Below are positions 1 to 64,000 of a stretch of 64,000 nucleotides of DNA, piece by piece. The DNA lies in NCBI GenBank assembly GCA_003225315.1, contig QHZD01000024.1, positions 62,001 through 126,000 on the forward strand, in the 5' to 3' direction. Made by a program: the position numbers and the translations under genes. Each line of letters starts with the position of its first letter. The first letter of the stretch is position 1. Origin of the DNA: Acidobacteriota bacterium (lineage in GTDB: Bacteria > Acidobacteriota > Terriglobia > Acidiferrales > UBA7541). The notes under the pieces are model-generated. The model did no database searches, had not been told where the DNA came from, and was given only the letters and a program-made list of their open reading frames with translations.

Positions 1-3
1 CTG

Positions 4-1269
4 GTGCCCGCCATGCCTGAGCGCCGGTACCGCATTCTGTTTGTCGCTTCCCATCCCGTGCAATACCAGGCGCCGCTTTTCCGCCGCATGGCTAAACAGT
101 CGTCCCTGGATCTCCATGTTGCGTATTGCACTCTTCGAGGTGCGGAAGCTGGTCACGACCCGGAATTTGGCGCGAGTATTCAATGGGACGTGCCTCTTCT
201 CGACGGCTACTCCTGGAGTCATGTCCTGAATCGCGGCTCCGGCGCGGAATCGTTCTTCGGCTTGTTCAATCCGGGGCTGTGGAGGCTCATCCGAGGCGGA
301 AATTATGACGCGGTTGTTTCCTACGTTGGTTACGTTCGCGCGAGCTTTTGGGTCGCTCTCGCCGCTGCCAAACTCTCCAACGCTGCTTTCATTTTTGGCA
401 CCGATGCTGTTTCCCTCACTCCTCGAGATGGGCCGGCCTGGAAGTCCAACGTGAAAAAGTTTTTATGGCCTCCGCTCTTCCGCCTCGCTGATCAAGTGAT
501 AGTTCCATCCGCGAGTGGTGTCGATCTGATGCGCTCACTAGGAATCCCCCAGGAGCGCGTCGCGTTGACACCCTTCGTCGTCGATAACGATTGGTGGATG
601 CAGCAATCGAAGCTCGTCGATCGCCCCGCTGTTCGCGCTGGCTGGGGCGCTGCGTCAGACACCCTCGTGATTCTTTTCTGTGCCAAGCTGCAGCCCTGGA
701 AGCGCCCGCTCGATCTTCTCCGCGCCTTTGTAAAAGCAAATCTTTCGAATGCAATTCTTGTTTTTGCCGGCGAGGGCCCGCTCCGCTCCCAGCTCGAGTC
801 CGAAGCCGCCAGCCTCGGCGTAGCTTCTCGCGTCCGGTTTCTCGGCTTCCTCAATCAAACGCAGCTTCCCGCCGTCTACACTGCCGCCGACGTTCTAATG
901 CTGCCTTCCGAATTTGAGCCCTTCGGCTTGGTCGTGAATGAAGCCATGTGCTGCGGCTGTGCAGTTGCGGCAAGCGATCGATGTGGCGCGGCGAGAGAGC
1001 TGGTTGCACCCGTTGACTCCCGGCTTGTATTTCCCTGTGGTGATTTCGCGGCTCTTGCCAAAATATTGAGAGACGCCTCAACCGATCGCTCGCGTCTGCA
1101 ATCCACGGGGCGAATTGGGTTGGCCCATATCCAGACCTGGTCTCCCGAACGAAACATCGCTGCAACAACCGATGCCATTCGCAAGGCGATTTCCAGAATT
1201 GGACGAGCAGCAATTGAACGCCCTTCTGACTCCGTCGCTCCCGCCGGACGTCAGGGAATCCATCAATGA
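4..1269 (+). CDS. GT-B glycosyltransferase (GT4-like), 5' end uncertain
   Basis: Probable retaining glycosyltransferase that adds a sugar from a nucleotide donor during surface-polysaccharide assembly at the inner membrane. Seen: a GT-B fold pattern, with an N-terminal SHPVQYQAPLFRRM segment, a KLQPWKRP donor-binding stretch near residue 230, and the C-terminal EX7E motif EPFGLVVNE at residues 305-313 followed by AMCCGCAV. Starts can be GTG at 4 or ATG at 13. The frame is open to the window edge, so a further upstream start is possible. The stop overlaps the next ATG by 4 bp (ATGA), which implies translational coupling with the acyltransferase. Donor and acceptor cannot be told from the sequence. 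Confidence 0.85.
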   Translation: MPAMPERRYRILFVASHPVQYQAPLFRRMAKQSSLDLHVAYCTLRGAEAGHDPEFGASIQWDVPLLDGYSWSHVLNRGSGAESFFGLFNPGLWRLIRGGNYDAVVSYVGYVRASFWVALAAAKLSNAAFIFGTDAVSLTPRDGPAWKSNVKKFLWPPLFRLADQVIVPSASGVDLMRSLGIPQERVALTPFVVDNDWWMQQSKLVDRPAVRAGWGAASDTLVILFCAKLQPWKRPLDLLRAFVKANLSNAILVFAGEGPLRSQLESEAASLGVASRVRFLGFLNQTQLPAVYTAADVLMLPSEFEPFGLVVNEAMCCGCAVAASDRCGAARELVAPVDSRLVFPCGDFAALAKILRDASTDRSRLQSTGRIGLAHIQTWSPERNIAATTDAIRKAISRIGRAAIERPSDSVAPAGRQGIHQ

Positions 1270-2432
1270 ACATGTCCGGATGGGAACCGCGCAACCTTAG
1301 CGCGTCGGCTTCCGCGCATCTGGACGTGATTCGCGCCGCTGCGGCTTGGGCAGTAATGTGGGGTCATCTCAGGACCTTGTTTTTCGTGGACTTTCAGCAT
1401 CTTCACAGTCCCGGCTGGCTTCTGGGGGCCCTGTATTTCTCCACTGGGTTCGGACACCAAGCGGTGATGGTATTTTTTGTCTTGAGCGGGTTTCTGATTT
1501 CAGCAACGGTCACTAAGAGCCACATGTCAGGAACTTGGTCGTGGCGTGAATACGCGATCAATCGGTCCACGCGCCTCTACGTTGTCTTAATTCCGGGCCT
1601 TCTTCTCGGGTCGCTCTGGGATTTGGCCGGAAGCGCTCTATTCGCCTCCACTGGCCTTTATACCCATCCCCTCAGCGACCTGGGACCAACGATCGCCTCG
1701 AACAACCTCAGTGTCGGCAATTTCTTTGGCAATTTGTTTTTTCTGCAGACGATTATTTGTCCCACATTCGGTTCAAACACGCCTTTGTGGAGCTTGGCAA
1801 ATGAATTCTGGTACTACGCACTTTTCCCTGCGGCGCTCTCTGCTTTGCTCGCATTTTTCAAGAAAGACATGCGCGTGGCAATGCCACTTGGGGTTGTCGT
1901 GGCTTGCCTCGCTGCCTTCCTTGGTCTCGACAAGCTCATGGGGTTTCTTGTTTGGATGTCTGGATGCGCCTTGGTCTTTGCCTGTTCTAAATTCCAGCTT
2001 CGAACGAAGAGCGTGGTGTTTTTCTACTTGGTGCTATCGGTGCTAGTTCTCTTTGTTTGTCTCTCAGCCGCGAGAACGTCGATTGCCTCCGCGCTGGGCA
2101 GTGACCTGGCCGTTGGAATTGCCTTCACGTTGTTTTTGTTCGGCGTTCTCCAGCTCAAACTCGGGGCGGGTTCCCATCCTTACTTGAGCATTGCCCATCA
2201 ATTCGCTGGATTTTCCTACAGTCTTTATGTCCTTCACTTCCCGCTGCTCCTCTTTCTTCGCGCATGGATCGTTCCTTCGCAGAGGTGGCAGCCCGACGGA
2301 GTGCACCTGTTTTATGGGAGCCTGATTGGTGTGGCGGTTCTTGTCTTTGCTTGGACCATTTCCCTTTTCACCGAGAATAAGACGCGTGTTGCGCGGCACT
2401 GGATTCGGAAAAGACTTTCGATTTCAGACTAA
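1266..2432 (+). CDS. Acyltransferase 3 family membrane protein
   Basis: Integral membrane O-acyltransferase of the acyltransferase-3 (OafA/NodX-like) family, which typically acetylates sugars of surface polysaccharides. Seen: 388 residues, about ten hydrophobic segments, an early His in the AVMWGHLRTLFF segment (family catalytic His position), then the family-typical VMVFFVLSGFLIS segment, and a C-terminal SYSLYVLHFPLLLF helix. It overlaps the upstream glycosyltransferase by 4 bp, so the two probably share a transcript and modify the same glycan. The acyl donor and position of modification are unknown. Confidence 0.85.
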   Translation: MNMSGWEPRNLSASASAHLDVIRAAAAWAVMWGHLRTLFFVDFQHLHSPGWLLGALYFSTGFGHQAVMVFFVLSGFLISATVTKSHMSGTWSWREYAINRSTRLYVVLIPGLLLGSLWDLAGSALFASTGLYTHPLSDLGPTIASNNLSVGNFFGNLFFLQTIICPTFGSNTPLWSLANEFWYYALFPAALSALLAFFKKDMRVAMPLGVVVACLAAFLGLDKLMGFLVWMSGCALVFACSKFQLRTKSVVFFYLVLSVLVLFVCLSAARTSIASALGSDLAVGIAFTLFLFGVLQLKLGAGSHPYLSIAHQFAGFSYSLYVLHFPLLLFLRAWIVPSQRWQPDGVHLFYGSLIGVAVLVFAWTISLFTENKTRVARHWIRKRLSISD

Positions 2433-2602
2433 TATTTCTCCGAGGGTCTGTTCGCTTTCGGAGCTAGCCGGACTTTCTGCGCGCAACGACATTACGCTTG
2501 GAAAAAATATTTCGATGAACTTGCGCGGATGTTTTGGCAAACTCCCCTCCTGTATACTGAAGTTTCTGCAGTTCAAGACGTAGCGAATGTGGATGGCCAG
2601 TA

Positions 2603-3355
2603 ATGCAATGCACATACACTGGCCGGGAGAGCGAGGCACTGGTGCCGCCGCGTAACTATCCCATCCGTTTGAATCTTGGATGCGGCTTGCAGGCCCCGCC
2701 CGGATGGATAAACGTCGACGGTTCCTGGAATGCGAGGCTCGCGAAATACCCCTTCTTGCGGCGCACGCTTTCAACACTGCGTCTCTTGCCGTCGAACAAA
2801 CTGGAAATACCCTGGAACCGGTCTATCGTCATCCACGATGTTCGAAAGCGTTTGCCGTTTTCTGAAGGTTCTGTCGCCGCGGTTTATGCCTCCCATGTGC
2901 TTGAGCATCTCTACCGTGAAGAAGGTCAGCGGTTGATTGCGGAATCTTTTCGTGTCCTAATGCCCGGCGGGATTCTGCGAATTGTGGTGCCGGACCTTCG
3001 AGCGATTGTGGAAGAATACCTCGGAAACACTGCTTCCAAAGAGCATGGATCCGCTCTTGAGTCTCTCCGGCCCGCCGATAAAATGAACCAGCGGCTGCTG
3101 ATGCGTTGGCCGGCGCCAGCTTCATCTAACGTCTTATACCGCATCTACAACTCCTGGCAGGATTTTCATTCCCATAAATGGATGTATGATGCGGATTCGC
3201 TTATGGCCCTCTTTAATGAGATAGGATTCGTGCAGGTGGAACAGAAGGACTGCCACGTCAGCCGCATCCCAGGCATCCATGAAGTAGAAGACCCGAGCCG
3301 AATCCTGGACGGGGCAGGCGTTTGCGTCGAAGGCGTGAAGCCCAAATCTCTATGA
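2603..3355 (+). CDS. SAM-dependent methyltransferase (class I, type 11-like)
   Basis: Probable S-adenosylmethionine methyltransferase acting on a sugar or lipid-linked intermediate of the polysaccharide cluster. Seen: motif I as LNLGCGLQAPPGW near residues 25-37, an acidic residue after the second strand (NVDGSW), and the motif ASHVLEHLYREEG followed by FRVLMPGGILRIVVPDL, typical of methyltransferases related to the ubiE/type-11 group. Length 250 residues is normal. The ribosome-binding site before the ATG is weak. A gap of about 170 nt with no other gene separates it from the acyltransferase. The substrate is not predictable. Confidence 0.8.
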   Translation: MQCTYTGRESEALVPPRNYPIRLNLGCGLQAPPGWINVDGSWNARLAKYPFLRRTLSTLRLLPSNKLEIPWNRSIVIHDVRKRLPFSEGSVAAVYASHVLEHLYREEGQRLIAESFRVLMPGGILRIVVPDLRAIVEEYLGNTASKEHGSALESLRPADKMNQRLLMRWPAPASSNVLYRIYNSWQDFHSHKWMYDADSLMALFNEIGFVQVEQKDCHVSRIPGIHEVEDPSRILDGAGVCVEGVKPKSL

Positions 3356-3389
3356 TCAACGATCCCATTCCCGTTTCCCAGGCAGCATC

Positions 3390-4973
3390 ATGAATCTTGC
3401 GCAGCGATCGATGCCTGGGGATCAGCTCCGGAGACCGCTTCCCTTTCTCGGTTTCATAGGACTGTTCATCGTCACCGTTTATAAAGCCGCGAATTATGTC
3501 ATCGCCGGCGATATGAAAGGCCTTGCCTACGTTACGCTGCTATTCACAGGCTCCGCCTTCGTCGTGGCCATGCTCAATAGCTGGCGCAATGGTGTCTATT
3601 TCTTCCTGGCGTGGCTCTTGTTCGAAGACTTTGCGAGGAAATTCCTCGGGAACAACATGGCGATCTATTTCGCCAAGGACGTTCTCGTCGCTGTCGTCTA
3701 TCTTTCCTTTTTTGTTGCATGCCGCCGGAAAGAAGCCGCTCTCTTCCGGCCCCCGTTCCTCGTGCCGCTTCTTCTTTTTACTTGGTTTGGAGTGCTGCAG
3801 ATGTTTAATCCTGCGTCTCCCAGTTTGGTATTCGGTGTTCTGGGCTTTAAACTCTTTTTCTACTATGTTCCGCTGCTCTTTGTGGGATATGCACTGCTCA
3901 ACTCCGAAGAACAGTTGCGCCGTTTTTTCTTCGTGAACATTATCCTCGTCTTGATCATTGCCTCCCTCGGGATTGCGCAATCCATCCTAGGACACACGTT
4001 TTTGAATCCCGAGCGGCCTGCCGAGGAAATTCGCGAACTGAGCACGAATTATCGTGTTTCGCCGATCTCCGGTCTGATGTCCTATCGTCCGACCTCCGTG
4101 TTCGTCAGTACCGGGCGCTTCGGCAACTTCATGCTGGTTTCCCTGCTGATGGTCGTTGGTTTCATAGGCTACCTTCTTCTGCGTCACAGAAAAGGAAGGC
4201 ATCTGGCCTTCTTCGCGCTGACAATCGTCTCTGGCGCGATCATTCTGGGCGCTGCGCGAGGCGTTTTGCTGTGGGGCGCCGGAAGCGTGTTGGTTTTCGC
4301 CGTTGCCTTCGTTTGGGGCGCTCCCTGGCGCCAGCGCGAAGTCATCCGTGTCTTCCGTACCCTCCAGCGCGCTGCCCTTGGTATTTCCCTGGGCATTGGA
4401 TTGCTGTTTTTTGCTTTTCCCGAGGCGCTCCTCTCGCGCGTCGCTTTTTATACCGAGACTCTTTCGCCCGGCAGCACCTACAGCGCGCTTCAAAGCCGAA
4501 GTTGGGATTATCCGTTGACCAATTTCCTCGGAGCGTTCGGTTTCGAGCGCTGGCCTTATGGATATGGTATTGGCACCCAATCCCTTGGTACGCAATATGT
4601 CGCGCGAATCTTCCATGTAAAACCTCCAGCGGCGGGCGTGGAAAGTGGCTTTGGCACAATTGTTCTTGAGATGGGCGCGGGAGGTCTCATACTCTGGTTT
4701 GTCATGAGTTTCGCGATCCTGTTCGCGGCGTGGCGAGTCGTAAAGAAGCTGAGAGGTTCGTTTTGGTTTCCACTCGCATTTGTTATTTTCTGGTACGCGG
4801 GACTTCTCCTTTTCCCCATGACGTTTACCGGGATGCAGCCCTACCAGGATTTCGTCTTGAACGCTTATCTTTGGCTTCTCCTAGGCATTCTCTTCCGATT
4901 GCCCAGTCTGGCTGCTTCTGCGCAGTACACCCCCGCCCGTCAACTTCCACGGTTCATTCCTTGGATGCGCTGA
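3390..4973 (+). CDS. O-antigen polymerase/ligase-like membrane protein
   Basis: Polytopic membrane protein of 527 residues with roughly 12 hydrophobic helices and a large periplasmic-looking loop around residues 195-245 and another near 345-410. This organisation fits the Wzy polymerase / WaaL ligase (Wzy_C) superfamily, which polymerises or transfers lipid-linked glycans in the periplasm. Conserved motifs in this superfamily are weak, so the call rests on topology and on neighbours: it is flanked by a methyltransferase and a glycosyltransferase, and the next gene starts 1 nt after its stop. It could equally be a glycan ligase or an exopolysaccharide polymerase. Confidence 0.7.
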   Translation: MNLAQRSMPGDQLRRPLPFLGFIGLFIVTVYKAANYVIAGDMKGLAYVTLLFTGSAFVVAMLNSWRNGVYFFLAWLLFEDFARKFLGNNMAIYFAKDVLVAVVYLSFFVACRRKEAALFRPPFLVPLLLFTWFGVLQMFNPASPSLVFGVLGFKLFFYYVPLLFVGYALLNSEEQLRRFFFVNIILVLIIASLGIAQSILGHTFLNPERPAEEIRELSTNYRVSPISGLMSYRPTSVFVSTGRFGNFMLVSLLMVVGFIGYLLLRHRKGRHLAFFALTIVSGAIILGAARGVLLWGAGSVLVFAVAFVWGAPWRQREVIRVFRTLQRAALGISLGIGLLFFAFPEALLSRVAFYTETLSPGSTYSALQSRSWDYPLTNFLGAFGFERWPYGYGIGTQSLGTQYVARIFHVKPPAAGVESGFGTIVLEMGAGGLILWFVMSFAILFAAWRVVKKLRGSFWFPLAFVIFWYAGLLLFPMTFTGMQPYQDFVLNAYLWLLLGILFRLPSLAASAQYTPARQLPRFIPWMR

Positions 4974-4974
4974 C

Positions 4975-6195
4975 TTGCGCCTAGCAGTGGTTTCACCCTT
5001 CGTTGACCGCCGTCATGGGACGGAGCGCGCGCTTGCCGAATTGCTGGGGCGTCTGGCGTGCAACACGCATTGCGAGATTCATCTCTACGCCCAGCGCGTT
5101 GAAGGTCTTGCCGTAGTTCAAGAGGGTGTCCGACGCGCGCAGGAATCCGGCGCGATCATCTGGCATAAAGTTCCTTCCATTCCTGGGCCCCATCTCCTGC
5201 AATTTCTCGCCTGGTCAATCCTGAATTCCATCTGTCGCGCATGGGGCCGCTGGGTCCACGGACTTCGTTTCCACCTTGTCGTTTCGCCCGGAATTAACTG
5301 TTTGGATGCCAATGTCATTATTGTCCACGTGCTCTTTCGTCGCCTCCAGGAACTTGCCAACGAAGAAGTCCACGATTCGGCAAAGCCCGGTTTTCTTCGA
5401 GGGCTTCATCGTCGCGCTTATTACGCTCTTCTTGCGCGATTGGAACGCCGCATCTATGCGGATCCCGCGGTTTCTCTCGTTGCCGTTTCGCGACGCACAG
5501 CCACTCTCCTAAACGATTATTTTCATCGTCGAGATGTGCGCGTCATACCCAACGGTGTTGATACGGCGCGGTTTTCACCTTCCGCACGCCTCGCACTACG
5601 TCACGAAGCCCGCCTGAGGCGGAAAATTCAGAAAACTGATCTCGTGCTGCTCCTGATTGGAAACGATTGGCGCGTCAAAGGACTTGAAACCGTTCTTCGT
5701 GCCGTCGGCGCACTTCGAGAACTCCCCATTCTCGTGATTGCGGCCGGGGATGATTCCCCTGATTTTTTCCTTGAGACGGCAAACGCTCTGGGCATATCGG
5801 AGCGCTGCCGTTTTGAGCCATCTCGCGAAGATGTTCTGGATTTCTATTCGGCCGCTGATCTCTACGTCAGTCCAAGCCGGGAAGATTCCTTCGCTTTGCC
5901 TGTTGCGGAAGCCATGGCTTGCGGCCTGCCCGTCATTACCTCCAAGAATGCCGGCGTTGCCGAACTGATTCACGACGGAATGGACGGCTTCATTCTCAGC
6001 CGGTCAGAGGATTTCCAGGCCCTCGCGAAGTTGCTCGGCCGGCTTTATGCGGATGAAGTCTTGCGAGGCAATGTCGGTGCGGCGGGGGCTAAAACCGCTC
6101 TTCAATGGACTTGGAACCGGAATGCGGCTGACATCTGGGAGCTTCTGAAGAACACTGCGGCCAAGAAACTTCAAGCTTCTTCACCAGGATCGTAG
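4975..6195 (+). CDS. GT-B glycosyltransferase (GT4-like), TTG start
   Basis: Retaining-type glycosyltransferase of 406 residues. Seen: N-terminal LAVVSPFVDRRHGTER (acceptor-domain glycine/histidine loop), IPNGVDTARFSP in the linker, LIGNDWRVKGLE in the donor domain, and the C-terminal pattern DSFALPVAEAMACGLPV. In the last, the first Glu of the usual EX7E is replaced by Asp, as in a minority of GT4 enzymes. The TTG start is chosen because it lies 1 nt after the preceding stop and begins the conserved fold directly. The tight spacing marks an operon with the polymerase-like gene. It converges on the minus-strand gene ending at 6204. Confidence 0.85.
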   Translation: MRLAVVSPFVDRRHGTERALAELLGRLACNTHCEIHLYAQRVEGLAVVQEGVRRAQESGAIIWHKVPSIPGPHLLQFLAWSILNSICRAWGRWVHGLRFHLVVSPGINCLDANVIIVHVLFRRLQELANEEVHDSAKPGFLRGLHRRAYYALLARLERRIYADPAVSLVAVSRRTATLLNDYFHRRDVRVIPNGVDTARFSPSARLALRHEARLRRKIQKTDLVLLLIGNDWRVKGLETVLRAVGALRELPILVIAAGDDSPDFFLETANALGISERCRFEPSREDVLDFYSAADLYVSPSREDSFALPVAEAMACGLPVITSKNAGVAELIHDGMDGFILSRSEDFQALAKLLGRLYADEVLRGNVGAAGAKTALQWTWNRNAADIWELLKNTAAKKLQASSPGS

Positions 6196-6203
6196 GCTGC
6201 AGA

Positions 6204-7124
6204 TCAGCGGCTGGCACGGTGCGCTTCAACTGCTTTTCGCGTAGCTTCCAGCGTGAACGTCAGCGTTTCCTTCGGGATTCCGGTGACAAAAGGTTTGATC
6301 ATCCAGCCGACCCCCGTGGGAATGTCCCTTGTCAGCGAAGCCGCCTCGCTTTGCACGTAGACTCCGCCGTCACGCTCTTCCATGCGCCACCACGTTTCCA
6401 TCCGCCACAGGAACCCGCCATCATCGCCCGGCGGTTTTTCCCGTTCATCGCTCTTCCCGGCGTTTTCGACTTCTGCAATGCGCACCGCTGAACTGCGGCT
6501 GTGTGCTTTCCCCGGCCCATCGTGGAAGTACTGCACTTCATGCTCGGTGTTCAGCACCACGGTGATCACTTTGTGCCGCCGAAACCGCAGAAAGACCCGA
6601 AAGTGATCGCCGTTCCGCGATTCGATTTTCGATCCCTCGACGTCCGGCGCGTAATAAACGGAATGTTTATCGTAATCTTCGAGCACGCCCAGCAGATCCT
6701 CAAGTTTCGCTCCCGGAATGAAAACCACGCCGCTCCAGTGATGAATCATGCCGCCCGGACAAGCGATGGGCTTACCGTTATCGAGGATTTCAAGTTTCTG
6801 CATCTTTACTTCGCCGCGTTTGAGCGCCGCGTAGGCCGCTGTCCGTTGATCCGGTGGGAGCCCATCCACCCACAGCAAGTCAGTGCCGCGCTTCAATTCA
6901 CCTTCATTTCGTGCTTCCGTCAGTTTCACGTAGCGCTCAAACGTTGCCTCAGTTTCCGTTTTCAATTTTGGGACAGGGGGTTCCCCGGCTTGCACGACCT
7001 TCGTAGACATCGGGATCAGGCCCAGCATCACAAAGATCAGTTTCGCAGCAATGCTGCCTATGGCTTTCACCTGTCGCGCGAATCCTTCAAACCGCGGCAA
7101 CACAAGTCCTCTCAAGCAATTCAT
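6204..7124 (-). CDS. Secreted or anchored START/SRPBCC-like hypothetical protein
   Basis: Unnamed protein of 306 residues from the chosen ATG at 7124. An upstream in-frame codon at 7196 would overlap the terminator hairpin tail and add a non-hydrophobic leader, so it was rejected. Seen: a hydrophobic N-terminal segment (AAKLIFVMLGLIPMS, about residues 26-40) that looks like a signal peptide or anchor, then a mixed alpha/beta domain with LEDLLGVLEDYDKHSVYYAPDV, a segment resembling the ligand-cavity domain of START/SRPBCC proteins. No catalytic motif is visible. It sits alone downstream of a strong terminator. The START resemblance is an inference from the pattern only. Confidence 0.6.
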   Translation of the reverse strand: MNCLRGLVLPRFEGFARQVKAIGSIAAKLIFVMLGLIPMSTKVVQAGEPPVPKLKTETEATFERYVKLTEARNEGELKRGTDLLWVDGLPPDQRTAAYAALKRGEVKMQKLEILDNGKPIACPGGMIHHWSGVVFIPGAKLEDLLGVLEDYDKHSVYYAPDVEGSKIESRNGDHFRVFLRFRRHKVITVVLNTEHEVQYFHDGPGKAHSRSSAVRIAEVENAGKSDEREKPPGDDGGFLWRMETWWRMEERDGGVYVQSEAASLTRDIPTGVGWMIKPFVTGIPKETLTFTLEATRKAVEAHRASR

Positions 7125-7196
7125 TCCACGAAGACTCACGGAAATATGCGTATCCACGGCGCCTCTAGAATGCAAGTTGCATACCGGCGAACGCAA

Positions 7197-7228
7197 AAGA
7201 AAGGAGGGCCTGGGTGTCAGGCCCTCCT
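7197..7228 (-). terminator. Strong rho-independent terminator (minus strand)
   Basis: A perfect 11-bp stem (7202-7212 with 7218-7228) closes a 5-nt loop. On the minus strand it is followed immediately by TTTCTTTT. It would end transcripts coming from the region above 7230, which has no convincing protein gene, and isolates the gene starting at 7124. Confidence 0.8.
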
Positions 7229-7229
7229 A

Positions 7230-7440
7230 CCATGCGCTCTGGTTTGAACGGCAGAGGGGAAGCGAGAAACGAAACTTGGCGGGTTGGGTAGCTCGCACAC
7301 GACCCCTTGCGGAGCCGCTGTCCCCGCGCGGCCCCCAACCCGTTCTTAGGAGACTACGCACCGGAGCCGAGGGCCTCAATGGGTCAGCGGAGCCACTGGA
7401 CAGGGTACCTGAGTAGTAGTACATCACGGCTATTCAGAAG
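7230..7440 (-). ncRNA. Putative structured non-coding RNA (family not recognised)
   Basis: About 210 nt on the minus strand, upstream of the terminator at 7197-7228, without a credible reading frame. Seen: a 10-bp inverted repeat (ACGGGTTGGG near 7333-7342 pairing with CCCAACCCG near 7280-7288) that encloses further short helices (GCGCG with TGTGC, GAC with GTC, and a GCGG/CCGC hairpin). The motif GGCTCC recurs three times (around 7305, 7363 and 7392). It could be an independent small RNA or a long structured 3' UTR of the DUF420-like gene. Signatures of RNase P RNA, tmRNA and the SRP Alu/GGAA regions were looked for and not found. A divergent 6S RNA is possible but not supported by a recognisable bubble. 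Confidence 0.4.
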
Positions 7441-7593
7441 CGCAATCTAAGCTTAACTCTTGGTACAAGTCATGTATTATCAGCACGTTATAAGGATATG
7501 CTTCAAGCCTGTTTGATCCAAAGCCGCCAATAGTACTAATCCAGTCTTGGAGCTTTCCGGCGGCGATTCGAGGCCTGTCTGGGAATCCATTTC

Positions 7594-8049
7594 TCACCGC
7601 CAGATCACGTACCAGCGAGCGTAGGTTGCAATTCCGAGGAAAAGAACCATCCACCAAACCACAAGAACACTTCGCATCCAGAACTTGTAGCGCTTGATGC
7701 GGAACTTCTCGGGCAGTATCTCCGTTCCGGCTGCCAGCAAGATATACATTCCCGCAAACTCGGCAACGCCCCCTAGCGCCGCGTGCCCTGCAGCCAGGGC
7801 GTAGTAAGGCTTTCCGATCCGGCTCGGCAGCTTGGGAAGTATCTGACCGTGAAATGCCGGCCACATCGCCAGTGCAATCAACACAGGATTGAGAAGCACA
7901 ATCAATGACTGGCACCATGCGTGCCACCGATAGCGTCGCAGGCGCGCAAGCTGAGCCCCAATTAGCAGTCCCACGCCCATGGCAATTTCAAGGACCAGAG
8001 TCACTTCGGCATAAGTGGGAGCCGCCGTTCCTAGGAAACTCTTGCTCAA
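7594..8049 (-). CDS. DUF420-like small membrane protein, TTG start
   Basis: Membrane protein of 151 residues with about four hydrophobic helices, a conserved-looking HAALGGVAEFAGMYILLAAGT segment split by a loop, and a C-terminal WMRSVLVVWW helix. The layout resembles DUF420, a family often encoded beside respiratory or copper proteins. The TTG start at 8049 is preceded by GGAG at 8-nt spacing. It is the last gene of a minus-strand group (phosphoesterase, cupredoxin, DUF2231, this). The family assignment is by pattern and moderately sure. No function is known. Confidence 0.65.
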   Translation of the reverse strand: MSKSFLGTAAPTYAEVTLVLEIAMGVGLLIGAQLARLRRYRWHAWCQSLIVLLNPVLIALAMWPAFHGQILPKLPSRIGKPYYALAAGHAALGGVAEFAGMYILLAAGTEILPEKFRIKRYKFWMRSVLVVWWMVLFLGIATYARWYVIWR

Positions 8050-8160
8050 GGGAGCTACTCCGGGCTAGTCGTTCCGTCGATGCTTAAGACAGCTCGAGTG
8101 GGAATCCGCACAACAGTTTCATTGCTATTCTCCTCCCCTTCTACAGTATTTCCGGAAGAC

Positions 8161-8610
8161 TTAGCCCGGTCCATTCACGCCGCTCAGGAACCCTCCGAGG
8201 TGGCCCGTCAACATCACAAGAGCAACCGTGACCGCCTCAATGGGCAAGCGGTAACTAGGCGGAACTCCTGCATGGCTCCCCCGCGCTCTCAGGTGGAGAA
8301 AAAACACGATCCAGATCAGCAGGCCGGAAGCGCACCCAAGGATCAAATGCATCAAGAGAATGCCCTTGAGCCGTTGCCCTTCGAGTTGCCACTGCCACGC
8401 GAGAAAGCCGCTAATCACGACCGGAATCGTGGTGACTGCCGCAGCCAGCAAATTGCAATAGGCTGCCGCGGCCAGAATTTGGCGCTTCGTCCAATGCGCC
8501 GCAAAATCAAACGCCACGCCCGCGATGAACAAGGCGATCGGAAAATGAATCAAGACCACGTGTTGCGCGTGTTTCGCGAGCAGCGCCGCTTTGATGTCGA
8601 AGGGATGCAA
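8161..8610 (-). CDS. DUF2231 family membrane protein, TTG start
   Basis: Four-helix membrane protein of 149 residues. The N-terminal KHAQHVVLIHFPIALFIAGVAFDF matches the His-rich first helix of DUF2231, a family often found with cupredoxins and cytochromes (stretch quoted in part: HVVLIHFPIALF). The TTG start at 8610 is fixed by a GGGAGG ribosome-binding site 4 nt upstream, just after the stop of the cupredoxin gene (13-nt gap), so the two are translated from one message. The paired histidines of helix 1 could bind haem or metal, but this is inference. Confidence 0.75.
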   Translation of the reverse strand: MHPFDIKAALLAKHAQHVVLIHFPIALFIAGVAFDFAAHWTKRQILAAAAYCNLLAAAVTTIPVVISGFLAWQWQLEGQRLKGILLMHLILGCASGLLIWIVFFLHLRARGSHAGVPPSYRLPIEAVTVALVMLTGHLGGFLSGVNGPG

Positions 8611-8623
8611 GGTCCCTCCCAGC

Positions 8624-8980
8624 TCACTGCACGATGACTTTGCCGGTCATCTTCGGGTGGATCGAGCAAAAGTACGGATACGTTCCCGCTTTGCTGAAGG
8701 TGAAGGAAAACTTCTCGTCCGTATCCAGCACTTTGGATTTGAAGACCCCGTCCGTGCTGACTACAGTGTGCGGGATATCATCGCTATTGGTCCACGTTAC
8801 GGTCGTACCCGCGGGAACGGTCAGCGTCCCCGGACCAAAGCTGAAGTTATCGATCTTCACTTCTGTCGTTTCTGCTTTCTGTTGAGCGCCTTCTAGAACG
8901 CTCCTCTGGCCGATGCCGATCGCTCCCAGCCCGACCACCAGCGCCATAGTTAGAACTGCAATAGACACACTTCTCCTCAT
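8624..8980 (-). CDS. Exported cupredoxin (plastocyanin/azurin-like)
   Basis: Small blue-copper-type electron carrier or copper-binding protein, 118 residues from the ATG at 8980. That start is preferred over upstream in-frame ATGs because GGAAG lies 6 nt upstream and a signal peptide follows at once (residues 1-24, MRRSVSIAVLTMALVV). Seen: the type-1 copper ligand set His71 (in DIPHTVV), Cys105, His108 and Met111 (in PYFCSIHPKMTG), at the spacing of single-domain cupredoxins. It lies between the Tat phosphoesterase (61-nt gap) and DUF2231, which suggests a periplasmic or membrane-associated redox module. Confidence 0.9.
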   Translation of the reverse strand: MRRSVSIAVLTMALVVGLGAIGIGQRSVLEGAQQKAETTEVKIDNFSFGPGTLTVPAGTTVTWTNSDDIPHTVVSTDGVFKSKVLDTDEKFSFTFSKAGTYPYFCSIHPKMTGKVIVQ

Positions 8981-9041
8981 GTTTCTCTTCCTTTCCATTG
9001 ATTTGCTGTCCGACTGGTTTCTTAGTTTTGGGTCATTCCGT

Positions 9042-10010
9042 TCACGCAAGCGTCGAATCGACGACCGCCAGCGCGTGCTGCCCCTGAACGTAATTCACAT
9101 CCGTGATTCCAAGTACGCTCTTGAGTTGCTCCGCCGGTACTCTCATAGGTCCTGGCGAATCCGCCTTGCCCGGTTGCGGTTGCGGAAACGCCGTCGACGA
9201 CGCCGTATGGAACGTGACGTTGCCTTCGACCTTTTGCATCGTCTGATGAATGTGCCCGTTGAGCACCGTCACCGAGCCGAACTTCTTCAGGTAGGCCAGC
9301 GCCTGCGCGCTGTCTTCCGTACCCCAGCCCCACTCCGGATACACCGACCACAGGGGAATGTGCGCGAATACCACGATCGGCGTGCTGTGTTTCAAGTGCT
9401 TTACGTCGTCTTCCAGCCATTCGAGCTGTTCGTGGCCCAGCGTGCCAAGTCCTCCGGCCTTCAGATTTATCACATTCACGAGGCCAATAAAGTGCGCGCC
9501 TTTCTTGTCAAAGCTGTACCAACCGCCGCCCTTGCTCCCTTTTCCATAGCGTTCGAGGAACTGCTTCCCATCGTCGTTCAGCACGTCATGCTCACCGGGC
9601 ACATAAAAAACATCCTGAGGCTTTGCACTCTTCAGAATCTGGTCAACGGTATCGAATTCCTCCGGCTTCGAGAGATGGCTGATGTCCCCCGTGTGCAGCA
9701 TGAATTCCGGCGCGGCTGATAGGGCGTTGATCTTGTCCACCGCGACTTTCAGAGTGCCCGCAACGTCTGGGTTCGCCGGCTTATTGAAGCCCATGTGGCT
9801 GTCGCTGATCTGCACAAAGCTCAACTCGCCCATCGCTTCCTTCGAACTCATCTCCGGCAGCCGGCTGAGGCTGTACGACTTCAGCACGCCCCCGCTCATC
9901 ACACAGAGGGCCCCCGTGCCTGCCCAGGCCATGCATTTCAGAAATCCGCGCCGGTCAATCCCGTCGTGATTGTGATCGTACTGGATTTCGTCTTTCACCT
10001 TACCCGCCAT
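9042..10010 (-). CDS. Tat-exported metallophosphoesterase
   Basis: Calcineurin-like phosphoesterase of 322 residues, exported folded. Seen: a twin-arginine motif (DRRGFLK) with a following hydrophobic helix, then the metal-site blocks QISDSH (Asp, His), HTGDI (Asp), GEHD (in place of the more usual GNHD/E), FAHIP (His) and GHIH. ATG at 10010 is chosen because AGGAG lies 7 nt upstream. The in-frame start 6 codons earlier has none. It heads the minus-strand cupredoxin cluster and diverges from an ECF sigma gene. The natural substrate (phosphodiester, nucleotide or lipid) is unknown. Confidence 0.85.
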   Translation of the reverse strand: MAGKVKDEIQYDHNHDGIDRRGFLKCMAWAGTGALCVMSGGVLKSYSLSRLPEMSSKEAMGELSFVQISDSHMGFNKPANPDVAGTLKVAVDKINALSAAPEFMLHTGDISHLSKPEEFDTVDQILKSAKPQDVFYVPGEHDVLNDDGKQFLERYGKGSKGGGWYSFDKKGAHFIGLVNVINLKAGGLGTLGHEQLEWLEDDVKHLKHSTPIVVFAHIPLWSVYPEWGWGTEDSAQALAYLKKFGSVTVLNGHIHQTMQKVEGNVTFHTASSTAFPQPQPGKADSPGPMRVPAEQLKSVLGITDVNYVQGQHALAVVDSTLA

Positions 10011-10090
10011 TTGTTTTCTCCTCGCCATTCAAAGACACCCGTATCCGTAACCATTCGTTGTCGCCCTTTCCTGCCAATTTGCTTGGGAGG

Positions 10091-10127
10091 GCGGCGCGGG
10101 TGAGAGAGTCCAGGGAGCCCGCGCCGC
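10091..10127. repeat. 10-bp perfect inverted repeat in a divergent promoter region
   Basis: GCGGCGCGGG (10091-10100) and CCCGCGCCGC (10118-10127) are perfect inverted copies around a 17-nt spacer. They lie in the 256-nt region between the divergent phosphoesterase and ECF sigma genes. No T-run follows, so a terminator is unlikely. It may be a leader hairpin or a protein-binding site. No clear ECF-type promoter (GGAAC/CGTC) was found here. Confidence 0.55.
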
Positions 10128-10266
10128 ATATGGGACGTGCTTCGTTTGTGCAGACCACGGGGGCCCGCTAATTATTCCCGGCTTGGCTGCTCACGAATCT
10201 TTTGCTTTATTAGTCACATCGAAGGGAGGTTTGGGAATAAAATGCTCACCCAGGCGGTTCCTATCC

Positions 10267-10830
10267 ATGAGTGGCTCTGACCAGGGGAAAGGCCCGGACG
10301 TGTTGGATGCGCAGGACCGGGCGCGCTTCGAGCAGCTCGTTCTGCCGCACCTCGATGCCGCCTTCAATCTCGCGCGGTGGATCCTCAAAAGCCGCGCTGA
10401 ATGCGAAGACGTTGCTCAGGAGGCCATGCTCCGTGCCTACCGCTTTTTCCGTGGATTCCACGGTGGCGATGCGCGCGCCTGGCTTTTGCAGATTGTGCGC
10501 AATACTTGTTACACCTGGTTGGAGAAGAATCGCCCTGTGGAACTGATGACGGAATTCGACGAAGAACTGCATCCTCAGCCCAGCACCTCGCCCGAAGCTC
10601 TGGCCATCGCTGGAGATAATCGCGAACGCCTAACGCGCGCCCTCGAAACGCTCCCTCCGCGTTTCCGTGAAGTTCTAGTCCTTCGCGAACTCGAAGGCTG
10701 TTCTTACAAGGAGATTGCCGCCATCACTGCCATTCCTATCGGCACCGTCATGTCTGCCCTTGCCCGCGCCCGCCAGCGTCTCCAGTCTGCGCTCACGCAC
10801 TCTCCTCAGGAGGCTTCCCGTGAGTTGTGA
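10267..10830 (+). CDS. ECF RNA polymerase sigma factor
   Basis: Extracytoplasmic-function sigma factor of 187 residues from the ATG at 10267. The frame upstream is open but has no ribosome-binding site and does not look like sigma sequence. Seen: region 2 (CEDVAQEAMLRAYRFF, then RAWLLQIVRNTCYTWLEK, the -10 recognition and melting segment), and region 4 with LPPRFREVLVLRELEGCSYKEIA and the helix-turn-helix IPIGTVMSALARARQRL. The anti-sigma gene overlaps its 3' end by 11 bp. It is divergent from the Tat phosphoesterase/cupredoxin group, which is a plausible target. Confidence 0.93.
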   Translation: MSGSDQGKGPDVLDAQDRARFEQLVLPHLDAAFNLARWILKSRAECEDVAQEAMLRAYRFFRGFHGGDARAWLLQIVRNTCYTWLEKNRPVELMTEFDEELHPQPSTSPEALAIAGDNRERLTRALETLPPRFREVLVLRELEGCSYKEIAAITAIPIGTVMSALARARQRLQSALTHSPQEASREL

Positions 10831-11578
10831 TTTCACTCGCACGGTCCTCCACGGCTATCTGGACGGCGAGCTGGACGCCACGGGTGCTGCGGAATTTGAG
10901 CGCCACCTCGAATCCTGCCGCGAATGCACCACTGCTCTTGGAGCTGAGGAATCGCTGCGCTCGTCGCTTCAGCGCAGCGGTCTTTACGAAGGCGCTCCCG
11001 TTGGTCTTCGCAAGAAAATCCGTGCCGGTCTTGACGCCGCGACCGCTCCCCCGGATGCCATTCGCATTCCTGCCTGGCGTTGGCTTGCCGTTGCCGCCTC
11101 CATTCTGCTCGTCGCTTCTGTTTCCTGGTTTGCCTGGCTACGTCCTGCCAGAGATAGCGCAGCTAGCGCCCCCTTCACCGCTGCCGAGATCATTGACGCC
11201 CATGTTCGCTCGTTGCAACCGGGGCATCTCACCGACGTTGCTTCCTCGGACAATCAAACCGTGAAGCCTTGGTTCAACGGCAAGCTCGCTTTCGTTCCGC
11301 CGGTGAAGGATTTTGCGGACGAGGGTTTTTCCCTGGTCGGTGGCCGCTTGGATGTTCTCGGCGGGCAGAACGTCGCGGCGCTCGTCTATTCTCGTCGCAA
11401 GCACTTCATTAATGTTTTTGTTCTGCCTACCAGGGAGCCGGACACTCCGATTCATCCGCCCGGCCTTCGGCAAGGGTATCAGTGGCGCCACTGGCGCCGG
11501 CAGGGGATGGAGTATTGCGCCGTCTCGGATGTTTCCGATTCCGACTTGTACGAGCTTGCCCAGCTTTTGTATCAATAG
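10820..11578 (+). CDS. Zinc-finger anti-sigma factor, membrane anchored, GTG start
   Basis: Single-pass membrane anti-sigma factor of 252 residues that should hold the preceding sigma factor. Seen: the zinc anti-sigma signature H-X3-C-X2-C (His29, Cys33, Cys36 in HLESCREC), a transmembrane helix at about residues 85-107, and an extracytoplasmic domain of about 145 residues with no recognised family. The GTG at 10820 is preferred over a longer frame because AGGAGG lies 7 nt upstream and the zinc-binding domain begins directly. The 11-bp overlap with the sigma gene indicates translational coupling. The signal sensed is not evident. Confidence 0.88.
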   Translation: MSCDFTRTVLHGYLDGELDATGAAEFERHLESCRECTTALGAEESLRSSLQRSGLYEGAPVGLRKKIRAGLDAATAPPDAIRIPAWRWLAVAASILLVASVSWFAWLRPARDSAASAPFTAAEIIDAHVRSLQPGHLTDVASSDNQTVKPWFNGKLAFVPPVKDFADEGFSLVGGRLDVLGGQNVAALVYSRRKHFINVFVLPTREPDTPIHPPGLRQGYQWRHWRRQGMEYCAVSDVSDSDLYELAQLLYQ

Positions 11579-11622
11579 AGGAGTCGCGTTTCAGTGCCCG
11601 GACTTAACTTGGGAGTCTCGGC

Positions 11623-12012
11623 CTACTGCTTTGGCTTGCTCTTCACGTACGCCTTGGGAATTTCTTTTGCATAAATCAAACGCAGCGTCACGGTTTTGGT
11701 TTGCCGGGCCCGCAACGGGATGTTTCTCTCCCACTCTGAGGAAACGCCTTTTCCGGAGGCCCGGACGTCATAACTGTCTGCTCGCAGGCCGGAAATCGTA
11801 AAACGGCCCTGCGCGTCCGTATGCACGGCATGCGGCGCGTTGCCGCCTGACGATTGATACGAAACGCTGGCATGGGGCACCGGTTTATCGTCCGGACCCA
11901 GCACCACGCCGTTCAGTGTGGACGAGCCTCTGTGTTGTGGCGCCGCAGCCGCCCCGCGAGCCGCCGCCAGCGCCAGCAGAAATGTCACAGTCAAGAACAG
12001 TGCGCGTCTCAT
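11623..12012 (-). CDS. Secreted protein with a carboxypeptidase-regulatory-like domain
   Basis: Small exported protein of 129 residues: signal peptide at 1-22 (MRRALFLTVTFLLALAAA) and one beta-sandwich domain, with LNGVVLGPDDKPVPHASVSY, GRFTISGLRADSYDV and a C-terminal TKTVTLRL strand, the pattern of the CarboxypepD_reg / transthyretin-like fold. The ATG at 12012 has AGAGG about 8 nt upstream. Such single domains are common in acidobacterial secretomes and have no known enzymatic role. It converges on the anti-sigma gene. Confidence 0.75.
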   Translation of the reverse strand: MRRALFLTVTFLLALAAARGAAAAPQHRGSSTLNGVVLGPDDKPVPHASVSYQSSGGNAPHAVHTDAQGRFTISGLRADSYDVRASGKGVSSEWERNIPLRARQTKTVTLRLIYAKEIPKAYVKSKPKQ

Positions 12013-12246
12013 TTTTTCAACCTCTTTGGAGTTTCTTTCCTGGAACGCCGCAAGGAAGCCAGCCACACCAGTGCATTCCCCGCTCGTCCTCGCTTCTGCC
12101 TTGAGTGTAAAACGTGTTCACCCGGAAGTTCTGCGGCAACCGTGGAATGTGCCCCACCATCAACCTGCCTTCTCGGTCAGGTATCACGCCGCGTATGGGC
12201 TTCGACGGTCACCGCGTTCTGAAGTATGTATAAACAGGGGTCTGTC

Positions 12247-14694
12247 TTAGAGCGTCGCTTCAATTTGTAGTTCATCGATCATTTTTTCGAGTTGTCCATT
12301 CGCTTTGTCGCGTTGTCCTTCCGTCTCCCGGATCTTTTTCCGTAGTGCGTCGAGTTGCGTCTCCTGTTCATCAAGCTGCTTTGTGTACCGTTGCAGTAGT
12401 GCTTTTTCCTCTGCGCTGCCTCGCAAAGCCTTCATGTTCTCGCGCAAACGTCCCTGATCCTCAACAATCCTGTCGATGTCCTTCTGCCGGTTCTCCATTT
12501 CCTCTTCCAGTTTCGCCACCACCGCTTTCTGCGCCGTGATTTTCTTCAGCGCATCCGCCATCTCCAGCGTAATCGTGCCCTGCTTGATGAACACTCCGAT
12601 CTGTTCTTCGGTTAGGTCTGAAAGCGCATAGTTTGATGACAGCGTTCGCACTTCTTCGATGGGCAGGGAAGCCGTGGCTTTCGATGGCACTTCCAGCCGG
12701 AACCGGTATTCTCCCGGCGCTTTTTCTTCCGGCTCCTTCAAGCCTTTGGCCAGCTGCCAATCCGGACGCGCCGGATGCTCGATCACCAGCGTGCGCGATG
12801 CGTCTTCCAGATTTCGCGCAACATAAAGCGTCCGCTCATGCAGTTCGCTCACGTGTGTCAGAACACCTTTCAAAATCTTCACTCGCGTGACATGCTGCGG
12901 CTGGTTGTTTTTCGACGCTTCGACGAGCAATCCCAGGTCCGTTGCGTAGGAAATCAGCCGCCGCTCTCCCGGTTTGATTGGGTCCGTCAATCCTTCGCCA
13001 GCGAACACTTCGTTTTCCAGAACGCTGAAGCTTCCCCCATCAGACGTTAGCGGACTTGTGTTTTTCAGCCACAATCCGCGCAGCGGCCGTCCCGATCCGG
13101 CCGTCCTGTTCCACAGCGAGACTTTCTCCGCTTCAATCTCCGTCTGCACGATTGGTACCAGCGCGGATTGATTTTTTTTCAGCGTCACACGGTCCTTTAG
13201 CTTGTATTCGAACAAATCACCCAATTCCCGACCGCTTGCCGCCGCTTCGCCCATTGCTCGTGCTTCCTCGAGACTCGCCACGGAAAGCCCTGCACTGAAA
13301 GTCCCGCCCCCTATTCCACTGCCACTCCCCGACCCGACTCCCACATGCGGCCGGTTTGCCACGCCGCTCAGTTTGCCAGCAGTGCCGACCATTGCTGACT
13401 GAGTCTGCACTGCCGTAGCAAGCCCTGCGCTGACCTCTACAGTTTCCGTGCTCGATCCCAATCGCAGTTGCGTGTTGAACTGATTCTCTCCTGGCGCGAC
13501 GTCGAGCCCGCTAATCAGGTTTTTCTGGAAGCCCTGCCGTTCGATTTCTACGCGGTAGCGTCCCGGCGAGACTCCCGAAAACGAATACTGTCCGTTGCTC
13601 TCCGTCGTTGTCTGCGCAACCACTCCATTGTTCTCATCCAGCAGCCGCACGTTTGCCCCGGATACCAAAGCGCCGGAGGGGTCCGTCACTGTGCCACTTA
13701 ATCGCCCGTTTCCTCTCATGAGCGTAGCCGCGTGTGTTTGCGGCGTCAGTTGTACGCTCTCCGGCAACGCCACCACCGGCCGTCTGCCATAGAAGGGCTC
13801 CGAGAGTTGCTGAATGAACGAATGAGGCGCTCCCGCCACCAGTGACAACTCCACATTGTCCCAATCCTCTCCCACCGTGTTGTCCACGATCGCCCACCCT
13901 TGCAGCAAAGGCTTTTTCTCGACTTTCGATGGCAGCACGATCCGATACGTTGTCTTCCAGATCGGTACCTCGCTGATGTAACTCAAGTACAAATTGCGTT
14001 CGCCCGTGCCTGTCGTCGAGATGGTCATCCGCCGCACATCCTGATCGCGCGACGCCGCGATCAAGTTCATGTAGCGGCCGACTTCCGCCTGCAAATCCTT
14101 TTCGGCAATCCGCACGCTTGTCGCGGAACCTAGGTCAACGCTTCGCACTTCGCCGATGTCGGTGATCACAGAGATTTCGTCCGTCTCGACCGTCCAGCCG
14201 GCTCCTGCCCCCGTCCGTGTTTTTCGTTCCACACTCAGCAGCTTTCCCACCAGAGAAGGTCCAGTTCCGCTGCGCACTTCCAGCCGCGCGCCCCGCAAGG
14301 CGCCGAGAAACTCTGCCATGGTAGGGCGTTCGCCCAGCGCCAGCCGCAGCGTCGCCAGCCGCCGCGCCAGCGGAGCTTCAGAGTTGTAATCCACGCCCGT
14401 AATGCGTCCGCCTGAAAGGTCCAGAACCGTCAGCGACTTGAGAACGTCGTTCAATTGCGCGCTCGTGAAGTCCACGTGTACGTCCTGGTTGCCGCGCACG
14501 TGTCCGAGATGCTCGAAATATCCCACCCCATTTTTGTAGAGCACTACTCGCCGCACTGGTAGCTTGGCAGTTGCTAAATTCGCGCTTTCCCTGATTTCCG
14601 TCCCAGGTTTACTAATGCTGGGCTTGGATTTTTCTTGCGCAGGACTCGAACCGCAACTCACAAATAGACACAATACTGCTAGAACTCGCTTCAT
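12247..14694 (-). CDS. Secreted DUF4139 protein with an inserted carboxypeptidase-regulatory domain
   Basis: Large exported protein (815 residues) with an N-terminal signal peptide (1-19). Residues about 45-320 and 490-700 look like the two halves of DUF4139 (VVLYKNGVGYFEHLG; YLSYISEVPIWKTTYRIVL; then FEYKLKDRVTLKKNQSALVP). Between them, residues 329-422 form a complete carboxypeptidase-regulatory-like domain (LSGTVTDPSGALVSGANV to STETVEVSA), followed by a Gly/Ser-rich tract at 450-470. Residues about 715-810 are a long coiled coil. No catalytic motif is seen. Role unknown; a surface or envelope scaffold is a guess. Confidence 0.75.
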   Translation of the reverse strand: MKRVLAVLCLFVSCGSSPAQEKSKPSISKPGTEIRESANLATAKLPVRRVVLYKNGVGYFEHLGHVRGNQDVHVDFTSAQLNDVLKSLTVLDLSGGRITGVDYNSEAPLARRLATLRLALGERPTMAEFLGALRGARLEVRSGTGPSLVGKLLSVERKTRTGAGAGWTVETDEISVITDIGEVRSVDLGSATSVRIAEKDLQAEVGRYMNLIAASRDQDVRRMTISTTGTGERNLYLSYISEVPIWKTTYRIVLPSKVEKKPLLQGWAIVDNTVGEDWDNVELSLVAGAPHSFIQQLSEPFYGRRPVVALPESVQLTPQTHAATLMRGNGRLSGTVTDPSGALVSGANVRLLDENNGVVAQTTTESNGQYSFSGVSPGRYRVEIERQGFQKNLISGLDVAPGENQFNTQLRLGSSTETVEVSAGLATAVQTQSAMVGTAGKLSGVANRPHVGVGSGSGSGIGGGTFSAGLSVASLEEARAMGEAAASGRELGDLFEYKLKDRVTLKKNQSALVPIVQTEIEAEKVSLWNRTAGSGRPLRGLWLKNTSPLTSDGGSFSVLENEVFAGEGLTDPIKPGERRLISYATDLGLLVEASKNNQPQHVTRVKILKGVLTHVSELHERTLYVARNLEDASRTLVIEHPARPDWQLAKGLKEPEEKAPGEYRFRLEVPSKATASLPIEEVRTLSSNYALSDLTEEQIGVFIKQGTITLEMADALKKITAQKAVVAKLEEEMENRQKDIDRIVEDQGRLRENMKALRGSAEEKALLQRYTKQLDEQETQLDALRKKIRETEGQRDKANGQLEKMIDELQIEATL

Positions 14695-14884
14695 GAACCA
14701 CCCCCGTCACAAATCGACAGCGAAATTGTCCATCAAGATGCGTATGGCATCTTTCGCGTTGTCCGCCGCTGAAGATTTTTCTTTGTCGCATCGCGGAATT
14801 GCCTGCCAATCTGAATCCCTGGGTCGTGCACGCGAATCCGCCTCTATGAAATACTTAGAATTCAAACTGTTCTCAGGAGCTCCG

Positions 14885-15148
14885 ATGCCACGCTACATCA
14901 CCCAGCACACGCTTGCTTGCCTCACTCGCCAGGGAGCTGAAGCGCTCGCGCAACGCATGCAAGCCGGCGGGCTCGCGCGCGCCGAGCATGTCCTCGTCAA
15001 CATGCTCGAGGGAAAAATGTTCGTCGAGTTTCGCGCCAATTCCCGTGAAGATTTGGAAGCCTGGCTTAAAACCGAAGGCATGCACTTCGACTTTTTGGTG
15101 CGCATCGAATGGGAAATGCGCGGCGATAAACTTCAAATTGCCGAGTAA
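14885..15148 (+). CDS. Small DUF4242-like protein
   Basis: Cytoplasmic protein of 87 residues without a signal peptide. ATG at 14885 has AGGAG 5 nt upstream. The upstream extension of the frame runs through the DUF4139 promoter region and lacks protein character. The sequence (MPRYITQHTLACLTRQG, then VLVNMLEGKMFVEFRANS and LEAWLKTEGMHFDFLVRIEW) suggests a ferredoxin-like alpha/beta fold such as DUF4242. Genes of this type are often small stand-alone stress or metal-related proteins. The family call is tentative. Confidence 0.6.
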   Translation: MPRYITQHTLACLTRQGAEALAQRMQAGGLARAEHVLVNMLEGKMFVEFRANSREDLEAWLKTEGMHFDFLVRIEWEMRGDKLQIAE

Positions 15149-15402
15149 CACCCGTCAGGATGCATTTCTCCAGTTCGAGCCCCCTCCTTGTAGCGACATA
15201 TTTCTGTCGAATTCTACCCGGACCACATCCTGTAACACCGGAATCCTACCTAACTCCGAATGACCGGATTCGCCACGCCGTGTCCCACAAGCGGTCACTC
15301 CCATTTCTAGGCCTCGCATTAGGGAAAACAGTTAGTCCTTTAGTTTCTGTTATTTACAAGTGGATCTGGCTTGGCGATTCGCCTGCCACTCCATCTTCCA
15401 TC

Positions 15403-16134
15403 ATGAGCAGCACATCTTTGTTCCTGGATGGCGCGAGACGATCCGCGTTGCTCCTGCAGGCGCGAAGGGGCAACTGTGAATCTCTTGGCAAGCTGATCCT
15501 GCCCTACGCTCCTGGCTTGTACCTGGGGGCGCTGCGCCTGACCCGCAATCCCGCCGACGCGGAAGATGTGCGGCAGGACGCTTTCTTGAAAGTGATGACC
15601 CGCCTCGAACAATTTGTCGGCAATCCTACGGAAAACCGCGACGACCTGCACGCCTGGGTTTCGCGCATTGCGGCCAATGCCTCCATCGACGTGATCCGCA
15701 AGCGGCGTGACGGGAGACTCTTCTCGCTCGATGAGCCCAGCGGCACGGGCGAAGAAACTCTTGGAAGTCACTTCAGGGCGCGCGAAGACAATCCTGAAGA
15801 GCGCTTCGCCCGCCGCGAAATGCGTGCGTACATGGCGGAGGCGATACGGCAGCTTCCGCCCGATCTTCGGCAGGTATGCCTGCTGCGTGATGTGTTGCAG
15901 TACTCCACTCACGAAGTTGCCAGGCGGCTGCGGATTTCCGCGATGGCCGTGCGTCTCAGGCTTTTCCGCGCGCACCGGAGACTCCGGGAAAAACTCAGCG
16001 TCTCGCTGCAGCCCGCGATGCGACGGAATTCGCCCGCGACTATGGCGATGAACGCGGCGCGTCGCGGCGAGGAACGCACGAGTGACCAGAGAATATCGCT
16101 ACGAGCGTTTGCGGAGTGCCCCTGCGGTGATTGA
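15403..16134 (+). CDS. ECF RNA polymerase sigma factor
   Basis: Second ECF-type sigma factor, 243 residues from the ATG at 15403. The open frame upstream shows no ribosome-binding site or family features. Seen: region 2 (PADAEDVRQDAFLKVMTRL and LHAWVSRIAANASIDVIRKRR) and region 4 (LPPDLRQVCLLRDVLQYSTHEVARRL with the recognition helix AMAVRLRLFRAHRRLREKL). No anti-sigma gene adjoins it; the next gene is a PilZ protein. The C-terminal 25 residues are an arginine-rich tail outside the family core. Target genes are unknown. Confidence 0.85.
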   Translation: MSSTSLFLDGARRSALLLQARRGNCESLGKLILPYAPGLYLGALRLTRNPADAEDVRQDAFLKVMTRLEQFVGNPTENRDDLHAWVSRIAANASIDVIRKRRDGRLFSLDEPSGTGEETLGSHFRAREDNPEERFARREMRAYMAEAIRQLPPDLRQVCLLRDVLQYSTHEVARRLRISAMAVRLRLFRAHRRLREKLSVSLQPAMRRNSPATMAMNAARRGEERTSDQRISLRAFAECPCGD

Positions 16135-16267
16135 ATAGGGAAACAGCACGGAAGCGGTTGGTCTTCACGTCTTCAGATTCTATCTAGTTGAACAATTAAA
16201 TACATATTTTCGACGAGATTTGCGTGTGCCGGAGTAGAATCACTACGGTTTTCGCCCCGGAGGCCCA

Positions 16268-16603
16268 TTGGAACAGGATCGGCGCCGCAGTCCCCGTTAT
16301 CCGTTCGCCGGCTCCATTGAGATGCGCGAAGGCGCGTCCGCAGACAAACGGACAGCGCGCGTCAAAGAACTGAGTTTGAATGGTTGTTACGTGGATACGG
16401 AAAGCCCTTATCCGATGGGGACGTCCCTGGCCATAAAACTTTTCACGGAGACGGAGTTTTTTGAAGCGCAAGCAAGCGTTATCTATTCGCAGCCCACTCA
16501 AGGCATGGGTCTGATGTTTCGGGAGACAAAACCCTATTACCTGATGGTGTTGAGGAAATGGCTGTTGTCGGCGATGATGGGAAAAAAGGCTCCGCAGGGC
16601 TGA
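16268..16603 (+). CDS. Single-domain PilZ protein, TTG start
   Basis: Probable c-di-GMP-binding protein of 111 residues. Seen: the PilZ N-terminal RXXXR-type motif (RRRSPRYPFAGS) and, about 30 residues later, the second motif in the degenerate form ELSLNGCYVDTESPYPMG (usual [D/N]XSXXG). The TTG start is supported by GGAGG 4 nt upstream. It lies 133 nt after the ECF sigma gene on the same strand and faces a second PilZ gene. Whether nucleotide is bound cannot be told, because the second motif lacks its acidic residue. Confidence 0.78.
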   Translation: MEQDRRRSPRYPFAGSIEMREGASADKRTARVKELSLNGCYVDTESPYPMGTSLAIKLFTETEFFEAQASVIYSQPTQGMGLMFRETKPYYLMVLRKWLLSAMMGKKAPQG

Positions 16604-16705
16604 ATTTTTTCACGATCAGAAAATCTTCGCACTCACGTTCTTCCGTAAACTTCCATCCTGCAAGTTCGCAAGAAGTATGAAGCGGCAGAGGTTACCGAGA
16701 ACGAG

Positions 16706-17104
16706 TTACTTATTCGCTCGATTGCCAAGAACGTTGCGGGCTTCCGGACTCTTCGGGGTCCAGTCTTCGGGGGGAAATGCCACGCGCCAGAAAGTCGGGC
16801 GCGGCGCCGTAAATTCCAGGCCGATCTCCGCCTTGCCGCCACGCACCGGACCGAGAAACGCCACATGGCACTCCTGTTCCTCTTCCGTTTTGTTGTGCTT
16901 CATGTGAACCACGGCCCCGCTGGTCAAGCGGGCGTTAAGTAAGATCAGCGCGCCGTGGGCATTTATGGCCAGCGTTTCCGTGTGTTCGTCGAACTCCGCA
17001 CCTTGAGCGTTCTTTCCGCGAATGCGTACGGGGACTTGCATCAGTACACGCTGACTGCGGCGGCGAACTCCCGTGTGCGCGGTTGTATTCGAGACTTGAG
17101 CCAT
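16706..17104 (-). CDS. Single-domain PilZ-like protein
   Basis: Probable PilZ protein of 132 residues. Seen: RRRSQRVLMQVPVRIRG (RXXXR motif near residues 13-30) and TLAINAHGALILL, which occupies the position of the [D/N]XSXXG motif as NAHGA. It ends in a basic tail. The ATG at 17104 has GAGAGG 4 nt upstream. It is convergent with the other PilZ gene (about 100 nt apart) and lies just downstream of citrate synthase on the same strand. The second motif lacks the serine, so c-di-GMP binding may be lost. Confidence 0.7.
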   Translation of the reverse strand: MAQVSNTTAHTGVRRRSQRVLMQVPVRIRGKNAQGAEFDEHTETLAINAHGALILLNARLTSGAVVHMKHNKTEEEQECHVAFLGPVRGGKAEIGLEFTAPRPTFWRVAFPPEDWTPKSPEARNVLGNRANK

Positions 17105-17201
17105 GCAACCTCTCTCCAAATCCAGAAATCAACTATACCCTGCGGAATGCGATTGTCGAGGGCAACAGGCAAAGAGGTATGCGAAATGGATACCGCGTTT
17201 C

Positions 17202-18542
17202 CTAACTGCGCTGATCGATCGGAACATAGTGGCGGGTATCGTGTCCGAGGTAAATCTGCCGGGGCCTGGCAATTTTCTGCTCGGGATCCAGAAGCATCTC
17301 TTCCCATTGCGCGATCCACCCGGAAGTCCGCGGAATCGCGAACAGCACGGGGAACATGGTCATTGGGAAGCCCATCGATTGATAAATGAGGCCGGTATAG
17401 AAATCCACGTTGGGGTAGAGTTTCCGCTTCACAAAGTAATCATCTTCCAGAGCAATGCGCTCGCACTCCAGTGCGATTTCGAGGAGCGGGTTCTTTCCCA
17501 TGAGTTCAAACACTTCATACGCGATGTGCTTGATGATCCGCGCGCGCGGATCATAATTCTTGTACACACGATGGCCGAATCCCATCAGCTTGACTTCGCC
17601 CGCCTTGACGCGCTTGATGAACTCGGGAACCTTTTGGACCGAGCCGATTTGCAAGAGCATGTGCAGGACTTCTTCATTGGCGCCGCCGTGGAGCGGACCG
17701 TACAGGGCGGCGATCGCGGCAGCGGTGGCGGAATACGGATCGACGTGAGAGCTGCCGACACCGCGGATGGTGTTGGCCGAGCAGTTCTGCTCGTGGTCGG
17801 CATGAAGAATAAAGAGAACGTCGAGGGCGCGTTCCAGCGTTGGATTCGGCCGGTACTTCGGCTCGGTAGTGCGAAAGAGCATGTTCAGGAAATTGCCGGG
17901 ATAGCTGAGCTCATTGTCCGGATACACGAACGGCATGCCCAGAGTGTGCCGATAGGAGAACGCCGCGATGGTCGGGACTTTTCCAACCAGGCGATAAGTC
18001 TGCTTCTTGCGAGACTCGACGCTGAAGATGTCTTTCGCGTCGTGATAAAAAGTGGAAAGCGCGGCGATCGTCGAGATCATCATGCCCATGGGATGGGCGT
18101 CGTAGTGAAAGCCGTCGAGGAATTTCTTGATGCTTTCGTGAATGAAAGTGTGGTGCGTGACGTTGTAGGTCCAATCATTCAGTTGCGAAGACGTCGGCAA
18201 TTCGCCATGCAGGAGCAGATACGCCGTCTCCAGATAGGTGCTTTTTTCCGCGAGGTCTTCGATAGGATAGCCGCGATAACGGAGGATGCCGGCGTCGCCA
18301 TCGATGTACGTAATCCTGCTGATGCACGAAGCGGTGTTGTTGAACGCCGGGTCGTAGCTCATCAGGCCAAAATCTTTTGGATCCACTTTAATCTGGCGGA
18401 GGTCAGCGGCACGAATGGTGTCGTGCGTGATGGGGATTTCGTAGGACTTGCCGGTGCGATTGTCGACGATGGTAAGGGTTTGGCGGGGCGTAGCGGAGCC
18501 CTCTTCCTTTCTCGTTGCCGTTGCGGAGAGTGGGGAGTCCAT
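17202..18542 (-). CDS. gltA: Citrate synthase
   Basis: Condenses acetyl-CoA and oxaloacetate to citrate, the entry step of the TCA cycle (cytoplasm). 446 residues from the ATG at 18542, which has GAGGG 7 nt upstream; an earlier in-frame codon adds a basic leader without support. The catalytic triad is present: His285 in GPLHGGANEE, His324 in FGHRVYKNYDP and Asp380 in NVDFYTG, plus the HADHEQN segment at 247-253. The length and N-terminal domain (SYEIPI, DIGDAGILRYRGYPIE-like segment) fit the type II hexameric enzymes of Gram-negatives. The opposite strand carries a long open frame, which is a codon-composition shadow. Confidence 0.95.
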   Translation of the reverse strand: MDSPLSATATRKEEGSATPRQTLTIVDNRTGKSYEIPITHDTIRAADLRQIKVDPKDFGLMSYDPAFNNTASCISRITYIDGDAGILRYRGYPIEDLAEKSTYLETAYLLLHGELPTSSQLNDWTYNVTHHTFIHESIKKFLDGFHYDAHPMGMMISTIAALSTFYHDAKDIFSVESRKKQTYRLVGKVPTIAAFSYRHTLGMPFVYPDNELSYPGNFLNMLFRTTEPKYRPNPTLERALDVLFILHADHEQNCSANTIRGVGSSHVDPYSATAAAIAALYGPLHGGANEEVLHMLLQIGSVQKVPEFIKRVKAGEVKLMGFGHRVYKNYDPRARIIKHIAYEVFELMGKNPLLEIALECERIALEDDYFVKRKLYPNVDFYTGLIYQSMGFPMTMFPVLFAIPRTSGWIAQWEEMLLDPEQKIARPRQIYLGHDTRHYVPIDQRS

Positions 18543-18653
18543 TGAAAAACCCTCAGGGTCGCGGCGCGGCCGTCGCGCTTTCCTTACCACTTTACACCAA
18601 AGCAGGTGCCGCCGGAAACTGGCCGAAGAGGCAGTTCAAAACGCAAAATCCTC

Positions 18654-19775
18654 TTAGCCGTGGGTACGCTGGAATTCGCGCATGAAGCCGGTGAGGGCTT
18701 CGACGGCGGCGAGCTCGACGGCATTGTACAGTGAGACGCGCATGCCTCCGACGGAGCGGTGGCCGGGAGTGCCGACGAGGCCAGCAGCGGCGGCTTCATT
18801 GGCGAACTTTTTTTCAACGGCTTCGTCACCTTTTGCCACGCGGAAGACTACATTCATTTTTGAGCGCGAGGATTCTTCGACGGGGCAGGAGTAGAAGCCA
18901 CCGCTCGACTCGATAGTGTCGTAGAGCAAAGCGACTTTGGACTCATTTCGCTTCACCATTCCCGGAATTCCGCCTTCGGATTCGATCCATTCGAGGACCA
19001 GGCCGACGATGTAGACCGCGAAAGTGGGCGGCGTGTGATAGAGAGACTTTTCCTTTATGTGCGTGCGGTATTGCAGAAGCGTGGGAAGGTTTTTGTCCGC
19101 GCGCTCGGCAAGATCCTTGCGAATGATAACAACAGTGACGCCGGAGGGGCCGAGGTTTTTCTGCGCGCCGGCAAAAATGACGCCGTACTTTTTCACGTCG
19201 ACGGGGCGCGAGGCGATGTCCGAGGACATGTCCGCGACGACCGGCACAGCACCGGTTTCCGGAAGCGCGGTCCATTGCGTGCCTTCGATGGTGTTGTTGG
19301 TGCAGAGATGGACGTAGGAAGCGTCGGGCGAAAATTTGATTTCGTCTCGGCGGGGAAGGCGCGCGAACTTTTCCGATTCGGTGGAGGCCGCTATATTGTG
19401 GGGAAAACCTTTTTTCAATTCACCGATGGCCTTGGCGGTCCAGGTGCCGGTATGGAGAACGTCAACGGGCTTTCCGGGAAGAGCGAGATTCATCGGGGCC
19501 ATGGTGAACTGCATGCTTCCGCCGCCCTGGACGAAGATGACCGCGTAGTCGTCTGAGATTCCGAGGAGAGTGCGGAGCTTTTGTTCCGCCGCGGCGTTGA
19601 TGCTCTCAAATTCGGGAGAGCGGTGGCTCATCTCCATGACGGACATGCCACTGCCGCGCCAGTCGAGAAGCTCTTCGCGGATGCGTTCGAGGACCGGAAG
19701 AGGAAGCGCTCCCGGACCTGCGTTGAAGTTGTGGACGCGCTTGGCGACGCTGGCGCTGACGGTTGCTTGGCTCAA
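18654..19775 (-). CDS. serC: Phosphoserine aminotransferase
   Basis: PLP-dependent class V aminotransferase converting 3-phosphohydroxypyruvate and glutamate to phosphoserine (serine synthesis; also the parallel step of pyridoxal phosphate synthesis). 373 residues. Seen: HNFNAGPGALPLPVL at the N-terminus, SHRSPEF, GGGSMQFTM, and the PLP lysine Lys206 in AGAQKNLGPSG, followed by SLYHTPPTFAVY and the C-terminal HRSVGGMRVSLYNA. The TTG start at 19775 gives the family-typical N-terminus, with GAGG about 11 nt upstream. It has a long upstream region with repeats and a possible promoter at 20220-20262. Confidence 0.95.
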   Translation of the reverse strand: MSQATVSASVAKRVHNFNAGPGALPLPVLERIREELLDWRGSGMSVMEMSHRSPEFESINAAAEQKLRTLLGISDDYAVIFVQGGGSMQFTMAPMNLALPGKPVDVLHTGTWTAKAIGELKKGFPHNIAASTESEKFARLPRRDEIKFSPDASYVHLCTNNTIEGTQWTALPETGAVPVVADMSSDIASRPVDVKKYGVIFAGAQKNLGPSGVTVVIIRKDLAERADKNLPTLLQYRTHIKEKSLYHTPPTFAVYIVGLVLEWIESEGGIPGMVKRNESKVALLYDTIESSGGFYSCPVEESSRSKMNVVFRVAKGDEAVEKKFANEAAAAGLVGTPGHRSVGGMRVSLYNAVELAAVEALTGFMREFQRTHG

Positions 19776-19881
19776 GGCGTGAATTTCCTCTTTCGTGTGG
19801 CGTTCAGTGGCAGCAGTAAGGAGCTAGCGATCATTCTTGGCCTTCCAGAATAGCAGAAGTGACTGACTTGGGAAGAGAGGC

Positions 19882-20088
19882 ATACCCCCACCCCGGGTGT
19901 TTTTGGACAAAGAGTGCGCAATCGCTTGAAAAGAAAAGAGTTGAATTTTGCTGCGTGCAAAAGAGTGCGCAAGAATGTGAAAAGAAAGAGCTTGAATGAA
20001 ATACGAGTCCTCGCCGGCGCGACCGCGCAAACTTTTCCAAAATGGGAAGAATACCCCCCACGCCCGGCAGTTTTCGTAAGAGTGGCAA
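19882..20088. repeat. Duplicated C-rich element with internal degenerate direct repeats
   Basis: Two copies of a C-rich element, 19882-19920 and 20051-20088, both start ATACCCCC, continue with a CCCGG core and a T-run, and end in AAGAGTGCGCAA or AAGAGTGGCAA. Between them two 37-nt degenerate direct repeats (19909-19945 and 19960-19996) share an identical first 12 nt, AAAGAGTGCGCA, and the pattern GAAAAGAAA followed by TTGAA. There is no coding frame with a plausible product. The stretch 19776-20572 therefore holds these repeats, a possible promoter, and otherwise nothing recognised. Confidence 0.6.
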
Positions 20089-20219
20089 ATGCAGGACTTA
20101 GCCGGATACGGAACCTGGAAGAGCGTACGGAAAACGGGATGTAGAAGAGTGACGGGATGAGAGAGCGTTGGGTTGACTCTTTCCGACAAGGTCGGAATCT
20201 TCGATCGGGGCTCAGAGCA

Positions 20220-20262
20220 AGTATACACAAGTCAGAGTAGCATAAACTAGTCTGTGTGTCAA
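20220..20262 (-). promoter_or_regulatory. Possible sigma-70 promoter upstream of serC
   Basis: On the minus strand TTGACA (20257-20262) is followed after 17 nt by TACTCT (20234-20239). A second -10-like box, TATACT, lies at 20220-20225. It would give serC a leader of about 450 nt that contains the C-rich repeat elements. The -10 match is poor, so this is only a candidate. Confidence 0.35.
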
Positions 20263-20572
20263 GTTATTTTCTGGGTATCATTCGAATGGAGTTGTAAGAT
20301 GTTGGAATGATTGCATGTTAAAAGAGTGAAAGTTGAAATTCAGGAATGGGGATGCGGCGCGGGAGCGGAAAATCTTAAAGCGGTCTGGAGCAAGACCAAC
20401 TTCTTCAACTCAGCCACATGCCAGTCACTTTGGCTTCTTGCGCCGAGACGATCCGAAGATTGACCTGATCTCACCGCGACAGAGACGCATGAATAACAGA
20501 ATGTTGAGGGCTACGCCTTCGAGTTCCAACACAGTAAGGCTAAATTGGCGAACGCCTTCGGGGTTGAGCATG

Positions 20573-21379
20573 TCACTTGCTCCCCTTGCCAGTGCTGGCC
20601 GCAGAGTTTGTAATGGCCCGGGGCTCCATTTTCACTACGACCCGCACCGGATATCCCAGAACGTGGTTCGCTACGGCGTTAACCTTTGATAGTGATTCCC
20701 GTCCTTCGAGTAACTCCGCGAACTGACGCTTGTCGGCAGGAAAATAAATCCATAGGTCATCGCTCCCAAGCTCCCAACGACTCGCCTGCGCAACAAGTTC
20801 GCCAAGGAATTTCTGCTGTTGCTGCACCGCTGCCAATATGGCTGCGAGTTGCTCCGAAGAAAGTCCGACAGTGACAACCTTGTTTGCGTTCTTAGACCGC
20901 TCTGTGCGACTGGGTTGATGTGTTATTTTTTCAATGACACTAGCAAGTTCGCGGACTTCCTTCGTCTTTTCCTGAACTTTCTTTGTGGTTTCAATCGCTT
21001 CCTTGCTTAGGGCTTCAATCACTTCTGGAAGCTTGTCTACACCGGCAAGTCGTACTTCTCTCGGAGCATCGTTAAAATGCCACAGACCTTCTATCGTGTC
21101 CTCTCCTCCAGCATCGTCATTCCAACTGCGACATAAAGCGATGCCCCATTTGCCGTTGACCTTGCAATAACCTATCTCATCCTGTCCGCGACGCAGTTCA
21201 TCTTCCCAACGAGAGACAGTAACCCAAACGGGCAAGCCTACATTCAGTTTTCTCAGAGCCTCGTCAAGGACACCAACAACTTTGGTGAGTTCATCGGAAG
21301 CGGTATTGAGGGAAGTTGCCGCAGAGGAGAGGGCCTGAAAATGGGTTTGAATCTTTTCGACTTTCGAAGGATTCGTCAC
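20573..21379 (-). CDS. Hypothetical coiled-coil protein, GTG start
   Basis: Not recognised. 268 residues, no signal peptide. The N-terminal 130 residues are mixed, with ELTKVVGVLDEALRKLN and WVTVSRWEDELRRG. Residues about 118-155 are a charged helix (IEALSKEAIETTKKVQEKTKEV). A central AAILAAVQQQQKFLGELV segment is followed by a C-terminal domain, DLWIYFPADKRQFAELLEG with LGYPVRVVVKM, resembling the C-terminal fold of DnaX-type clamp-loader subunits. The GTG start has AGAGG 4 nt upstream. Base composition looks lower in GC than its neighbours, which could mean transfer. The DnaX resemblance is weak inference. Confidence 0.6.
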   Translation of the reverse strand: MTNPSKVEKIQTHFQALSSAATSLNTASDELTKVVGVLDEALRKLNVGLPVWVTVSRWEDELRRGQDEIGYCKVNGKWGIALCRSWNDDAGGEDTIEGLWHFNDAPREVRLAGVDKLPEVIEALSKEAIETTKKVQEKTKEVRELASVIEKITHQPSRTERSKNANKVVTVGLSSEQLAAILAAVQQQQKFLGELVAQASRWELGSDDLWIYFPADKRQFAELLEGRESLSKVNAVANHVLGYPVRVVVKMEPRAITNSAASTGKGSK

Positions 21380-21735
21380 AAATCCTCTTTTCTTTGCGCC
21401 GTCAAGCGCAGCTAAATTTTTGAAGCTCTTCCGGCTATCAACCAGAAGTCCTACAATCGGCTTCCACCGACTACTACCAACGTATCATATTTTTTAGAAA
21501 AGAGTAACTGCATCAGGCCCGCTAGGGATGCGGCTTCTCGGCGTAGATGACGAGTGCGTGGGCGGGAGAAAGCCGAGACAGAGAGGGCACGATGTATCGT
21601 GCCCCTATGGGGAGGAAAGACGGCGAGCTTTCCGGTCAGAACCGGGACACAAACAACGCGAAACTCGCCCCTACAGTGGATGCGCGAGAAAGGGTTTGAA
21701 TCTATAGTTAGGCAGCTAGCGGCGAGGAGCGCACG
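21380..21735. other. Intergenic region with repeat remnants
   Basis: No gene. It holds a perfect palindrome, GGGCACGAT/ATCGTGCCC (21585-21604, 2-nt centre), followed by the REP-like phrases CCCCTATGGGGAGG and CTCGCCCCTACAG, the kind of short dispersed palindromic debris also seen at 22.4 and 47.2 kb. Confidence 0.5.
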
Positions 21736-22260
21736 ATGACGGCATCGGTCTTTATCGGCACCAGTGTTGACGGGTTCATTGCGCGGCCGAACGGCGATCT
21801 CGACTTTCTTCCGGAGGGTGGAGGCGAGCCCCACGGCTACAACGAGTTTATTGCCAGCGTCGACGCGATTGTGATCGGCCGCAAGACCTTCGAGACGGTT
21901 CTGGCTTTTGAGGCCTGGCCCTACGGCGACAAGCGAGTCGTTGTGCTGAGCAGCCGCCCACTCGATTTGTCCGCAGTGCACGGAGGCGTTGTGGAACAAA
22001 TGGCCGGGCCGCCAGCGGAGATCGTCTCGCAGCTCGCTGCCCACGGGATCAAGCACCTGTACATCGACGGGGGAATCACGATTCAGCGGTTTCTGCGCGA
22101 GGGGGCCATTCAACGGCTCATTATCACGCGCGTGCCCGTGCTCATTGGAGAGGGAATTCCTCTGTTCGACAGTCTGCCGCGCGACATTCGGCTTCGCCAC
22201 GTCGCGACGAGGCATTATCCGAGCGGCTTGGTTCAGAGCGAGTATCAGGTTGTTGAATAA
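21736..22260 (+). CDS. Dihydrofolate reductase-like / RibD C-terminal domain protein
   Basis: NADPH-dependent reductase-like protein of 174 residues related to the RibD C-terminal domain and stand-alone YwjB/YyaP-type proteins. Seen: VFIGTSVDGFIARPNGDLDFL at the N-terminus (quoted in part: SVDGFIARPNG), VIGRKTFETV, VVVLSSRPLDL, IKHLYIDGGITIQRFL and the C-terminal LIITRVPVLIGEGIPLF. The ATG has GAGGAG 6 nt upstream. It stands alone between the hypothetical gene and the repeat region. The physiological substrate of such singletons is unknown; it is not a substitute for folA without further evidence. Confidence 0.85.
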   Translation: MTASVFIGTSVDGFIARPNGDLDFLPEGGGEPHGYNEFIASVDAIVIGRKTFETVLAFEAWPYGDKRVVVLSSRPLDLSAVHGGVVEQMAGPPAEIVSQLAAHGIKHLYIDGGITIQRFLREGAIQRLIITRVPVLIGEGIPLFDSLPRDIRLRHVATRHYPSGLVQSEYQVVE

Positions 22261-22373
22261 CAATAGGCTAGGGCGGGATGACATTGGCTACTAGTCGTCG
22301 TAGATGATGCTGCGGTGGCCGATGGCGACGACGAGGACGACGAGCCTGGCCTGCTGAAGGTGGCAGATGATGG

Positions 22374-22541
22374 GATGTTTCCGCCGAGCATGCCAATGTT
22401 TCGGTCCAGCCACGATCCCTCGACTTCGCTCGGGATGACAGCAGGAGCGAAACAGTCAATGAGGATACGAGAGAGATGTTTCCAGCGAGGGTGCCCGTGT
22501 TTGAGTCCAGCCATGATCCCTCGACTTCGCTCGGGATGACA
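22374..22541. repeat. Two 67-nt REP-like repeat units
   Basis: Units at 22374-22440 and 22475-22541 align without gaps with 9 differences. Each ends in a conserved palindromic core, GATCCCTCGACTTCGCTC followed by GGGATGAC, that can fold as GATCCC/GGGATG around the centre. Together with the copies at 22871-23190 they flank the GIY-YIG gene. The frames through them spell the repeat peptides VIPSEVEGS and CHPERSRG and are not genes. Confidence 0.8.
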
Positions 22542-22567
22542 CCGAGGAGGCCCGGGATGACAGGAGG

Positions 22568-22852
22568 TCATCGGGGAAAGTCTTCGCTTAAGTCACGGAA
22601 CTTCGGATTCATACTACGAATGAGCGCAAGCTTTTTCTCCCGGCGCCAGCCCTTGACTTGTTTCTCTCTGCTTATAGCGTTCCGCACCTCGCCGAAAGGC
22701 TCGAAGTAGACCAGGCGGACTACATCGTATTTGCTGGTGAAGCCGGGACAGAGTTTTTGCTTGTGATGGGCCACGCGGCGCTCCAGACGGTTTGTAACCC
22801 CGGTGTAAAGGACTCCGGATGCGTTCGCAAGAATGTAGACGTGGTAGACCAT
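22568..22852 (-). CDS. GIY-YIG nuclease-domain protein (stand-alone)
   Basis: Small single-domain GIY-YIG superfamily protein of 94 residues, related to the YhbQ/UPF0213 type rather than UvrC. Seen: the YHVYILANASGVLYTGVTN segment (in place of GIY-YIG: VYI and YTG), the conserved Arg in NRLERRVAHHK, the Lys/Tyr stretch FTSKYDVVRLVYFE, and the Glu of ISREKQVKGWRREKKLALI. Start: ATG at 22852 gives the family N-terminus; seven extra upstream codons run into a repeat. Both flanks are REP-like repeats, which may be substrates or hitch-hikers. Activity is unproven for this subgroup. Confidence 0.8.
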   Translation of the reverse strand: MVYHVYILANASGVLYTGVTNRLERRVAHHKQKLCPGFTSKYDVVRLVYFEPFGEVRNAISREKQVKGWRREKKLALIRSMNPKFRDLSEDFPR

Positions 22853-22870
22853 TCTTGGGCGCGATTCTCT

Positions 22871-23190
22871 CACAGCGTCCCACGATATGCCGTTGAGGGC
22901 ATGCGTCTGAGGTGTTTTCGTCGGCCTGATTTAGGGCGCGATCCAGCCACGATCCCTCGACTACGTGGCCGGCGCTTACAAACCAAGCGCAGGAAAAAAC
23001 CGGCCACTCCGCTCGGGATGACAGTCTAGGCGGGCGGCGACCTTCCCGAGTCTGAACGGGGATCCCAGCGGCGCGACACTTTCAGAGCGTTCCACGATGT
23101 ATCGTTGACGGCGTAGGTCTGAGGTGTTTTCATCGACCTGATTTGGGGCTCGATCCAGCCACGATCCCTCGGCTTCGCTCGGGATGGCAG
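22871..23190. repeat. Two 90-nt repeat units ending in REP cores
   Basis: Copies at 22871-22960 and 23083-23172 align over 90 nt without gaps (shared phrases CACGAT, GTCTGAGGTGTTTTC, GATCCAGCCACGATCCCTCG). Each runs into a REP core. The first core is split by a 43-nt insert (separate entry) and resumes as TCCGCTCGGGATGACA at 23006-23021. The second continues intact to about 23190. This fills most of the 366 nt between the GIY-YIG gene and the RNase R stop; no gene is present. Confidence 0.75.
22965..23007. mobile_element. 43-nt miniature inverted-repeat insertion inside a REP core
   Basis: The element begins GTGGCCGG (22965-22972) and ends CCGGCCAC (23000-23007), a perfect 8-bp terminal inverted repeat, with an inner GCGCTT/AAGCGC hairpin (22972-22990). 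It interrupts the loop of a REP core: the intact copies read CTCGACTTCGCTCGGG, here CTCGACTAC, the insert, then TCCGCTCGGG. It encodes nothing. Its size points to a non-autonomous element or palindromic repeat moved in trans. Confidence 0.6.
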
Positions 23191-23218
23191 CGGGACGGAT
23201 GGCGAGATTAACTCGCCG

Positions 23219-25798
23219 CTACACAGAAGCTACGAGGGCGAATTCGACGCGTTTGCGCATGGGGTCGATGCGTTCGGCGCGGACGCGGACTTTGTCGCCG
23301 AGGTGCCATTCTAGCTGGCGGGACTTTGCCCCCCGGCCGGGAGCCGAAGTGGTTGTACCGTGGCTAGTAACGAGGCGAGAGCCGCGGGCGCCGCGACCGC
23401 TGCCAGGGCCACGACTGCCGCCACTCGCCAGGGCAACGATGGCGTGATCGCGTTCGCGAAGCACGCAGCGTGAGCCGGCGAATTCTTCGAGCGCGCCGAT
23501 GGGAAGAAGGCCTTCGACGAAGACTTCGAACAGTTCGATGAAGCAGCCGTATTTCTGAACGGAAATGATCAGGCCGTCGTATTCCGCGCCGAGATGTTCC
23601 TCCATGAATTGAGCGGTTTTCCAGTCCATGAGTTCGCGTTCGGCGCCATTGGCGCGGCGCTCGGCTTCGGAGGTTTCCGCGGCGATTTCTTCAAGGTTCT
23701 TGTGCGAATAGAGGACAGCTTCAGCGCCTCGCGGCGCGGCGGAGTGCATCTGCGATGTTGGAGGAGCACCGTTGTGATGCTCGAGCGCCCATTTCAGAAT
23801 GCGATGAACGATGAGGTCGGGATAACGACGGATGGGCGAAGTGAAATGGGTGTACTCGTCGAAGCCGAGAGCAAAATGGCCGAGAGGCTCGGCGGCGTAG
23901 CGAGCCTGCTTGAGGGAACGCAGCATAAGGTAGGAGACGATGCGCTCTTCCGGTTTGCCGACCACCTTTTTGATCAGGCGCTGATAGTGCTGCGGCGTGA
24001 TGCGCAGGTCGCCGGCCGGGAGCGCCACCTTCATGCCGCGCTCGCGGCCGTGGCCGTAGGAGTCCGGGCGGCCGGCTTTTGCAGGGGCGGAGACGCGGCC
24101 GTGGCGAACGGCGACTTCGCGCTGGTGCAAGTCTTCGACGCCGAGAGAGTAACCGAAGGCGCGGGCCAGCTCTTCAAACTCAAGAACTTTGCGGGCGTCG
24201 GGCTTCTCATGAACGCGATGGAGCGACTCGATGCCGCGGCGAAGAAGATACGCGGCGACGGCGCGATTGGCGGCGAGCATGAACTCTTCAATGAGGCGGT
24301 GAGCGATGTTGCGCTCGCTGCGCGTGATGTTGGTCATGCGCTGCTCTTCGTCGAATTCGATGACCGGCTCGGGAAGATCGAAGTCAATGGAGCCGCGTTC
24401 ATTGCGGCGGGCGTTGAGAAGCAGAGCCAGCTCCTTCATATCGCGGAAGCGAGGAGCGAGCGAGGCGTAACGCTTGGACATCTCCGGGTCGCCTTCGAGG
24501 ACTTTGTTGACGTTGGTGTAGGTCATGCGCTCGGCGGAGCGAATGACGCCGGAAGTCATGCGCGAGGATTTCATGTGGCCGGCGGCGTCGAATTCCATCA
24601 ACGCGCTCATGACCAGGCGATCTTCACGGGGCTTGAGCGAGCACATGCCGTTCGAAAGAGCCTCCGGAAGCATGGGGACAGCGCGGTCGGGAAAGTAAAC
24701 GGATGTGCCGCGGAGACGCGCTTCCTGGTCGAGAGGCGTGGCGGTTCGAACATAGTGCCCGACGTCGGCGATGTGAACTTGCAAGTGCCAGCCGCTGTCG
24801 GCGCGATGCTCGACATAGACGGCGTCGTCGAAATCGCGCGCGGTTTCGCCATCGATGGTGACGATGGGCAAGTGACGGAAGTCTTCGTGGCCGGCGCGCT
24901 CGGATTCGCCGACGGGCTTCGCGCCGCGCTCGGCTTCGTCAAGAACCTCGGCGGCGAAGACATGCGGCAGATGATGCTTGCGGATGATGATCTCGGTGTC
25001 GACGCCGAGATCGCCGGGACGGCCGAGAATTTCGATGACGCGGCCGGTCGGCGATGCGCCTCCGTGCGGATAACGGAGCAGCTCCACGTTGACGACAGCG
25101 CCGTCGAGTTCACCGAGGCGCGGGATGCGGCGCGAGCGGATACTGGTTTCATCGGCGCCGCTGAAGCCGAGTTTTTTCCAGAGACCCGGAGTGAGCTCGT
25201 TGCCGCGCGGGATTTCAATTTCGTGCTGGATGCGAACGTCGTAAGGCAGGACGACATTCCGCTGGGAGCCGTAGCGAAACAGACCGACAACGGTGGGGTG
25301 CGCGCGGTCGAGCACTCGAATGATGCGGCCTTCGGCGCGCTGCGCGCCGGTGACGCCGCCCAGGCGTTGGATCTTTGCGAGAACGTGATCGCCGTGCATG
25401 GCGTCTTGAATGGCGTCGCGGGGGATGAAGACATCGCCGTCGAGCTGGGGCATGGGGGAATCGGGCACGACGAAGCCGTATCCGTCGTGGTGAAGAACGA
25501 GGCGGCCTGTGATTTCATCGTGACTCGCGAGCGTTTGGATGTGGCGAGGGACGTTTTGCGGAGGTTTTTGGATAGGCGCGCTGCGTTCGGACTTGCGGCT
25601 CGGAAGGCGGTAACGCCCCCCCGGCAATTCTTCGATGGCGCGGCGCTTTTTGAGCTTGGAAAGCATTTTGAACAAGGAGCGATTGTCGGACTTTCTCAGA
25701 TGGAGTCCCTGAGAGATCTCGGCGGTGGAAGCGGGGGCGCTTCTAACTTGCAGAAAACGCAGTATGTTATCGGGGCTCAACTGTGAGGGACGTGGCAT
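23219..25798 (-). CDS. rnr: Ribonuclease R (RNB family exoribonuclease)
   Basis: 3'-5' processive exoribonuclease that degrades structured RNA in the cytoplasm. 859 residues. Seen in order: an N-terminal winged-helix domain (residues 1-70, LSPDNILRFLQVRSA), cold-shock domains (LVLHHDGYGFVVPD; GDVFIPRDAI), the RNB catalytic core with VTIDGETARDFDDAV (metal-binding Asp cluster), HIADVGHYV, FPDRAVPMLPEALSNG and FTSPIRRYPDLIVHR, and a C-terminal S1 domain (YDGLIISVQKYGCFIEL). The S1 domain carries an unusual 45-residue Gly/Arg/Ser-rich insertion before LGDKVRVRAERID. The ATG at 25798 has only a weak ribosome-binding site. Confidence 0.95.
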   Translation of the reverse strand: MPRPSQLSPDNILRFLQVRSAPASTAEISQGLHLRKSDNRSLFKMLSKLKKRRAIEELPGGRYRLPSRKSERSAPIQKPPQNVPRHIQTLASHDEITGRLVLHHDGYGFVVPDSPMPQLDGDVFIPRDAIQDAMHGDHVLAKIQRLGGVTGAQRAEGRIIRVLDRAHPTVVGLFRYGSQRNVVLPYDVRIQHEIEIPRGNELTPGLWKKLGFSGADETSIRSRRIPRLGELDGAVVNVELLRYPHGGASPTGRVIEILGRPGDLGVDTEIIIRKHHLPHVFAAEVLDEAERGAKPVGESERAGHEDFRHLPIVTIDGETARDFDDAVYVEHRADSGWHLQVHIADVGHYVRTATPLDQEARLRGTSVYFPDRAVPMLPEALSNGMCSLKPREDRLVMSALMEFDAAGHMKSSRMTSGVIRSAERMTYTNVNKVLEGDPEMSKRYASLAPRFRDMKELALLLNARRNERGSIDFDLPEPVIEFDEEQRMTNITRSERNIAHRLIEEFMLAANRAVAAYLLRRGIESLHRVHEKPDARKVLEFEELARAFGYSLGVEDLHQREVAVRHGRVSAPAKAGRPDSYGHGRERGMKVALPAGDLRITPQHYQRLIKKVVGKPEERIVSYLMLRSLKQARYAAEPLGHFALGFDEYTHFTSPIRRYPDLIVHRILKWALEHHNGAPPTSQMHSAAPRGAEAVLYSHKNLEEIAAETSEAERRANGAERELMDWKTAQFMEEHLGAEYDGLIISVQKYGCFIELFEVFVEGLLPIGALEEFAGSRCVLRERDHAIVALASGGSRGPGSGRGARGSRLVTSHGTTTSAPGRGAKSRQLEWHLGDKVRVRAERIDPMRKRVEFALVASV

Positions 25799-25913
25799 TT
25801 GGCATTCGCCCTAAACGGCGGGCGACGATTTTCACAGAGATTCTAGTCAATTTTTTGGGGTTTCACAGGAACTTTTTTCGCGCGCTGGGGATTATATAGG
25901 CAGGCCAACACAC

Positions 25914-25996
25914 GACCGGCTAGTCGCCCTCCGTCAGACTGGCCGGATTCCCCGAGAGGGGATAAAAGGGAGGCGGGACGACCTGGCCCGCCTCCC
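25914..25996 (-). terminator. Tandem hairpins ending in a rho-independent terminator
   Basis: Three consecutive hairpins lie between the PuuD-like gene and RNase R: 25914-25944 (CCGGCTAGTC with GACTGGCCGG, 9 of 10 pairs), 25950-25962 (TCCCC/GGGGA, 4-nt loop) and 25968-25996 (GGGAGGCGGG/CCCGCCTCCC, 10-bp perfect stem, 9-nt loop). The last is flanked by AAAA and TTTT, so it can terminate in both directions; for the minus-strand gene ending at 26054 it is well placed. The first two hairpins may be part of a longer structured leader of rnr. Confidence 0.65.
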
Positions 25997-26053
25997 TTTT
26001 CATTTGCTTGTTCCTACGCCGGACGTCAAAGCCCCGATTAATGATTCAGGAAT

Positions 26054-26836
26054 TCATCGCGCGACGGTGCTCAAGAACGGATAGTGGCTGGCCGCGGCCA
26101 TGAAAAACAACATAAGAAAGGACAGCCAGAACGAGGTTCGCGCGGTGAGATAGTTCCAACGCATTAAACGTTCGGCTTCCGGCGGCATGGGGATGCCCTG
26201 CTCTGCGCTCGCGCGCGACCACGCGATCAGGCGCTTCTGGACGCGCCAGACTATGCCCCAAGTGTTCAGCAGCATGATCAAGCCGAGTCCGCCTCCAACG
26301 CTGATGGCGAGGTGCGGATTGGAAACGTTGGGGCCTCCATTCAACGCGAGAATTAGCCAGGACGCTGCGACCACGACCAAGGCAATTCCCACTGCCCGAA
26401 TCCAGACACTATTCAAGATTCCTTTAGCGGGAAGCTGCAGCGCGTAAATGAAAACATATGCCACGAGCCAGACGAGAAACCACCAGCCAAACCACTTGCC
26501 GACGAGGGCAGGGTTGCCCGCGAGTTTCGCGTCAGACGCCAGATGAATGGCGTAATAGCGCATCCCAACAAACACGGTAACCAGCGCGGACCAGCGGAAC
26601 CACGCCATGGCGCCGGGCATCAGCTCGGGATAAATCTTGACGCGGAGCTTGGGATCGCATTGCTTCATCGCGGGCGTCAGGACCAGATTGAAAAAGTAGA
26701 GCAAGCCGATCCAAATAATGCCGAAGACGAGATGCAACCAGCGTAAGGCGATCATTTCGTTGGCGTGCGGTGTGTCGAGAAAGGAGAAGTGCGGCTGCCA
26801 GTCCGGAAAGCTCAGCGCGGTCAAGTGCAAAAGCAT
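26054..26836 (-). CDS. PuuD N-terminal-like (urate oxidase N) membrane protein
   Basis: Membrane protein of 260 residues with about seven hydrophobic helices, matching the membrane domain found at the N-terminus of PuuD-type urate hydroxylases (ALRWLHLVFGIIWIGLLYFFN with the conserved His and Trp; MPGAMAWFRWSALVTV; LLNTWGIVWRVQKR). The catalytic cytochrome part of PuuD is absent, as in many stand-alone homologues, so urate oxidation should not be assumed. ATG at 26836 has GAGGTG 5 nt upstream; an earlier in-frame start lacks one. The gene is monocistronic, ending at the terminator at 25968-25996. Confidence 0.75.
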   Translation of the reverse strand: MLLHLTALSFPDWQPHFSFLDTPHANEMIALRWLHLVFGIIWIGLLYFFNLVLTPAMKQCDPKLRVKIYPELMPGAMAWFRWSALVTVFVGMRYYAIHLASDAKLAGNPALVGKWFGWWFLVWLVAYVFIYALQLPAKGILNSVWIRAVGIALVVVAASWLILALNGGPNVSNPHLAISVGGGLGLIMLLNTWGIVWRVQKRLIAWSRASAEQGIPMPPEAERLMRWNYLTARTSFWLSFLMLFFMAAASHYPFLSTVAR

Positions 26837-26973
26837 TCGTGCACCTCGGTCATTCTTTGCTGCTTCCTGAGCATACATCAGGGAAATACGCGGTCGCGTG
26901 CTCCAATGTATCAGCGTGAGGGACGTCTGGTGATGCTTTCAGGGTTCGTATGCCGGTTTCACTGAGCCACGGC

Positions 26974-29640
26974 TTATTCGTAGCGCAGCGCGACTATAGG
27001 ATCGACGCGCATCGCACGGCGGGCAGGGACGTAACTTGCGGCCAGGGCAATAACCAACAGCAGTAAAGGAACAGAAATGAAAGCCAGGGGATCATGCGCA
27101 CTGAGACCAAAAAGCATGCTGGAAAGCACATGGGACACAGCAGCACACGCGGCCAGGCCCGCAAGCCCACCGATCAGTACCGGCCGCATGGCTTGCTCAA
27201 TGACAAGTTTCATTACTTCGGTGCGGTCAGCTCCAAGGGCCATGCGGATGCCGATCTCGCGCACGCAGCGGCTTACATTGTAGGACACCATTCCATATAC
27301 GCCGATCGAAGCAAGCAGCACTGCTAAAACGCCTAGCGCACCGGAGAGCGCCGCTACAATGCGCGAGGGCGAGCGCCAAACTTCGAGGTAGTCTTCGAGT
27401 CTAACCACATCGACGGGCATATCGGGATCGAGCAACCGCACGGCCTCGCGAATGGCTTTGTCGACCGGCGTGAAGCTTCCGGCGAAACGCACCAGCACAT
27501 AAGTGCGCATGTTGTCTTGTGGCCCGGCCGGAAAATAGAGGTACGGCGCGTTGACGTCGCCCAGATGCGAAACTTGTGCGTCCTTCGCCACGCCAATAAC
27601 TGAGTATTCGCGCCCAGTATCTTGGCGCAGTGTTTTTCCGAGAGGATCTGCGCCGGGCCAAAGGCGTCGTGCTGTGGATTCGGTGACGATTATTCCTGGG
27701 GCGTCCTCTGTCTCGTCTGGTCCAAAGTCCCTGCCTCGCACGATCGGAATGCCGACCACAGAAAAATAGTCTGGCGTGATGTGGTTGTATTCGATCAGGA
27801 CTTTGTCGAGTCGGCCAGGAACCGTCATATAGCCGGCGCTAAAGTCGTGGCTCAGCGGCGCGCACTCCGCTTGCGCAATTTCGCTTACGCCAGGAAGGCC
27901 CGCGAGGCGCTCTCGCAAGCGGCCCATAAATGCCGTCGCTCTGGTTTCATCGTAACCCTGCGCTTTGGGATAGAGAAACGCCGCCGCAACGTCCTTCATC
28001 TCAAAACCGGGATCGACCGTCTGGGCGTAGTAAAGCCCGCGTAGCAGCAGTCCAGCCGCCAACAACAGGATCATGCACACGGCGATCTGAGCGCCGACCA
28101 AAGTGTTGCGCAAAAACCGACCGCTCTTTTTGCCGGGGCCGGACTTCGCACCGTCTTCTTTCAAGGCGGTGTTGAGGTCGAGTCGCGAGCTCTGCAAAGC
28201 GGGGATCAAACCGAACAGGATTCCAGTTACAAGAGTCAGTGCCAGCGCGTAACCGAGCACACGAAAGTCGGGCGCAACATTCACCGCGAGAGTAGAAAAC
28301 ATATGCGGCAGGTGAGAAGTAACAAATTGCGTGATGCTCGCGAACGACCAGAACGCGAACAGCGATCCCAACGCTCCTCCGAGCATGGAAAGCAGGAGAC
28401 TCTCTGTCAACAATTGCCGCACGAGACGCCACCGGCTCGCGCCGATGGATAGCCGCAGCGCGATTTCCTTTTGGCGCGCGGAAGCGCGTGCAAGCAGAAG
28501 ATTGGCTACGTTCGCACACGCAATCAGCAGCACGAGTCCAAAAGCGGCGAGAATTACGAAAGCCACTGGGATGAGGCTTTCCCGCTCTTCTGGTCGGCCG
28601 AAAAATGTAGCTGTCGAGATCGCCAACGAAGTAGTGCGGCCAAGATTCAGTTGGTCGATGCGTCCGGCGATAACACCAAGGTCCGCGCGTACTTGCTCCA
28701 TCGTAACGCCTGGCCGTACGCGGCCGAGCAAGGCCAGCCAACTCATATTGTCATCCCCCAGGCGATCGCGTCCTGCGTCGAGAACTTTTTGAATGGTTAT
28801 GGGCACCCAGAATGCGCTTGGCATCGGCTCTGTGCCCGTGAATCCCGGAGGAGCCACGCCAATCACGGTGAATGCCATGCGATTCAAAGTGATTTTTTTG
28901 CCTACGAGTGTTGGGTCACCTCCAAACGTGTCCCGCCACAATTGGTCGCTGACCACGACGACGGCATTTTCACCCGAAGCAGCGCAATCAGAATCGACAA
29001 AGCCACGGCCCTGTGCAGGATGCTCGTTCAAAACCTCGAAATAGTTGCATGAAGTTGCCGTCCCCAAAAGCTGCTGCATTTTGATGCCAGCAAGGGTTCC
29101 TTCGAGGAAGGGCTCATAGGCTAGAAGTCCCGAGAAGACGTGATTGTGTTCGCTGTAGTCAAGATATTCCGAGTACGAGAACATGCTCGTTTCGCCGTGA
29201 GTGTTGCGAACTGTCCGCCGATGAAAGATCTGGCTCACGCTGACCAACTGTTCCGCACGAGGGATCGGAAGTAAACGCAACGCGGCGCCGTTTAGCACCG
29301 AAAAGATTCCAACGTTTATTCCCACGCCTAGAGCAATCGCCAGCACAGCCGCCACTGTAAACCCTGGGTTCTGTCGCAACATGCGCAAGCCGTAGCGAAT
29401 ATCCTGAAGCACAGTTTCGATGAAATTCACGCCGCGGGCATCGCGATGCTCCTCTTTGAGCTGTTCCATTCCGCCGAATTCGAGGCGCGCGCGGCGTTTG
29501 GCTTCCTGAGGCGGCAGGCCGGACTGGATGAACTTGGCGTCCTGTTGCTCGAAGTGGAAGCGCAGTTCGTCGTCAAGCTCGGCTTCCACATTTTTCCGGC
29601 GAAAGAGGGAGCGCAAGCGCAACAGCAGATCGTTCAACAT
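26974..29640 (-). CDS. ADOP-type ABC permease (MacB/FtsX-like)
   Basis: Permease of 888 residues with the architecture of acidobacterial duplicated orphan permeases: a short N-terminal cytoplasmic domain (LRSLFRRKNVEAELDDELRFH), DIRYGLRMLRQNPGF leading into a first transmembrane helix (AAVLAIALGVGINVGIFSVLN), a periplasmic MacB-type domain, three central helices (LIPVAFVILAAFGLVLLIACANV), a second periplasmic domain and a final three-helix FtsX set (GVYGMVSYNVSRCVREIGIRMALGA). No ATPase gene adjoins it, hence orphan. It starts 9 nt after the stop of a PadR regulator, an arrangement typical of this family. Its cargo is unknown. Confidence 0.92.
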   Translation of the reverse strand: MLNDLLLRLRSLFRRKNVEAELDDELRFHFEQQDAKFIQSGLPPQEAKRRARLEFGGMEQLKEEHRDARGVNFIETVLQDIRYGLRMLRQNPGFTVAAVLAIALGVGINVGIFSVLNGAALRLLPIPRAEQLVSVSQIFHRRTVRNTHGETSMFSYSEYLDYSEHNHVFSGLLAYEPFLEGTLAGIKMQQLLGTATSCNYFEVLNEHPAQGRGFVDSDCAASGENAVVVVSDQLWRDTFGGDPTLVGKKITLNRMAFTVIGVAPPGFTGTEPMPSAFWVPITIQKVLDAGRDRLGDDNMSWLALLGRVRPGVTMEQVRADLGVIAGRIDQLNLGRTTSLAISTATFFGRPEERESLIPVAFVILAAFGLVLLIACANVANLLLARASARQKEIALRLSIGASRWRLVRQLLTESLLLSMLGGALGSLFAFWSFASITQFVTSHLPHMFSTLAVNVAPDFRVLGYALALTLVTGILFGLIPALQSSRLDLNTALKEDGAKSGPGKKSGRFLRNTLVGAQIAVCMILLLAAGLLLRGLYYAQTVDPGFEMKDVAAAFLYPKAQGYDETRATAFMGRLRERLAGLPGVSEIAQAECAPLSHDFSAGYMTVPGRLDKVLIEYNHITPDYFSVVGIPIVRGRDFGPDETEDAPGIIVTESTARRLWPGADPLGKTLRQDTGREYSVIGVAKDAQVSHLGDVNAPYLYFPAGPQDNMRTYVLVRFAGSFTPVDKAIREAVRLLDPDMPVDVVRLEDYLEVWRSPSRIVAALSGALGVLAVLLASIGVYGMVSYNVSRCVREIGIRMALGADRTEVMKLVIEQAMRPVLIGGLAGLAACAAVSHVLSSMLFGLSAHDPLAFISVPLLLLVIALAASYVPARRAMRVDPIVALRYE

Positions 29641-29649
29641 GGGCCTCTC

Positions 29650-29982
29650 CTATGTTGTTTCCAGGATTTGCGCAACCGCGGCAGCGAGTTTGCGCCAGGC
29701 ACTTTCTTCGCGTTCCAACTGCTTGTGCCCGAGCCGCGTCAGCTCATAAAACTTGGCGCGGCGATTGTTTTCCGACGCGCCCCATCGGGCTTTGATCCAG
29801 CCCTTGCGCTCCAGGCGATGCAGCGCGGGATAGAGGGAGCCTTGCTGTACAAAAAGAGCCTGGCTGGAGACCTGATGAATGCGCTCCGAGATGGCCCAGC
29901 CGTGCTGCGGCTCAAGAGCGAGGGTGCGGAGGATCAGTAGGTCCAGGGTGCCTTGCGGAAGGTCTATTCGAGGGTCCGGCAT
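29650..29982 (-). CDS. PadR family transcriptional regulator
   Basis: Small DNA-binding repressor-like protein of 110 residues: winged helix with LPQGTLDLLILRTLALEPQHGWAIS (PadR signature quoted in part: GTLDLLILRTL), QGSLYPALHRLERKGWIKARWG as recognition helix and wing, and a C-terminal dimer helix (REESAWRKLAAAVAQIL). It directly precedes the ADOP permease and probably controls this two-gene operon. The ligand is unknown. Confidence 0.92.
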   Translation of the reverse strand: MPDPRIDLPQGTLDLLILRTLALEPQHGWAISERIHQVSSQALFVQQGSLYPALHRLERKGWIKARWGASENNRRAKFYELTRLGHKQLEREESAWRKLAAAVAQILETT

Positions 29983-30143
29983 TGTGCTCCCCTATAGCTT
30001 CTACAGGAAACGTACTCCTCCTCTTGTAGAAGTGCAAGAGGAAGATTGCAAGCCACACGCGGTTCTAGGTTCGCGTGGGAGAACATGGTTAACGATGGTT
30101 TTTGGCTTGCCGATGGATAGGGAGTCTCGTTCGTTGGAGGAAT

Positions 30144-30230
30144 TGGTGCCCGAGAGAGGACTCGAACCTCCACGACCTTGCGATCACTGCGACCTGAACG
30201 CAGCGCGTCTGCCAGTTCCGCCACTCGGGC
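30144..30230 (-). tRNA. tRNA-Leu (anticodon CAG)
   Basis: Class II tRNA on the minus strand. The acceptor stem GCCCGAG (5' end at 30230) pairs with CTCGGGC, followed by discriminator A and an encoded CCA (30144-30146). The D-arm has GGCGGAACTGGCAGAC. The anticodon arm CTGCG-TTCAGGT-CGCAG gives anticodon CAG. There is a long variable arm, and the T-arm contains GGTTCGAGTCC. It reads CUG codons. Confidence 0.95.
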
Positions 30231-30632
30231 ACGAGTGTGAGAAAGCAAGTTCCAGTGTTGCCGGAGCCGCTTGCAATGAGGCTTGTTCATTCTGCCCGGC
30301 AGGTCTCCCTTTGTCAACGCGATGCCAGAACCTTCATGGGAGTGTACGCCGCAAACCATGCAAGTCCCCTTACGCTACCAGCACGCCGCTCATGCCAGAG
30401 GGTGAAGGTGCGACCGGTTAGTAAGTTGCTTTAGTTTGTTGATTTTGGCCCGTAACTAGCGGTACTTCGTGGCCAGGTCCCAGCCTGGTTAGAGGCAGGA
30501 CTTGGTATCAATCTTTATGATGCTCACCACTAGAATTTTAAATTTAGAGTGTTATACTCCGCGTTGGAAATCCCTACAAACCCCTTGCCGGCCCCGGCCG
30601 GCACTGCGGATCGGTCCCAATGGGAGGTCACC
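30231..30632. other. Intergenic region, nothing recognised
   Basis: 402 nt between tRNA-Leu and the small membrane protein gene. No credible reading frame, repeat or RNA motif was seen. An AT-rich patch around 30530-30560 contains TATACT (30553-30558), a possible -10 box for the downstream gene without a convincing -35. Confidence 0.4.
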
Positions 30633-30923
30633 ATGGAATCACAATTCCTTTCTGGGCCGCTGCTCTATCTGCTGATTGCCTGGGGAGTTGCTACCGCTGT
30701 ATTCCTCGGTCTGTTGTTCCGGCGGAGTCTCCTCTCAAGCCACGAAGACGATCAAATCTTTCTCGATGCGGCTGAAGAACATATGGCCCAGGAGCAGCGC
30801 GAACTAGTAGCGAAGATCAATGCGCTTTCCCGGCCCATCATGGGAACGGGCATTCTGGCAGGCGTTCTGCTGCTGCTGATTGCCGGCATGTGGCTAAAGG
30901 AAGGGCTGAAGGGCCTTCTTTAG
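30633..30923 (+). CDS. Small two-helix membrane protein
   Basis: Unrecognised protein of 96 residues. ATG at 30633 follows GGGAGGTCACC, a strong ribosome-binding site; the longer frame upstream is rejected for that reason. Seen: a transmembrane helix at about 7-28 (GPLLYLLIAWGVATAVFLGLLF), a charged amphipathic middle (SHEDDQIFLDAAEEHMAQEQRELVAK), and a second helix at about 72-92. The hairpin topology with a soluble acidic helix resembles small scaffold or regulatory membrane proteins, but no family is assigned. Confidence 0.65.
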   Translation: MESQFLSGPLLYLLIAWGVATAVFLGLLFRRSLLSSHEDDQIFLDAAEEHMAQEQRELVAKINALSRPIMGTGILAGVLLLLIAGMWLKEGLKGLL

Positions 30924-30955
30924 CTCTTTAGGTTTTCTTGCTGCGCCAGCCAACT

Positions 30956-31579
30956 TCAGCGGGGCGCCGGCTTTGCAGGTTGCTGTTGCTCTGAAGGTGT
31001 GCTCGCCGGGGCGGGTTGCTGGGGCTTCGGGGCCGCCGAAGTGTGATTTAGCACGATGACCCAATGGTTCTCGCGCTTTTCTAACACGACAGTCGTATGC
31101 CCCTGGGATTGCGCCTGCTGGCCGTCGACGACCGCCTGGAAGTCCCACTGGTAGCATGCCCAACCCACGGCACCGTTCACTTTGATATAGGTGTTAAAGC
31201 GATCCATGCGGACTTGCGTCATCCGCGCGCGTTGCTGCTGGTAAATCGCCAGGTAGTTGGTCCAGCCGAAAATCGGCGGCGCCCACGAGCCGTTCACCAT
31301 CGCCACGTCGTCGGCATAATCCTTGTGGAGTTTTTCAATGTCGCCGAGCTGCCAGGCTCCTAGCATATCCGACAGCATGTAATCAATCTGCTGCTCGTCA
31401 GTCAACGAAATCAGCGGCTTGGAGGTGTCTGAGGATGAAGAAGCGTCTGTCTTTTTTTTCTTTTCTTTTTGCGCCGCAGCGGGAGAAACGCTGGCCAGAG
31501 ACAGAGCGGAAACCAGCAACAATAGAAGTATCTTGTGCGTCGCACCGCGCGCAAAGCAAATTCCAGGATGGTTCCACAT
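30956..31579 (-). CDS. Secreted SnoaL/DUF4440-like (NTF2 fold) protein
   Basis: Exported protein of 207 residues. ATG at 31579 with GAGGAG 10 nt upstream is preferred over a longer frame. Seen: signal peptide (HKILLLLLVSALSLASVSPAAA), a Lys/Ser-rich linker, then an NTF2-like domain (MLSDMLGAWQLGDIEKLHKDYADDVAMVNGSWAP, in part WQLGDIEKLHKDYADDV; GWACYQWDFQAVVDGQ; HTTVVLEKRENHWVIVLNHTS) and a Pro/Gln-rich tail. The cone-shaped fold usually binds a small ligand or is non-catalytic. Function unknown. Confidence 0.72.
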   Translation of the reverse strand: MWNHPGICFARGATHKILLLLLVSALSLASVSPAAAQKEKKKKTDASSSSDTSKPLISLTDEQQIDYMLSDMLGAWQLGDIEKLHKDYADDVAMVNGSWAPPIFGWTNYLAIYQQQRARMTQVRMDRFNTYIKVNGAVGWACYQWDFQAVVDGQQAQSQGHTTVVLEKRENHWVIVLNHTSAAPKPQQPAPASTPSEQQQPAKPAPR

Positions 31580-31710
31580 TCGCGTTGCACTCCTCGGTTC
31601 AAGAGAATAGCACGGGGAATTGTGCGCAGCAGCATTGTGCCCGGTTGGTTTACCTTCTCCAGGCACTCGATGTTCACATTTTCATTGGCAAGTTTGCGCT
31701 GCGGATAGAT

Positions 31711-34320
31711 TCAGTGACTCCGCGACGCGCTTAGTAAATTGACGAATAGCCGGTAAGCACCAGGAACGCCTTCCGGCAATTGACGGAAGAAGGCGAGTCC
31801 CGTGTAGATGTAGGCGCCCTTGCCGATGTGCGTGTAGACAAGCCCGCCATTGAGTTCCGGCTCGCCGGGATCGTGCATGCCGAGGAGCGGCGTGTACTTG
31901 GAGTCGAATTCGGTCCAGAAGTAAAGGCCGCGCTCCTGCGTCCACCCTTTGAAGTCGTCCTGGGTAATCTTGTTCGGCTGACTAAGGAGCGGATCATTCG
32001 GTTTCAGGAATTTCACGGGGGAATTCTCATCCGTGATGCGCGGCAAGGGGCGAACGACTGGGGGCGTTCCTTCTTTTGCAGGCGGAAGCGGCGGTGAGAT
32101 CAAAGCAGGATACGGCGCGTACTGAAATTTGTCCCACGCGAACTCCCTCTGGTATTGCACCACGAGCGTTCCGCCCCTGGAAACGTAATCCAGCAGCCGC
32201 TGGTTTGCCCCCGCCAATTCGGGCCGAAGTTCGTAGGCGCGCACGCCGATCACGATCGCGTTGAAGGGGGATAAGTCGCGGAACGCTAGGGCCACGGCGT
32301 CCAGCATTTCCACGTGAATGCCCAGACGCTGCAGCGCTTCGGGCACAGGTTCGCTTTCCGCCGTGACGTAGCCGACGCGGAGGTTCTCCGGAACAATCAC
32401 GTCAAACACGTGCACGGCGCAGAGGGCCGGCTCGCTCCAAAGCTGTGTCGGCAGCGTCGGCAGTGGTTCCAGGGAAGTAGTGAATTTCTCCGCTTTTTCG
32501 CCGCGCGCGCGGTTGGCCGGACGTTCTACGTACGCCGCAATCTTGAAGTTCCCCTTTGCGACCCGTTGTGGCGGAGTCACTGTAAGCCGGGCATAGTGGT
32601 CGCCCGCGCCATCAAATTTCAGGGGCACGGCCGCGCCTGCTTTCCATCCGCGCGGCGCAGTCAGACCCGCACGAACTTCTGTCGGTTGTGTTGCGTAGGA
32701 ATGCATGCGCAGCAATACATCGAACGGTTTGCTCCGCTTGGCTGCGATTTCGATTGCTTGCTTGGGCTCGACCGCCAGCGTATAAGCCGGAACGATTCGC
32801 AAGGGCACGCGATCCGCGCGAGTCGAAGTCGCGCGGAGTCGTACAGCCGGTACGGTGACCGCGAACGTATAGCCATCGACCACAACTTCCTGGCTGGCGA
32901 TCACGAGCGGTGGAAGTTCCGCCAGTAACGCCGCAGCGGGAGGCGGTGTGCGCAGAGGATTCGGCCCGGCAGAAACTGTAAAACGAATGGCTCCGCCGGT
33001 TTGGGGCTCTTCATTCGTGACACTCCAATCGGAAGGAAGCATTAGCGCGGGCTTCTTGAAGTCTCCCGTGATTTCACCGCGACGATGAGTATCAACGCGG
33101 ACCGTGAACGTTTCGCCAGAGACAAGTTCGCTGCGATCGGCGAGCGCGTCCAATCGCAGCCCTGTGGCGAGAGCTAACGCTGCATCTATCTTTTCTCGTT
33201 TCCGCTTCAGGCTTCGCGCGAGGGACGCGACGGGAGCTGGAACTCGGTTCGAATTCGAAGGCATGGGCACTTCATTGATTTTTCTGCCCGCGGCAACGAG
33301 GGAATCGGCGGCCGCTTTCCAATCCAGCCGCAGAGCCGCGTCGCGAGCCGCCACCAGCGCGGCATCCACGGTTCGCATGAGCGGGTCCACGCCCATGTTG
33401 CCAATCTCGTAGTCCTCGTCCAAGGGGCCGAGCGGCTGAGCCAAAAGTGCGGGATCGAGTTGACCGCCGTCCTCGCGCTGGAGGGCGACGGCGCGCCGCA
33501 GAAACGGCGAGCCCAAAAATCCGGTGATCCCTTGCGTGCGATGATTGGCGAACGCGTCGAGCCCGATTTCACGCCAGGATTTCCCATAGAGTGACGAAAT
33601 GTCATCGAGGGGGAGCATGTAACCCTTGGGGGATTCGCTGCGGTCGAGGTCCAGGACAACCACCGGCTTGCGGTCGCCCCATGGTGCCGAGTCCGGATCT
33701 TCCTGGGGAGAGCCGTGCAGCTTGAAAGAAGCGTCGGCCGCGAGCTGTACGGCCTTGGGCGTGAGCAATCCTGCGGCTTGATGATGGCCGTGGCCTCCGT
33801 GCACGCCGCCCCAGCCGTTAATTACAACAGTGGGGCGGAAGCTGCGGATCACGCGGACCATATCTTCGACGACCTGATCGCCCCAGACCCGTTCCGTTTC
33901 CTCCGGCGTTTTCGAGAAGCCAAAATCTTTGGCTCGCGTGAAGTAGAGCCGCACGCCGTAGCCGCGTGTAGCCGCCAGCAATTCCTGTGTGCGGATCAAT
34001 CCGAGTTGTGGCGCTTGTTCGGGCCCAAGGTCGTTCTGTCCGCCCTCGCCGCGCGTGAGGGAAAGCAGAGCGACATCAGCATGAAGCCCGCGGGCAAGGT
34101 AAGTGAGCACAGCGCCGCTCTCGTCGTCCGGATGAGCTGTCACGTAGAGGATGCGTGTGGTGACGCGAGCCTTCTCGATCGCCTCGACGGTTTCCGGCAA
34201 ACCTGGGCCCGTACCCGGCGCCGGAGGAAATTGGGCGTAACTCCGCGTACCGAATAGACATACCAACCCGACTACGACACCGTACATTCGTCTCTTCACT
34301 GAGTTCTCCGAAAAACGCAT
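31711..34320 (-). CDS. Exported PIG-L (LmbE-like) deacetylase, multidomain
   Basis: Large exported zinc hydrolase of 869 residues. Seen: signal peptide (1-29), the PIG-L motif AHPDDE at residues 62-67 (two metal ligands) with a downstream His cluster GGHGHHQAAG, both expected for N-acetyl-glycan deacetylases. Residues about 390-620 look like beta-sandwich domains, and the C-terminal 250 residues (GVRAYELRPELAGANQRLLDYVSRGG, in part AYELRPEL; PLLGMHDPGEPELNGG; GKGAYIYTGLAFFRQLP) resemble a GATase1/ThuA-like domain without a visible catalytic triad. The APC permease gene lies 25 nt upstream on the same strand. It probably acts on acetylated sugars or glycolipids outside the cytoplasm. Confidence 0.85.
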   Translation of the reverse strand: MRFSENSVKRRMYGVVVGLVCLFGTRSYAQFPPAPGTGPGLPETVEAIEKARVTTRILYVTAHPDDESGAVLTYLARGLHADVALLSLTRGEGGQNDLGPEQAPQLGLIRTQELLAATRGYGVRLYFTRAKDFGFSKTPEETERVWGDQVVEDMVRVIRSFRPTVVINGWGGVHGGHGHHQAAGLLTPKAVQLAADASFKLHGSPQEDPDSAPWGDRKPVVVLDLDRSESPKGYMLPLDDISSLYGKSWREIGLDAFANHRTQGITGFLGSPFLRRAVALQREDGGQLDPALLAQPLGPLDEDYEIGNMGVDPLMRTVDAALVAARDAALRLDWKAAADSLVAAGRKINEVPMPSNSNRVPAPVASLARSLKRKREKIDAALALATGLRLDALADRSELVSGETFTVRVDTHRRGEITGDFKKPALMLPSDWSVTNEEPQTGGAIRFTVSAGPNPLRTPPPAAALLAELPPLVIASQEVVVDGYTFAVTVPAVRLRATSTRADRVPLRIVPAYTLAVEPKQAIEIAAKRSKPFDVLLRMHSYATQPTEVRAGLTAPRGWKAGAAVPLKFDGAGDHYARLTVTPPQRVAKGNFKIAAYVERPANRARGEKAEKFTTSLEPLPTLPTQLWSEPALCAVHVFDVIVPENLRVGYVTAESEPVPEALQRLGIHVEMLDAVALAFRDLSPFNAIVIGVRAYELRPELAGANQRLLDYVSRGGTLVVQYQREFAWDKFQYAPYPALISPPLPPAKEGTPPVVRPLPRITDENSPVKFLKPNDPLLSQPNKITQDDFKGWTQERGLYFWTEFDSKYTPLLGMHDPGEPELNGGLVYTHIGKGAYIYTGLAFFRQLPEGVPGAYRLFVNLLSASRSH

Positions 34321-34345
34321 TTCGCTACCGCGGGATCTCCCGCTT

Positions 34346-35743
34346 CTATCTGAAGCTTTTCGTGATTCGCCAGTTATGGTCGCCTGTCACTACCTTCCCA
34401 AACGGCCACTGCTTTCTGTCCCAGGACCAGACCAGAAACGCAACCACGCCGAGTGCTATCTGAAGCAAGCCCCATTTTCGCACCGGACCGGTTCTCCAAA
34501 AAAGCCAGAACCAGCCGATCATCGTCAATACTGCGGGCACCGGATAAAGCCACATCTTGAACGGAAAACGTTCCGGACCCCACCTGCTCCGCAGCAACAT
34601 CACTCCAGCCGCTTGACCGATAAACTGGACAATCAGTCGTACCGCCAGAATTCCCACGATAGTTGTCTGCAAATTCAACTTCACACTAAACAAGAATGCC
34701 AATCCTCCCAGAACCAAAAGAGAAACGTGGGGAAAGTGCTTCGTGGGGTGTACGCGAGCAAAGACAGGGAAAAAGTTGTTGTCCAAGGCAGCCGAATAGG
34801 GGACTCGTGAAGCACCCAGCAAAACCGAGAAAACGGAAGCAAGCGCCACCCACAAGATCATGCCCGTCGCAATCTTGGCGGCTGTAGCTCCGTAAAGCCT
34901 TTCGACAAATAGACTGGCCAGGAACCTGGAGTCCTGTGCCTCGCGCCACGGCACCACGCCGAGGATGCTCGTTTGCATTGCCAGATAAAGGATGGCGATC
35001 CCCAGCACCGAAAGAAAAATCCCGCGTGGAATATTTTTTTCGGGGTCCTTGATCTCGCCGCCGAGATGGCAAATGTTGTAGTAGCCCCAATAGCTGTAGA
35101 TCGTGCTTACCATCGCGGACCCGAGGCCCGCGAACCATACCCACGACAAATTGAAGGCGCCACGAGGAAAATCAAACGCGATGCTGGAGTTGAAATGCGT
35201 GGCTCCTCCCCAGATTAGCCAAAGCATCGTTCCGATGACCCCGATCCACAGGAGAACGGAGATTTTCCCGATCGTTCCAATGCGCCGGTAAAGTAAAACA
35301 ACCAGGAAAAGGACCAGTCCGCCTGAAATTGCTTTATGCTCGGCCGTCGTCAATGGATGAAGATACTCCGCGTAGTTCGCGAATCCGATCGACGCCGACG
35401 CGACGGAAAGTGGCACGTGTAGGAATGTTTGCCACACAAACAGGAATGACATGAGCCGACCCCAGCGCTGCGGCCCATATGCCTCCCGCAGGAACACATA
35501 AGTTCCGCCCGCCTTTGGCATTGCCGCGCCAAGTTCGGACCATACGAAAGCATCCAGGGTAGCCAGGACCGCTCCCAGCAGCCAGGCAATCAGCGCCTGC
35601 GGCCCGCCCATTGCCCGAATCACCAGGGAACTGACCACGAACGGTCCGATCCCCACAATCTCGATCATGTTCAGGGCAACGGCTTCTTTCAGTCCCAAAC
35701 TGCGTTCCAGGCCGGGGCTTGCCGTATTGTTATCTGCTTTCAC
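34346..35743 (-). CDS. APC family amino-acid permease
   Basis: Cytoplasmic-membrane transporter of 465 residues with 12 predicted helices. Seen: the helix-1 glycine-rich break EIVGIGPFVVSS (APC substrate-binding unwound segment), PKAGGTYVFLREAYGP in helix 2/3, YWGYYNICHLGGEIKDPEKNIPRGI (quoted in part: LGGEIKDPEKNIP), and GASRVPYSAALDNNFFP. It is most similar in pattern to the amino-acid/polyamine LAT-like group. It sits 25 nt upstream of the PIG-L gene and may be cotranscribed. Substrate unknown. Confidence 0.9.
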   Translation of the reverse strand: MKADNNTASPGLERSLGLKEAVALNMIEIVGIGPFVVSSLVIRAMGGPQALIAWLLGAVLATLDAFVWSELGAAMPKAGGTYVFLREAYGPQRWGRLMSFLFVWQTFLHVPLSVASASIGFANYAEYLHPLTTAEHKAISGGLVLFLVVLLYRRIGTIGKISVLLWIGVIGTMLWLIWGGATHFNSSIAFDFPRGAFNLSWVWFAGLGSAMVSTIYSYWGYYNICHLGGEIKDPEKNIPRGIFLSVLGIAILYLAMQTSILGVVPWREAQDSRFLASLFVERLYGATAAKIATGMILWVALASVFSVLLGASRVPYSAALDNNFFPVFARVHPTKHFPHVSLLVLGGLAFLFSVKLNLQTTIVGILAVRLIVQFIGQAAGVMLLRSRWGPERFPFKMWLYPVPAVLTMIGWFWLFWRTGPVRKWGLLQIALGVVAFLVWSWDRKQWPFGKVVTGDHNWRITKSFR

Positions 35744-35894
35744 GGGTCCGCCGAGAATAACAAAAGCGCGGCGCGCTACCTAACCCGATTCCTTACACGC
35801 AAAAACCATTTCGGTTTGCAACTCTACTTGAACAGCTTAAACTCTTCCGGCGCAGAGCTTGAACCGGCGCAATTCTCTTTCTCGGACGGGGACG

Positions 35895-36848
35895 ATGAAT
35901 TTATTGCAGACGGCCCGGCGCTTCGGCATGGCTTGCCTGCTGTTACTGGCGCCAATTTCCTCTTCCGCGCGCGCTTCGAGTCTCACTCTGCCGCCGGAGA
36001 CGGCTACCATCCTCGACAAGATTTATTCCTTCGACCTCCAGGGAGCCGTCGAAGCCGCGCAGTACATGGAACAGGAACGGCCCAATCATCCTCTCGGATA
36101 TTTGCTGGAAACGGAAGCATTATGGTGGCGGATGTGGTGTACTTCTGCCGATTTCAAATATGGAATGAGCGATGCCCGGCGGCGGCCTAAGCTCGAGTCA
36201 GATAGGCACTATTTTGAATTGGCCGCCAAGGCTTTGTCGCTTGCGGAAGCGCAGAACAAGCAGGGTGAAACCGCGGAAATGCAATTCTATGCCGGTATGG
36301 CAGAAGCCGCTTTCGCAAGGCTTTACGCATTGCGCGGCGAAAATCGTAACACGGCCCGCTCCGGAGTGCGTGGGCGCGAGCATTTCCTCCGAGCCAAGAC
36401 TCTGGATACGGATCTCGTCGATGCCGACCTGGGTTTGGGACTTTATAACTATTACGTAGACACTCTGAGCTCACTCGCCAGGATCATGCGTTTTTTTATG
36501 GGCATCCCCGGCGGCTCAAAGCAAGACGGCGTGCGCCTGCTCGAACACGCCATGGCCCAGGGCGTTCTCACTTCAAACATCGCGCGCTTCTATCTCGCTC
36601 TGAACCTGCACCGTTACGATCAGCAATATGAAAAAGCCCTCGGCATTCTCGGCCCGCTTGCTGAAAAATATCCGACAAACCCGCTGTTTCAACTAGCGCG
36701 CGGCGACCTCTATGCCAAACTTGGCCGAAAGCAGCAAGCTCTCGCTTGTTATCGCGCCGCAAGCGCATTGCCGGTCCAGGATGCAGAGTGTCAGAATCAT
36801 ATTCATGAGCTGGCGCGCGTCTCGATTGCAGCGCTTGGTTCACAATAG
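35895..36848 (+). CDS. Exported TPR-like protein
   Basis: Protein of 317 residues. ATG at 35895 follows GGGGACG; twelve further upstream codons are possible but unsupported. Seen: signal peptide (FGMACLLLLAPISSSARAS), then helical repeats spaced about 34 residues: SFDLQGAVEAAQYMEQERPNHPLGYLLE, ADLGLGLYNYYVD, GVLTSNIARFYLALNLHRYDQQYEKAL and PLFQLARGDLYAKLGRKQQALACY (each read in part). These are degenerate tetratricopeptide motifs. Divergent from the APC permease. Likely a periplasmic protein-protein interaction scaffold. Confidence 0.75.
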   Translation: MNLLQTARRFGMACLLLLAPISSSARASSLTLPPETATILDKIYSFDLQGAVEAAQYMEQERPNHPLGYLLETEALWWRMWCTSADFKYGMSDARRRPKLESDRHYFELAAKALSLAEAQNKQGETAEMQFYAGMAEAAFARLYALRGENRNTARSGVRGREHFLRAKTLDTDLVDADLGLGLYNYYVDTLSSLARIMRFFMGIPGGSKQDGVRLLEHAMAQGVLTSNIARFYLALNLHRYDQQYEKALGILGPLAEKYPTNPLFQLARGDLYAKLGRKQQALACYRAASALPVQDAECQNHIHELARVSIAALGSQ

Positions 36849-37194
36849 CGAGGCCGCACCCGCGAAATCACAGCCGGCAAATTCTTGCAAAAGCTTCACG
36901 GCGGCCTTCTTCCCTCAACAGAAAAACTCCGGCATCCGCATTGACCGCATCCCCTTCCAGATGGTAATGATGTAGGGTTGCACGAGTCCACAGATTCGTG
37001 GCAAAGTGCGTCCTCACGCAGGGGTGGATACAAGCTGGGCGGCGTTCCCCGATTCCCGGCTTCGTCGCGGTCAACGCGCAGCACAAAATTGGCATCTCAC
37101 CGCCCGAAACTGCGCTGGCGCTACGGGCTCTCCCGTTTGCGCAGGCAAGTTGGCCCTGGCACTGCCGAGGGCCGTCAGAATTGAAGGAGTCTCA
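36849..37194. other. Intergenic region, nothing recognised
   Basis: 346 nt between the TPR gene and the lipoprotein gene. The frame that runs into the lipoprotein from 37006 has no ribosome-binding site and no protein character. Folding motifs of c-di-GMP, cobalamin and TPP riboswitches were looked for and not seen. Confidence 0.4.
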
Positions 37195-38736
37195 ATGAAG
37201 CAGTATTGGACAGCATTGGCTGTCGCACTTATGGCGATTTTCGCCGTAGCCGGCTGCAACGACTACGGCAACACGTTTCAGAACAACACGGGCGCCGGTC
37301 TCGCTTTTCTTTCACCTGCCCAGATGAGCGCTGGCAGCGTGGACTTTACTCTGACGGTAAATGGGCAGGGCTTTGTCCTAAAAACCGTTGTGCAATGGAA
37401 CGGTAAGCCCTTGGCGACTACGGTCCCGGTGGACAGCACAGGAGTCGCCCTCGGAAACATCGTCACAGCGACGGTTCCCGCGGCGCTGGTCGCCAAGCCC
37501 GGCGTTGCTACCATCATCACTGTGAATCCCGCATCCGGCGCGGGACAAAACGGCCTTTCCAATCCGCTCGCCTTTACCATCAATCCGCCGCCGAATCCTT
37601 TGCCCGGGCTCACTGGAATTAGTCCCGCGAGTGCGCCGGCAGGCAGCCCGTCATTCACGTTGATGCTCAATGGTTCTGGTTTCCTTCCTTCCACGGACCC
37701 CTCCGGCGGCTCACAAGTGAATTGGAGCGTCGGCGGAGCTCAGAGGAAGCTGACTGTCCTTACGGGAGCAACTTCCTCCCAGATTCAGGCGACCGTCACT
37801 TCCGACCTACTCGTCAATTCGGGATCGACAAACTTGACCGCGAGTGTGACGGTTTTCAATCCTCCGTCTCCCGCTCCGACGGGTTGCACAACGGCTTGCA
37901 CCGGCGGCGGCGGTGGTGGTTCGAGTGCGCCCGCAACTTTCTACATTTGCCCTTCGATCGGATGCCCACCAGGCACTCCGGCTAGCGTTCCAGCGGCGGC
38001 GCTTGTTGCCGAAGAGACTCCGGCGCTTAGTCTTGACGGGCGCTATGTTGCCTACACGGCGGTACAGAACGATCACGCCCAGGTTTTTCTGCGGGATACT
38101 TGTGAAGGCGCGGCATCTGCTTGCCAATCGCACACAACTCTTCTATCCACAGCGGCTGACGGCACTGCGGCAAACGACGATAGCCGCACGCCCTCGATGA
38201 GCTCCGACGGGCGATATGTGGCTTTCAGCTCGGTTGCGACGAACCTCGTGGAAAATGCCCCGCCGGGGCGGCAGATCTATCTGCTGGATACTTGTGCTGG
38301 TGCGGGAGATTCCTGCAAGCCGTCGACGCATCTGATTTCCACCGATGCGAACGGAGCATTGGTCGGAACGGAAAGCACTCTGCCTTCCGTCAGCGCTTCG
38401 GGGCGCTTTGTCGCGTTTCTGGCTGTCACTCCGAGCCATTCCGCGAATCAAGCTTCCGCGCAGTTGAAGACTTCCGCAAGCGGTACCAACAGCGGCTATC
38501 GCCAGGTGTTCATCCGTGACACGTGTATCGGCGCGACGAACTGCACTCCAAAGACGACCCGCATTTCGCTTCAGCCGGGTGATGGGACCGGAACCGCCGC
38601 AAGGCCCGCTGGCCCGGCGTTGAGCAGCAATGCCAATCACGTTGCCATTGTGGGCACAAACGCCGCCACTCTTTTTACGCGCTCGGTTGCCGTTGATGAC
38701 CGCGTATTTCTGGCAATCACAAATCAGCAGCACTGA
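37195..38736 (+). CDS. TIG-domain / beta-propeller lipoprotein
   Basis: Lipoprotein of 513 residues. ATG at 37195 has GGAG 5 nt upstream. Seen: a lipobox AVAGC with the modified Cys21, two IPT/TIG-like immunoglobulin folds (about 32-135, GLAFLSPAQMSAGSVDFTLTVNG in part FTLTVNGQGF; and 140-225, LTGISPASAPAGSPSFTL), a poly-glycine linker near 240, and four blades with the TolB/PD40-type phrase SMSSDGRYVAFSS or close variants, each followed by a Cys-containing loop (DTCEGAASACQS, DTCAGAGDSCK, DTCIGATNC). A surface protein, binding partner unknown. Convergent with glpX. Confidence 0.82.
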   Translation: MKQYWTALAVALMAIFAVAGCNDYGNTFQNNTGAGLAFLSPAQMSAGSVDFTLTVNGQGFVLKTVVQWNGKPLATTVPVDSTGVALGNIVTATVPAALVAKPGVATIITVNPASGAGQNGLSNPLAFTINPPPNPLPGLTGISPASAPAGSPSFTLMLNGSGFLPSTDPSGGSQVNWSVGGAQRKLTVLTGATSSQIQATVTSDLLVNSGSTNLTASVTVFNPPSPAPTGCTTACTGGGGGGSSAPATFYICPSIGCPPGTPASVPAAALVAEETPALSLDGRYVAYTAVQNDHAQVFLRDTCEGAASACQSHTTLLSTAADGTAANDDSRTPSMSSDGRYVAFSSVATNLVENAPPGRQIYLLDTCAGAGDSCKPSTHLISTDANGALVGTESTLPSVSASGRFVAFLAVTPSHSANQASAQLKTSASGTNSGYRQVFIRDTCIGATNCTPKTTRISLQPGDGTGTAARPAGPALSSNANHVAIVGTNAATLFTRSVAVDDRVFLAITNQQH

Positions 38737-38757
38737 CCGGATTCCTGAAATTGCTTT

Positions 38758-39744
38758 TTAGTTAAACCGCACCTTGATATCCGGGCGCTTCTCCAGGTGT
38801 ACAGAATCGATAAAGCGCACCTGCCGTTCATCCAGCGTCAAAATCATGGAGCTGGTGCGCACGCCTTCCCCGAAAAACCGCACGCCCTTCAGCAAGTTTC
38901 CATCCGTCACGCCCGTGCATGCGAAAATCATTTTCTTTCCAGGCGCCAGATCTTCCGTGTCGTAAATCCGCTTCGTGTCTTTCACGCCCATTTTTGTCAG
39001 ACGTTCCGCGTGCTCCGGCTTGCTCACTACCAGCCGCGCAAGAATCTGCCCGTTCAGGCAGCGTAGCGCCGCCGCCGTCAGCACGCCCTCCGGCGCGCCG
39101 CCCGTGCCCATCACTGCGTGTACGCCCGTGCCCACGACCGAGACCGAAATTCCCGCCGAGAGATCGCCATCCCCAATCAGCCGGATGCGCGCGCCCGCCG
39201 TGCGTATCTCCTCTATCAGTTTTTCGTGGCGTGGACGGTCCAGTACGATCACCACGAGATCCTCAACATCGCGGTCCAGCCGCTTGGCGATGGCCTTCAA
39301 GTTGTCCGCCACCGGCGCATCCAGGTCCACCGCGCCTTTGCACGACGGACCCACTACGAGTTTTTCCATGTACAGGTCCGGCGCGTGCAGCAACCCCCCA
39401 CGCTCGCTCGCCGCCAGCACGGCAATCGCGTTCGCGGCGCCGGTCGCGCACAGGTTCGTGCCTTCCAGCGGATCCACCGCGATGTCCACTTGCGGAAATA
39501 AAGCCTTCGGCGCGTGTGTCCCCAGTCCGACCTTTTCACCGATGTACAGCATCGGCGCCTCATCGCGCTCGCCTTCGCCAATCACAATCGTTCCGTCAAT
39601 CTCCACCGAGTCCATCGTTTTGCGCATTGCCTCCACGGCCATTTCATCGGCATGGTGCCGGTCGCCGAATCCCATCGTACGAGCCGCCGCAATCGCCGCG
39701 TTTTCCACCACACGCAAAAAATCCAGGCTCAGTTGTTCTTCCAT
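38758..39744 (-). CDS. glpX: Class II fructose-1,6-bisphosphatase
   Basis: Hydrolyses fructose-1,6-bisphosphate to fructose-6-phosphate (gluconeogenesis), metal dependent. 328 residues, the normal length. Seen: [18 protein letters not shown] (metal and substrate loop, quoted in part [11 protein letters not shown]), [29 protein letters not shown], the [20 protein letters not shown] region (in part [10 protein letters not shown]), and [13 protein letters not shown]. The ATG is preceded by GAGGAG. It stands alone and converges on the lipoprotein gene. Confidence 0.95.
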
Positions 39745-39887
39745 CCGTCGCTCTCCTCAAATTCACCTGCCGTCGGCGGCCAATCATAGGCTAATTGGCC
39801 GGTATCGTCGACATGCAAGCGATACGGTTGCACCCTCTCGAAAAACAGTCTATAAAATCCCCCGCGATCGCTTCGCCCTGAGGTGTC

Positions 39888-42800
39888 ATGATGCGCAGTT
39901 TGCTTGGCGTTTTTCTCTCATTGTGTTTCCTCGCTTCCACTACCTTCGCCCAATCCAACCCGTGTTCCCTAAGCAACCACACGGAATACACCAACAAAAT
40001 CAAAGAGTTCACTACCGAATCCTTCTTCAGCACAGAACTCGTCGACCATCTGCCTTTCAGTTCCTGCGTCCCCGCACCCGACGCATCACTCCATCACATC
40101 GTGGGAGCGCCCGATGTTCTCGATTACACCAAAAACATCAACGCTTATTTCCGGCTCCTCGCCAACAAGAGCCCCAGGGTGAAGGTCTGGAGCATAGGCA
40201 CGTCCGAAGAAGGCCGCGAGATGCTCGTCGCCGCCGTTTCCGACGAAGCCAATCTCGCAAGACTCGATCGCTACAAAGAAATTACCGCTCGCCTCGCCGA
40301 CCCTCGTGGCCTTAGTGAAGCCGAAGCGCAAAAGCTGATCGCTGAAGGCAAACCCATCTACTGGGCTGACGGAAGCATCCATTCACCGGAAACCGGCTCT
40401 CCTGAAATGCTTATGGAGCTTGCTTACCGTCTCGCCGTGGAAGACACGCCCTTCATTCAAGAAATCCGCCGCGATGCCATCGTGCTGATCACTCCCATCG
40501 TCGAAACCGACGGCCACGACCGCATGGTGGACATCTATATGCAGCACAAGAAACACCCGGACCAGCCTCCGTATCCCCTTATCTGGTGGGGACACTACGT
40601 TTCCCATGACAACAACCGCGACAATCTCGGCGTCAGCCTCGCGCTTTCCCGCAACATGCTCAAGACGTACCTCGACTGGCATCCCACCGTCATGCACGAC
40701 CTCCATGAGTCCGTCCCTTATCTCTACATCATGACCGGCACCGGTCCATACAACGCCTGGCTTGATCCCATCGTCATCAGCGAATGGCAGGAGATGGCCT
40801 ACCACGAAATTGAAGAGATGACCAAGCGCGGGGTCATCGGCGTATGGACGCACGGCTTCTACGACGGTTGGGCCCCCAACTATCTGCTGTCCATCGCCAA
40901 CAATCACAACTCCATCGGCCGCTTCTATGAAACTTTCGGCAATGGCGGCGCCGACACGCGCGTCCGCACGCTTCGCCCGACCGATACCAGTCGCGAGTGG
41001 TATCGTCCCAATCCCCCACTCCCTAAGGTGAAATGGTCCGCTCGCGACAATATCAACATGCAGGAGAGCGCCATTCTCTTCGGCATGAACAACCTGGCCT
41101 CCAACGGCCAGAAGTTTCTCAACAACTTTTATTTGAAGAGCAAGCGCTCTATTGCGAAAGCCCGCACCGAAGGCCCTGCGGCCTGGGTCTTTCCCGCGGA
41201 CGACCCGCGCCCCACCGAACAGGCCAGCTTCTTGAATCTTCTGGAACTCCAGGGCGTCGAAGTTCACCGCCTCGAAAAAGAATTGCGCATCCCGGCAGCG
41301 CAGACCAGCCAGGAATCCGCCGGCGACAAAGATAAAGAAAAATCGGCGGAGAAATCCGATGCCGCCGCCAAACCGAAAGAAGAAAAGAAACCCACGGAAA
41401 CTGTCATCCCCGTCGGCAGCTACGTCGTGCGTATGGACCAGCCTTACAGCCGCCTCGCCGATATGACTCTCGACACCCAGTATTACAGCCCGCGCGATCC
41501 TCGTTCCTATGACGACACCGGTTGGACCCTCGGTGCGTTGCGCAATGTAAAGACCACCCGCGTCACCGATCTCTCCATCCTCAACGCCGCCATGCAAAAA
41601 ATGGGCAGGGTCGATCCGCCGGGTGGAATTGATGGACAGGGCAAAACTTTTGTCATCCAGCACAACACAGAAAATATTCTCGCGTCGCTGCGCTTTCGCC
41701 TCGCCAGCGTCGCCATGGACGCCGCGGAAGATTCCTTCGAAGCCGACGGCATCAAATTCAAAGCCGGTTCATTGATCATTCGCAACGCTGATCGCTCTCA
41801 ACTCGAAGAAGCGGCGAAGGATCTCGGAATCAAACTCCATTCCACCAATGCCACACTGAGCGTCAAGACGCATCCGCTTGCCACTCCGCGCATCGCTCTC
41901 GTCCACAATTGGCAGAACACGCAAAACGACGGGTGGTTCCGCATTTCCATGGATGAGCTGAAAGTCCCTTACACGTACGCAGCCGATACGTGGCTGCGCG
42001 AAACCACGAACCTCCGCGAAAAGTTTGACGTGATCATCCTTCCTCCCATGGGCGGAGGCGGCCCCGCTGGCCTGAGCGCCGTGCTGCGCGGGTTGCCAAT
42101 ACGCGGCGATCCGCATCCCTGGAAAAATTCCGCCGAGACTCCCAACTTTGTGGCCCCTGGTCTGGACTCCACTGACGATATTCGCGGCGGGCTCGGCTAT
42201 CAGGGCCTTGCAAATCTCGAGCGCTTCGTCCGTGAGGGCGGCTTGCTCATCGCCGTGCAAACCAGCGCCTCGATCCCCGTCGCCGGCGGCATGACGGAAA
42301 TGGTGAATGTTTCAGATGCTCGCGCCATGCAAGCGCCCGGCAGTGTGGTGCTCTCCACCATCGACGACAAGAAAAGCCCCATCATCTACGGCTACGACGA
42401 TAAGCTGTATGTTTATTTCCGCGCTGGTCCTGTCATCACTGTCGGCGGCAACTTCAGCGGCCCGGGTGGTGGGAGTGGACCCGACGAAGGCGCCGCCGGT
42501 TCCGGCCGTTCCAGCGGTCGGGGCACCGCCGCCGATCCCGACGTCATCCAGGCCCGTTCCTACGAGCCTCCGGAAAAACCTGTCAAACGCACTCCCCACG
42601 AGCAAGAACTCTACGTTCCCGAAGATTTGCCGGACTTTGCCCGCTTTGCGATTCCACCAAAGGACCAGCAGCCGCGCGTCGTCCTTCGCTTCGCCGCCGA
42701 AAAAGACTTGCTTCTCAGCGGCATGATCACCGGCGGCAACGAAATCGCCGAAAAGCCCGCTGTCGTGGACGTTCCCCACGGCAAGGGCCACGTCGTCCTC

Positions 42801-42917
42801 TTTGCCAACAATCCCATGTGGCGCGGCGAAACGATGGGCAGCTATTTCCTGGTCTTCAACGCCATGCTCAACTTCGACCATCTGGACGCCGGCAGCGCCG
42901 TCATCACGAGCAAATAG
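39888..42917 (+). CDS. Exported M14-family zinc carboxypeptidase-like protein
   Basis: Large secreted metallopeptidase of 1009 residues. Signal peptide 1-21 (RSLLGVFLSLCFLASTTFA). The M14 domain spans about 85-400: VWSIGTSEEGREMLVAAVS, the zinc motif His165-X2-Glu168 in IHSPETGSP, and a likely third ligand in MHDLHES (His about 273). Residues about 430-490 contain a Lys/Glu-rich linker (SAEKSDAAAKPKEEKKP). The C-terminal half has a GATase-like or adhesive character (DVIILPPMGGGGPAG; GGLLIAVQTSA). GAGG precedes two consecutive ATGs. It probably cleaves peptides at the cell surface. The amidase gene follows at 100 nt. Confidence 0.88.
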   Translation: MMRSLLGVFLSLCFLASTTFAQSNPCSLSNHTEYTNKIKEFTTESFFSTELVDHLPFSSCVPAPDASLHHIVGAPDVLDYTKNINAYFRLLANKSPRVKVWSIGTSEEGREMLVAAVSDEANLARLDRYKEITARLADPRGLSEAEAQKLIAEGKPIYWADGSIHSPETGSPEMLMELAYRLAVEDTPFIQEIRRDAIVLITPIVETDGHDRMVDIYMQHKKHPDQPPYPLIWWGHYVSHDNNRDNLGVSLALSRNMLKTYLDWHPTVMHDLHESVPYLYIMTGTGPYNAWLDPIVISEWQEMAYHEIEEMTKRGVIGVWTHGFYDGWAPNYLLSIANNHNSIGRFYETFGNGGADTRVRTLRPTDTSREWYRPNPPLPKVKWSARDNINMQESAILFGMNNLASNGQKFLNNFYLKSKRSIAKARTEGPAAWVFPADDPRPTEQASFLNLLELQGVEVHRLEKELRIPAAQTSQESAGDKDKEKSAEKSDAAAKPKEEKKPTETVIPVGSYVVRMDQPYSRLADMTLDTQYYSPRDPRSYDDTGWTLGALRNVKTTRVTDLSILNAAMQKMGRVDPPGGIDGQGKTFVIQHNTENILASLRFRLASVAMDAAEDSFEADGIKFKAGSLIIRNADRSQLEEAAKDLGIKLHSTNATLSVKTHPLATPRIALVHNWQNTQNDGWFRISMDELKVPYTYAADTWLRETTNLREKFDVIILPPMGGGGPAGLSAVLRGLPIRGDPHPWKNSAETPNFVAPGLDSTDDIRGGLGYQGLANLERFVREGGLLIAVQTSASIPVAGGMTEMVNVSDARAMQAPGSVVLSTIDDKKSPIIYGYDDKLYVYFRAGPVITVGGNFSGPGGGSGPDEGAAGSGRSSGRGTAADPDVIQARSYEPPEKPVKRTPHEQELYVPEDLPDFARFAIPPKDQQPRVVLRFAAEKDLLLSGMITGGNEIAEKPAVVDVPHGKGHVVLFANNPMWRGETMGSYFLVFNAMLNFDHLDAGSAVITSK

Positions 42918-43017
42918 GCGGCAGGGCCAGCCGCCTGAAACTGCTGGTCCGCGCGTGAAAGCGAGGACTGCTGCATCGCAACCGCGAGACTCGGCTACAA
43001 TGCTGCGCGGAGGCCCC

Positions 43018-44838
43018 ATGTCCAAATCGCGCAGGGATTTCTTGACCCAGACTTCGCTCGGTCTCGTCGGCGCAGCCGTCGCTTCGAACAGCACCGCTCA
43101 AATCCACGAAGCAGAAGTCGCGCAGGAGCCCACGCAACTTCCTCCCGGAGCGCCCCCCGCATTCGGCACCGGGCCGGCCGTCGGACCCGAAGTATCGCCC
43201 GCGACTTTCGCCGAAGCCGAAAAACTTGTGCAAGTAAACTTAACGCCCGCCGACCGCGCGCTCGCCGCAGAATCCTGGCGCGTAAACCTGGCTTCTCTGT
43301 ATGAGCGGCGCACTGGCCCTCGCACTATCGCGCTCGAACCCGCGCTCGCACCGTTCTCGCGCTACCATTCTGTTCTTCCGGGCCAGCCCGCAGGCCCGCA
43401 GCGCGATCAGTTCATACGCACCAAGACCGAACCCGGCCCGCTGCCTGCCAACGACGCGGACATTGCCTTTGCGCCCGTCACCCAGCTTTCGCGCTGGATC
43501 GAACAGCGCAAACTCACGTCCGAGCGCCTAACGCAAATCTATCTGCGGCGCATTGAGCAATTCGATCCCAAGCTGCGCTGCATCATTACGCTTACGCGCG
43601 ATCTCGCGCTCGCCCAAGCCAAAAAGGCCGACGAAGAAATCACCGCCGGAAAATACCGCGGCCCGCTGCACGGCATTCCCTGGGGCGGAAAAGATCTTCT
43701 CGACACCGCCGGCATTCCCACTACGTATGGCGCCGAGCCTTTCCGCAACCGCATTCCGAAAGACGACGCTGCCGTGGTCAAACGCCTCCACGCCGCGGGG
43801 GCCGTACTTCTCGCAAAGCTCAGCCTCGGTGCCCTCGCGCTAAACGACATTTGGTTCGGCGGCCAAACCGTGAATCCGTGGTTGCTCGAAGAAGGCGCGT
43901 CCGGCTCCAGCGCGGGTCCCGGTGCCGCAACAGCAGCAGGCCTCGTCGGCTTCTCGATTGGAAGCGAGACCGGCGGAAGCATCGTCAGCCCCAGCATGCG
44001 TTGCGGCATCGCTGGGCTGCGTCCCACGTACGGCCGCGTGCCGCGCACCGGCGCGATGACTCTCTGCTGGTCGCTAGACAAGCTCGGCCCCATGACCCGC
44101 ACCGTCGAAGATGCGCTGCTCGTTCTGCAGGCCATCTCTGGGCCGGACGCCGGTGATCTTTCGAGCGTCCCCAGCCATCTCGATTTTGATTCAAACGCCA
44201 GCATCAAGGGCCTGCGCGTCGGCTATTTCCCGGCGTGGATGAAGGAAGATCCCGCCACCACCGTGGATCGCGCCGCTCTGGACATTCTTCCTAAGCTGGG
44301 CCTCGTTCCCGTGGAAGTTAGACTTCCCAACTGGCCGTACAACTCACTCAACGTGATTCTCTTCGCCGAAGGCGCGGGCGCTTTTGAGGAACTCACGCTC
44401 AGTCACGGCGTCGACCAGCTCAAGGTGCAGACGCCCGACGCCTGGCCCAATCTTTTTCGCCAGTCGCGTTTCCTCTCCGCCGTGGACTTCGTTCAGGCCG
44501 ACCGTTTCCGCCGCAAGGTCGCGCAGCAGATGGCGCGCATCTTTTCGCAAGTGGATTTGTTGCTCGTGCCTTCGCTGCGCGACGAAATGCTCACCATCAG
44601 CAATCAAACCGGCCATCCTTCGCTCACCTTCCGCGCCGGCTTCGTGGAAGTTTCCGAAGCGCGCTCCGATTGGGCGCCCGATCCGAAGAATCCTCTGCCC
44701 AAGTTTTCTCCACCGCGCCGCGTGCCTCACGGCGTCACCTTGATCGGCCGCCTCTTCGAAGAAGGCACACTCGGTCGCGTCGGCATCGCCCTCGAGCGCG
44801 CCTTCGCAGTCTCCGCCCAGCGCCCGCCCTCCTTCTGA
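43018..44838 (+). CDS. Tat-exported amidase-signature hydrolase
   Basis: Amidase signature family enzyme of 606 residues. ATG at 43018 has GGAGG 4 nt upstream; the earlier ATG at 43000 does not. Seen: a twin-arginine motif SRRDFLTQTS, and the Ser-cisSer-Lys site: Lys225 in GGKDLL, the SGSSAG loop at 295-300, and the nucleophile Ser321 in ETGGSIVSP, followed by GLRPTYGRVPRTGAM. Not GatA: no gatB/C neighbours, and it is exported. It most likely hydrolyses amide or acylated substrates in the periplasm, perhaps products of the upstream M14 peptidase. Confidence 0.9.
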   Translation: MSKSRRDFLTQTSLGLVGAAVASNSTAQIHEAEVAQEPTQLPPGAPPAFGTGPAVGPEVSPATFAEAEKLVQVNLTPADRALAAESWRVNLASLYERRTGPRTIALEPALAPFSRYHSVLPGQPAGPQRDQFIRTKTEPGPLPANDADIAFAPVTQLSRWIEQRKLTSERLTQIYLRRIEQFDPKLRCIITLTRDLALAQAKKADEEITAGKYRGPLHGIPWGGKDLLDTAGIPTTYGAEPFRNRIPKDDAAVVKRLHAAGAVLLAKLSLGALALNDIWFGGQTVNPWLLEEGASGSSAGPGAATAAGLVGFSIGSETGGSIVSPSMRCGIAGLRPTYGRVPRTGAMTLCWSLDKLGPMTRTVEDALLVLQAISGPDAGDLSSVPSHLDFDSNASIKGLRVGYFPAWMKEDPATTVDRAALDILPKLGLVPVEVRLPNWPYNSLNVILFAEGAGAFEELTLSHGVDQLKVQTPDAWPNLFRQSRFLSAVDFVQADRFRRKVAQQMARIFSQVDLLLVPSLRDEMLTISNQTGHPSLTFRAGFVEVSEARSDWAPDPKNPLPKFSPPRRVPHGVTLIGRLFEEGTLGRVGIALERAFAVSAQRPPSF

Positions 44839-44948
44839 TCGGCCGCGCGGTGGACCACGGGAAATGCTTGCCCTCGTATTTCCCGCCGGTCATGGACAAT
44901 CCATAAGGCGTCTTGCGCGCCCGAAGGCTAGCGTTTACAATTTTTGCC

Positions 44949-45575
44949 ATGTTCGACGCGCACCGTTTCTTGCTTTTCTTTGCTGCTGCGCTGGTGCTGG
45001 CAATCACTCCGGGGCCAGGAATCTTCTATGTCTTAGCGCGCAGCCTCGCCGGAGGCCGTCGTGAGGGCATCCTTTCTTCGTTGGGCACGTTTGTGGGCGG
45101 GCTTTTCCATGTTCTCGCCGCTGCCCTTGGCGTCTCCGCAATCCTTGCTGCTTCCGCTGTGGCATTTCATACCGTCAAATACGCGGGTGCCGCCTATCTC
45201 GTTTGGCTTGGCATCCGCATGATTCGCGCGCGAAATTCGGAAATGCTCGTTAGCGCATCGCAGCCCGCCGCAGCGGGCGCTCTTCGTCAGGGGATCCTCA
45301 CCGAAGTGCTCAACCCGAAGACGGCTCTATTTTTTCTTTCCTTCATTCCGCAATTCGTTGCGCCGGAGCGGGGTCACGTTTTCCTTCAATTCATAGTTCT
45401 CGGCGCTCTGTCCGTGCTGTTCAATACCGCCGCCGATCTTCTTGTGGTTGTCCTTGCCGTTCCTCTCGAAAGAAAGCTGAAAAGTAGTGTGCGTTTCCGC
45501 CGTGGCCAGCGTGTCGCGTCCGGCCTCGGCATGATCACGCTCGGGACTTACGTCGCCATCGCCGATACGCGATAA
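44949..45575 (+). CDS. LysE/RhtB family exporter
   Basis: Amino-acid efflux-type transporter of 208 residues with six hydrophobic helices. Seen: the N-terminal signature [40 protein letters not shown] and [17 protein letters not shown], all typical. ATG at 44949 begins the first helix directly. It is in line with the amidase upstream (110 nt) and the oxidoreductase downstream (22 nt), so the three may form a transcript. The exported compound is not predictable. Confidence 0.9.
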
Positions 45576-45597
45576 TGAATCCTTGGAGAAAATGCCG

Positions 45598-47145
45598 ATG
45601 AGCAAGAAGAAAGAAATGTCGCGCCGCAAGTTTCTCACCGAAGTTGCCGCTGGAGGCGCTGCGTGCGCCATTGTTCCCAGACACGTTCTCGGCCGCGGAT
45701 TCACTCCGCCAAGCGATACGCTGAACATTGCCGGCGTTGGAGTCGGCGGCATGGGCCGCGCCAATCTCATCAACCTCGCAAGCCAGAACATCGTCGCCTT
45801 GTGCGATGTGGACTGGGGCTATGCTGGCAAGCGGCTCGACCGGCTCGATATCGACATCGAGCGCCTGAAGAAGCGCATCGAACTGCCGGCCCCGCCGCCT
45901 CCGGGCGAACTGCCCGGAGAGTTTGATCCCATCAAGGCCCAGGCGCGCGTGGACTTGATGGTCAAGCTCAAGACTGAACATGTGCCGAAGGCCCGCCGCT
46001 ACACAGACTTTCGCGACATGCTCGAACACCAGACAGACATCGATGCCGTCGTCGTCGCCACGCCTGATCACATGCACGCCCCCATCGCCTTGGCGGCTAT
46101 GGAACTCGGCAAACACGTCTACGTCCAGAAGCCGCTTTGCTGGTCAGTCGAAGAAGCGCGCAAGCTTTCGCGGCGCGCGAAGGAGACCAAAGTCGTCACG
46201 CAGATGGGCAACCAGGGTCACTCTTCGGACGAAGGACGCACCGCCGTCGAATACGTTTGGGCTGGCGCCATCGGCGACGTTCGCGAAGTCCACATCTGGA
46301 CGAATCGCCCACTCGGCTTTTGGCCTCAGGGCGTCCCGCGCCCCGCGCCGCTGAAGGACGGCCCCGAACCTCTTAAATGGAGCGGCCGCGACGTCAACAC
46401 GCGTCTGGCCGCCGCGCTTTGCGGCAACTACCCCGTTCCGGGCGGCCTGGCATGGGATCTTTTTCTTGGCACTGCCGCCTCCAACGTGGACTACCACCCC
46501 ATCTACCATCCGTTCAACTGGCGCGGCTGGACCGATTGGGGCGTCGGCGCCATCGGCGACATGGGCGCACATTTGATCGATCACACCATGTGGGCGCTTG
46601 ACCTGGGCTTCCCGGCCAGCGTTGAAACCGTCTCGACGCCTTTCAATGGCGCCTCTTACCCGAGCGCCACGCTGACGTTCTACGAGTTTCCCGCGCGCGG
46701 AGCTATGCCGCCCGTCAAGCTCACCTGGTACGACGGCGGCCTCAAGCCCAACAAGCCCGAAGAGCTCGGCGATGAAGAGTTAAACAAGGAAGGCGGCGCG
46801 CTGCTCATCGGCAGCAAGGGCAAGCTCCTGTACGACACCTACGGCTTCAAACCCCGGCTCTTGCCCAAGTCGCTCCATGAATCGTTCGGCAAGCCGCCGC
46901 AGAAGCTTCCGCGCATCGCCGGCCAGTTCCACGAAATGAACTGGGTGGACGCCTGCAAGGGAAAAGTCGAGGCCTCCTGCCCGTTCGAGTACGCCGCGCG
47001 CCTCACGGAGGTGATGCTCCTCGGCATCGTGGCTCTTCGCGCTGGAAAGAAGATCTACTATGACAGCTCCAACATGCGCGTCACCAACGCTCTGCAAGCC
47101 AACGACTTCTTGCGCCGCGAGTACCGCCAAGGCTGGTCCATCTAA
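45598..47145 (+). CDS. Tat-exported Gfo/Idh/MocA oxidoreductase
   Basis: NAD(P)-dependent sugar or cyclitol oxidoreductase-like protein of 515 residues. ATG at 45598 has GGAG 9 nt upstream. Seen: twin-arginine motif SRRKFL, Rossmann glycine motif [31 protein letters not shown], the KPL motif as VQKPLCW, and C-terminal-domain landmarks [21 protein letters not shown] and [20 protein letters not shown] helical insert with basic and proline segments occupies about 70-120. Exported members of this superfamily are common in Acidobacteriota and Planctomycetota; their role in glycan breakdown is inferred. Confidence 0.9.
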
Positions 47146-47191
47146 AGCTCGCCTTCCACGGCGCCCGCACGCATCCTCCGGCCCTGTAGAG

Positions 47192-47317
47192 GCTGGGCTT
47201 TAGCCCAGCTCTTCGCTCCGTCAGCTACCCGCCCGTCATTTCGACCAACGGGAGAAATCTCTCTTCCCGGCTCACTCCCATGTTTGTCATGCCGAGCGCA
47301 GCGAAGCATCTGCTTTT
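47192..47317. repeat. Hairpin and two REP-like palindromes
   Basis: A short perfect inverted repeat, GCTGGGCT/AGCCCAGC (47192-47209), is followed by a REP-like phrase GTCATTTCGACC to AGAAATCTC (47235-47265) and another of different type, GTCATGCCGAGCGCAGCGAAG to CATCTGC (47286-47317; quoted in part). The latter covers the stop codon of the minus-strand gene ending at 47287. Confidence 0.65.
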
Positions 47318-47730
47318 CTCCGCACACTTCCCCAACGTTCAATGTATTCGTGTTGGGAGATGTGGATGGACTGCGGGAGAGTTTGGGCCAGGTAGGCGAC
47401 GGTGCGAGCGGCTCTGGGTTTTACATCGCCGCGGACAACTGCGGGGATGAGGCGTGCCAGAGCGGTGCTGAGATCGCAGGCGGAAAGGTAGTCGCCGGAG
47501 AAGAAGGAGGCCAGGTCTTTGCCGAGTTTTTGCGCGGTGCGGGCGCGGGCTTCTTTTTGGGCGTGGTAGAAGCAGAAGTGGGGATTATCGCGGAGGCGAG
47601 GAGTGCGGCAACGGCGGCCATCCGAGAAAGAGAAGATACAGAGGGACACGCGGTCGGTTTTATTTGTGGCCGTAAGACGGCCAACTTTACGTGCGGCCGT
47701 AGAACGGCCGACTGCTTTGAGAGAGGACAT
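47287..47730 (-). CDS. Cysteine-rich hypothetical protein with repeat-derived ends
   Basis: Unrecognised protein of 147 residues. ATG at 47730 has AAGGAG 6 nt upstream; GTG at 47649 would give the shorter form starting at the conserved-looking SLCIFSFSDGRRC. Seen: a possible zinc site with Cys31, Cys41, Cys52 and His56 (RRCRTP, PHFCFYHAQKEAR), then a helical region (LGKDLASFFSGDYLSACDLSTAL; quoted in part DLASFFSGDYLS). Residues 6-26 are encoded by two REP-like hairpins, and the last eight, ADASLRSA, by another repeat. The core looks like a genuine conserved protein of unknown function. Confidence 0.6.
   Translation of the reverse strand: MSSLKAVGRSTAARKVGRLTATNKTDRVSLCIFSFSDGRRCRTPRLRDNPHFCFYHAQKEARARTAQKLGKDLASFFSGDYLSACDLSTALARLIPAVVRGDVKPRAARTVAYLAQTLPQSIHISQHEYIERWGSVRRKADASLRSA
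47668..47709. repeat. Two tandem 15-nt hairpins inside a coding start region
   Basis: GGCCGTAAGACGGCC (47668-47682) and GGCCGTAGAACGGCC (47695-47709) are near-identical 6-bp hairpins spaced 27 nt apart. They lie in frame within the first 21 codons of the minus-strand gene. Confidence 0.75.
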
Positions 47731-48103
47731 AAAAGTCTCCTTAGAGTTGAGTTTTGGGATGCTGAGTAAAAAAGAGGACAGGCTGAAGCCTATCCCACCA
47801 AAAACAAGAACGCCGGCAAGGATGCCGGCGCTACGAACATGGTCCTAAAACACAAACGCCCCGCTGGATGGCGAGGCGCAATTTTCAACAGAGATATTAT
47901 ATCACAACGGTAATGCAGGTCGAAGCAAAAATAGAGGCAAGACCAGCACCCTGAGAACCGTGGGGTGCGGTACCCTGCGAGCGTCTGCGCCACACACGCC
48001 TGGAGGTCACCCGTCAACTTGCCTGGCTAAGAGACAGGCAAGAATGTGTGTCCTACATACAACAACTTCCTGGCTAAGAGACAGGCAAGAATGCCTGTCC
48101 TAC
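47731..48103. repeat. Intergenic repeats: hairpin phrase and tandem 41-nt units
   Basis: No gene. A GCCGGCAAGGATGCCGGC hairpin near 47812-47829 is followed by an unremarkable stretch. Then two direct repeats, 48015-48056 and 48063-48103, share CTGGCTAAGAGACAGGCAAG and CCTAC. The second contains a perfect ACAGGC/GCCTGT hairpin and runs into the stop codon of the S41 peptidase gene. Confidence 0.7.
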
Positions 48104-49443
48104 TGTTTGGAGGCGAGTTTTTCGGCGGCGAGTTTTTGGGCGGTGGCGAGGGCGTCGGCGGCGGGAATCTTTACGTCGGGTTCGACGCCGGTGCCTTCCC
48201 AATTGGTTTTGCTGATGGGATTGATGGCGCGGGCAAAGGGAACTCCGATCATGAAATGGGCGTCAATACGGTGACCGGAGACGGGATGGGCGCCGCCTCC
48301 GGTGGTTTCGCCAATGAGGGTGGCGCGCTTGAGGTTCTTGAGGTTGTAGCTGAACTCTTCGGCGCCGGAGAAAGTCTGCTTGGAGGTGAGCACATAGGCG
48401 GGCTTGCCGTCCAAACGCTTGCCGGACACGTAGGGCAAAGTCCAATACTGATGGGTGGAATCGTCCTTGCGCTCCCAGATATCGTTCAGGTGAGTGGGTT
48501 CTGAGAAAAGGTAGGTGGATAGGAAGGCGATCATTTTGGGATCGCCGCCGCCGTTTTCGCGGAGGTCGAAAATGATGGCGTCCACGTTGGCGAGGAAATT
48601 CATGGCGGCGACGGCGGTGGGGCCGCACACGTCCGGGTCAGCGAAAAAATTGAACTTGAGGTAGCCGACGTTGCCGGAGAGGATCTCCACCTTGTCAAAG
48701 CCACAGTTCATGCGTTCCATATCCTTGCGGTAACGGGCGCGGTCCTCGGCATTGGGCGGGCCCGCGGGACGGTCCGGCAGAGGCGCGGGGCTGAAGTTCA
48801 CGCGGAGGTGCTTGTCATGGCTCACTTCCTGGAAATTGTCGGTGAGCATTTTGGCAAAGGCGTCACCATCGGTGATGGAATCGTAGTCACCTTTTTTCTG
48901 TTTTGCTTTGACTAAGTCTCCCATTTTTTTCGCCGTTTCCGGGAAGACGTAAGACTCATTGAGCTGGTCGATGGCGCCGTCAATGACGCGCGTTCGCGTG
49001 GCAGCGTCAATCTTGTAGTTCAAATCCGACAGCTTGGTGCCGGGAGGGACGGCGCGCACTCCAAAGCCAACGACTTGGGCGGGATCGCTGTCTTTCACTT
49101 CGAGCTTGCCGATGGCGGTTGTTTCGCTGCGGCGCTCCTTGACGAGGAATTCAAGGCGCAGCGGTTCGCTCTTGACGATTTGGAGCAGGTCGAAACCGCC
49201 GGTCATGCCACGGAAGTGCATCTCCTGGTCCACGGGCTTGCCGGGATCGTACTTATGGAAGTACGCGTCGAGCTGGGCGCGGTCACCACTGTTGAAGGCT
49301 TCGAGCCAAGCTTTGAAGGTGCGGCCCGCCGGAGTATCGGGAATCGCGGGCGGCGCCTGGGGTGTCGCTTGCGTGGCCAATGCGGCCGCCAAAGCTAAAA
49401 GCAAAGCGAAGCATGATCTGGAGAACAATAATCTGGAGAACAT
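48100..49443 (-). CDS. Exported S41-family (IRBP-like) peptidase
   Basis: Secreted serine peptidase-like protein of 447 residues. Signal peptide 1-26. Residues 30-150 form an extra N-terminal domain (TFKAWLEAFNSGDRAQLDAYF, NTF2-like; quoted in part LEAFNSGDRAQLD). The S41 domain follows, with IIFDLRENGGGDPKMIAFL (oxyanion region, in part DLRENGGGD) and the nucleophile Ser in SKQTFSGAEEF, then IGETTGGGAHP. The absence of a PDZ domain fits the retinol-binding-protein-like branch. The ATG is preceded by GAGGTG. Stands alone, flanked by repeats. Confidence 0.88.
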   Translation of the reverse strand: MFSRLLFSRSCFALLLALAAALATQATPQAPPAIPDTPAGRTFKAWLEAFNSGDRAQLDAYFHKYDPGKPVDQEMHFRGMTGGFDLLQIVKSEPLRLEFLVKERRSETTAIGKLEVKDSDPAQVVGFGVRAVPPGTKLSDLNYKIDAATRTRVIDGAIDQLNESYVFPETAKKMGDLVKAKQKKGDYDSITDGDAFAKMLTDNFQEVSHDKHLRVNFSPAPLPDRPAGPPNAEDRARYRKDMERMNCGFDKVEILSGNVGYLKFNFFADPDVCGPTAVAAMNFLANVDAIIFDLRENGGGDPKMIAFLSTYLFSEPTHLNDIWERKDDSTHQYWTLPYVSGKRLDGKPAYVLTSKQTFSGAEEFSYNLKNLKRATLIGETTGGGAHPVSGHRIDAHFMIGVPFARAINPISKTNWEGTGVEPDVKIPAADALATAQKLAAEKLASKQ

Positions 49444-49778
49444 GGGTGCACCTCAACGGGAATTGTAGCTGGTCAGTTTGAATTCTGACCCCGATTGTCA
49501 CGATTAAGAAATTCAAACTGACACATTGCCCGAGGAATTCCCGATAGGAACGTTTGACGGGCGAAGTATAACACCGGGACTGCGGGCGCTGGAATGGTGT
49601 AAAGCTTCCGGAGACAGAAATGGAGTTGGTGCTTTAGCCGCACTGTTACATTATCAGGAATTCTTATGCAGAATTAAAAAGCTTGCTAACTCCGTAAATC
49701 TGGACTAGAGTGCGCTCACTTTCCCCCGGAACTCTATCCGCATCATCGAAATCAGGTCAAAGCAAGAAGGAGCGCTCG
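49444..49778. repeat. Intergenic region with a 13-bp perfect inverted repeat
   Basis: GTCAGTTTGAATT (49472-49484) and AATTCAAACTGAC (49510-49522) are exact inverted copies with a 25-nt spacer, just upstream of the S41 gene. The rest of the 335 nt between the divergent genes shows no gene. The pair may be an operator or the ends of a small element. Confidence 0.6.
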
Positions 49779-50582
49779 ATGAATCGACGAATCTCGAAGG
49801 TAGCAATACTGCTGTGCACCCTGGTGGCTTGGGCAGGTATTTTGCCGGCCGGCGGCCAGGACGGCGGCAAGAAGAAGATGACGAACCAAGATGTCATGGA
49901 CATGTTTTCCATGGGGTTGGGAGAAGATGTAATCCTGGAGAAAATCCGCACTGCGCCGGAAACCGATTTTGCGACGGACCTGGAGGCCTTAAAGGCTTTG
50001 AAGGCCGCGCACGTTTCCGATCCGGTGATCCGAACGATGATCAATCCCAAAGCGGCAGCTGCGGCTACTGCCAGCGCGGCTGCACCGGCTGCGGCAAATC
50101 CCGACGTCCCCGAGGACATCGGAGTTTACATCAAGGTGAGAGGCAAACTCGTGGATGTGACCCCGGAGGTTGTGGGATGGAAAACGGGCGGCGCGCTGAA
50201 GAGCTTTGCGACCAACGGACTGACCAAAGGGCACGTTAACGGAACAATCCAAGGGCCAAAGAGCGCGCTGCAGATCGCGACGAACGCGGAATTCATCATT
50301 AAGTGCCCCGAAGGCACCGGCGTCACCGAGTATCAATTGCTGCGCCTGGACATGAAGGGCGACCGGCGCGAATTTCGCTCCGTAACAGGGGGCATTATCC
50401 ATTCCTCAGGTGGAGCTGAGAAAAATGCGGAGAAATTCGATTACGAAAAAGTCGCTCCGCGCGTTTTCAGACTGAAGCTGCCGCCGCTCAAGAAGGGCGA
50501 GTTCGGCATTTTGCCACCGGGCAGCACGTCCGGGAACGTGGCTTCATCCGGCAAGATGTATACTTTCGGGGTCATAGAGTAG
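49779..50582 (+). CDS. Secreted hypothetical protein with an N-terminal helical repeat
   Basis: Not assigned to a named family. 267 residues; ATG at 49779 has AAGGAG 6 nt upstream. Seen: signal peptide (ISKVAILLCTLVAWAGILPAG), then LTNQ-type helical segment MTNQDVMDMFSMGLGEDVI and EALKALKAAHVSDPVIRTMI (a pattern seen in many acidobacterial and other exported proteins), an Ala-rich linker, and a C-terminal beta-rich domain (VYIKVRGKLVDVTPEVVGWK in part; YEKVAPRVFRLKLPPLKKGEFGILPPG in part). No catalytic motif. A terminator-like hairpin follows at 50609. Confidence 0.7.
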   Translation: MNRRISKVAILLCTLVAWAGILPAGGQDGGKKKMTNQDVMDMFSMGLGEDVILEKIRTAPETDFATDLEALKALKAAHVSDPVIRTMINPKAAAAATASAAAPAAANPDVPEDIGVYIKVRGKLVDVTPEVVGWKTGGALKSFATNGLTKGHVNGTIQGPKSALQIATNAEFIIKCPEGTGVTEYQLLRLDMKGDRREFRSVTGGIIHSSGGAEKNAEKFDYEKVAPRVFRLKLPPLKKGEFGILPPGSTSGNVASSGKMYTFGVIE

Positions 50583-50608
50583 AGCCGCAAACATTCGAGC
50601 ACGAGGAT

Positions 50609-50635
50609 AGAGAGGGCGAGACATGCGCCCTCTCT
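50609..50635. terminator. Bidirectional terminator-like hairpin
   Basis: AGAGAGGGCG (50609-50618) pairs perfectly with CGCCCTCTCT (50626-50635) around a 7-nt loop, between two convergent genes. The following U-tract is weak. Confidence 0.55.
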
Positions 50636-50653
50636 TATGTGCAGAGGACGTGT

Positions 50654-51556
50654 TTACTTTGTATCTGGTTCCAAGTCGGCAGTGAGGTTTACGACTTCCC
50701 CGGAAACCCGCAGTTTCCGCTCCCAATTCCTGAATCCATGTTTGCGAAGAAGCACGAGGTGATCACCCGGGAGAACTTTCAGAGTCTCCGGGGTGTTGCC
50801 GACAAAGTTTCCATCGAATTCGATTTCCGCGCCGACGGGAGAAGAGGAGATGGAAACAGCGACGGTCAGTTCACTTTTGGCGGAGGGCTCGCTGGTTTTG
50901 GGGGCGACTAACATTTGCGCCGGGGGAGCGCTGACCGCCGAGGAACCCTTGGCCTGGAAAGCGATGTCTTCCAGCAAAGTGTCGCCATTGACATAGACAG
51001 TAAAAGACGATCCCTGGCGAATCTCAATGTCCTTCCCATGCTTGAGAAGGACGAACGGCGCTCCAACGCCGAGGGTGAGCGAAGCTGCCGCCAACATCTC
51101 ACCGCTCATATCCAATCCTTGTCCACCCCCGCGGGCTTGCTGGAAAGCGCGCAAGGGAATGCTCTGGCTGTTGAAGAGCTTGATGGAATCCGCGGATATA
51201 TCAATCTTGCCTCCCCGGCCCATCATGCGCTTGTGCTCGGCGGAAACGACTTTTCCTTTCACTAGCGCGCCCTCGGGAACAATAATTTTGCCGTTCACAA
51301 CAATTTCGTCGTCGACCAAATAATCCACTTCATCACCGACTTTGGCGTATTGGGAATAAACGCCGCGCTTGAGCTTCATCTTGATGGGCGTTCCATCTTT
51401 GATGAGGAGCTTTTGTGCTGGCGACGTGGATTGTGCGGCGGACCCTTGCGCAGATGTTTTTTCGCTGCCCGGATTCTGCGAACGTGCCAGCGGAGCGAAA
51501 ATCAGGGCATGCACCAGAAGAATGGCGCCAGGACGAATGGCGAAAGAGGAGGGCAT
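50654..51556 (-). CDS. Secreted PEGA-domain protein
   Basis: Exported protein of 300 residues from the ATG at 51556; a TTG four codons earlier is an alternative. Neither has a clear ribosome-binding site. Seen: signal peptide (FAIRPGAILLVHALIFAPLARS), a central domain with KVGDEVDYLVDDEIVVNGKIIVPEGALVKG (read in part: NGKIIVPEGALVKG) as in envelope-associated proteins, and a C-terminal PEGA domain (SSPVGAEIEFDGNFVGNTPETL, in part GAEIEFDGNFVGNTP). PEGA domains are thought to bind surface carbohydrates or proteins. Convergent with the preceding hypothetical gene. Confidence 0.75.
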   Translation of the reverse strand: MPSSFAIRPGAILLVHALIFAPLARSQNPGSEKTSAQGSAAQSTSPAQKLLIKDGTPIKMKLKRGVYSQYAKVGDEVDYLVDDEIVVNGKIIVPEGALVKGKVVSAEHKRMMGRGGKIDISADSIKLFNSQSIPLRAFQQARGGGQGLDMSGEMLAAASLTLGVGAPFVLLKHGKDIEIRQGSSFTVYVNGDTLLEDIAFQAKGSSAVSAPPAQMLVAPKTSEPSAKSELTVAVSISSSPVGAEIEFDGNFVGNTPETLKVLPGDHLVLLRKHGFRNWERKLRVSGEVVNLTADLEPDTK

Positions 51557-51632
51557 GGACTTGCGCAAACTCTAGCAGAGTCCGCGGCTGGCGACAATGC
51601 CGCGTTGGCCAGCAGCAGTGAGCAAAGCAGCG

Positions 51633-52298
51633 CTAGCGGCGGTCGGCGATGTTGTGGCGGATGTCCTGGCCCTGGACGAGGTAGATGACGTCTTCGGCGA
51701 TGTTGGTGGCGTGGTCGCCGATGCGCTCTAGGTTTTTGGCGACGAGGATCAATTCGAACGCGGGAAAGACGACGCTGGAATCGCCCATCATGTAGGTAAG
51801 CAATTCGCGGAAAATCTGATCGCGATAGTGGTCCACCTGATCGTCGGTGGCGAGGACGCTTTGCGCGAGCTCGACGTCGCGGCGGACGACGGCGTTGAGA
51901 GCGTTGCGGACCATTTCCTCGACGAGTTCGCTCATACGCGGGAGATCGACGTAGGGCTTGACGCGCGGGTGGCGGAGGACGCGGAGGGCGCCCTGCGCGA
52001 TGTTGACAGCCTGATCGCCGATGCGCTCGAGATCGTTGTTGATACGCGAAACCGCCAGGACGAAGCGGAGATCAGTGGCCATCAACTGGTGCAGGGCGAG
52101 AAGCTGGACGACGCGGTCGTCGACTTCCATCTGAAGCTCGTTGATGGCGTCTTCTTCCTCGAGGACGCGTTTGGCGAGCTGCTCATCGGTTTCCAAAACG
52201 GCGTGGACGGACTGGTGAACGGCGCGCTCCGCGAGGCTGCCCATCCAGAGCAGGCGCTCTTTCAACTCGTTCAGGTCTTTTTCGAAGTGGCGTTCCAT
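51633..52298 (-). CDS. phoU: PhoU phosphate-signalling regulator (copy 1)
   Basis: Cytoplasmic regulator linking the Pst transporter to PhoR and limiting phosphate uptake. 221 residues made of two homologous three-helix bundles. Seen: ALEDDQ-like metal cluster motifs replaced here by INNDLERIGDQAVNIA (first bundle) and AKNLERIGDHATNIAEDVIYL (second bundle), each with the Glu/Asp residues that bind metal ions in the family. Last gene of the pstSCAB-phoU row, 106 nt after pstB, with an interrupted REP in between. A second phoU lies at 58737. Confidence 0.93.
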   Translation of the reverse strand: MERHFEKDLNELKERLLWMGSLAERAVHQSVHAVLETDEQLAKRVLEEEDAINELQMEVDDRVVQLLALHQLMATDLRFVLAVSRINNDLERIGDQAVNIAQGALRVLRHPRVKPYVDLPRMSELVEEMVRNALNAVVRRDVELAQSVLATDDQVDHYRDQIFRELLTYMMGDSSVVFPAFELILVAKNLERIGDHATNIAEDVIYLVQGQDIRHNIADRR

Positions 52299-52330
52299 GA
52301 ACCCTTCCCGTAATTCTCAGGCCCAAAAGC

Positions 52331-52391
52331 AGATTCCTCGCTCCGCGAAACCGACCGGAGCGCGAAAAGCGCGCTTCGCTCGGAATGACAA
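52331..52391. repeat. Interrupted REP-like element between phoU and pstB
   Basis: Halves of a REP core, AGATTCCTCGCT (from 52331) and CTTCGCTCGGAATGACA (to 52390), are separated by about 31 nt that contain a GCGC-GAAAA-GCGC hairpin. The same core family occurs at 47286 and, in variant form, at 22.4-23.2 kb. Confidence 0.55.
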
Positions 52392-52404
52392 ACAAGAAAA
52401 ACCG

Positions 52405-53232
52405 TCAGCCGAAGCGGCCGGTGATGTAGGCCTCCGTGCGCGGATCACCGGGAGTCGTGAAGAGCTGCGGCGTGGGACTGAACTCGATGAGCTGGCCGGT
52501 GAGGAGGAAGGCGGTAAAGTCGCTGACGCGGGCGGCCTGCTGCATATTGTGAGTGACGATGGTGATCGTGCAGATGTCTTTCAACTGCACGAGCAGCTCT
52601 TCAATTTTTGCGGTGCTGATGGGATCGAGCGCGGAGCAAGGCTCGTCGAGGAGAAGGACTTCGGGTTCGACGGCGAGAGCGCGGGCGATGCACAGGCGCT
52701 GCTGCTGGCCACCGGAAAGTTCGTAGGCGGACTTGTGCAGGTGGTCCTTCACTTCATCCCAGAGCGCAGAGTGCCGCAGGCTTTTTTCGACGGCGTCGGA
52801 GATGGGAACTTTGGAGCCGTTGACCTTCAGGCCGTAGGCCACGTTGTCGAAAATGGACTTGGGGAAAGGATTGGGGCGCTGGAAGACCATACCAACGCGG
52901 CGGCGAAGCGCGGTAACGTCTTGCGCGAGGATGCTGTGGCCGTCGAGAAGGATTTCGCCGCGGAGGCGCGCCCCCCGGATGGTTTCGTACATGCGATTGA
53001 GCGTGCGGAGCAGAGTGGACTTGCCACAGCCGGAAGGGCCGATGAGAGAGGTGACCTTGTTGACGGCGATGCCCATGCTGACATCGAAAAGGGTCTGCTT
53101 GGGGCCATAAAAGAAATCAAGCTTGGAAATGGTCATGCGCATGGCGAGGGCTTCCGGCGTCTCACGCGCCGATGCGCTGGTCGCGATGGGGGGTAGGTTC
53201 ACGGTCAAAGCTGGCCTCACAGAAGCTTGCAT
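52405..53232 (-). CDS. pstB: Phosphate ABC transporter ATP-binding protein
   Basis: ATPase of the high-affinity phosphate importer, peripheral on the inner membrane face. 275 residues. Seen: Walker [10 protein letters not shown] at 65-73, Q-loop VFQRPNPFP, signature [11 protein letters not shown], Walker [14 protein letters not shown] and the switch His in VTHNMQQA. The ATG at 53232 has GAGG 9 nt upstream and lies 3 nt after the pstA stop. The protein is about 20 residues longer at the N-terminus than the E. coli one. Confidence 0.96.
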
Positions 53233-53235
53233 AGG

Positions 53236-54087
53236 TTAAGACCTCGGGACCGCAATGCCCCGGGAAAGAATCGCCCGAGCAACGATGTTAATGACGAGAA
53301 TCAAAACAAGCAAGACAAGCCCCGCAGCCCAAGCCTGGCGATGCCAATCATCGTACGGAGCAAGGGCATAAGTATAGATCATCACCGGCAGGGAAGCCGT
53401 GGGATGAGTCCAGCCAGGGCTCCAGAATTGGTTGCCGAGAGCGGTGAAGAGGAGCGGGGCGGTTTCACCGGCAACACGGGCGAAAGCCAAGAGGATGGCA
53501 GTGAGAATGCCGCGATACGCGGCAGGCACGATGACGGTGGCGATGGTCTTCCATTTACTGGCGCCGAGAGCCATGGCGGCTTCGCGCAAAGGGTTCGGTA
53601 CGCCGCGAAGGAATTCTTCGGTACTGCGAAGCGTGATGGGGATCATCATCAGGCCGAGAGCGAAACCGCCAGCGAGCGTGGAGTATTGCCTGAAAGGATG
53701 AACGACAAGGCTGTAAGCAAAAATGCCGATGACGATGGAGGGCACGCCGTTGAGCAAGTCCGCAGCATAACGGACAAAAAAAGCGGTGGTGCTGCCGCTG
53801 AATTCGGCGAGATAGATGGCGCCAAAAAATCCGATGGGAACACCAAAGAGGGTAGCAAGCAGAAGCATCTTGGCGCTGCCGAGGATGGCGTTGGCCATGC
53901 CGCCGCCGGTTTCACCGACGGGGACGGGCAATTTGGTGAAGAAATTCCAGTTGACGGAAGCTCCACCATGAATAGCGAGATATCCAAGAATGAGGAAAAG
54001 GACGGAAACGGCGACCAGAGCGCACACGCCCGTCATGGTCAGCATGAAGCCGCTTACGAATTTGCGCCAGCGAAGACGAAGGCTCAT
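53236..54087 (-). CDS. pstA: Phosphate ABC transporter permease
   Basis: Membrane subunit of the Pst importer, 283 residues with six helices. Seen: the permease coupling motif EEFLRGVPNPLREAAMALGASKWKTI (in part REAAMALGASKW), and GGGMANAILGSAKMLLLATLFGVPIGFFGAIYL (in part LLATLFGVPIGFFGA). The ATG overlaps the pstC stop by 4 bp (ATGA). It pairs with PstC to form the channel. Confidence 0.95.
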   Translation of the reverse strand: MSLRLRWRKFVSGFMLTMTGVCALVAVSVLFLILGYLAIHGGASVNWNFFTKLPVPVGETGGGMANAILGSAKMLLLATLFGVPIGFFGAIYLAEFSGSTTAFFVRYAADLLNGVPSIVIGIFAYSLVVHPFRQYSTLAGGFALGLMMIPITLRSTEEFLRGVPNPLREAAMALGASKWKTIATVIVPAAYRGILTAILLAFARVAGETAPLLFTALGNQFWSPGWTHPTASLPVMIYTYALAPYDDWHRQAWAAGLVLLVLILVINIVARAILSRGIAVPRS

Positions 54088-55070
54088 GCGCGCGCTCCGC
54101 TGCCGCGCTTGGAAGTGGCGACGATCAGCAAGCGCGCAAAGCCGTTGAGGAGGAAAGTAAGGATGAAGAGCACCAAGCCAAGCTCGATCAAAGATTGCGT
54201 ATGAAGTTCGCCGGTGGCCTCGGTAAATTCATTGGCGATGACGGCGGCAATGGAATATCCGGGAGAAAGGAGAGAAGCGCTGATCGTGGGAGTGTTGCCA
54301 ATCACCATGGTGACGGCCATAGTTTCGCCGAGGGCTCGAGCAAGGGCCAGGAAAATGGAACCAAAAATTCCGGCGCGGGCAAAAGGAACGACCACTTTCC
54401 ACGTGGATTCCCACCGCGTGGCCCCGAGAGAGAGGGCGGCTTCGCGCTGGTCACGTGGGACGGAGAGAAGCACTTCGCGGGAAACAGAAATGATATAGGG
54501 GATGACCATGATGGCGAGCACTATGCCCGCGGTCAGGAAGCCGACGCCGTAGGCGGGGCCTTGAAAAAGCGGGAGGAAGCCGAGCGAGTGCTTAAGGGCC
54601 GGGTGAACGTATTGACGCATCAACGGAACGATGATGAAGACGCCGAGCACGCCGTAGATGACGCTGGGGACGGCGGCGAGAAGATCGATGAAAAATTCGA
54701 GCGTGTCCGAAACTCTCGCAGGGGCCAGCTCAGCAAGAAAAATGGCGGCGCCGATGCCGAGGGGCACGGCGATCAACAGAGCTACGGCGGCGGTGACGAG
54801 CGTGCCGTAAATGAAAGGCAGAGCGCCGAACTGTTCGAAGATGGGATCCCAGACCGAGGTGTGGAAAAAATTGAAGCCAAACTTGTGGCGGGCAAGAACG
54901 GAGCCTTGCCACAATTCGAAAACGAGCAGCACTGTGACAAGAACGACTGAGGCGGCGAATAAAAAAGTGATCATGCGGGCGATTTCATCGCCTTCGCGGA
55001 GCCGGGAAAGAAACGAGCGCGAGCCCGCGACGGGGCCCGCAGTCGGAACAATGGTGGTGGTGATCGCCAC
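54084..55070 (-). CDS. pstC: Phosphate ABC transporter permease, GTG start
   Basis: Second channel subunit of the Pst importer. 328 residues, with six helices and a longer N-terminal cytoplasmic stretch. Seen: coupling motif VPRDQREAALSLGATRWESTWKVV (in part REAALSLGATRWE), PLGIGAAIFLAELAPARV, and SVIYGVLGVFIIVPLM. The GTG start is 1 nt after the pstS stop, so translation is coupled. Confidence 0.95.
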   Translation of the reverse strand: MAITTTIVPTAGPVAGSRSFLSRLREGDEIARMITFLFAASVVLVTVLLVFELWQGSVLARHKFGFNFFHTSVWDPIFEQFGALPFIYGTLVTAAVALLIAVPLGIGAAIFLAELAPARVSDTLEFFIDLLAAVPSVIYGVLGVFIIVPLMRQYVHPALKHSLGFLPLFQGPAYGVGFLTAGIVLAIMVIPYIISVSREVLLSVPRDQREAALSLGATRWESTWKVVVPFARAGIFGSIFLALARALGETMAVTMVIGNTPTISASLLSPGYSIAAVIANEFTEATGELHTQSLIELGLVLFILTFLLNGFARLLIVATSKRGSGARA

Positions 55071-55071
55071 G

Positions 55072-56100
55072 TTATTGGACGTTATTCAGGGCCTTCAGTT
55101 CCTTTGCGACGACTTCCTTCGGAAGCTTTGCGTAGGACAGGGCTTCAGTATAGTTCTGACCATCCGCCAGCATCCACTTGACGAAGCCTTTGATGGCGTC
55201 GCGCTTGGTGGCGTCGGAGAACTTAGCGGGAACTAGCAGCCACGTAAAACTGGAGATAGGATAAGCCGTCTTGCCGGGAGCGTCCGTAATGGAGACGCGA
55301 AAATCGTCCGGCATGCTCTTCGCGGCGCCAGCCGCGGCGGCAGTGACGCTGGCAAGGTCTGCCTTGACGAAAACGCCCGAGGAGTTCCTCACGCGGCCAT
55401 AAGGCATGTTGTTCTGGATCGCGTAGATCAATTCGACGTAGCCAAAAGAATCTGGCGTATTCTTGATGGTGCCGGCAACGCTCTCATTGCCCTTGGCGCC
55501 TAGACCCACGGGCCAATTGACTGACGCACCCTTGCCGACTTTGGTTTTCCACTCCTCACTGACCTTTGAAAGATAGTCGGTCCAGATGTAGGTTGTGCCG
55601 CTGCCTTCCGAGCGATGCACCACTACGATGTCGTTCGCGGGGAGGTTCACTCCTTTGTTCGGGCCGGCAATCGCGGGATCATTCCATTTCGTAATCTTGC
55701 CCAAGAATATCCCTGCGATGGCATCCTGGGTGAAATTGAGCTCTGCGGTCACACCAGGAATGTTGTAGGCCGGCACGTCAGCACCCAGCACGGTGGGAAA
55801 GTGCAGAATCCCAAAGCCGTGCTTGTCCTGATAAGCCTTGAGCTGGTCGTCGTTCATGGGGCCATCGGTGGCGCCGAAATCCACGGTGCCTTCCGTGACC
55901 TGTTTAATGCCGCCGCCGGAGCCGATGGATTGATAGTTGATTTCAAGATTGGAGTTCTTCTTGTGGTACTCGTCAAACCATTTGGAATACATGGGGTAAG
56001 GAAACGTTGCGCCGGCACCGGTGATCGAGAGAGCGCTATCGGCCCACAGAACGCCGGCCACGGTGAGCACTACCAAGAGCATTCCTGCGATTCGCTTCAT
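55072..56100 (-). CDS. pstS: Periplasmic phosphate-binding protein
   Basis: High-affinity phosphate receptor of the Pst system, 342 residues. Signal peptide 1-20. Seen: ITGAGATFPYPMYSKWFDEY (in part GAGATFPYP), GSGGGIKQVTEGTVDFGATDGPM (in part GSGGGIKQV), NDIVVVHRSEGSGTTYIWTDYL (in part HRSEGSGTTY), all residues of the phosphate clamp. ATG with GGAG 7 nt upstream. A Pho box lies about 60 nt upstream. It heads the pstSCAB-phoU row. Confidence 0.96.
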   Translation of the reverse strand: MKRIAGMLLVVLTVAGVLWADSALSITGAGATFPYPMYSKWFDEYHKKNSNLEINYQSIGSGGGIKQVTEGTVDFGATDGPMNDDQLKAYQDKHGFGILHFPTVLGADVPAYNIPGVTAELNFTQDAIAGIFLGKITKWNDPAIAGPNKGVNLPANDIVVVHRSEGSGTTYIWTDYLSKVSEEWKTKVGKGASVNWPVGLGAKGNESVAGTIKNTPDSFGYVELIYAIQNNMPYGRVRNSSGVFVKADLASVTAAAAGAAKSMPDDFRVSITDAPGKTAYPISSFTWLLVPAKFSDATKRDAIKGFVKWMLADGQNYTEALSYAKLPKEVVAKELKALNNVQ

Positions 56101-56157
56101 GGTTCATCTCCGTCTGAAATGAATGTTTTCCCAGAGGTAGCAAGTATGCGGGGCGAT

Positions 56158-56174
56158 TGTTACGGCATTGTTAC
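56158..56174 (-). promoter_or_regulatory. Candidate Pho box upstream of pstS
   Basis: On the minus strand GTAACA is followed by five bases and an identical GTAACA (11-bp period). A -10-like CATACT follows about 9 nt downstream. Matches the two-repeat geometry of PhoB/PhoP sites. Confidence 0.75.
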
Positions 56175-56280
56175 AGCGGATTGATTGTTGCTTGAATCGG
56201 GCCCGTTGCTCAGGGCGCTCACGCGCGTAAGTTTCCTCCGATGAGGGATTTAGAAACTCCGGGGAAGACAAGGAAATAAA

Positions 56281-56310
56281 AAAGGGCAGCTCGGTGAAGA
56301 GCTGCCCTTT
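56281..56310 (-). terminator. Rho-independent terminator of the porin gene
   Basis: A 12-bp perfect stem (56281-56292 with 56299-56310, 6-nt loop) is followed on the minus strand by TTTTTTATTT. It separates the porin gene from pstS, so pstS needs its own promoter. Confidence 0.85.
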
Positions 56311-56353
56311 CCGTCCCCAGGGGAGGGACGACCCGCAAATTGCCTAGCCGGAA

Positions 56354-58252
56354 CTACGGCAGGTAATAGCGGAAAGAGGTGAACACCATGTTGTCGACGG
56401 CGTGCGGGCGGACGCTTGGGCCGGCTGCGGCATTGCCAGAGTTGTTGTTGCCGGACCAGCCATACTTCGTCAGGTAGGAGTATTGGATTCCCCACTGAAC
56501 GCGGCCCCTAGGACCGTTGTAGAACTTGTGCCAGAAACCGAGGGTTCCTTCGACGATGTGGTGGATGTCGCCGGTGCACGTAGCGGTATTGTTGGTGGGA
56601 GAAGGATTGGTGACCGTCCCGCCCGGAAAAGTCTCCGTTGCGCAGCCCGAGTTGTTGAAGAGGGGGCTGCCGTAGCCGACGGCAACTGGAGTGCCGGCAC
56701 TCGTGAAGGTATACGCCGTACGCGCGGCGTATTCGCCGCCGAAGTAAGCATAAAGGTCCAGCTTGGGATTGGGATGTCCTTCGAGAGTTCCCAACCAAGC
56801 GTAGGAATGAATGGGAGCCAGGGTGCCATTGGGCCGGGCGGTTACGTCGGCCAATTGGGCTGAACTGAAGCGGCCGATGCCATCGCCGCCCTGGACGTGC
56901 GCGGCAAGGTCCAGTTTTTTGGCGAAGAGCGGAAAACGCGCGGTGGCGCCTGCGCCTCCGCCGACCCTAGAATCATTAAAGGCACCAGCGACGGAAGTCG
57001 CGCTTCCGCCGCAGGCAGCCGGGAGCGGAGTGACAGCAGCCGGAACACCGCACGGATAGACGCGGTTGCGGAAGTTGCTCAAGATGCCGACAACCTCATA
57101 GTGGCCCCATCCCGGATCGTACGTCGCCTTCACAAGGAAGTCGGGCGCCCGATTGACCGTATAGCCTGTGGCATCGAACGCGTTGAACAGACCGCCGCCC
57201 GCGCCCGGAGCGTTGACGAAGAAGTTCGCGGGGAAGTTGCGGCCACCGATGGTAGTCTGCGGCCCTTCAATCGAGGCAGCCACGGCATACTTGCCGAAGT
57301 CCTTGACCACGCGGAAACTGTAGGCGCGCTGCCAAGCCCAGCCAACGACGTATTGCAGGTCGATCTGCAGCGGGAGGGCTTCTTGGCGGTTGACGATACC
57401 CTTCTTGCTTTCGGTCACCAAGCTCCACATCTGGCCGCCCGCGACTGAAAAACCATTCTCCCAGGTGACGTTGGCCCACAATTGCCGCTGACGGAACACA
57501 TAGCTGTTGCTCTGGCGGTTGTTGGAAGTGGTACCGGCGCCGAAGAAGTCCCCTTCGTAGTAGCCGGTCACCTTGGCAGCACCGATATTTGTTTCGGCCA
57601 GCAACGTGGCGCGGGTTTGCCGGGCACTGAAGTTGTTCTCGGTCACTTTGCTCAACGCGTTATTGGGATAGGGAATGCCGGTGAACGGCGTGTTGATGTC
57701 ACCGCTAGTAGCGCGACTGCGGAAGACCGTCTCCGCTGCCAGGAATCCGCCGGGCGAAATGCTAATGCCTTTGTATTTTATAGTCGTCGGGCCGGTTTCT
57801 TCGGCCTTTTGAGCGGCGGCTTGCTCCGTGGCCACGGTGGTCTTGAGGGCTTCGTTGCTAGCCTTCAAGTCGCTGACCGTGGAGTTGAGAGAAACAGCGG
57901 TGGACTTCACTTCGGCGGTGGTATTGACCGCTTCGGTTGCCTTGGTACTGGCTTCCGCCGCGCGAGCGTTGGCGGCCGCCGCGGCTTCGCGCGCTTCGTC
58001 AATCTGGCGGTCGCGCTTGGCGAGCTCCTCCTTCAGCATCTGAAGCTGCTCCTGTTGCGATTGCATCGTCTGGCGAAGCTCTTCAAGCTGTGCCGCGATG
58101 GCTGCATTAGAACTCTCAGCCTTCTTGGCCGCTTTGGACTTCGCCGGTTGAGCCCCCTTGGCAGGTTGCGCGTCGGCGTCTTTCGGAGTATCGGCAAAAG
58201 CAGTTCCGGAAACGAGGAACATCGATAGTGTAAGAGTTGCTAGTTTTTTCAT
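56354..58252 (-). CDS. Outer-membrane porin with a coiled-coil N-terminus
   Basis: Predicted outer-membrane beta-barrel of 632 residues. Seen: signal peptide (KKLATLTLSMFLVSGTAFA), an Ala/Lys-rich segment, then a long coiled coil at about 48-150 (LEELRQTMQSQQEQLQMLKEEL and many Ala/Glu heptads), and a barrel from about 160 with alternating hydrophobic strands (YVFRQRQLWANVTWENGFSVAGGQMW in part), ending in the classic C-terminal aromatic strand FTSFRYYLP. No OprP-type phosphate-specific signature was identified, but the gene sits inside the pho locus with its own Pho box and terminator, so it is probably a phosphate-starvation-induced channel. ATG with AGAGG. Confidence 0.8.
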   Translation of the reverse strand: MKKLATLTLSMFLVSGTAFADTPKDADAQPAKGAQPAKSKAAKKAESSNAAIAAQLEELRQTMQSQQEQLQMLKEELAKRDRQIDEAREAAAAANARAAEASTKATEAVNTTAEVKSTAVSLNSTVSDLKASNEALKTTVATEQAAAQKAEETGPTTIKYKGISISPGGFLAAETVFRSRATSGDINTPFTGIPYPNNALSKVTENNFSARQTRATLLAETNIGAAKVTGYYEGDFFGAGTTSNNRQSNSYVFRQRQLWANVTWENGFSVAGGQMWSLVTESKKGIVNRQEALPLQIDLQYVVGWAWQRAYSFRVVKDFGKYAVAASIEGPQTTIGGRNFPANFFVNAPGAGGGLFNAFDATGYTVNRAPDFLVKATYDPGWGHYEVVGILSNFRNRVYPCGVPAAVTPLPAACGGSATSVAGAFNDSRVGGGAGATARFPLFAKKLDLAAHVQGGDGIGRFSSAQLADVTARPNGTLAPIHSYAWLGTLEGHPNPKLDLYAYFGGEYAARTAYTFTSAGTPVAVGYGSPLFNNSGCATETFPGGTVTNPSPTNNTATCTGDIHHIVEGTLGFWHKFYNGPRGRVQWGIQYSYLTKYGWSGNNNSGNAAAGPSVRPHAVDNMVFTSFRYYLP

Positions 58253-58736
58253 TTCCTCTCTCTTTGGAGCAAAATTCGACCTGGTACCGAAAAAGAAAGC
58301 GTACCACCCCGCGCCAGAAGGTAAAGGCCCCGTCTTACAACCACGTCAACTGAATGTGAATATCCTGTAGCAATCGCTGGGAATTCACGGGAAACCATTG
58401 ACGTATCAGAGGTTGCGGAACTTTCGGAATGTTAACAACAACGCATGGAGGTCGAGACGGGCCGAAAAAAGGATCTCCGAGTCACGTCTCGTCCGCTGGC
58501 GGGTTGTAAAACAAACCGAACCATCCGCACTCTCCAAAGGGCGGCTTCCCCTCGGCACCGCGAGGAGGGACCTATTTCGGTGAGGAAATCGTATAAGCGA
58601 GAACGATTTGGGTCAAGCGATAAACTCGGCGGCTGCCTGCCCTGAGCGGAGTCGAGCGGTCAACTATCGAAGAGGGAGGAGATGGGGACCGGAGCCAGGG
58701 GTGCACCGGTCCCCTAGGTAAGGCCTTACTTGAAGA
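58253..58736. other. Intergenic region upstream of the porin
   Basis: 484 nt with a Pho box (58344-58371), no gene, and an inverted repeat GGGGACCGG/CCGGTCCCC (58684-58692 and 58706-58714) plus a GTAAGGCCTTAC palindrome near 58719-58730, just downstream of phoU2, which may act as its terminator. Confidence 0.5.
58344..58371 (-). promoter_or_regulatory. Candidate Pho box upstream of the porin
   Basis: Minus strand: GCTACA, TTCACA and TTGACG, each separated by five bases (11-bp period), 92 nt before the porin start codon. TTCACA matches best; the outer hexamers are weaker. Confidence 0.6.
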
Positions 58737-59540
58737 TTAAGCGCGTTCAGTGTCGCAGGCTGGAGTCACGCCTGAATGAAGGACGTGTGAATTCTCGGTG
58801 ATGGCAGAATCCGGAGCGGGTGCTGAATCGGTCTGTTCACTCTGGCTGGGGCGGACTTCCAGACCGCGGCCGTGACGGACGTCAAGTCCGCGGACCCAGA
58901 AGATGATGTCTTCGGCAATGTTGGTGGCGTGGTCCGCAATACGCTCAAGGTGACGCGTGGCAAGAATGAATTGCATGCCGGGGCCCACCAGCTTGGGCTC
59001 CTGAGTCATGTGTTGGAGCAACTTTTCGAAAATACGATCGCGGTACTGATCCACCACATCGTCGCTTTCGAGAACCTGGGTGGCCATCTCCACGTTACGG
59101 AAAATAAGCGCGCCAAGGCTCTTGCTAACCATGGCGCGCACAGCGGAGGCCATCGGAGCCAGCTCCTCGGGAATCTGCGCGCCCTGCATTTCGCGAAGGG
59201 AGACGACGCGCTCGGCGAGATTCACCGCTATGTCGCCGATGCGTTCGAGGTCATTGGTGATTTTCAGGGCGGCGACAATGAGCCGCATCTCATCGTCCGA
59301 GAACGAGCCGCGACGGAGCAGCCGGATCGCGTGTTCATCGATGACAATTTCCATTTCATTGATGCGGGGCTCGAGGAGGAACACTTCGCCGGGGAGAACA
59401 CTAGTGCGCGGATTCTCAAGACTAACGATGGCGTCAAGCGCGCGGTTCATGGCGCCTTCAACGGTACGCGCCATGGAAACGAGATAGTTCACCAGGGTGT
59501 CGTAAAGCACGACTTCCGTGAATCCAGCGGTTGCTCCCAT
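58737..59540 (-). CDS. PhoU-like regulator (copy 2) with C-terminal tail
   Basis: Second PhoU of 267 residues. Seen: both bundle motifs, TNDLERIGDIAVNLAERVV and ATRHLERIADHATNIAEDIIFW, and LLEPRINEMEIVIDEHAIRLL. The family core ends near residue 225; about 40 extra polar residues follow. The ATG is preceded by AGAGGGG. It lies downstream of phoR, with a Pho box in the 153-nt gap, so it can be transcribed separately. It may modulate PhoR directly while copy 1 couples to Pst. Confidence 0.92.
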   Translation of the reverse strand: MGATAGFTEVVLYDTLVNYLVSMARTVEGAMNRALDAIVSLENPRTSVLPGEVFLLEPRINEMEIVIDEHAIRLLRRGSFSDDEMRLIVAALKITNDLERIGDIAVNLAERVVSLREMQGAQIPEELAPMASAVRAMVSKSLGALIFRNVEMATQVLESDDVVDQYRDRIFEKLLQHMTQEPKLVGPGMQFILATRHLERIADHATNIAEDIIFWVRGLDVRHGRGLEVRPSQSEQTDSAPAPDSAITENSHVLHSGVTPACDTERA

Positions 59541-59601
59541 TGGTCCCCTCTTGGAAGGGAAGGCATACTTCCCCTCGTACGCAAAATTCTGCGCCGGAAA
59601 T

Positions 59602-59629
59602 GGTTACAGCTTGTTCACACGATTGTGAA
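59602..59629 (-). promoter_or_regulatory. Candidate Pho box upstream of phoU2
   Basis: Minus strand: TTCACA, GTGAAC and GTAACC at exact 11-bp intervals, 61 nt upstream of the phoU2 start. TTCACA and the reverse GTGAA also form a short inverted repeat. Confidence 0.7.
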
Positions 59630-59693
59630 AATGGTGCAAAAGAAGGGATTTAGCGGGCGGCTGAACCTGCGCGGTATTTTCGTCCGCGCGACA

Positions 59694-61508
59694 TTAGCGC
59701 GCGGGGCGAACGGCAGCCCGCTCCGGGTCGAAAATGGGCACCGTGAAATGAAACTGTGAGCCCTGGCCCACTTCGCTTTCCACCCAGATGCGACCTCCGT
59801 GAACTTCCACAAGATGTTTGGCGATGGAAAGTCCCAGACCGGTGCCGCCGACTTCGCGGGAGCGCGCGACGTCAACGCGGTAGAAGCGTTCGAAGATGCG
59901 GGATTGATCCGCTCGCGGGATGCCAATGCCGGTGTCGGAAACCGTGAAGATTACTTCGGTGCCGTTCGCAGATGCGCTGATCATGATTTGGCCGCCAGAG
60001 GGAGTGTACTGCATGGCGTTGTCGAGCAAATTTTGCAGCACTTCGGCGATGCGGCGGCGATCCGCGGCGATGTCCGGCAAGGGCTGTTGCAGATTCACGG
60101 AAATGCGCAGATCTTTTTCGGCGGCGGGGCGCTGCGTGGTTTCGATGCAGCTCTCAACGAATTGGGAAACACCGAGCCGGCGAATCTCCAGCTCGAGCCG
60201 ATCGGCGTCCATTTTCGAGAGCATGAGCAAGTCTTCGGTGAGCCGCGCGAGACGCCGGGAGTGCTCGAGGATGATCTCGAGGAAGTGGAGGCGATTTTGC
60301 GGATCGTCGATGGCGCCGGCAAGAAGCGTTTCCGCAAAACCCTGAATCGCAGTGAGCGGTGTCCGGAGTTCGTGGGAAACGTTGGCAACAAAATCGCGGC
60401 GCACGCGTTCGAGTTTGCGCAGCTCGGTGATGTCATGCAGCACAATCACCGCGCCGGAAGTTTCCGCGGCGCGGACGGATGCGACGGTGACCGCAAAAAA
60501 ATGCTGGCGCAGGGTGCCGGTAACAATCTCGGTCTCAACGCGAGGCTCGCCTTTTAAGACGCCGCGCACCGCCTCAATCAGTTCTGTTTGACGCACCACT
60601 TCAACGAGCGCTTTCCCGGATTGCGGCGGCATGTCCAGATCCAGGATTTCAGCGAATCCTTCATTTGAAAAGAGCAGGCGCTCAGAAGAGTTCACGACGG
60701 CAACGCCCTCCACCATGCTTGCAAGAATCGCCGAGGAAAGATTGCGCTCTTCGGTTAGCGCGCGAATGGTGCCGTCGAGCTGGGCCGCGGTTTGATTGAG
60801 CGAGACTGCCAGCGAATCAAGAGTGTCACCCGAACGATCCGCTTCGATGGGGCGAAAATCGCCTTCAGCCACGCGGAGCGAAAACTTCGTGAGCCGGTCC
60901 ACGCGGTCGGAGAAGGACCGGGATATCAACAGGGACGCCGTGCCAGTAACGAGCAGCATGACGAGCGACGCCAACCAAAGGCGCCGGCGGAATTCCCAGA
61001 TCGCCCGGTCCACAGTTTGCAAAGGTAGAGCGAAACGCAGGACCACGGGCGGCGCGCCAGCAGGGGACAACCGAACGGCATAATAAAGCAGATCACTCTT
61101 GATGGTGACGCTGTGGCGAATGGACTGGCCATCGCCCTTGGCAAAAGCATCGCGAATCTCGGGGCGACCGGCGTGATTCTCCATCGTCGAGGGGTCGGAC
61201 TGCGAGTCCGCCAGCACCTGGCCGTTGGATGCGATGACCGTGACACGCACTCCGCTGGCGGCCATCTGCGCGACCCAGGTTTCGATGCAGGCGAATTCCC
61301 GCGATGCCGTATAGGAGCAGTTGATAAGCTGGGGTGGATGCGCGAGGGCGATACGCGCAATGGCTGCGAGTTCTTCGAAACCGTTGCGCTCGTAGTCACG
61401 CCGGAGGGCGCGCTCGGCATAGAAATCGACGGGGAGCAGGACCGCGATCAGCAGGGCGAAAAAGGCAAAACCGAGTTTCCAGAAAAGATTAAGCCGCACG
61501 GGTTTCAA
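59694..61508 (-). CDS. phoR: PhoR sensor histidine kinase, TTG start
   Basis: Membrane histidine kinase for PhoB, 604 residues. Seen: two transmembrane helices (about 10-30 and 176-198) around a periplasmic sensor domain of about 145 residues, a HAMP region ([18 protein letters not shown]), a PAS domain (about 255-360), HisKA with the phospho-acceptor His379 in [14 protein letters not shown], and HATPase with N-box [18 protein letters not shown] and [15 protein letters not shown]. The TTG start overlaps the phoB stop by 20 bp; GTG at 61499 is an alternative. The large periplasmic domain differs from E. coli PhoR, which has almost none. Confidence 0.93.
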
Positions 61509-62184
61509 ACAAGTACCCCGCGCCCCGGACGGTTTTCAAATGTACGGGGTTTTCCGGATCGGACTCGATTTTTTCACGCAAACGGCGGACGTAGACGTCC
61601 ACGCTGCGCGGCGTAACGAAACGATCCGTTCCCCAGACTGCATCGAGCAATTGATCACGGGTAAAGACACGGTTGGGGCGCGAGGCAAGGTAATAGAGCA
61701 GCCGGAATTCTAGCGTGCTGAGCGGTACGGCTTTCCCGGCATGACTGACGCGATAGGACGCCGGATCAATCGCCAGCTTTCCGATCTCAATGGTTCGCGG
61801 TGCGTCGGCGGGCGGCTCGGCACGGCGGAGCAGCGCCTTGACCCGCGCGAGCAATTCGCGCGGACTGAAGGGCTTGGTCACGTAATCGTCGGCGCCCATT
61901 TCAAGCCCCACGACGCGGTCGGCTTCTTCGCCGCGGGCCGTGAGCATGAGAATGGGCAAACGATTAAGCGAATCATCCCGGCGAATCTCCCGGCAAATCT
62001 CCAGGCCGGAGAGTTTCGGGAGCATGAGGTCGAGAAGCAAGAGATCCGGTGGCGTTTTTTTCAAGGTGGTCAGGCCGGTGCTGCCGTCATGAGCAGAACT
62101 GACCTGAAAGCCTTCGTTCGCGAGATTGTAACGAACCAGTTCGACGATATCGCGGTCGTCTTCGATAATAAGGATGCGTTTCAT
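61489..62184 (-). CDS. phoB: PhoB response regulator
   Basis: OmpR/PhoB-family transcription factor of 231 residues from the ATG at 62184; the upstream frame extension has no protein character. Seen: receiver domain with the phospho-acceptor Asp52 (LLLLDLMLP), acidic pocket EDD (residues 8-10), Lys in [15 protein letters not shown], then a winged-helix DNA-binding domain ([30 protein letters not shown] in part; [23 protein letters not shown]). A Pho box 148 nt upstream suggests autoregulation. Overlaps phoR by 20 bp. Confidence 0.93.
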
Positions 62185-62331
62185 GCCGTTTGAGCGTACC
62201 GCACGCCGGCTTGGCGGCAGTGTACCGTAGGACGGCGAGTTGCGGTAGGCATTGGGAAGTATTTGATCACTCGAGATTTGACGAGACACGGCTAATTGTC
62301 TCAGCAACGCGGCTCGCTTAGGTAACGCGGC

Positions 62332-62359
62332 GTTTACATGAATGTGAATGTCGTGTTAA
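62332..62359 (-). promoter_or_regulatory. Candidate Pho box upstream of phoB
   Basis: Minus strand: TTAACA, TTCACA and GTAAAC at exact 11-bp intervals, between the sucA stop and phoB. Three hexamers in phase make this, with the pstS site, one of the better boxes in the window. Confidence 0.75.
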
Positions 62360-62371
62360 AGCCGGGGAAGC

Positions 62372-64000
62372 CTAAGCGCTGCTTGAAGTTGTGAAGGCGA
62401 GGGCCAGGAGCGTCTTTTGCTCCAGCTCGTGGGCTTTGGCGGAACCGGTTGCCGGGCTGGCGCTGGCCGAACGCTTGACGGACCGGAAGTTGAGTCCCCT
62501 GGCCTTCGCGAGGCGTTCGAATCGCGGCAAGATATATCCTGCTGCACCCATGTTGCCGGGTTCCTCTTGCACCCAGATAATCTCGCGCGCGTTGGGATAC
62601 TCGTCGATGGCCGCGGCGATTTCCGTGCGCGGCAGCGGATAGAGCTGGTCGAGAAAGAAGATGGCCGTGTTGGTGTCCTGCCGGCGGCGGCGTTCGCCGC
62701 GCAACTCGTGGCCGACTTTTCCGCTGGCGATCAGGATGCGACCCGCGTCCAACACTTCGCGGTCGGGAACCAGCGGGAGAAAACGCGGTTTCGTAAATTC
62801 CTCGATATTGGAGCTTGCGTCGGGGTGGCGCAGCATGCTCTTCGGCGTGAAAACGATCAGCGGCTTACGCCACGCTCTGCGTACCTGGCGGCGCAGCATG
62901 TGGAAATACTGCGCAGCGGTCGAGGGCTGGCAAATTTGCATGTTGTCTTCGGCGGCGAGCTGCATGAATCGTTCCATGCGCGCGCTGGAATGTTCCGGTC
63001 CCTGCCCTTCGTAGCCATGAGGCAACAGCATCACAATGCCGGCCGGTAAATTCCATTTATCTTCACCGGCGCTGATGAACTGGTCGATGATCACCTGCGC
63101 GCCGTTGGCAAAATCACCGAACTGTGCCTCCCACAAGACGAGCGCTTCGGGATAGTCACGGCTGAAGCCATATTCGAATCCGAGGCAGCCCGCCTCGGAA
63201 AGAGAAGAATTGTAGATTTCGCAGAAGGCCTGATTTGGCGAAAGATGCGAGAGCGGAAGGTAATCGTGCTCATTCACGTTGTCGACCAGCACCGCATGGC
63301 GCTGATTGAACGTGCCGCGCTGCGAGTCCTGCCCCGTGAGACGGATGGGATTGCCTTCCAGAACGATGGAACCAAACGCCAGAGCTTCCGCGAATCCGTA
63401 ATCTACGGCTCGCTTTCCGTGACCCATCTCGGAACGCTGTTCCAGCAGCTTCAGGATTTTCGGATGAACGTGAAAGCCCTCCGGCACGCGCACAAGTCCA
63501 TCGGTGATTCCCGCCAGCTTTTCCTGTGTCAGCCCAGTATCGACTTCGTACTCTGGTTTGTACGGGCCATGCGAATACGGCGCCCAGTATTCAGGCAGCT
63601 TGCGGAGGTGCGGGATTTTTTTCAGCGCGCGCGCCTTGGTCTGTTCTTCCTCGTATTCTTTGCGAACTGTCTCCGCGATCTGCGTCGAGTCGATACCGGT
63701 GCGCTCGGCGTAAATCTTCCAAAGCGGCGGATGATTCTTGATGCGTTCGTAAAGAAGCGGCTGCGTGATGGTAGGATCGTCGACTTCGCTGTGGCCATGC
63801 CGGCGGTAGCCGATGATGTCCACGACCACGTCGCCGCCAAACGTGGCGCGATACTCGGTGGCGATTTTGCCCACGCGCACAACGGCATCCGGGTCTTCCG
63901 CGTTCACGTGGAAGATCGGCACAGACTGCCGCTTGGCAATGTCTGAGGCGAAACGTGAAGAATGTTCCTGAGTCGGCCGCGTCGTGAATCCGATAAGGTT
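62372..64000 (-). CDS. sucA: 2-oxoglutarate dehydrogenase E1 component, 5' truncated by window
   Basis: C-terminal 542 or so residues of the thiamine-diphosphate E1 enzyme that decarboxylates 2-oxoglutarate in the TCA cycle. The frame is open to the window end; the sequence at the edge (LIGFTTRPTQEHSS) is already mid-protein. Seen: IFHVNAEDPDAVVRV, GYRRHGHSEVDDPTITQPL (in part RRHGHSEVDDP), RLTGQDSQRGTFNQRHAVL (in part GQDSQRGTF), FEYGFSRDYPEALVLWEAQFGDFANGAQVI (in part WEAQFGDFANGAQ), and MLLPHGYEGQGPEHSSAR (in part HGYEGQGPEHSS). The active-site glutamate for ThDP activation lies in the pyrimidine-domain part present here. Confidence 0.95.
   Translation of the reverse strand, partial: NLIGFTTRPTQEHSSRFASDIAKRQSVPIFHVNAEDPDAVVRVGKIATEYRATFGGDVVVDIIGYRRHGHSEVDDPTITQPLLYERIKNHPPLWKIYAERTGIDSTQIAETVRKEYEEEQTKARALKKIPHLRKLPEYWAPYSHGPYKPEYEVDTGLTQEKLAGITDGLVRVPEGFHVHPKILKLLEQRSEMGHGKRAVDYGFAEALAFGSIVLEGNPIRLTGQDSQRGTFNQRHAVLVDNVNEHDYLPLSHLSPNQAFCEIYNSSLSEAGCLGFEYGFSRDYPEALVLWEAQFGDFANGAQVIIDQFISAGEDKWNLPAGIVMLLPHGYEGQGPEHSSARMERFMQLAAEDNMQICQPSTAAQYFHMLRRQVRRAWRKPLIVFTPKSMLRHPDASSNIEEFTKPRFLPLVPDREVLDAGRILIASGKVGHELRGERRRRQDTNTAIFFLDQLYPLPRTEIAAAIDEYPNAREIIWVQEEPGNMGAAGYILPRFERLAKARGLNFRSVKRSASASPATGSAKAHELEQKTLLALAFTTSSSA

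Follow-up and report, generated by a model that had tools for sequence, protein, structure and literature searches.

GTCAT-tagged hairpin repeats accompany a minimal GIY-YIG nuclease gene in a probable small mobile module

We analyzed a 64,000-nucleotide stretch of DNA from an Acidobacteriota bacterium, here called the window, and found a small GIY-YIG nuclease gene set among palindromic repeats of a kind that recurs beside the same protein subfamily in many phyla. Our results support a model in which the gene probably encodes a minimal Ssn-type GIY-YIG nuclease, with the surrounding GTCAT-tagged hairpins as its putative DNA target, and in which gene and repeats make up a small mobile module. 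The evidence behind this reading is a recurrent, subfamily-specific association, covariation of the stem bases, co-divergence of repeat and protein, and presence, absence and inversion of the whole unit. How such a module would work, by single-strand cleavage at the repeat and movement through repair, we infer from these patterns.

The gene, its repeats and its neighbors in the window

The gene lies on the minus strand at 22568–22852, where a reading made from the sequence alone (hereafter, the sequence-only reading) had correctly placed a stand-alone GIY-YIG gene. It encodes a 94-residue protein of the Ssn-like subfamily whose single Pfam domain is GIY-YIG (PF01541, E = 6.3e-13) and which has no NCBIfam match. 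An AlphaFold2 model gives a confident GIY-YIG fold (mean pLDDT 95.5), and GIY-YIG folds top the fold search, with UPF0213 nearest (E = 3e-5 and 0.012), followed weakly by Slx1 (E ≈ 0.02). UPF0213-type GIY-YIG proteins (PDB 1zg2, 1ywl) are thus the closest solved relatives by sequence and fold, although the sequence similarity is weak. Residues Y6, Y16, G18, R26, H30, E63 and N82 are common to all 18 aligned members of the subfamily, the window protein included. Given the known roles of such residues in GIY-YIG proteins, the conservation of Y6, Y16, R26, H30, E63 and N82 fits an active GIY-YIG center.

To the left lies a plus-strand gene with a RibD_C domain (dihydrofolate-reductase-like; 21736–22260, Pfam RibD_C), and to the right a minus-strand gene for ribonuclease R (23219–25798; NCBIfam TIGR02063, above cut-off); their counterparts in a related genome, G013, are 96.6% and 91% identical, respectively. 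A minus-strand fragment at 22291–22376 is what remains of the C-terminal part of a ParE/RelE-type gene; it is truncated at the left edge of the module described below and shares its C terminus with G013. Forty-five residues of the G013 counterpart match Pfam ParE_toxin (E = 2.7e-6). G013 too appears to hold just a fragment of this toxin gene, though a longer one.

Four palindromes accompany the GIY-YIG gene, all on the minus strand. Repeat 1 (22414–22439) reads GTCATCCCGAGCGAAGTCGAGGGATC with its GTCAT end facing the gene, and repeat 2 (22515–22540), 27 nt from the last base of the gene, has an identical core; both are exact copies of GATCCCTCGACTTCGCTCGGGATGAC. A partial repeat, GTCATCCCGGGC, follows at 22543–22563 on the same strand, a few nucleotides from the stop codon. 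Beyond the start of the gene, repeat 3 (22951–23022) has the same ends and a long insert with its own 8-bp stem (GTGGCCGG/CCGGCCAC), and repeat 4 (23163–23188) is diverged, its tag altered to GCCAT. On the minus strand the palindromes read GTCAT-CCCGAG...GAGGGATC, with GCCAT in the last. All four have this end on the same strand as the gene and are thus arranged here as direct repeats, which lie within longer direct repeats of 67 nt and 108 nt. The fold of the window repeat is a 5-bp stem followed by GA/GA, with a tip, GCGAAGTC, that differs from the canonical GCGNAGC. Long types like repeat 3 (GTCATCCCGA(C/G)CGGAG(T/C)GG...) occur beside two relatives of the gene (L018 and L019).

The sequence-only reading had described multi-copy repeats bracketing the gene within 30 nt on both sides. 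The distance holds on the left, where the partial copy is even nearer than repeat 2, but not on the right, where copies lie 98 nt and then 310 nt from the ATG. Likewise, the repeats are multi-copy locally but not genome-wide: a 23-base core occurs with up to three mismatches only four times in the 4.98-Mb genome, three of them at this gene, and it is absent from the 1.5-kb flanks of the other three GIY-YIG genes found (L001, L003 and L004). A 15-base core, CCCTCGACTTCGCTC, allowed up to two mismatches, has four matches in the window, three of them at the GIY-YIG locus, where 0.33 were expected and none of 100 shuffles reached four. A broader, differently built pattern finds nine repeats in the genome, two at the gene. 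The genome's own repeat type is nearly restricted to the surroundings of the GIY-YIG gene.

Tagged hairpins of other types occur elsewhere in this genome. Two lie in the window far from the gene, at 47235–47261 and 47286–47310 (GTCATTTCGACC...GAGAAATC and GTCATGCCGAGCGCAGCGAAGCATC). On another contig (G000:C46, locus L202, 2408–2434), a GTCAT hairpin of another clade sits in frame inside pheT (a 703-residue ORF), encoding SVISSEARNLSS between the core and the anticodon-binding domain; it resembles the protein-coding palindromes of Rickettsia.

Recurrence beside related genes and co-divergence with the protein

The association recurs widely. Relatives were collected from 41 related genomes, and an alignment of 18 members was used to fetch loci from many phyla; the best 80 of 577 relatives were then picked by protein alone, with repeats ignored. 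Around these best 80 of 577, the density of GTCAT hairpins with a perfect 5-bp stem is 7.2 per kb in the 150 bp next to the gene (172 matches, including overlapping ones) and 0.16 per kb at 4–10 kb, and a reversed-sequence control has none within 150 bp. Such a hairpin is present within 600 bp at 75 of these 80 loci. The sequence-only reading had proposed measuring the gene-to-repeat distance against random genes, and the enrichment is clear: within 150 bp, 71 of the 77 relatives with enough flank have a hairpin (69 of 77 once the 60 bp after each gene are trimmed), compared with 33 of 445 control ORFs (at least 200 residues, more than 1 kb away, same contigs). Lower-scoring GIY-YIG loci have one within 400 bp in only 1 of 15 cases (14 genes, because L001 and L041 are the same). 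Such repeats are frequent in some genomes, so that a common intergenic repeat might fall near a GIY-YIG gene by coincidence, but these counts and the empty reversed control make that explanation hardly credible. Chance and hitch-hiking were both rejected on the distance, other-gene and paralog controls, and the data support an association that, among the loci tested, is particular to this GIY-YIG subfamily.

In a pooled non-redundant set of 124 genes, from which matches below 85 bits or 80 residues were dropped, the perfect motif is missing within 400 bp of 20 genes; inspection by eye finds GTCAT-tagged repeats built differently at 17 of them and no clear tagged repeat at the other three (L081, L083 and L109). 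The nearest upstream repeat is in plus orientation at 59 of 80 genes and the nearest downstream repeat in minus orientation at 50 of 79. An inverted bracket is found in 35 of the 64 relatives with both sides filled, whereas the window locus has the direct arrangement. Separately, three loci (L082, L094 and L124) hold a pair of subfamily genes on one strand, separated by about 1 kb.

When all GTCAT sites no farther than 200 bp from these genes (best 80 of 577) were taken with no stem required, 188 of 286 had their own 5-bp complement downstream, compared with a mean of 62.4 and a maximum of 79 when downstream partners were shuffled; thus, the stem bases covary. Of 181 distinct cases, 173 have GA at both ends of the loop, and the commonest loops are GA-GCGNAGC-GA. 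Mini-hairpins with GNA loops, like d(GCGAAGC), are described in the accessible text of PMC4686876 as unusually stable, nuclease-resistant DNA, which suggests that the GTCAT strand may be the structured one. In a nearest-neighbor DNA model, the window hairpin is no more stable than its shuffles (z = 0.31), and the same holds for the common GCGAAGC type (z = 0.25); the neisserial repeat type folds better than shuffles (z = −4.4).

Repeat type also tracks protein sequence. Of the 124 genes, 104 have the simple motif no farther than 300 bp away. On the tree of their proteins we count 12 changes of the third stem base (mean 29.2 and minimum 23 in shuffles), 33 of the three-base stem (mean 49.9, minimum 43) and 30 of the repeat tail (mean 49.8, minimum 44); this tree has few columns and many open forks, and shared descent of host and repeat adds to the signal. 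Paralogs within one genome can differ: in G007 the repeats at L050 and L058 (L020 and L034 by coordinates) have a TTC stem and those at L045 a TCC stem, and the repeat types of the G010 paralogs L021 and L035 differ likewise.

This co-divergence bears on the idea that the repeats act on the GIY-YIG transcript as cis-regulatory or terminator hairpins and are not a nuclease target. They do lie close to both gene ends (median 37–68 nt) and could fold in RNA, but they occur on both sides, in both orientations and elsewhere in genomes, even in frame inside pheT, and their type follows the protein sequence; we regard a purely regulatory role as unlikely.

Presence, absence and spread of the module

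Comparison with G013 delimits a probable gene-plus-repeats module at 22374–23234, since the two genomes cease to match near 22376 and align again from about 23234. The left edge is the start of the 67-nt direct repeat, and the right edge falls inside the last codons of RNase R. In G013 the RNase R and RibD_C genes stand side by side and the GIY-YIG gene is absent; in its place are about 500 bp of other sequence, which include the longer ParE-type fragment and a single GTCAT repeat, itself diverged. In Azospirillum, A. lipoferum 4B has a repeat pair, the gene and a second repeat pair between sufB and sufC, whereas the module is absent from A. ramasamyi, A. oryzae and strain B510 (95–97% identical where aligned; sufB and sufC 87–129 bp apart) and from A. 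argentinense (32 bp apart). For the genus of G098, we compared 60 genomes at a single intergenic site and read 20 stretches: G098, G443, G462 and G433 have the gene, G458 has it in the opposite orientation, and 15 of the 20 lack it. Taken together, these comparisons support the conclusion that gene and repeats form a unit, which some relatives have and others lack at the same site. At the G458 site (L250) the gene lies reversed between inverted repeats relative to G098 (L252), as if it had been flipped by recombination between the repeats or inserted independently.

The empty sites also bear on a homing-type spread, in which the nuclease would cut orphan repeats and the break would be repaired from a gene-bearing module. 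The syntenic gene-less G013 locus with its diverged repeat, and the existence of dispersed orphan repeats, would fit such a process. However, seven short empty sites of the G098 type contain no proper repeat, one having a bare GTCATTCC, and GTCAT is found in neither strand of the four Azospirillum sufB–sufC spacers that lack the module; these repeat-free sites disfavor homing into pre-existing repeats, which we consider improbable. GIY-YIG homing endonucleases are intron- or intein-borne, carry a DNA-binding extension and sit in their own target, whereas the window gene is intergenic and encodes a 94-residue single domain with no extension.

Across 396 genomes of the phylum, we called a genome gene-bearing at a best E value of 1e-18 or lower, which sets apart lower-scoring paralogs; up to 13 candidates were scored per genome, so that a few genes may be missed. 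Of the 47 gene-bearing genomes, 32 have the strict repeat and 15 lack it; among the remaining 349, 20 have it (Fisher p = 3e-22). Within the best-sampled family the figures are 27 of 31 and 10 of 15, a difference that is not significant (p = 0.13), and repeat load shows a weak link to the gene (one-sided p = 0.024); therefore, much of the overall signal may reflect shared ancestry. Three genomes, G128, G194 and G362, hold 50, 48 and 19 repeat copies with no gene detectable even at E = 0.001 and with all candidates scored. The sequence-only reading had held that an intact repeat load in genomes lacking the gene would speak against a partnership. On this point the outcome is partly against the proposal: these three genomes keep their repeats, and within the best-sampled family the gene and the repeat are not significantly linked. 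Either the repeats outlive the gene or they need it only for their birth.

These distributions are relevant to a RAYT-like mobilization, in which the GIY-YIG protein would disperse the repeats together with its own gene, and which is compatible with an Ssn-type nuclease. RAYTs are thought to disperse GTAG REPs. Inverted repeats bracket the gene in many relatives; in one family, the 22 genes whose loci were retrieved represent 19 flank groups, although blastn may miss diverged flanks between genera; the gene is present, absent or inverted at one site and inserted between sufB and sufC in A. lipoferum; and genomes with repeats carry the gene more often. Weighing against it, GIY-YIG nucleases act by hydrolysis with no covalent intermediate, so strand transfer would need host enzymes, and the three gene-less genomes keep their repeats. 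Moreover, the window genome has few copies, and no target-site duplication can be read. We regard such mobilization as a tentative possibility, somewhat short of even chances.

Under the favored reading, of a small Ssn-type nuclease acting on the hairpins around its gene, the cycle might run as follows. When DNA becomes single-stranded, on the lagging strand or after uptake by transformation, the GTCAT strand would fold into a hairpin composed of AT plus a 3-bp stem, then GA/GA and a tip that in many relatives is GCGNAGC. The protein would bind tag and stem and make a nick at a constant position. When the broken strand is repaired or recombined, the repeat and the gene could be copied, deleted or flipped, so that the repeat–nuclease–repeat unit would behave as a small selfish module.

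A phage or defense origin was considered and rejected. The protein has no PHROGs match at E = 0.001 and three weak matches among phage records, and no PADLOC match at 0.01; among 29 candidate stretches from viral contigs, one holds a relative, with GTCAT-starting repeats nearby. On a Planktothrix plasmid (L164), the GIY-YIG gene and its repeats lie between a gene for an MmeI-type restriction enzyme and the DISARM gene drmA.

Relation to Ssn, RAYT–REP systems and CGTC REPs

The closest known counterpart is in Neisseria. A homolog in N. gonorrhoeae is 46% identical to the window protein (E = 4e-16), shares its invariant columns and is bracketed by dRS3, a GTCAT-tagged hairpin repeat. We take this homolog to be Ssn, the site-specific single-stranded nuclease, and its repeat to be the NTS. 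Ssn reportedly cuts only single-stranded DNA, the NTS, said to number hundreds of copies genome-wide in Neisseria, reportedly modulates transformation, and thousands of Ssn homologs are said to exist. The two systems are alike in pairing a small stand-alone GIY-YIG protein with cognate repeated hairpins around its gene. They differ in the stem, which in the window, and most commonly in relatives, is 5 bp followed by GA/GA but in the NTS an unbroken 8 bp, and in copy number, which is low in the window genome. Because other gene-bearing genomes have 0–80 copies, we take hundreds of targets to be a neisserial trait and not a defining one. The sequence-only reading had proposed a new repeat-mobilizing partnership; given dRS3 around the gonococcal gene, and the Ssn/NTS pair as a system of the same kind, this claim of novelty probably fails. 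The literature that we searched contained no text joining GIY-YIG proteins with REPs or dRS3, and none with the repeat cores, from which we claim no absence from print.

The same reading had likened the locus to RAYT–REP systems, in which, according to the accessible text of Nunvar et al. 2010 (PMC2817692), a nuclease-type gene lies between inverted tagged palindromes, copies of which are dispersed as well, some species accumulating them solely near the gene. The resemblance stands in layout, with tagged palindromes on both sides of a nuclease-type gene and, in relatives, the orientation bias given above. It does not extend to the direct copies of the window locus, nor to the Y1/HUH transposase and GTAG tag, both of which this system lacks. 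Identity with RAYTs in the strict sense was rejected, as Pfam finds no Y1 domain.

The repeats also resemble CGTC-tagged REPs, which have a tag of CGTC, often TGTC, then a stem starting with AT, and form families in several phyla with stems of 8–9 bp and loops of 4–5 nt (accessible text of Di Nocera et al. 2013, PMC3733652). Family CGTC-1 in that survey is dRS3, given as ATTCCC(N8)GGGAAT in the part of PMC3898611 available to us. The window repeats at 22414–22439 and 22515–22540 carry the tag as TGTCAT (minus strand tgtcatcccg in both), but their 5-bp stem followed by GA/GA takes the place of a continuous 8–9 bp stem with a 4–5 nt loop, so that they are not CGTC REPs in the strict sense. We did not meet a GA/GA-interrupted TGTC class in the accessible text of PMC3733652.

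A plasmid collection yielded 36 records with a match to the window protein, of which 13 loci were read; nine have tagged hairpins. These bracket the gene in Neisseria, Azospirillum, Shinella (two loci), Rhizobium sp. CIAT894, Aeromonas, Planktothrix and Spirosoma, and lie on one side in Photobacterium. At the other four loci, in Novosphingobium, Sinorhizobium meliloti, Rhizobium tumorigenes and Sphingomonas, none was seen up to 500 bp from the gene. The accessible part of PMC3733652 lists N. aromaticivorans and S. meliloti as CGTC species, so that for these two the gene read here is at most a candidate partner.

In summary, we hold it possible, if somewhat doubtful, that this GIY-YIG subfamily is the missing dedicated enzyme of CGTC/TGTC REPs, a hydrolytic single-strand nuclease that, helped by host repair, multiplies the hairpin repeats and moves the repeat-bracketed gene encoding it. 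If so, REP-type elements would have a second, chemically distinct route in many bacterial phyla, one with no tyrosine transposase. The origin and upkeep of REP-like repeats becomes testable with a 94-residue protein and short oligonucleotides, and the many repeat variants with matching proteins may offer nucleases of differing single-strand specificity. Our work also ties the wider GA-interrupted class, across many phyla, to the same nuclease family. The 2013 survey, in its accessible text, found no dedicated enzyme for CGTC REPs (PMC3733652), leaving a large palindromic repeat class without one. Here, homologs from Neisseria, Azospirillum, Shinella, Rhizobium sp. CIAT894 and Aeromonas stand beside repeats with 8–9 bp stems and 4–5 nt loops like those of the CGTC families, so that members of this class are now tied to one small nuclease family as their regular neighbor.
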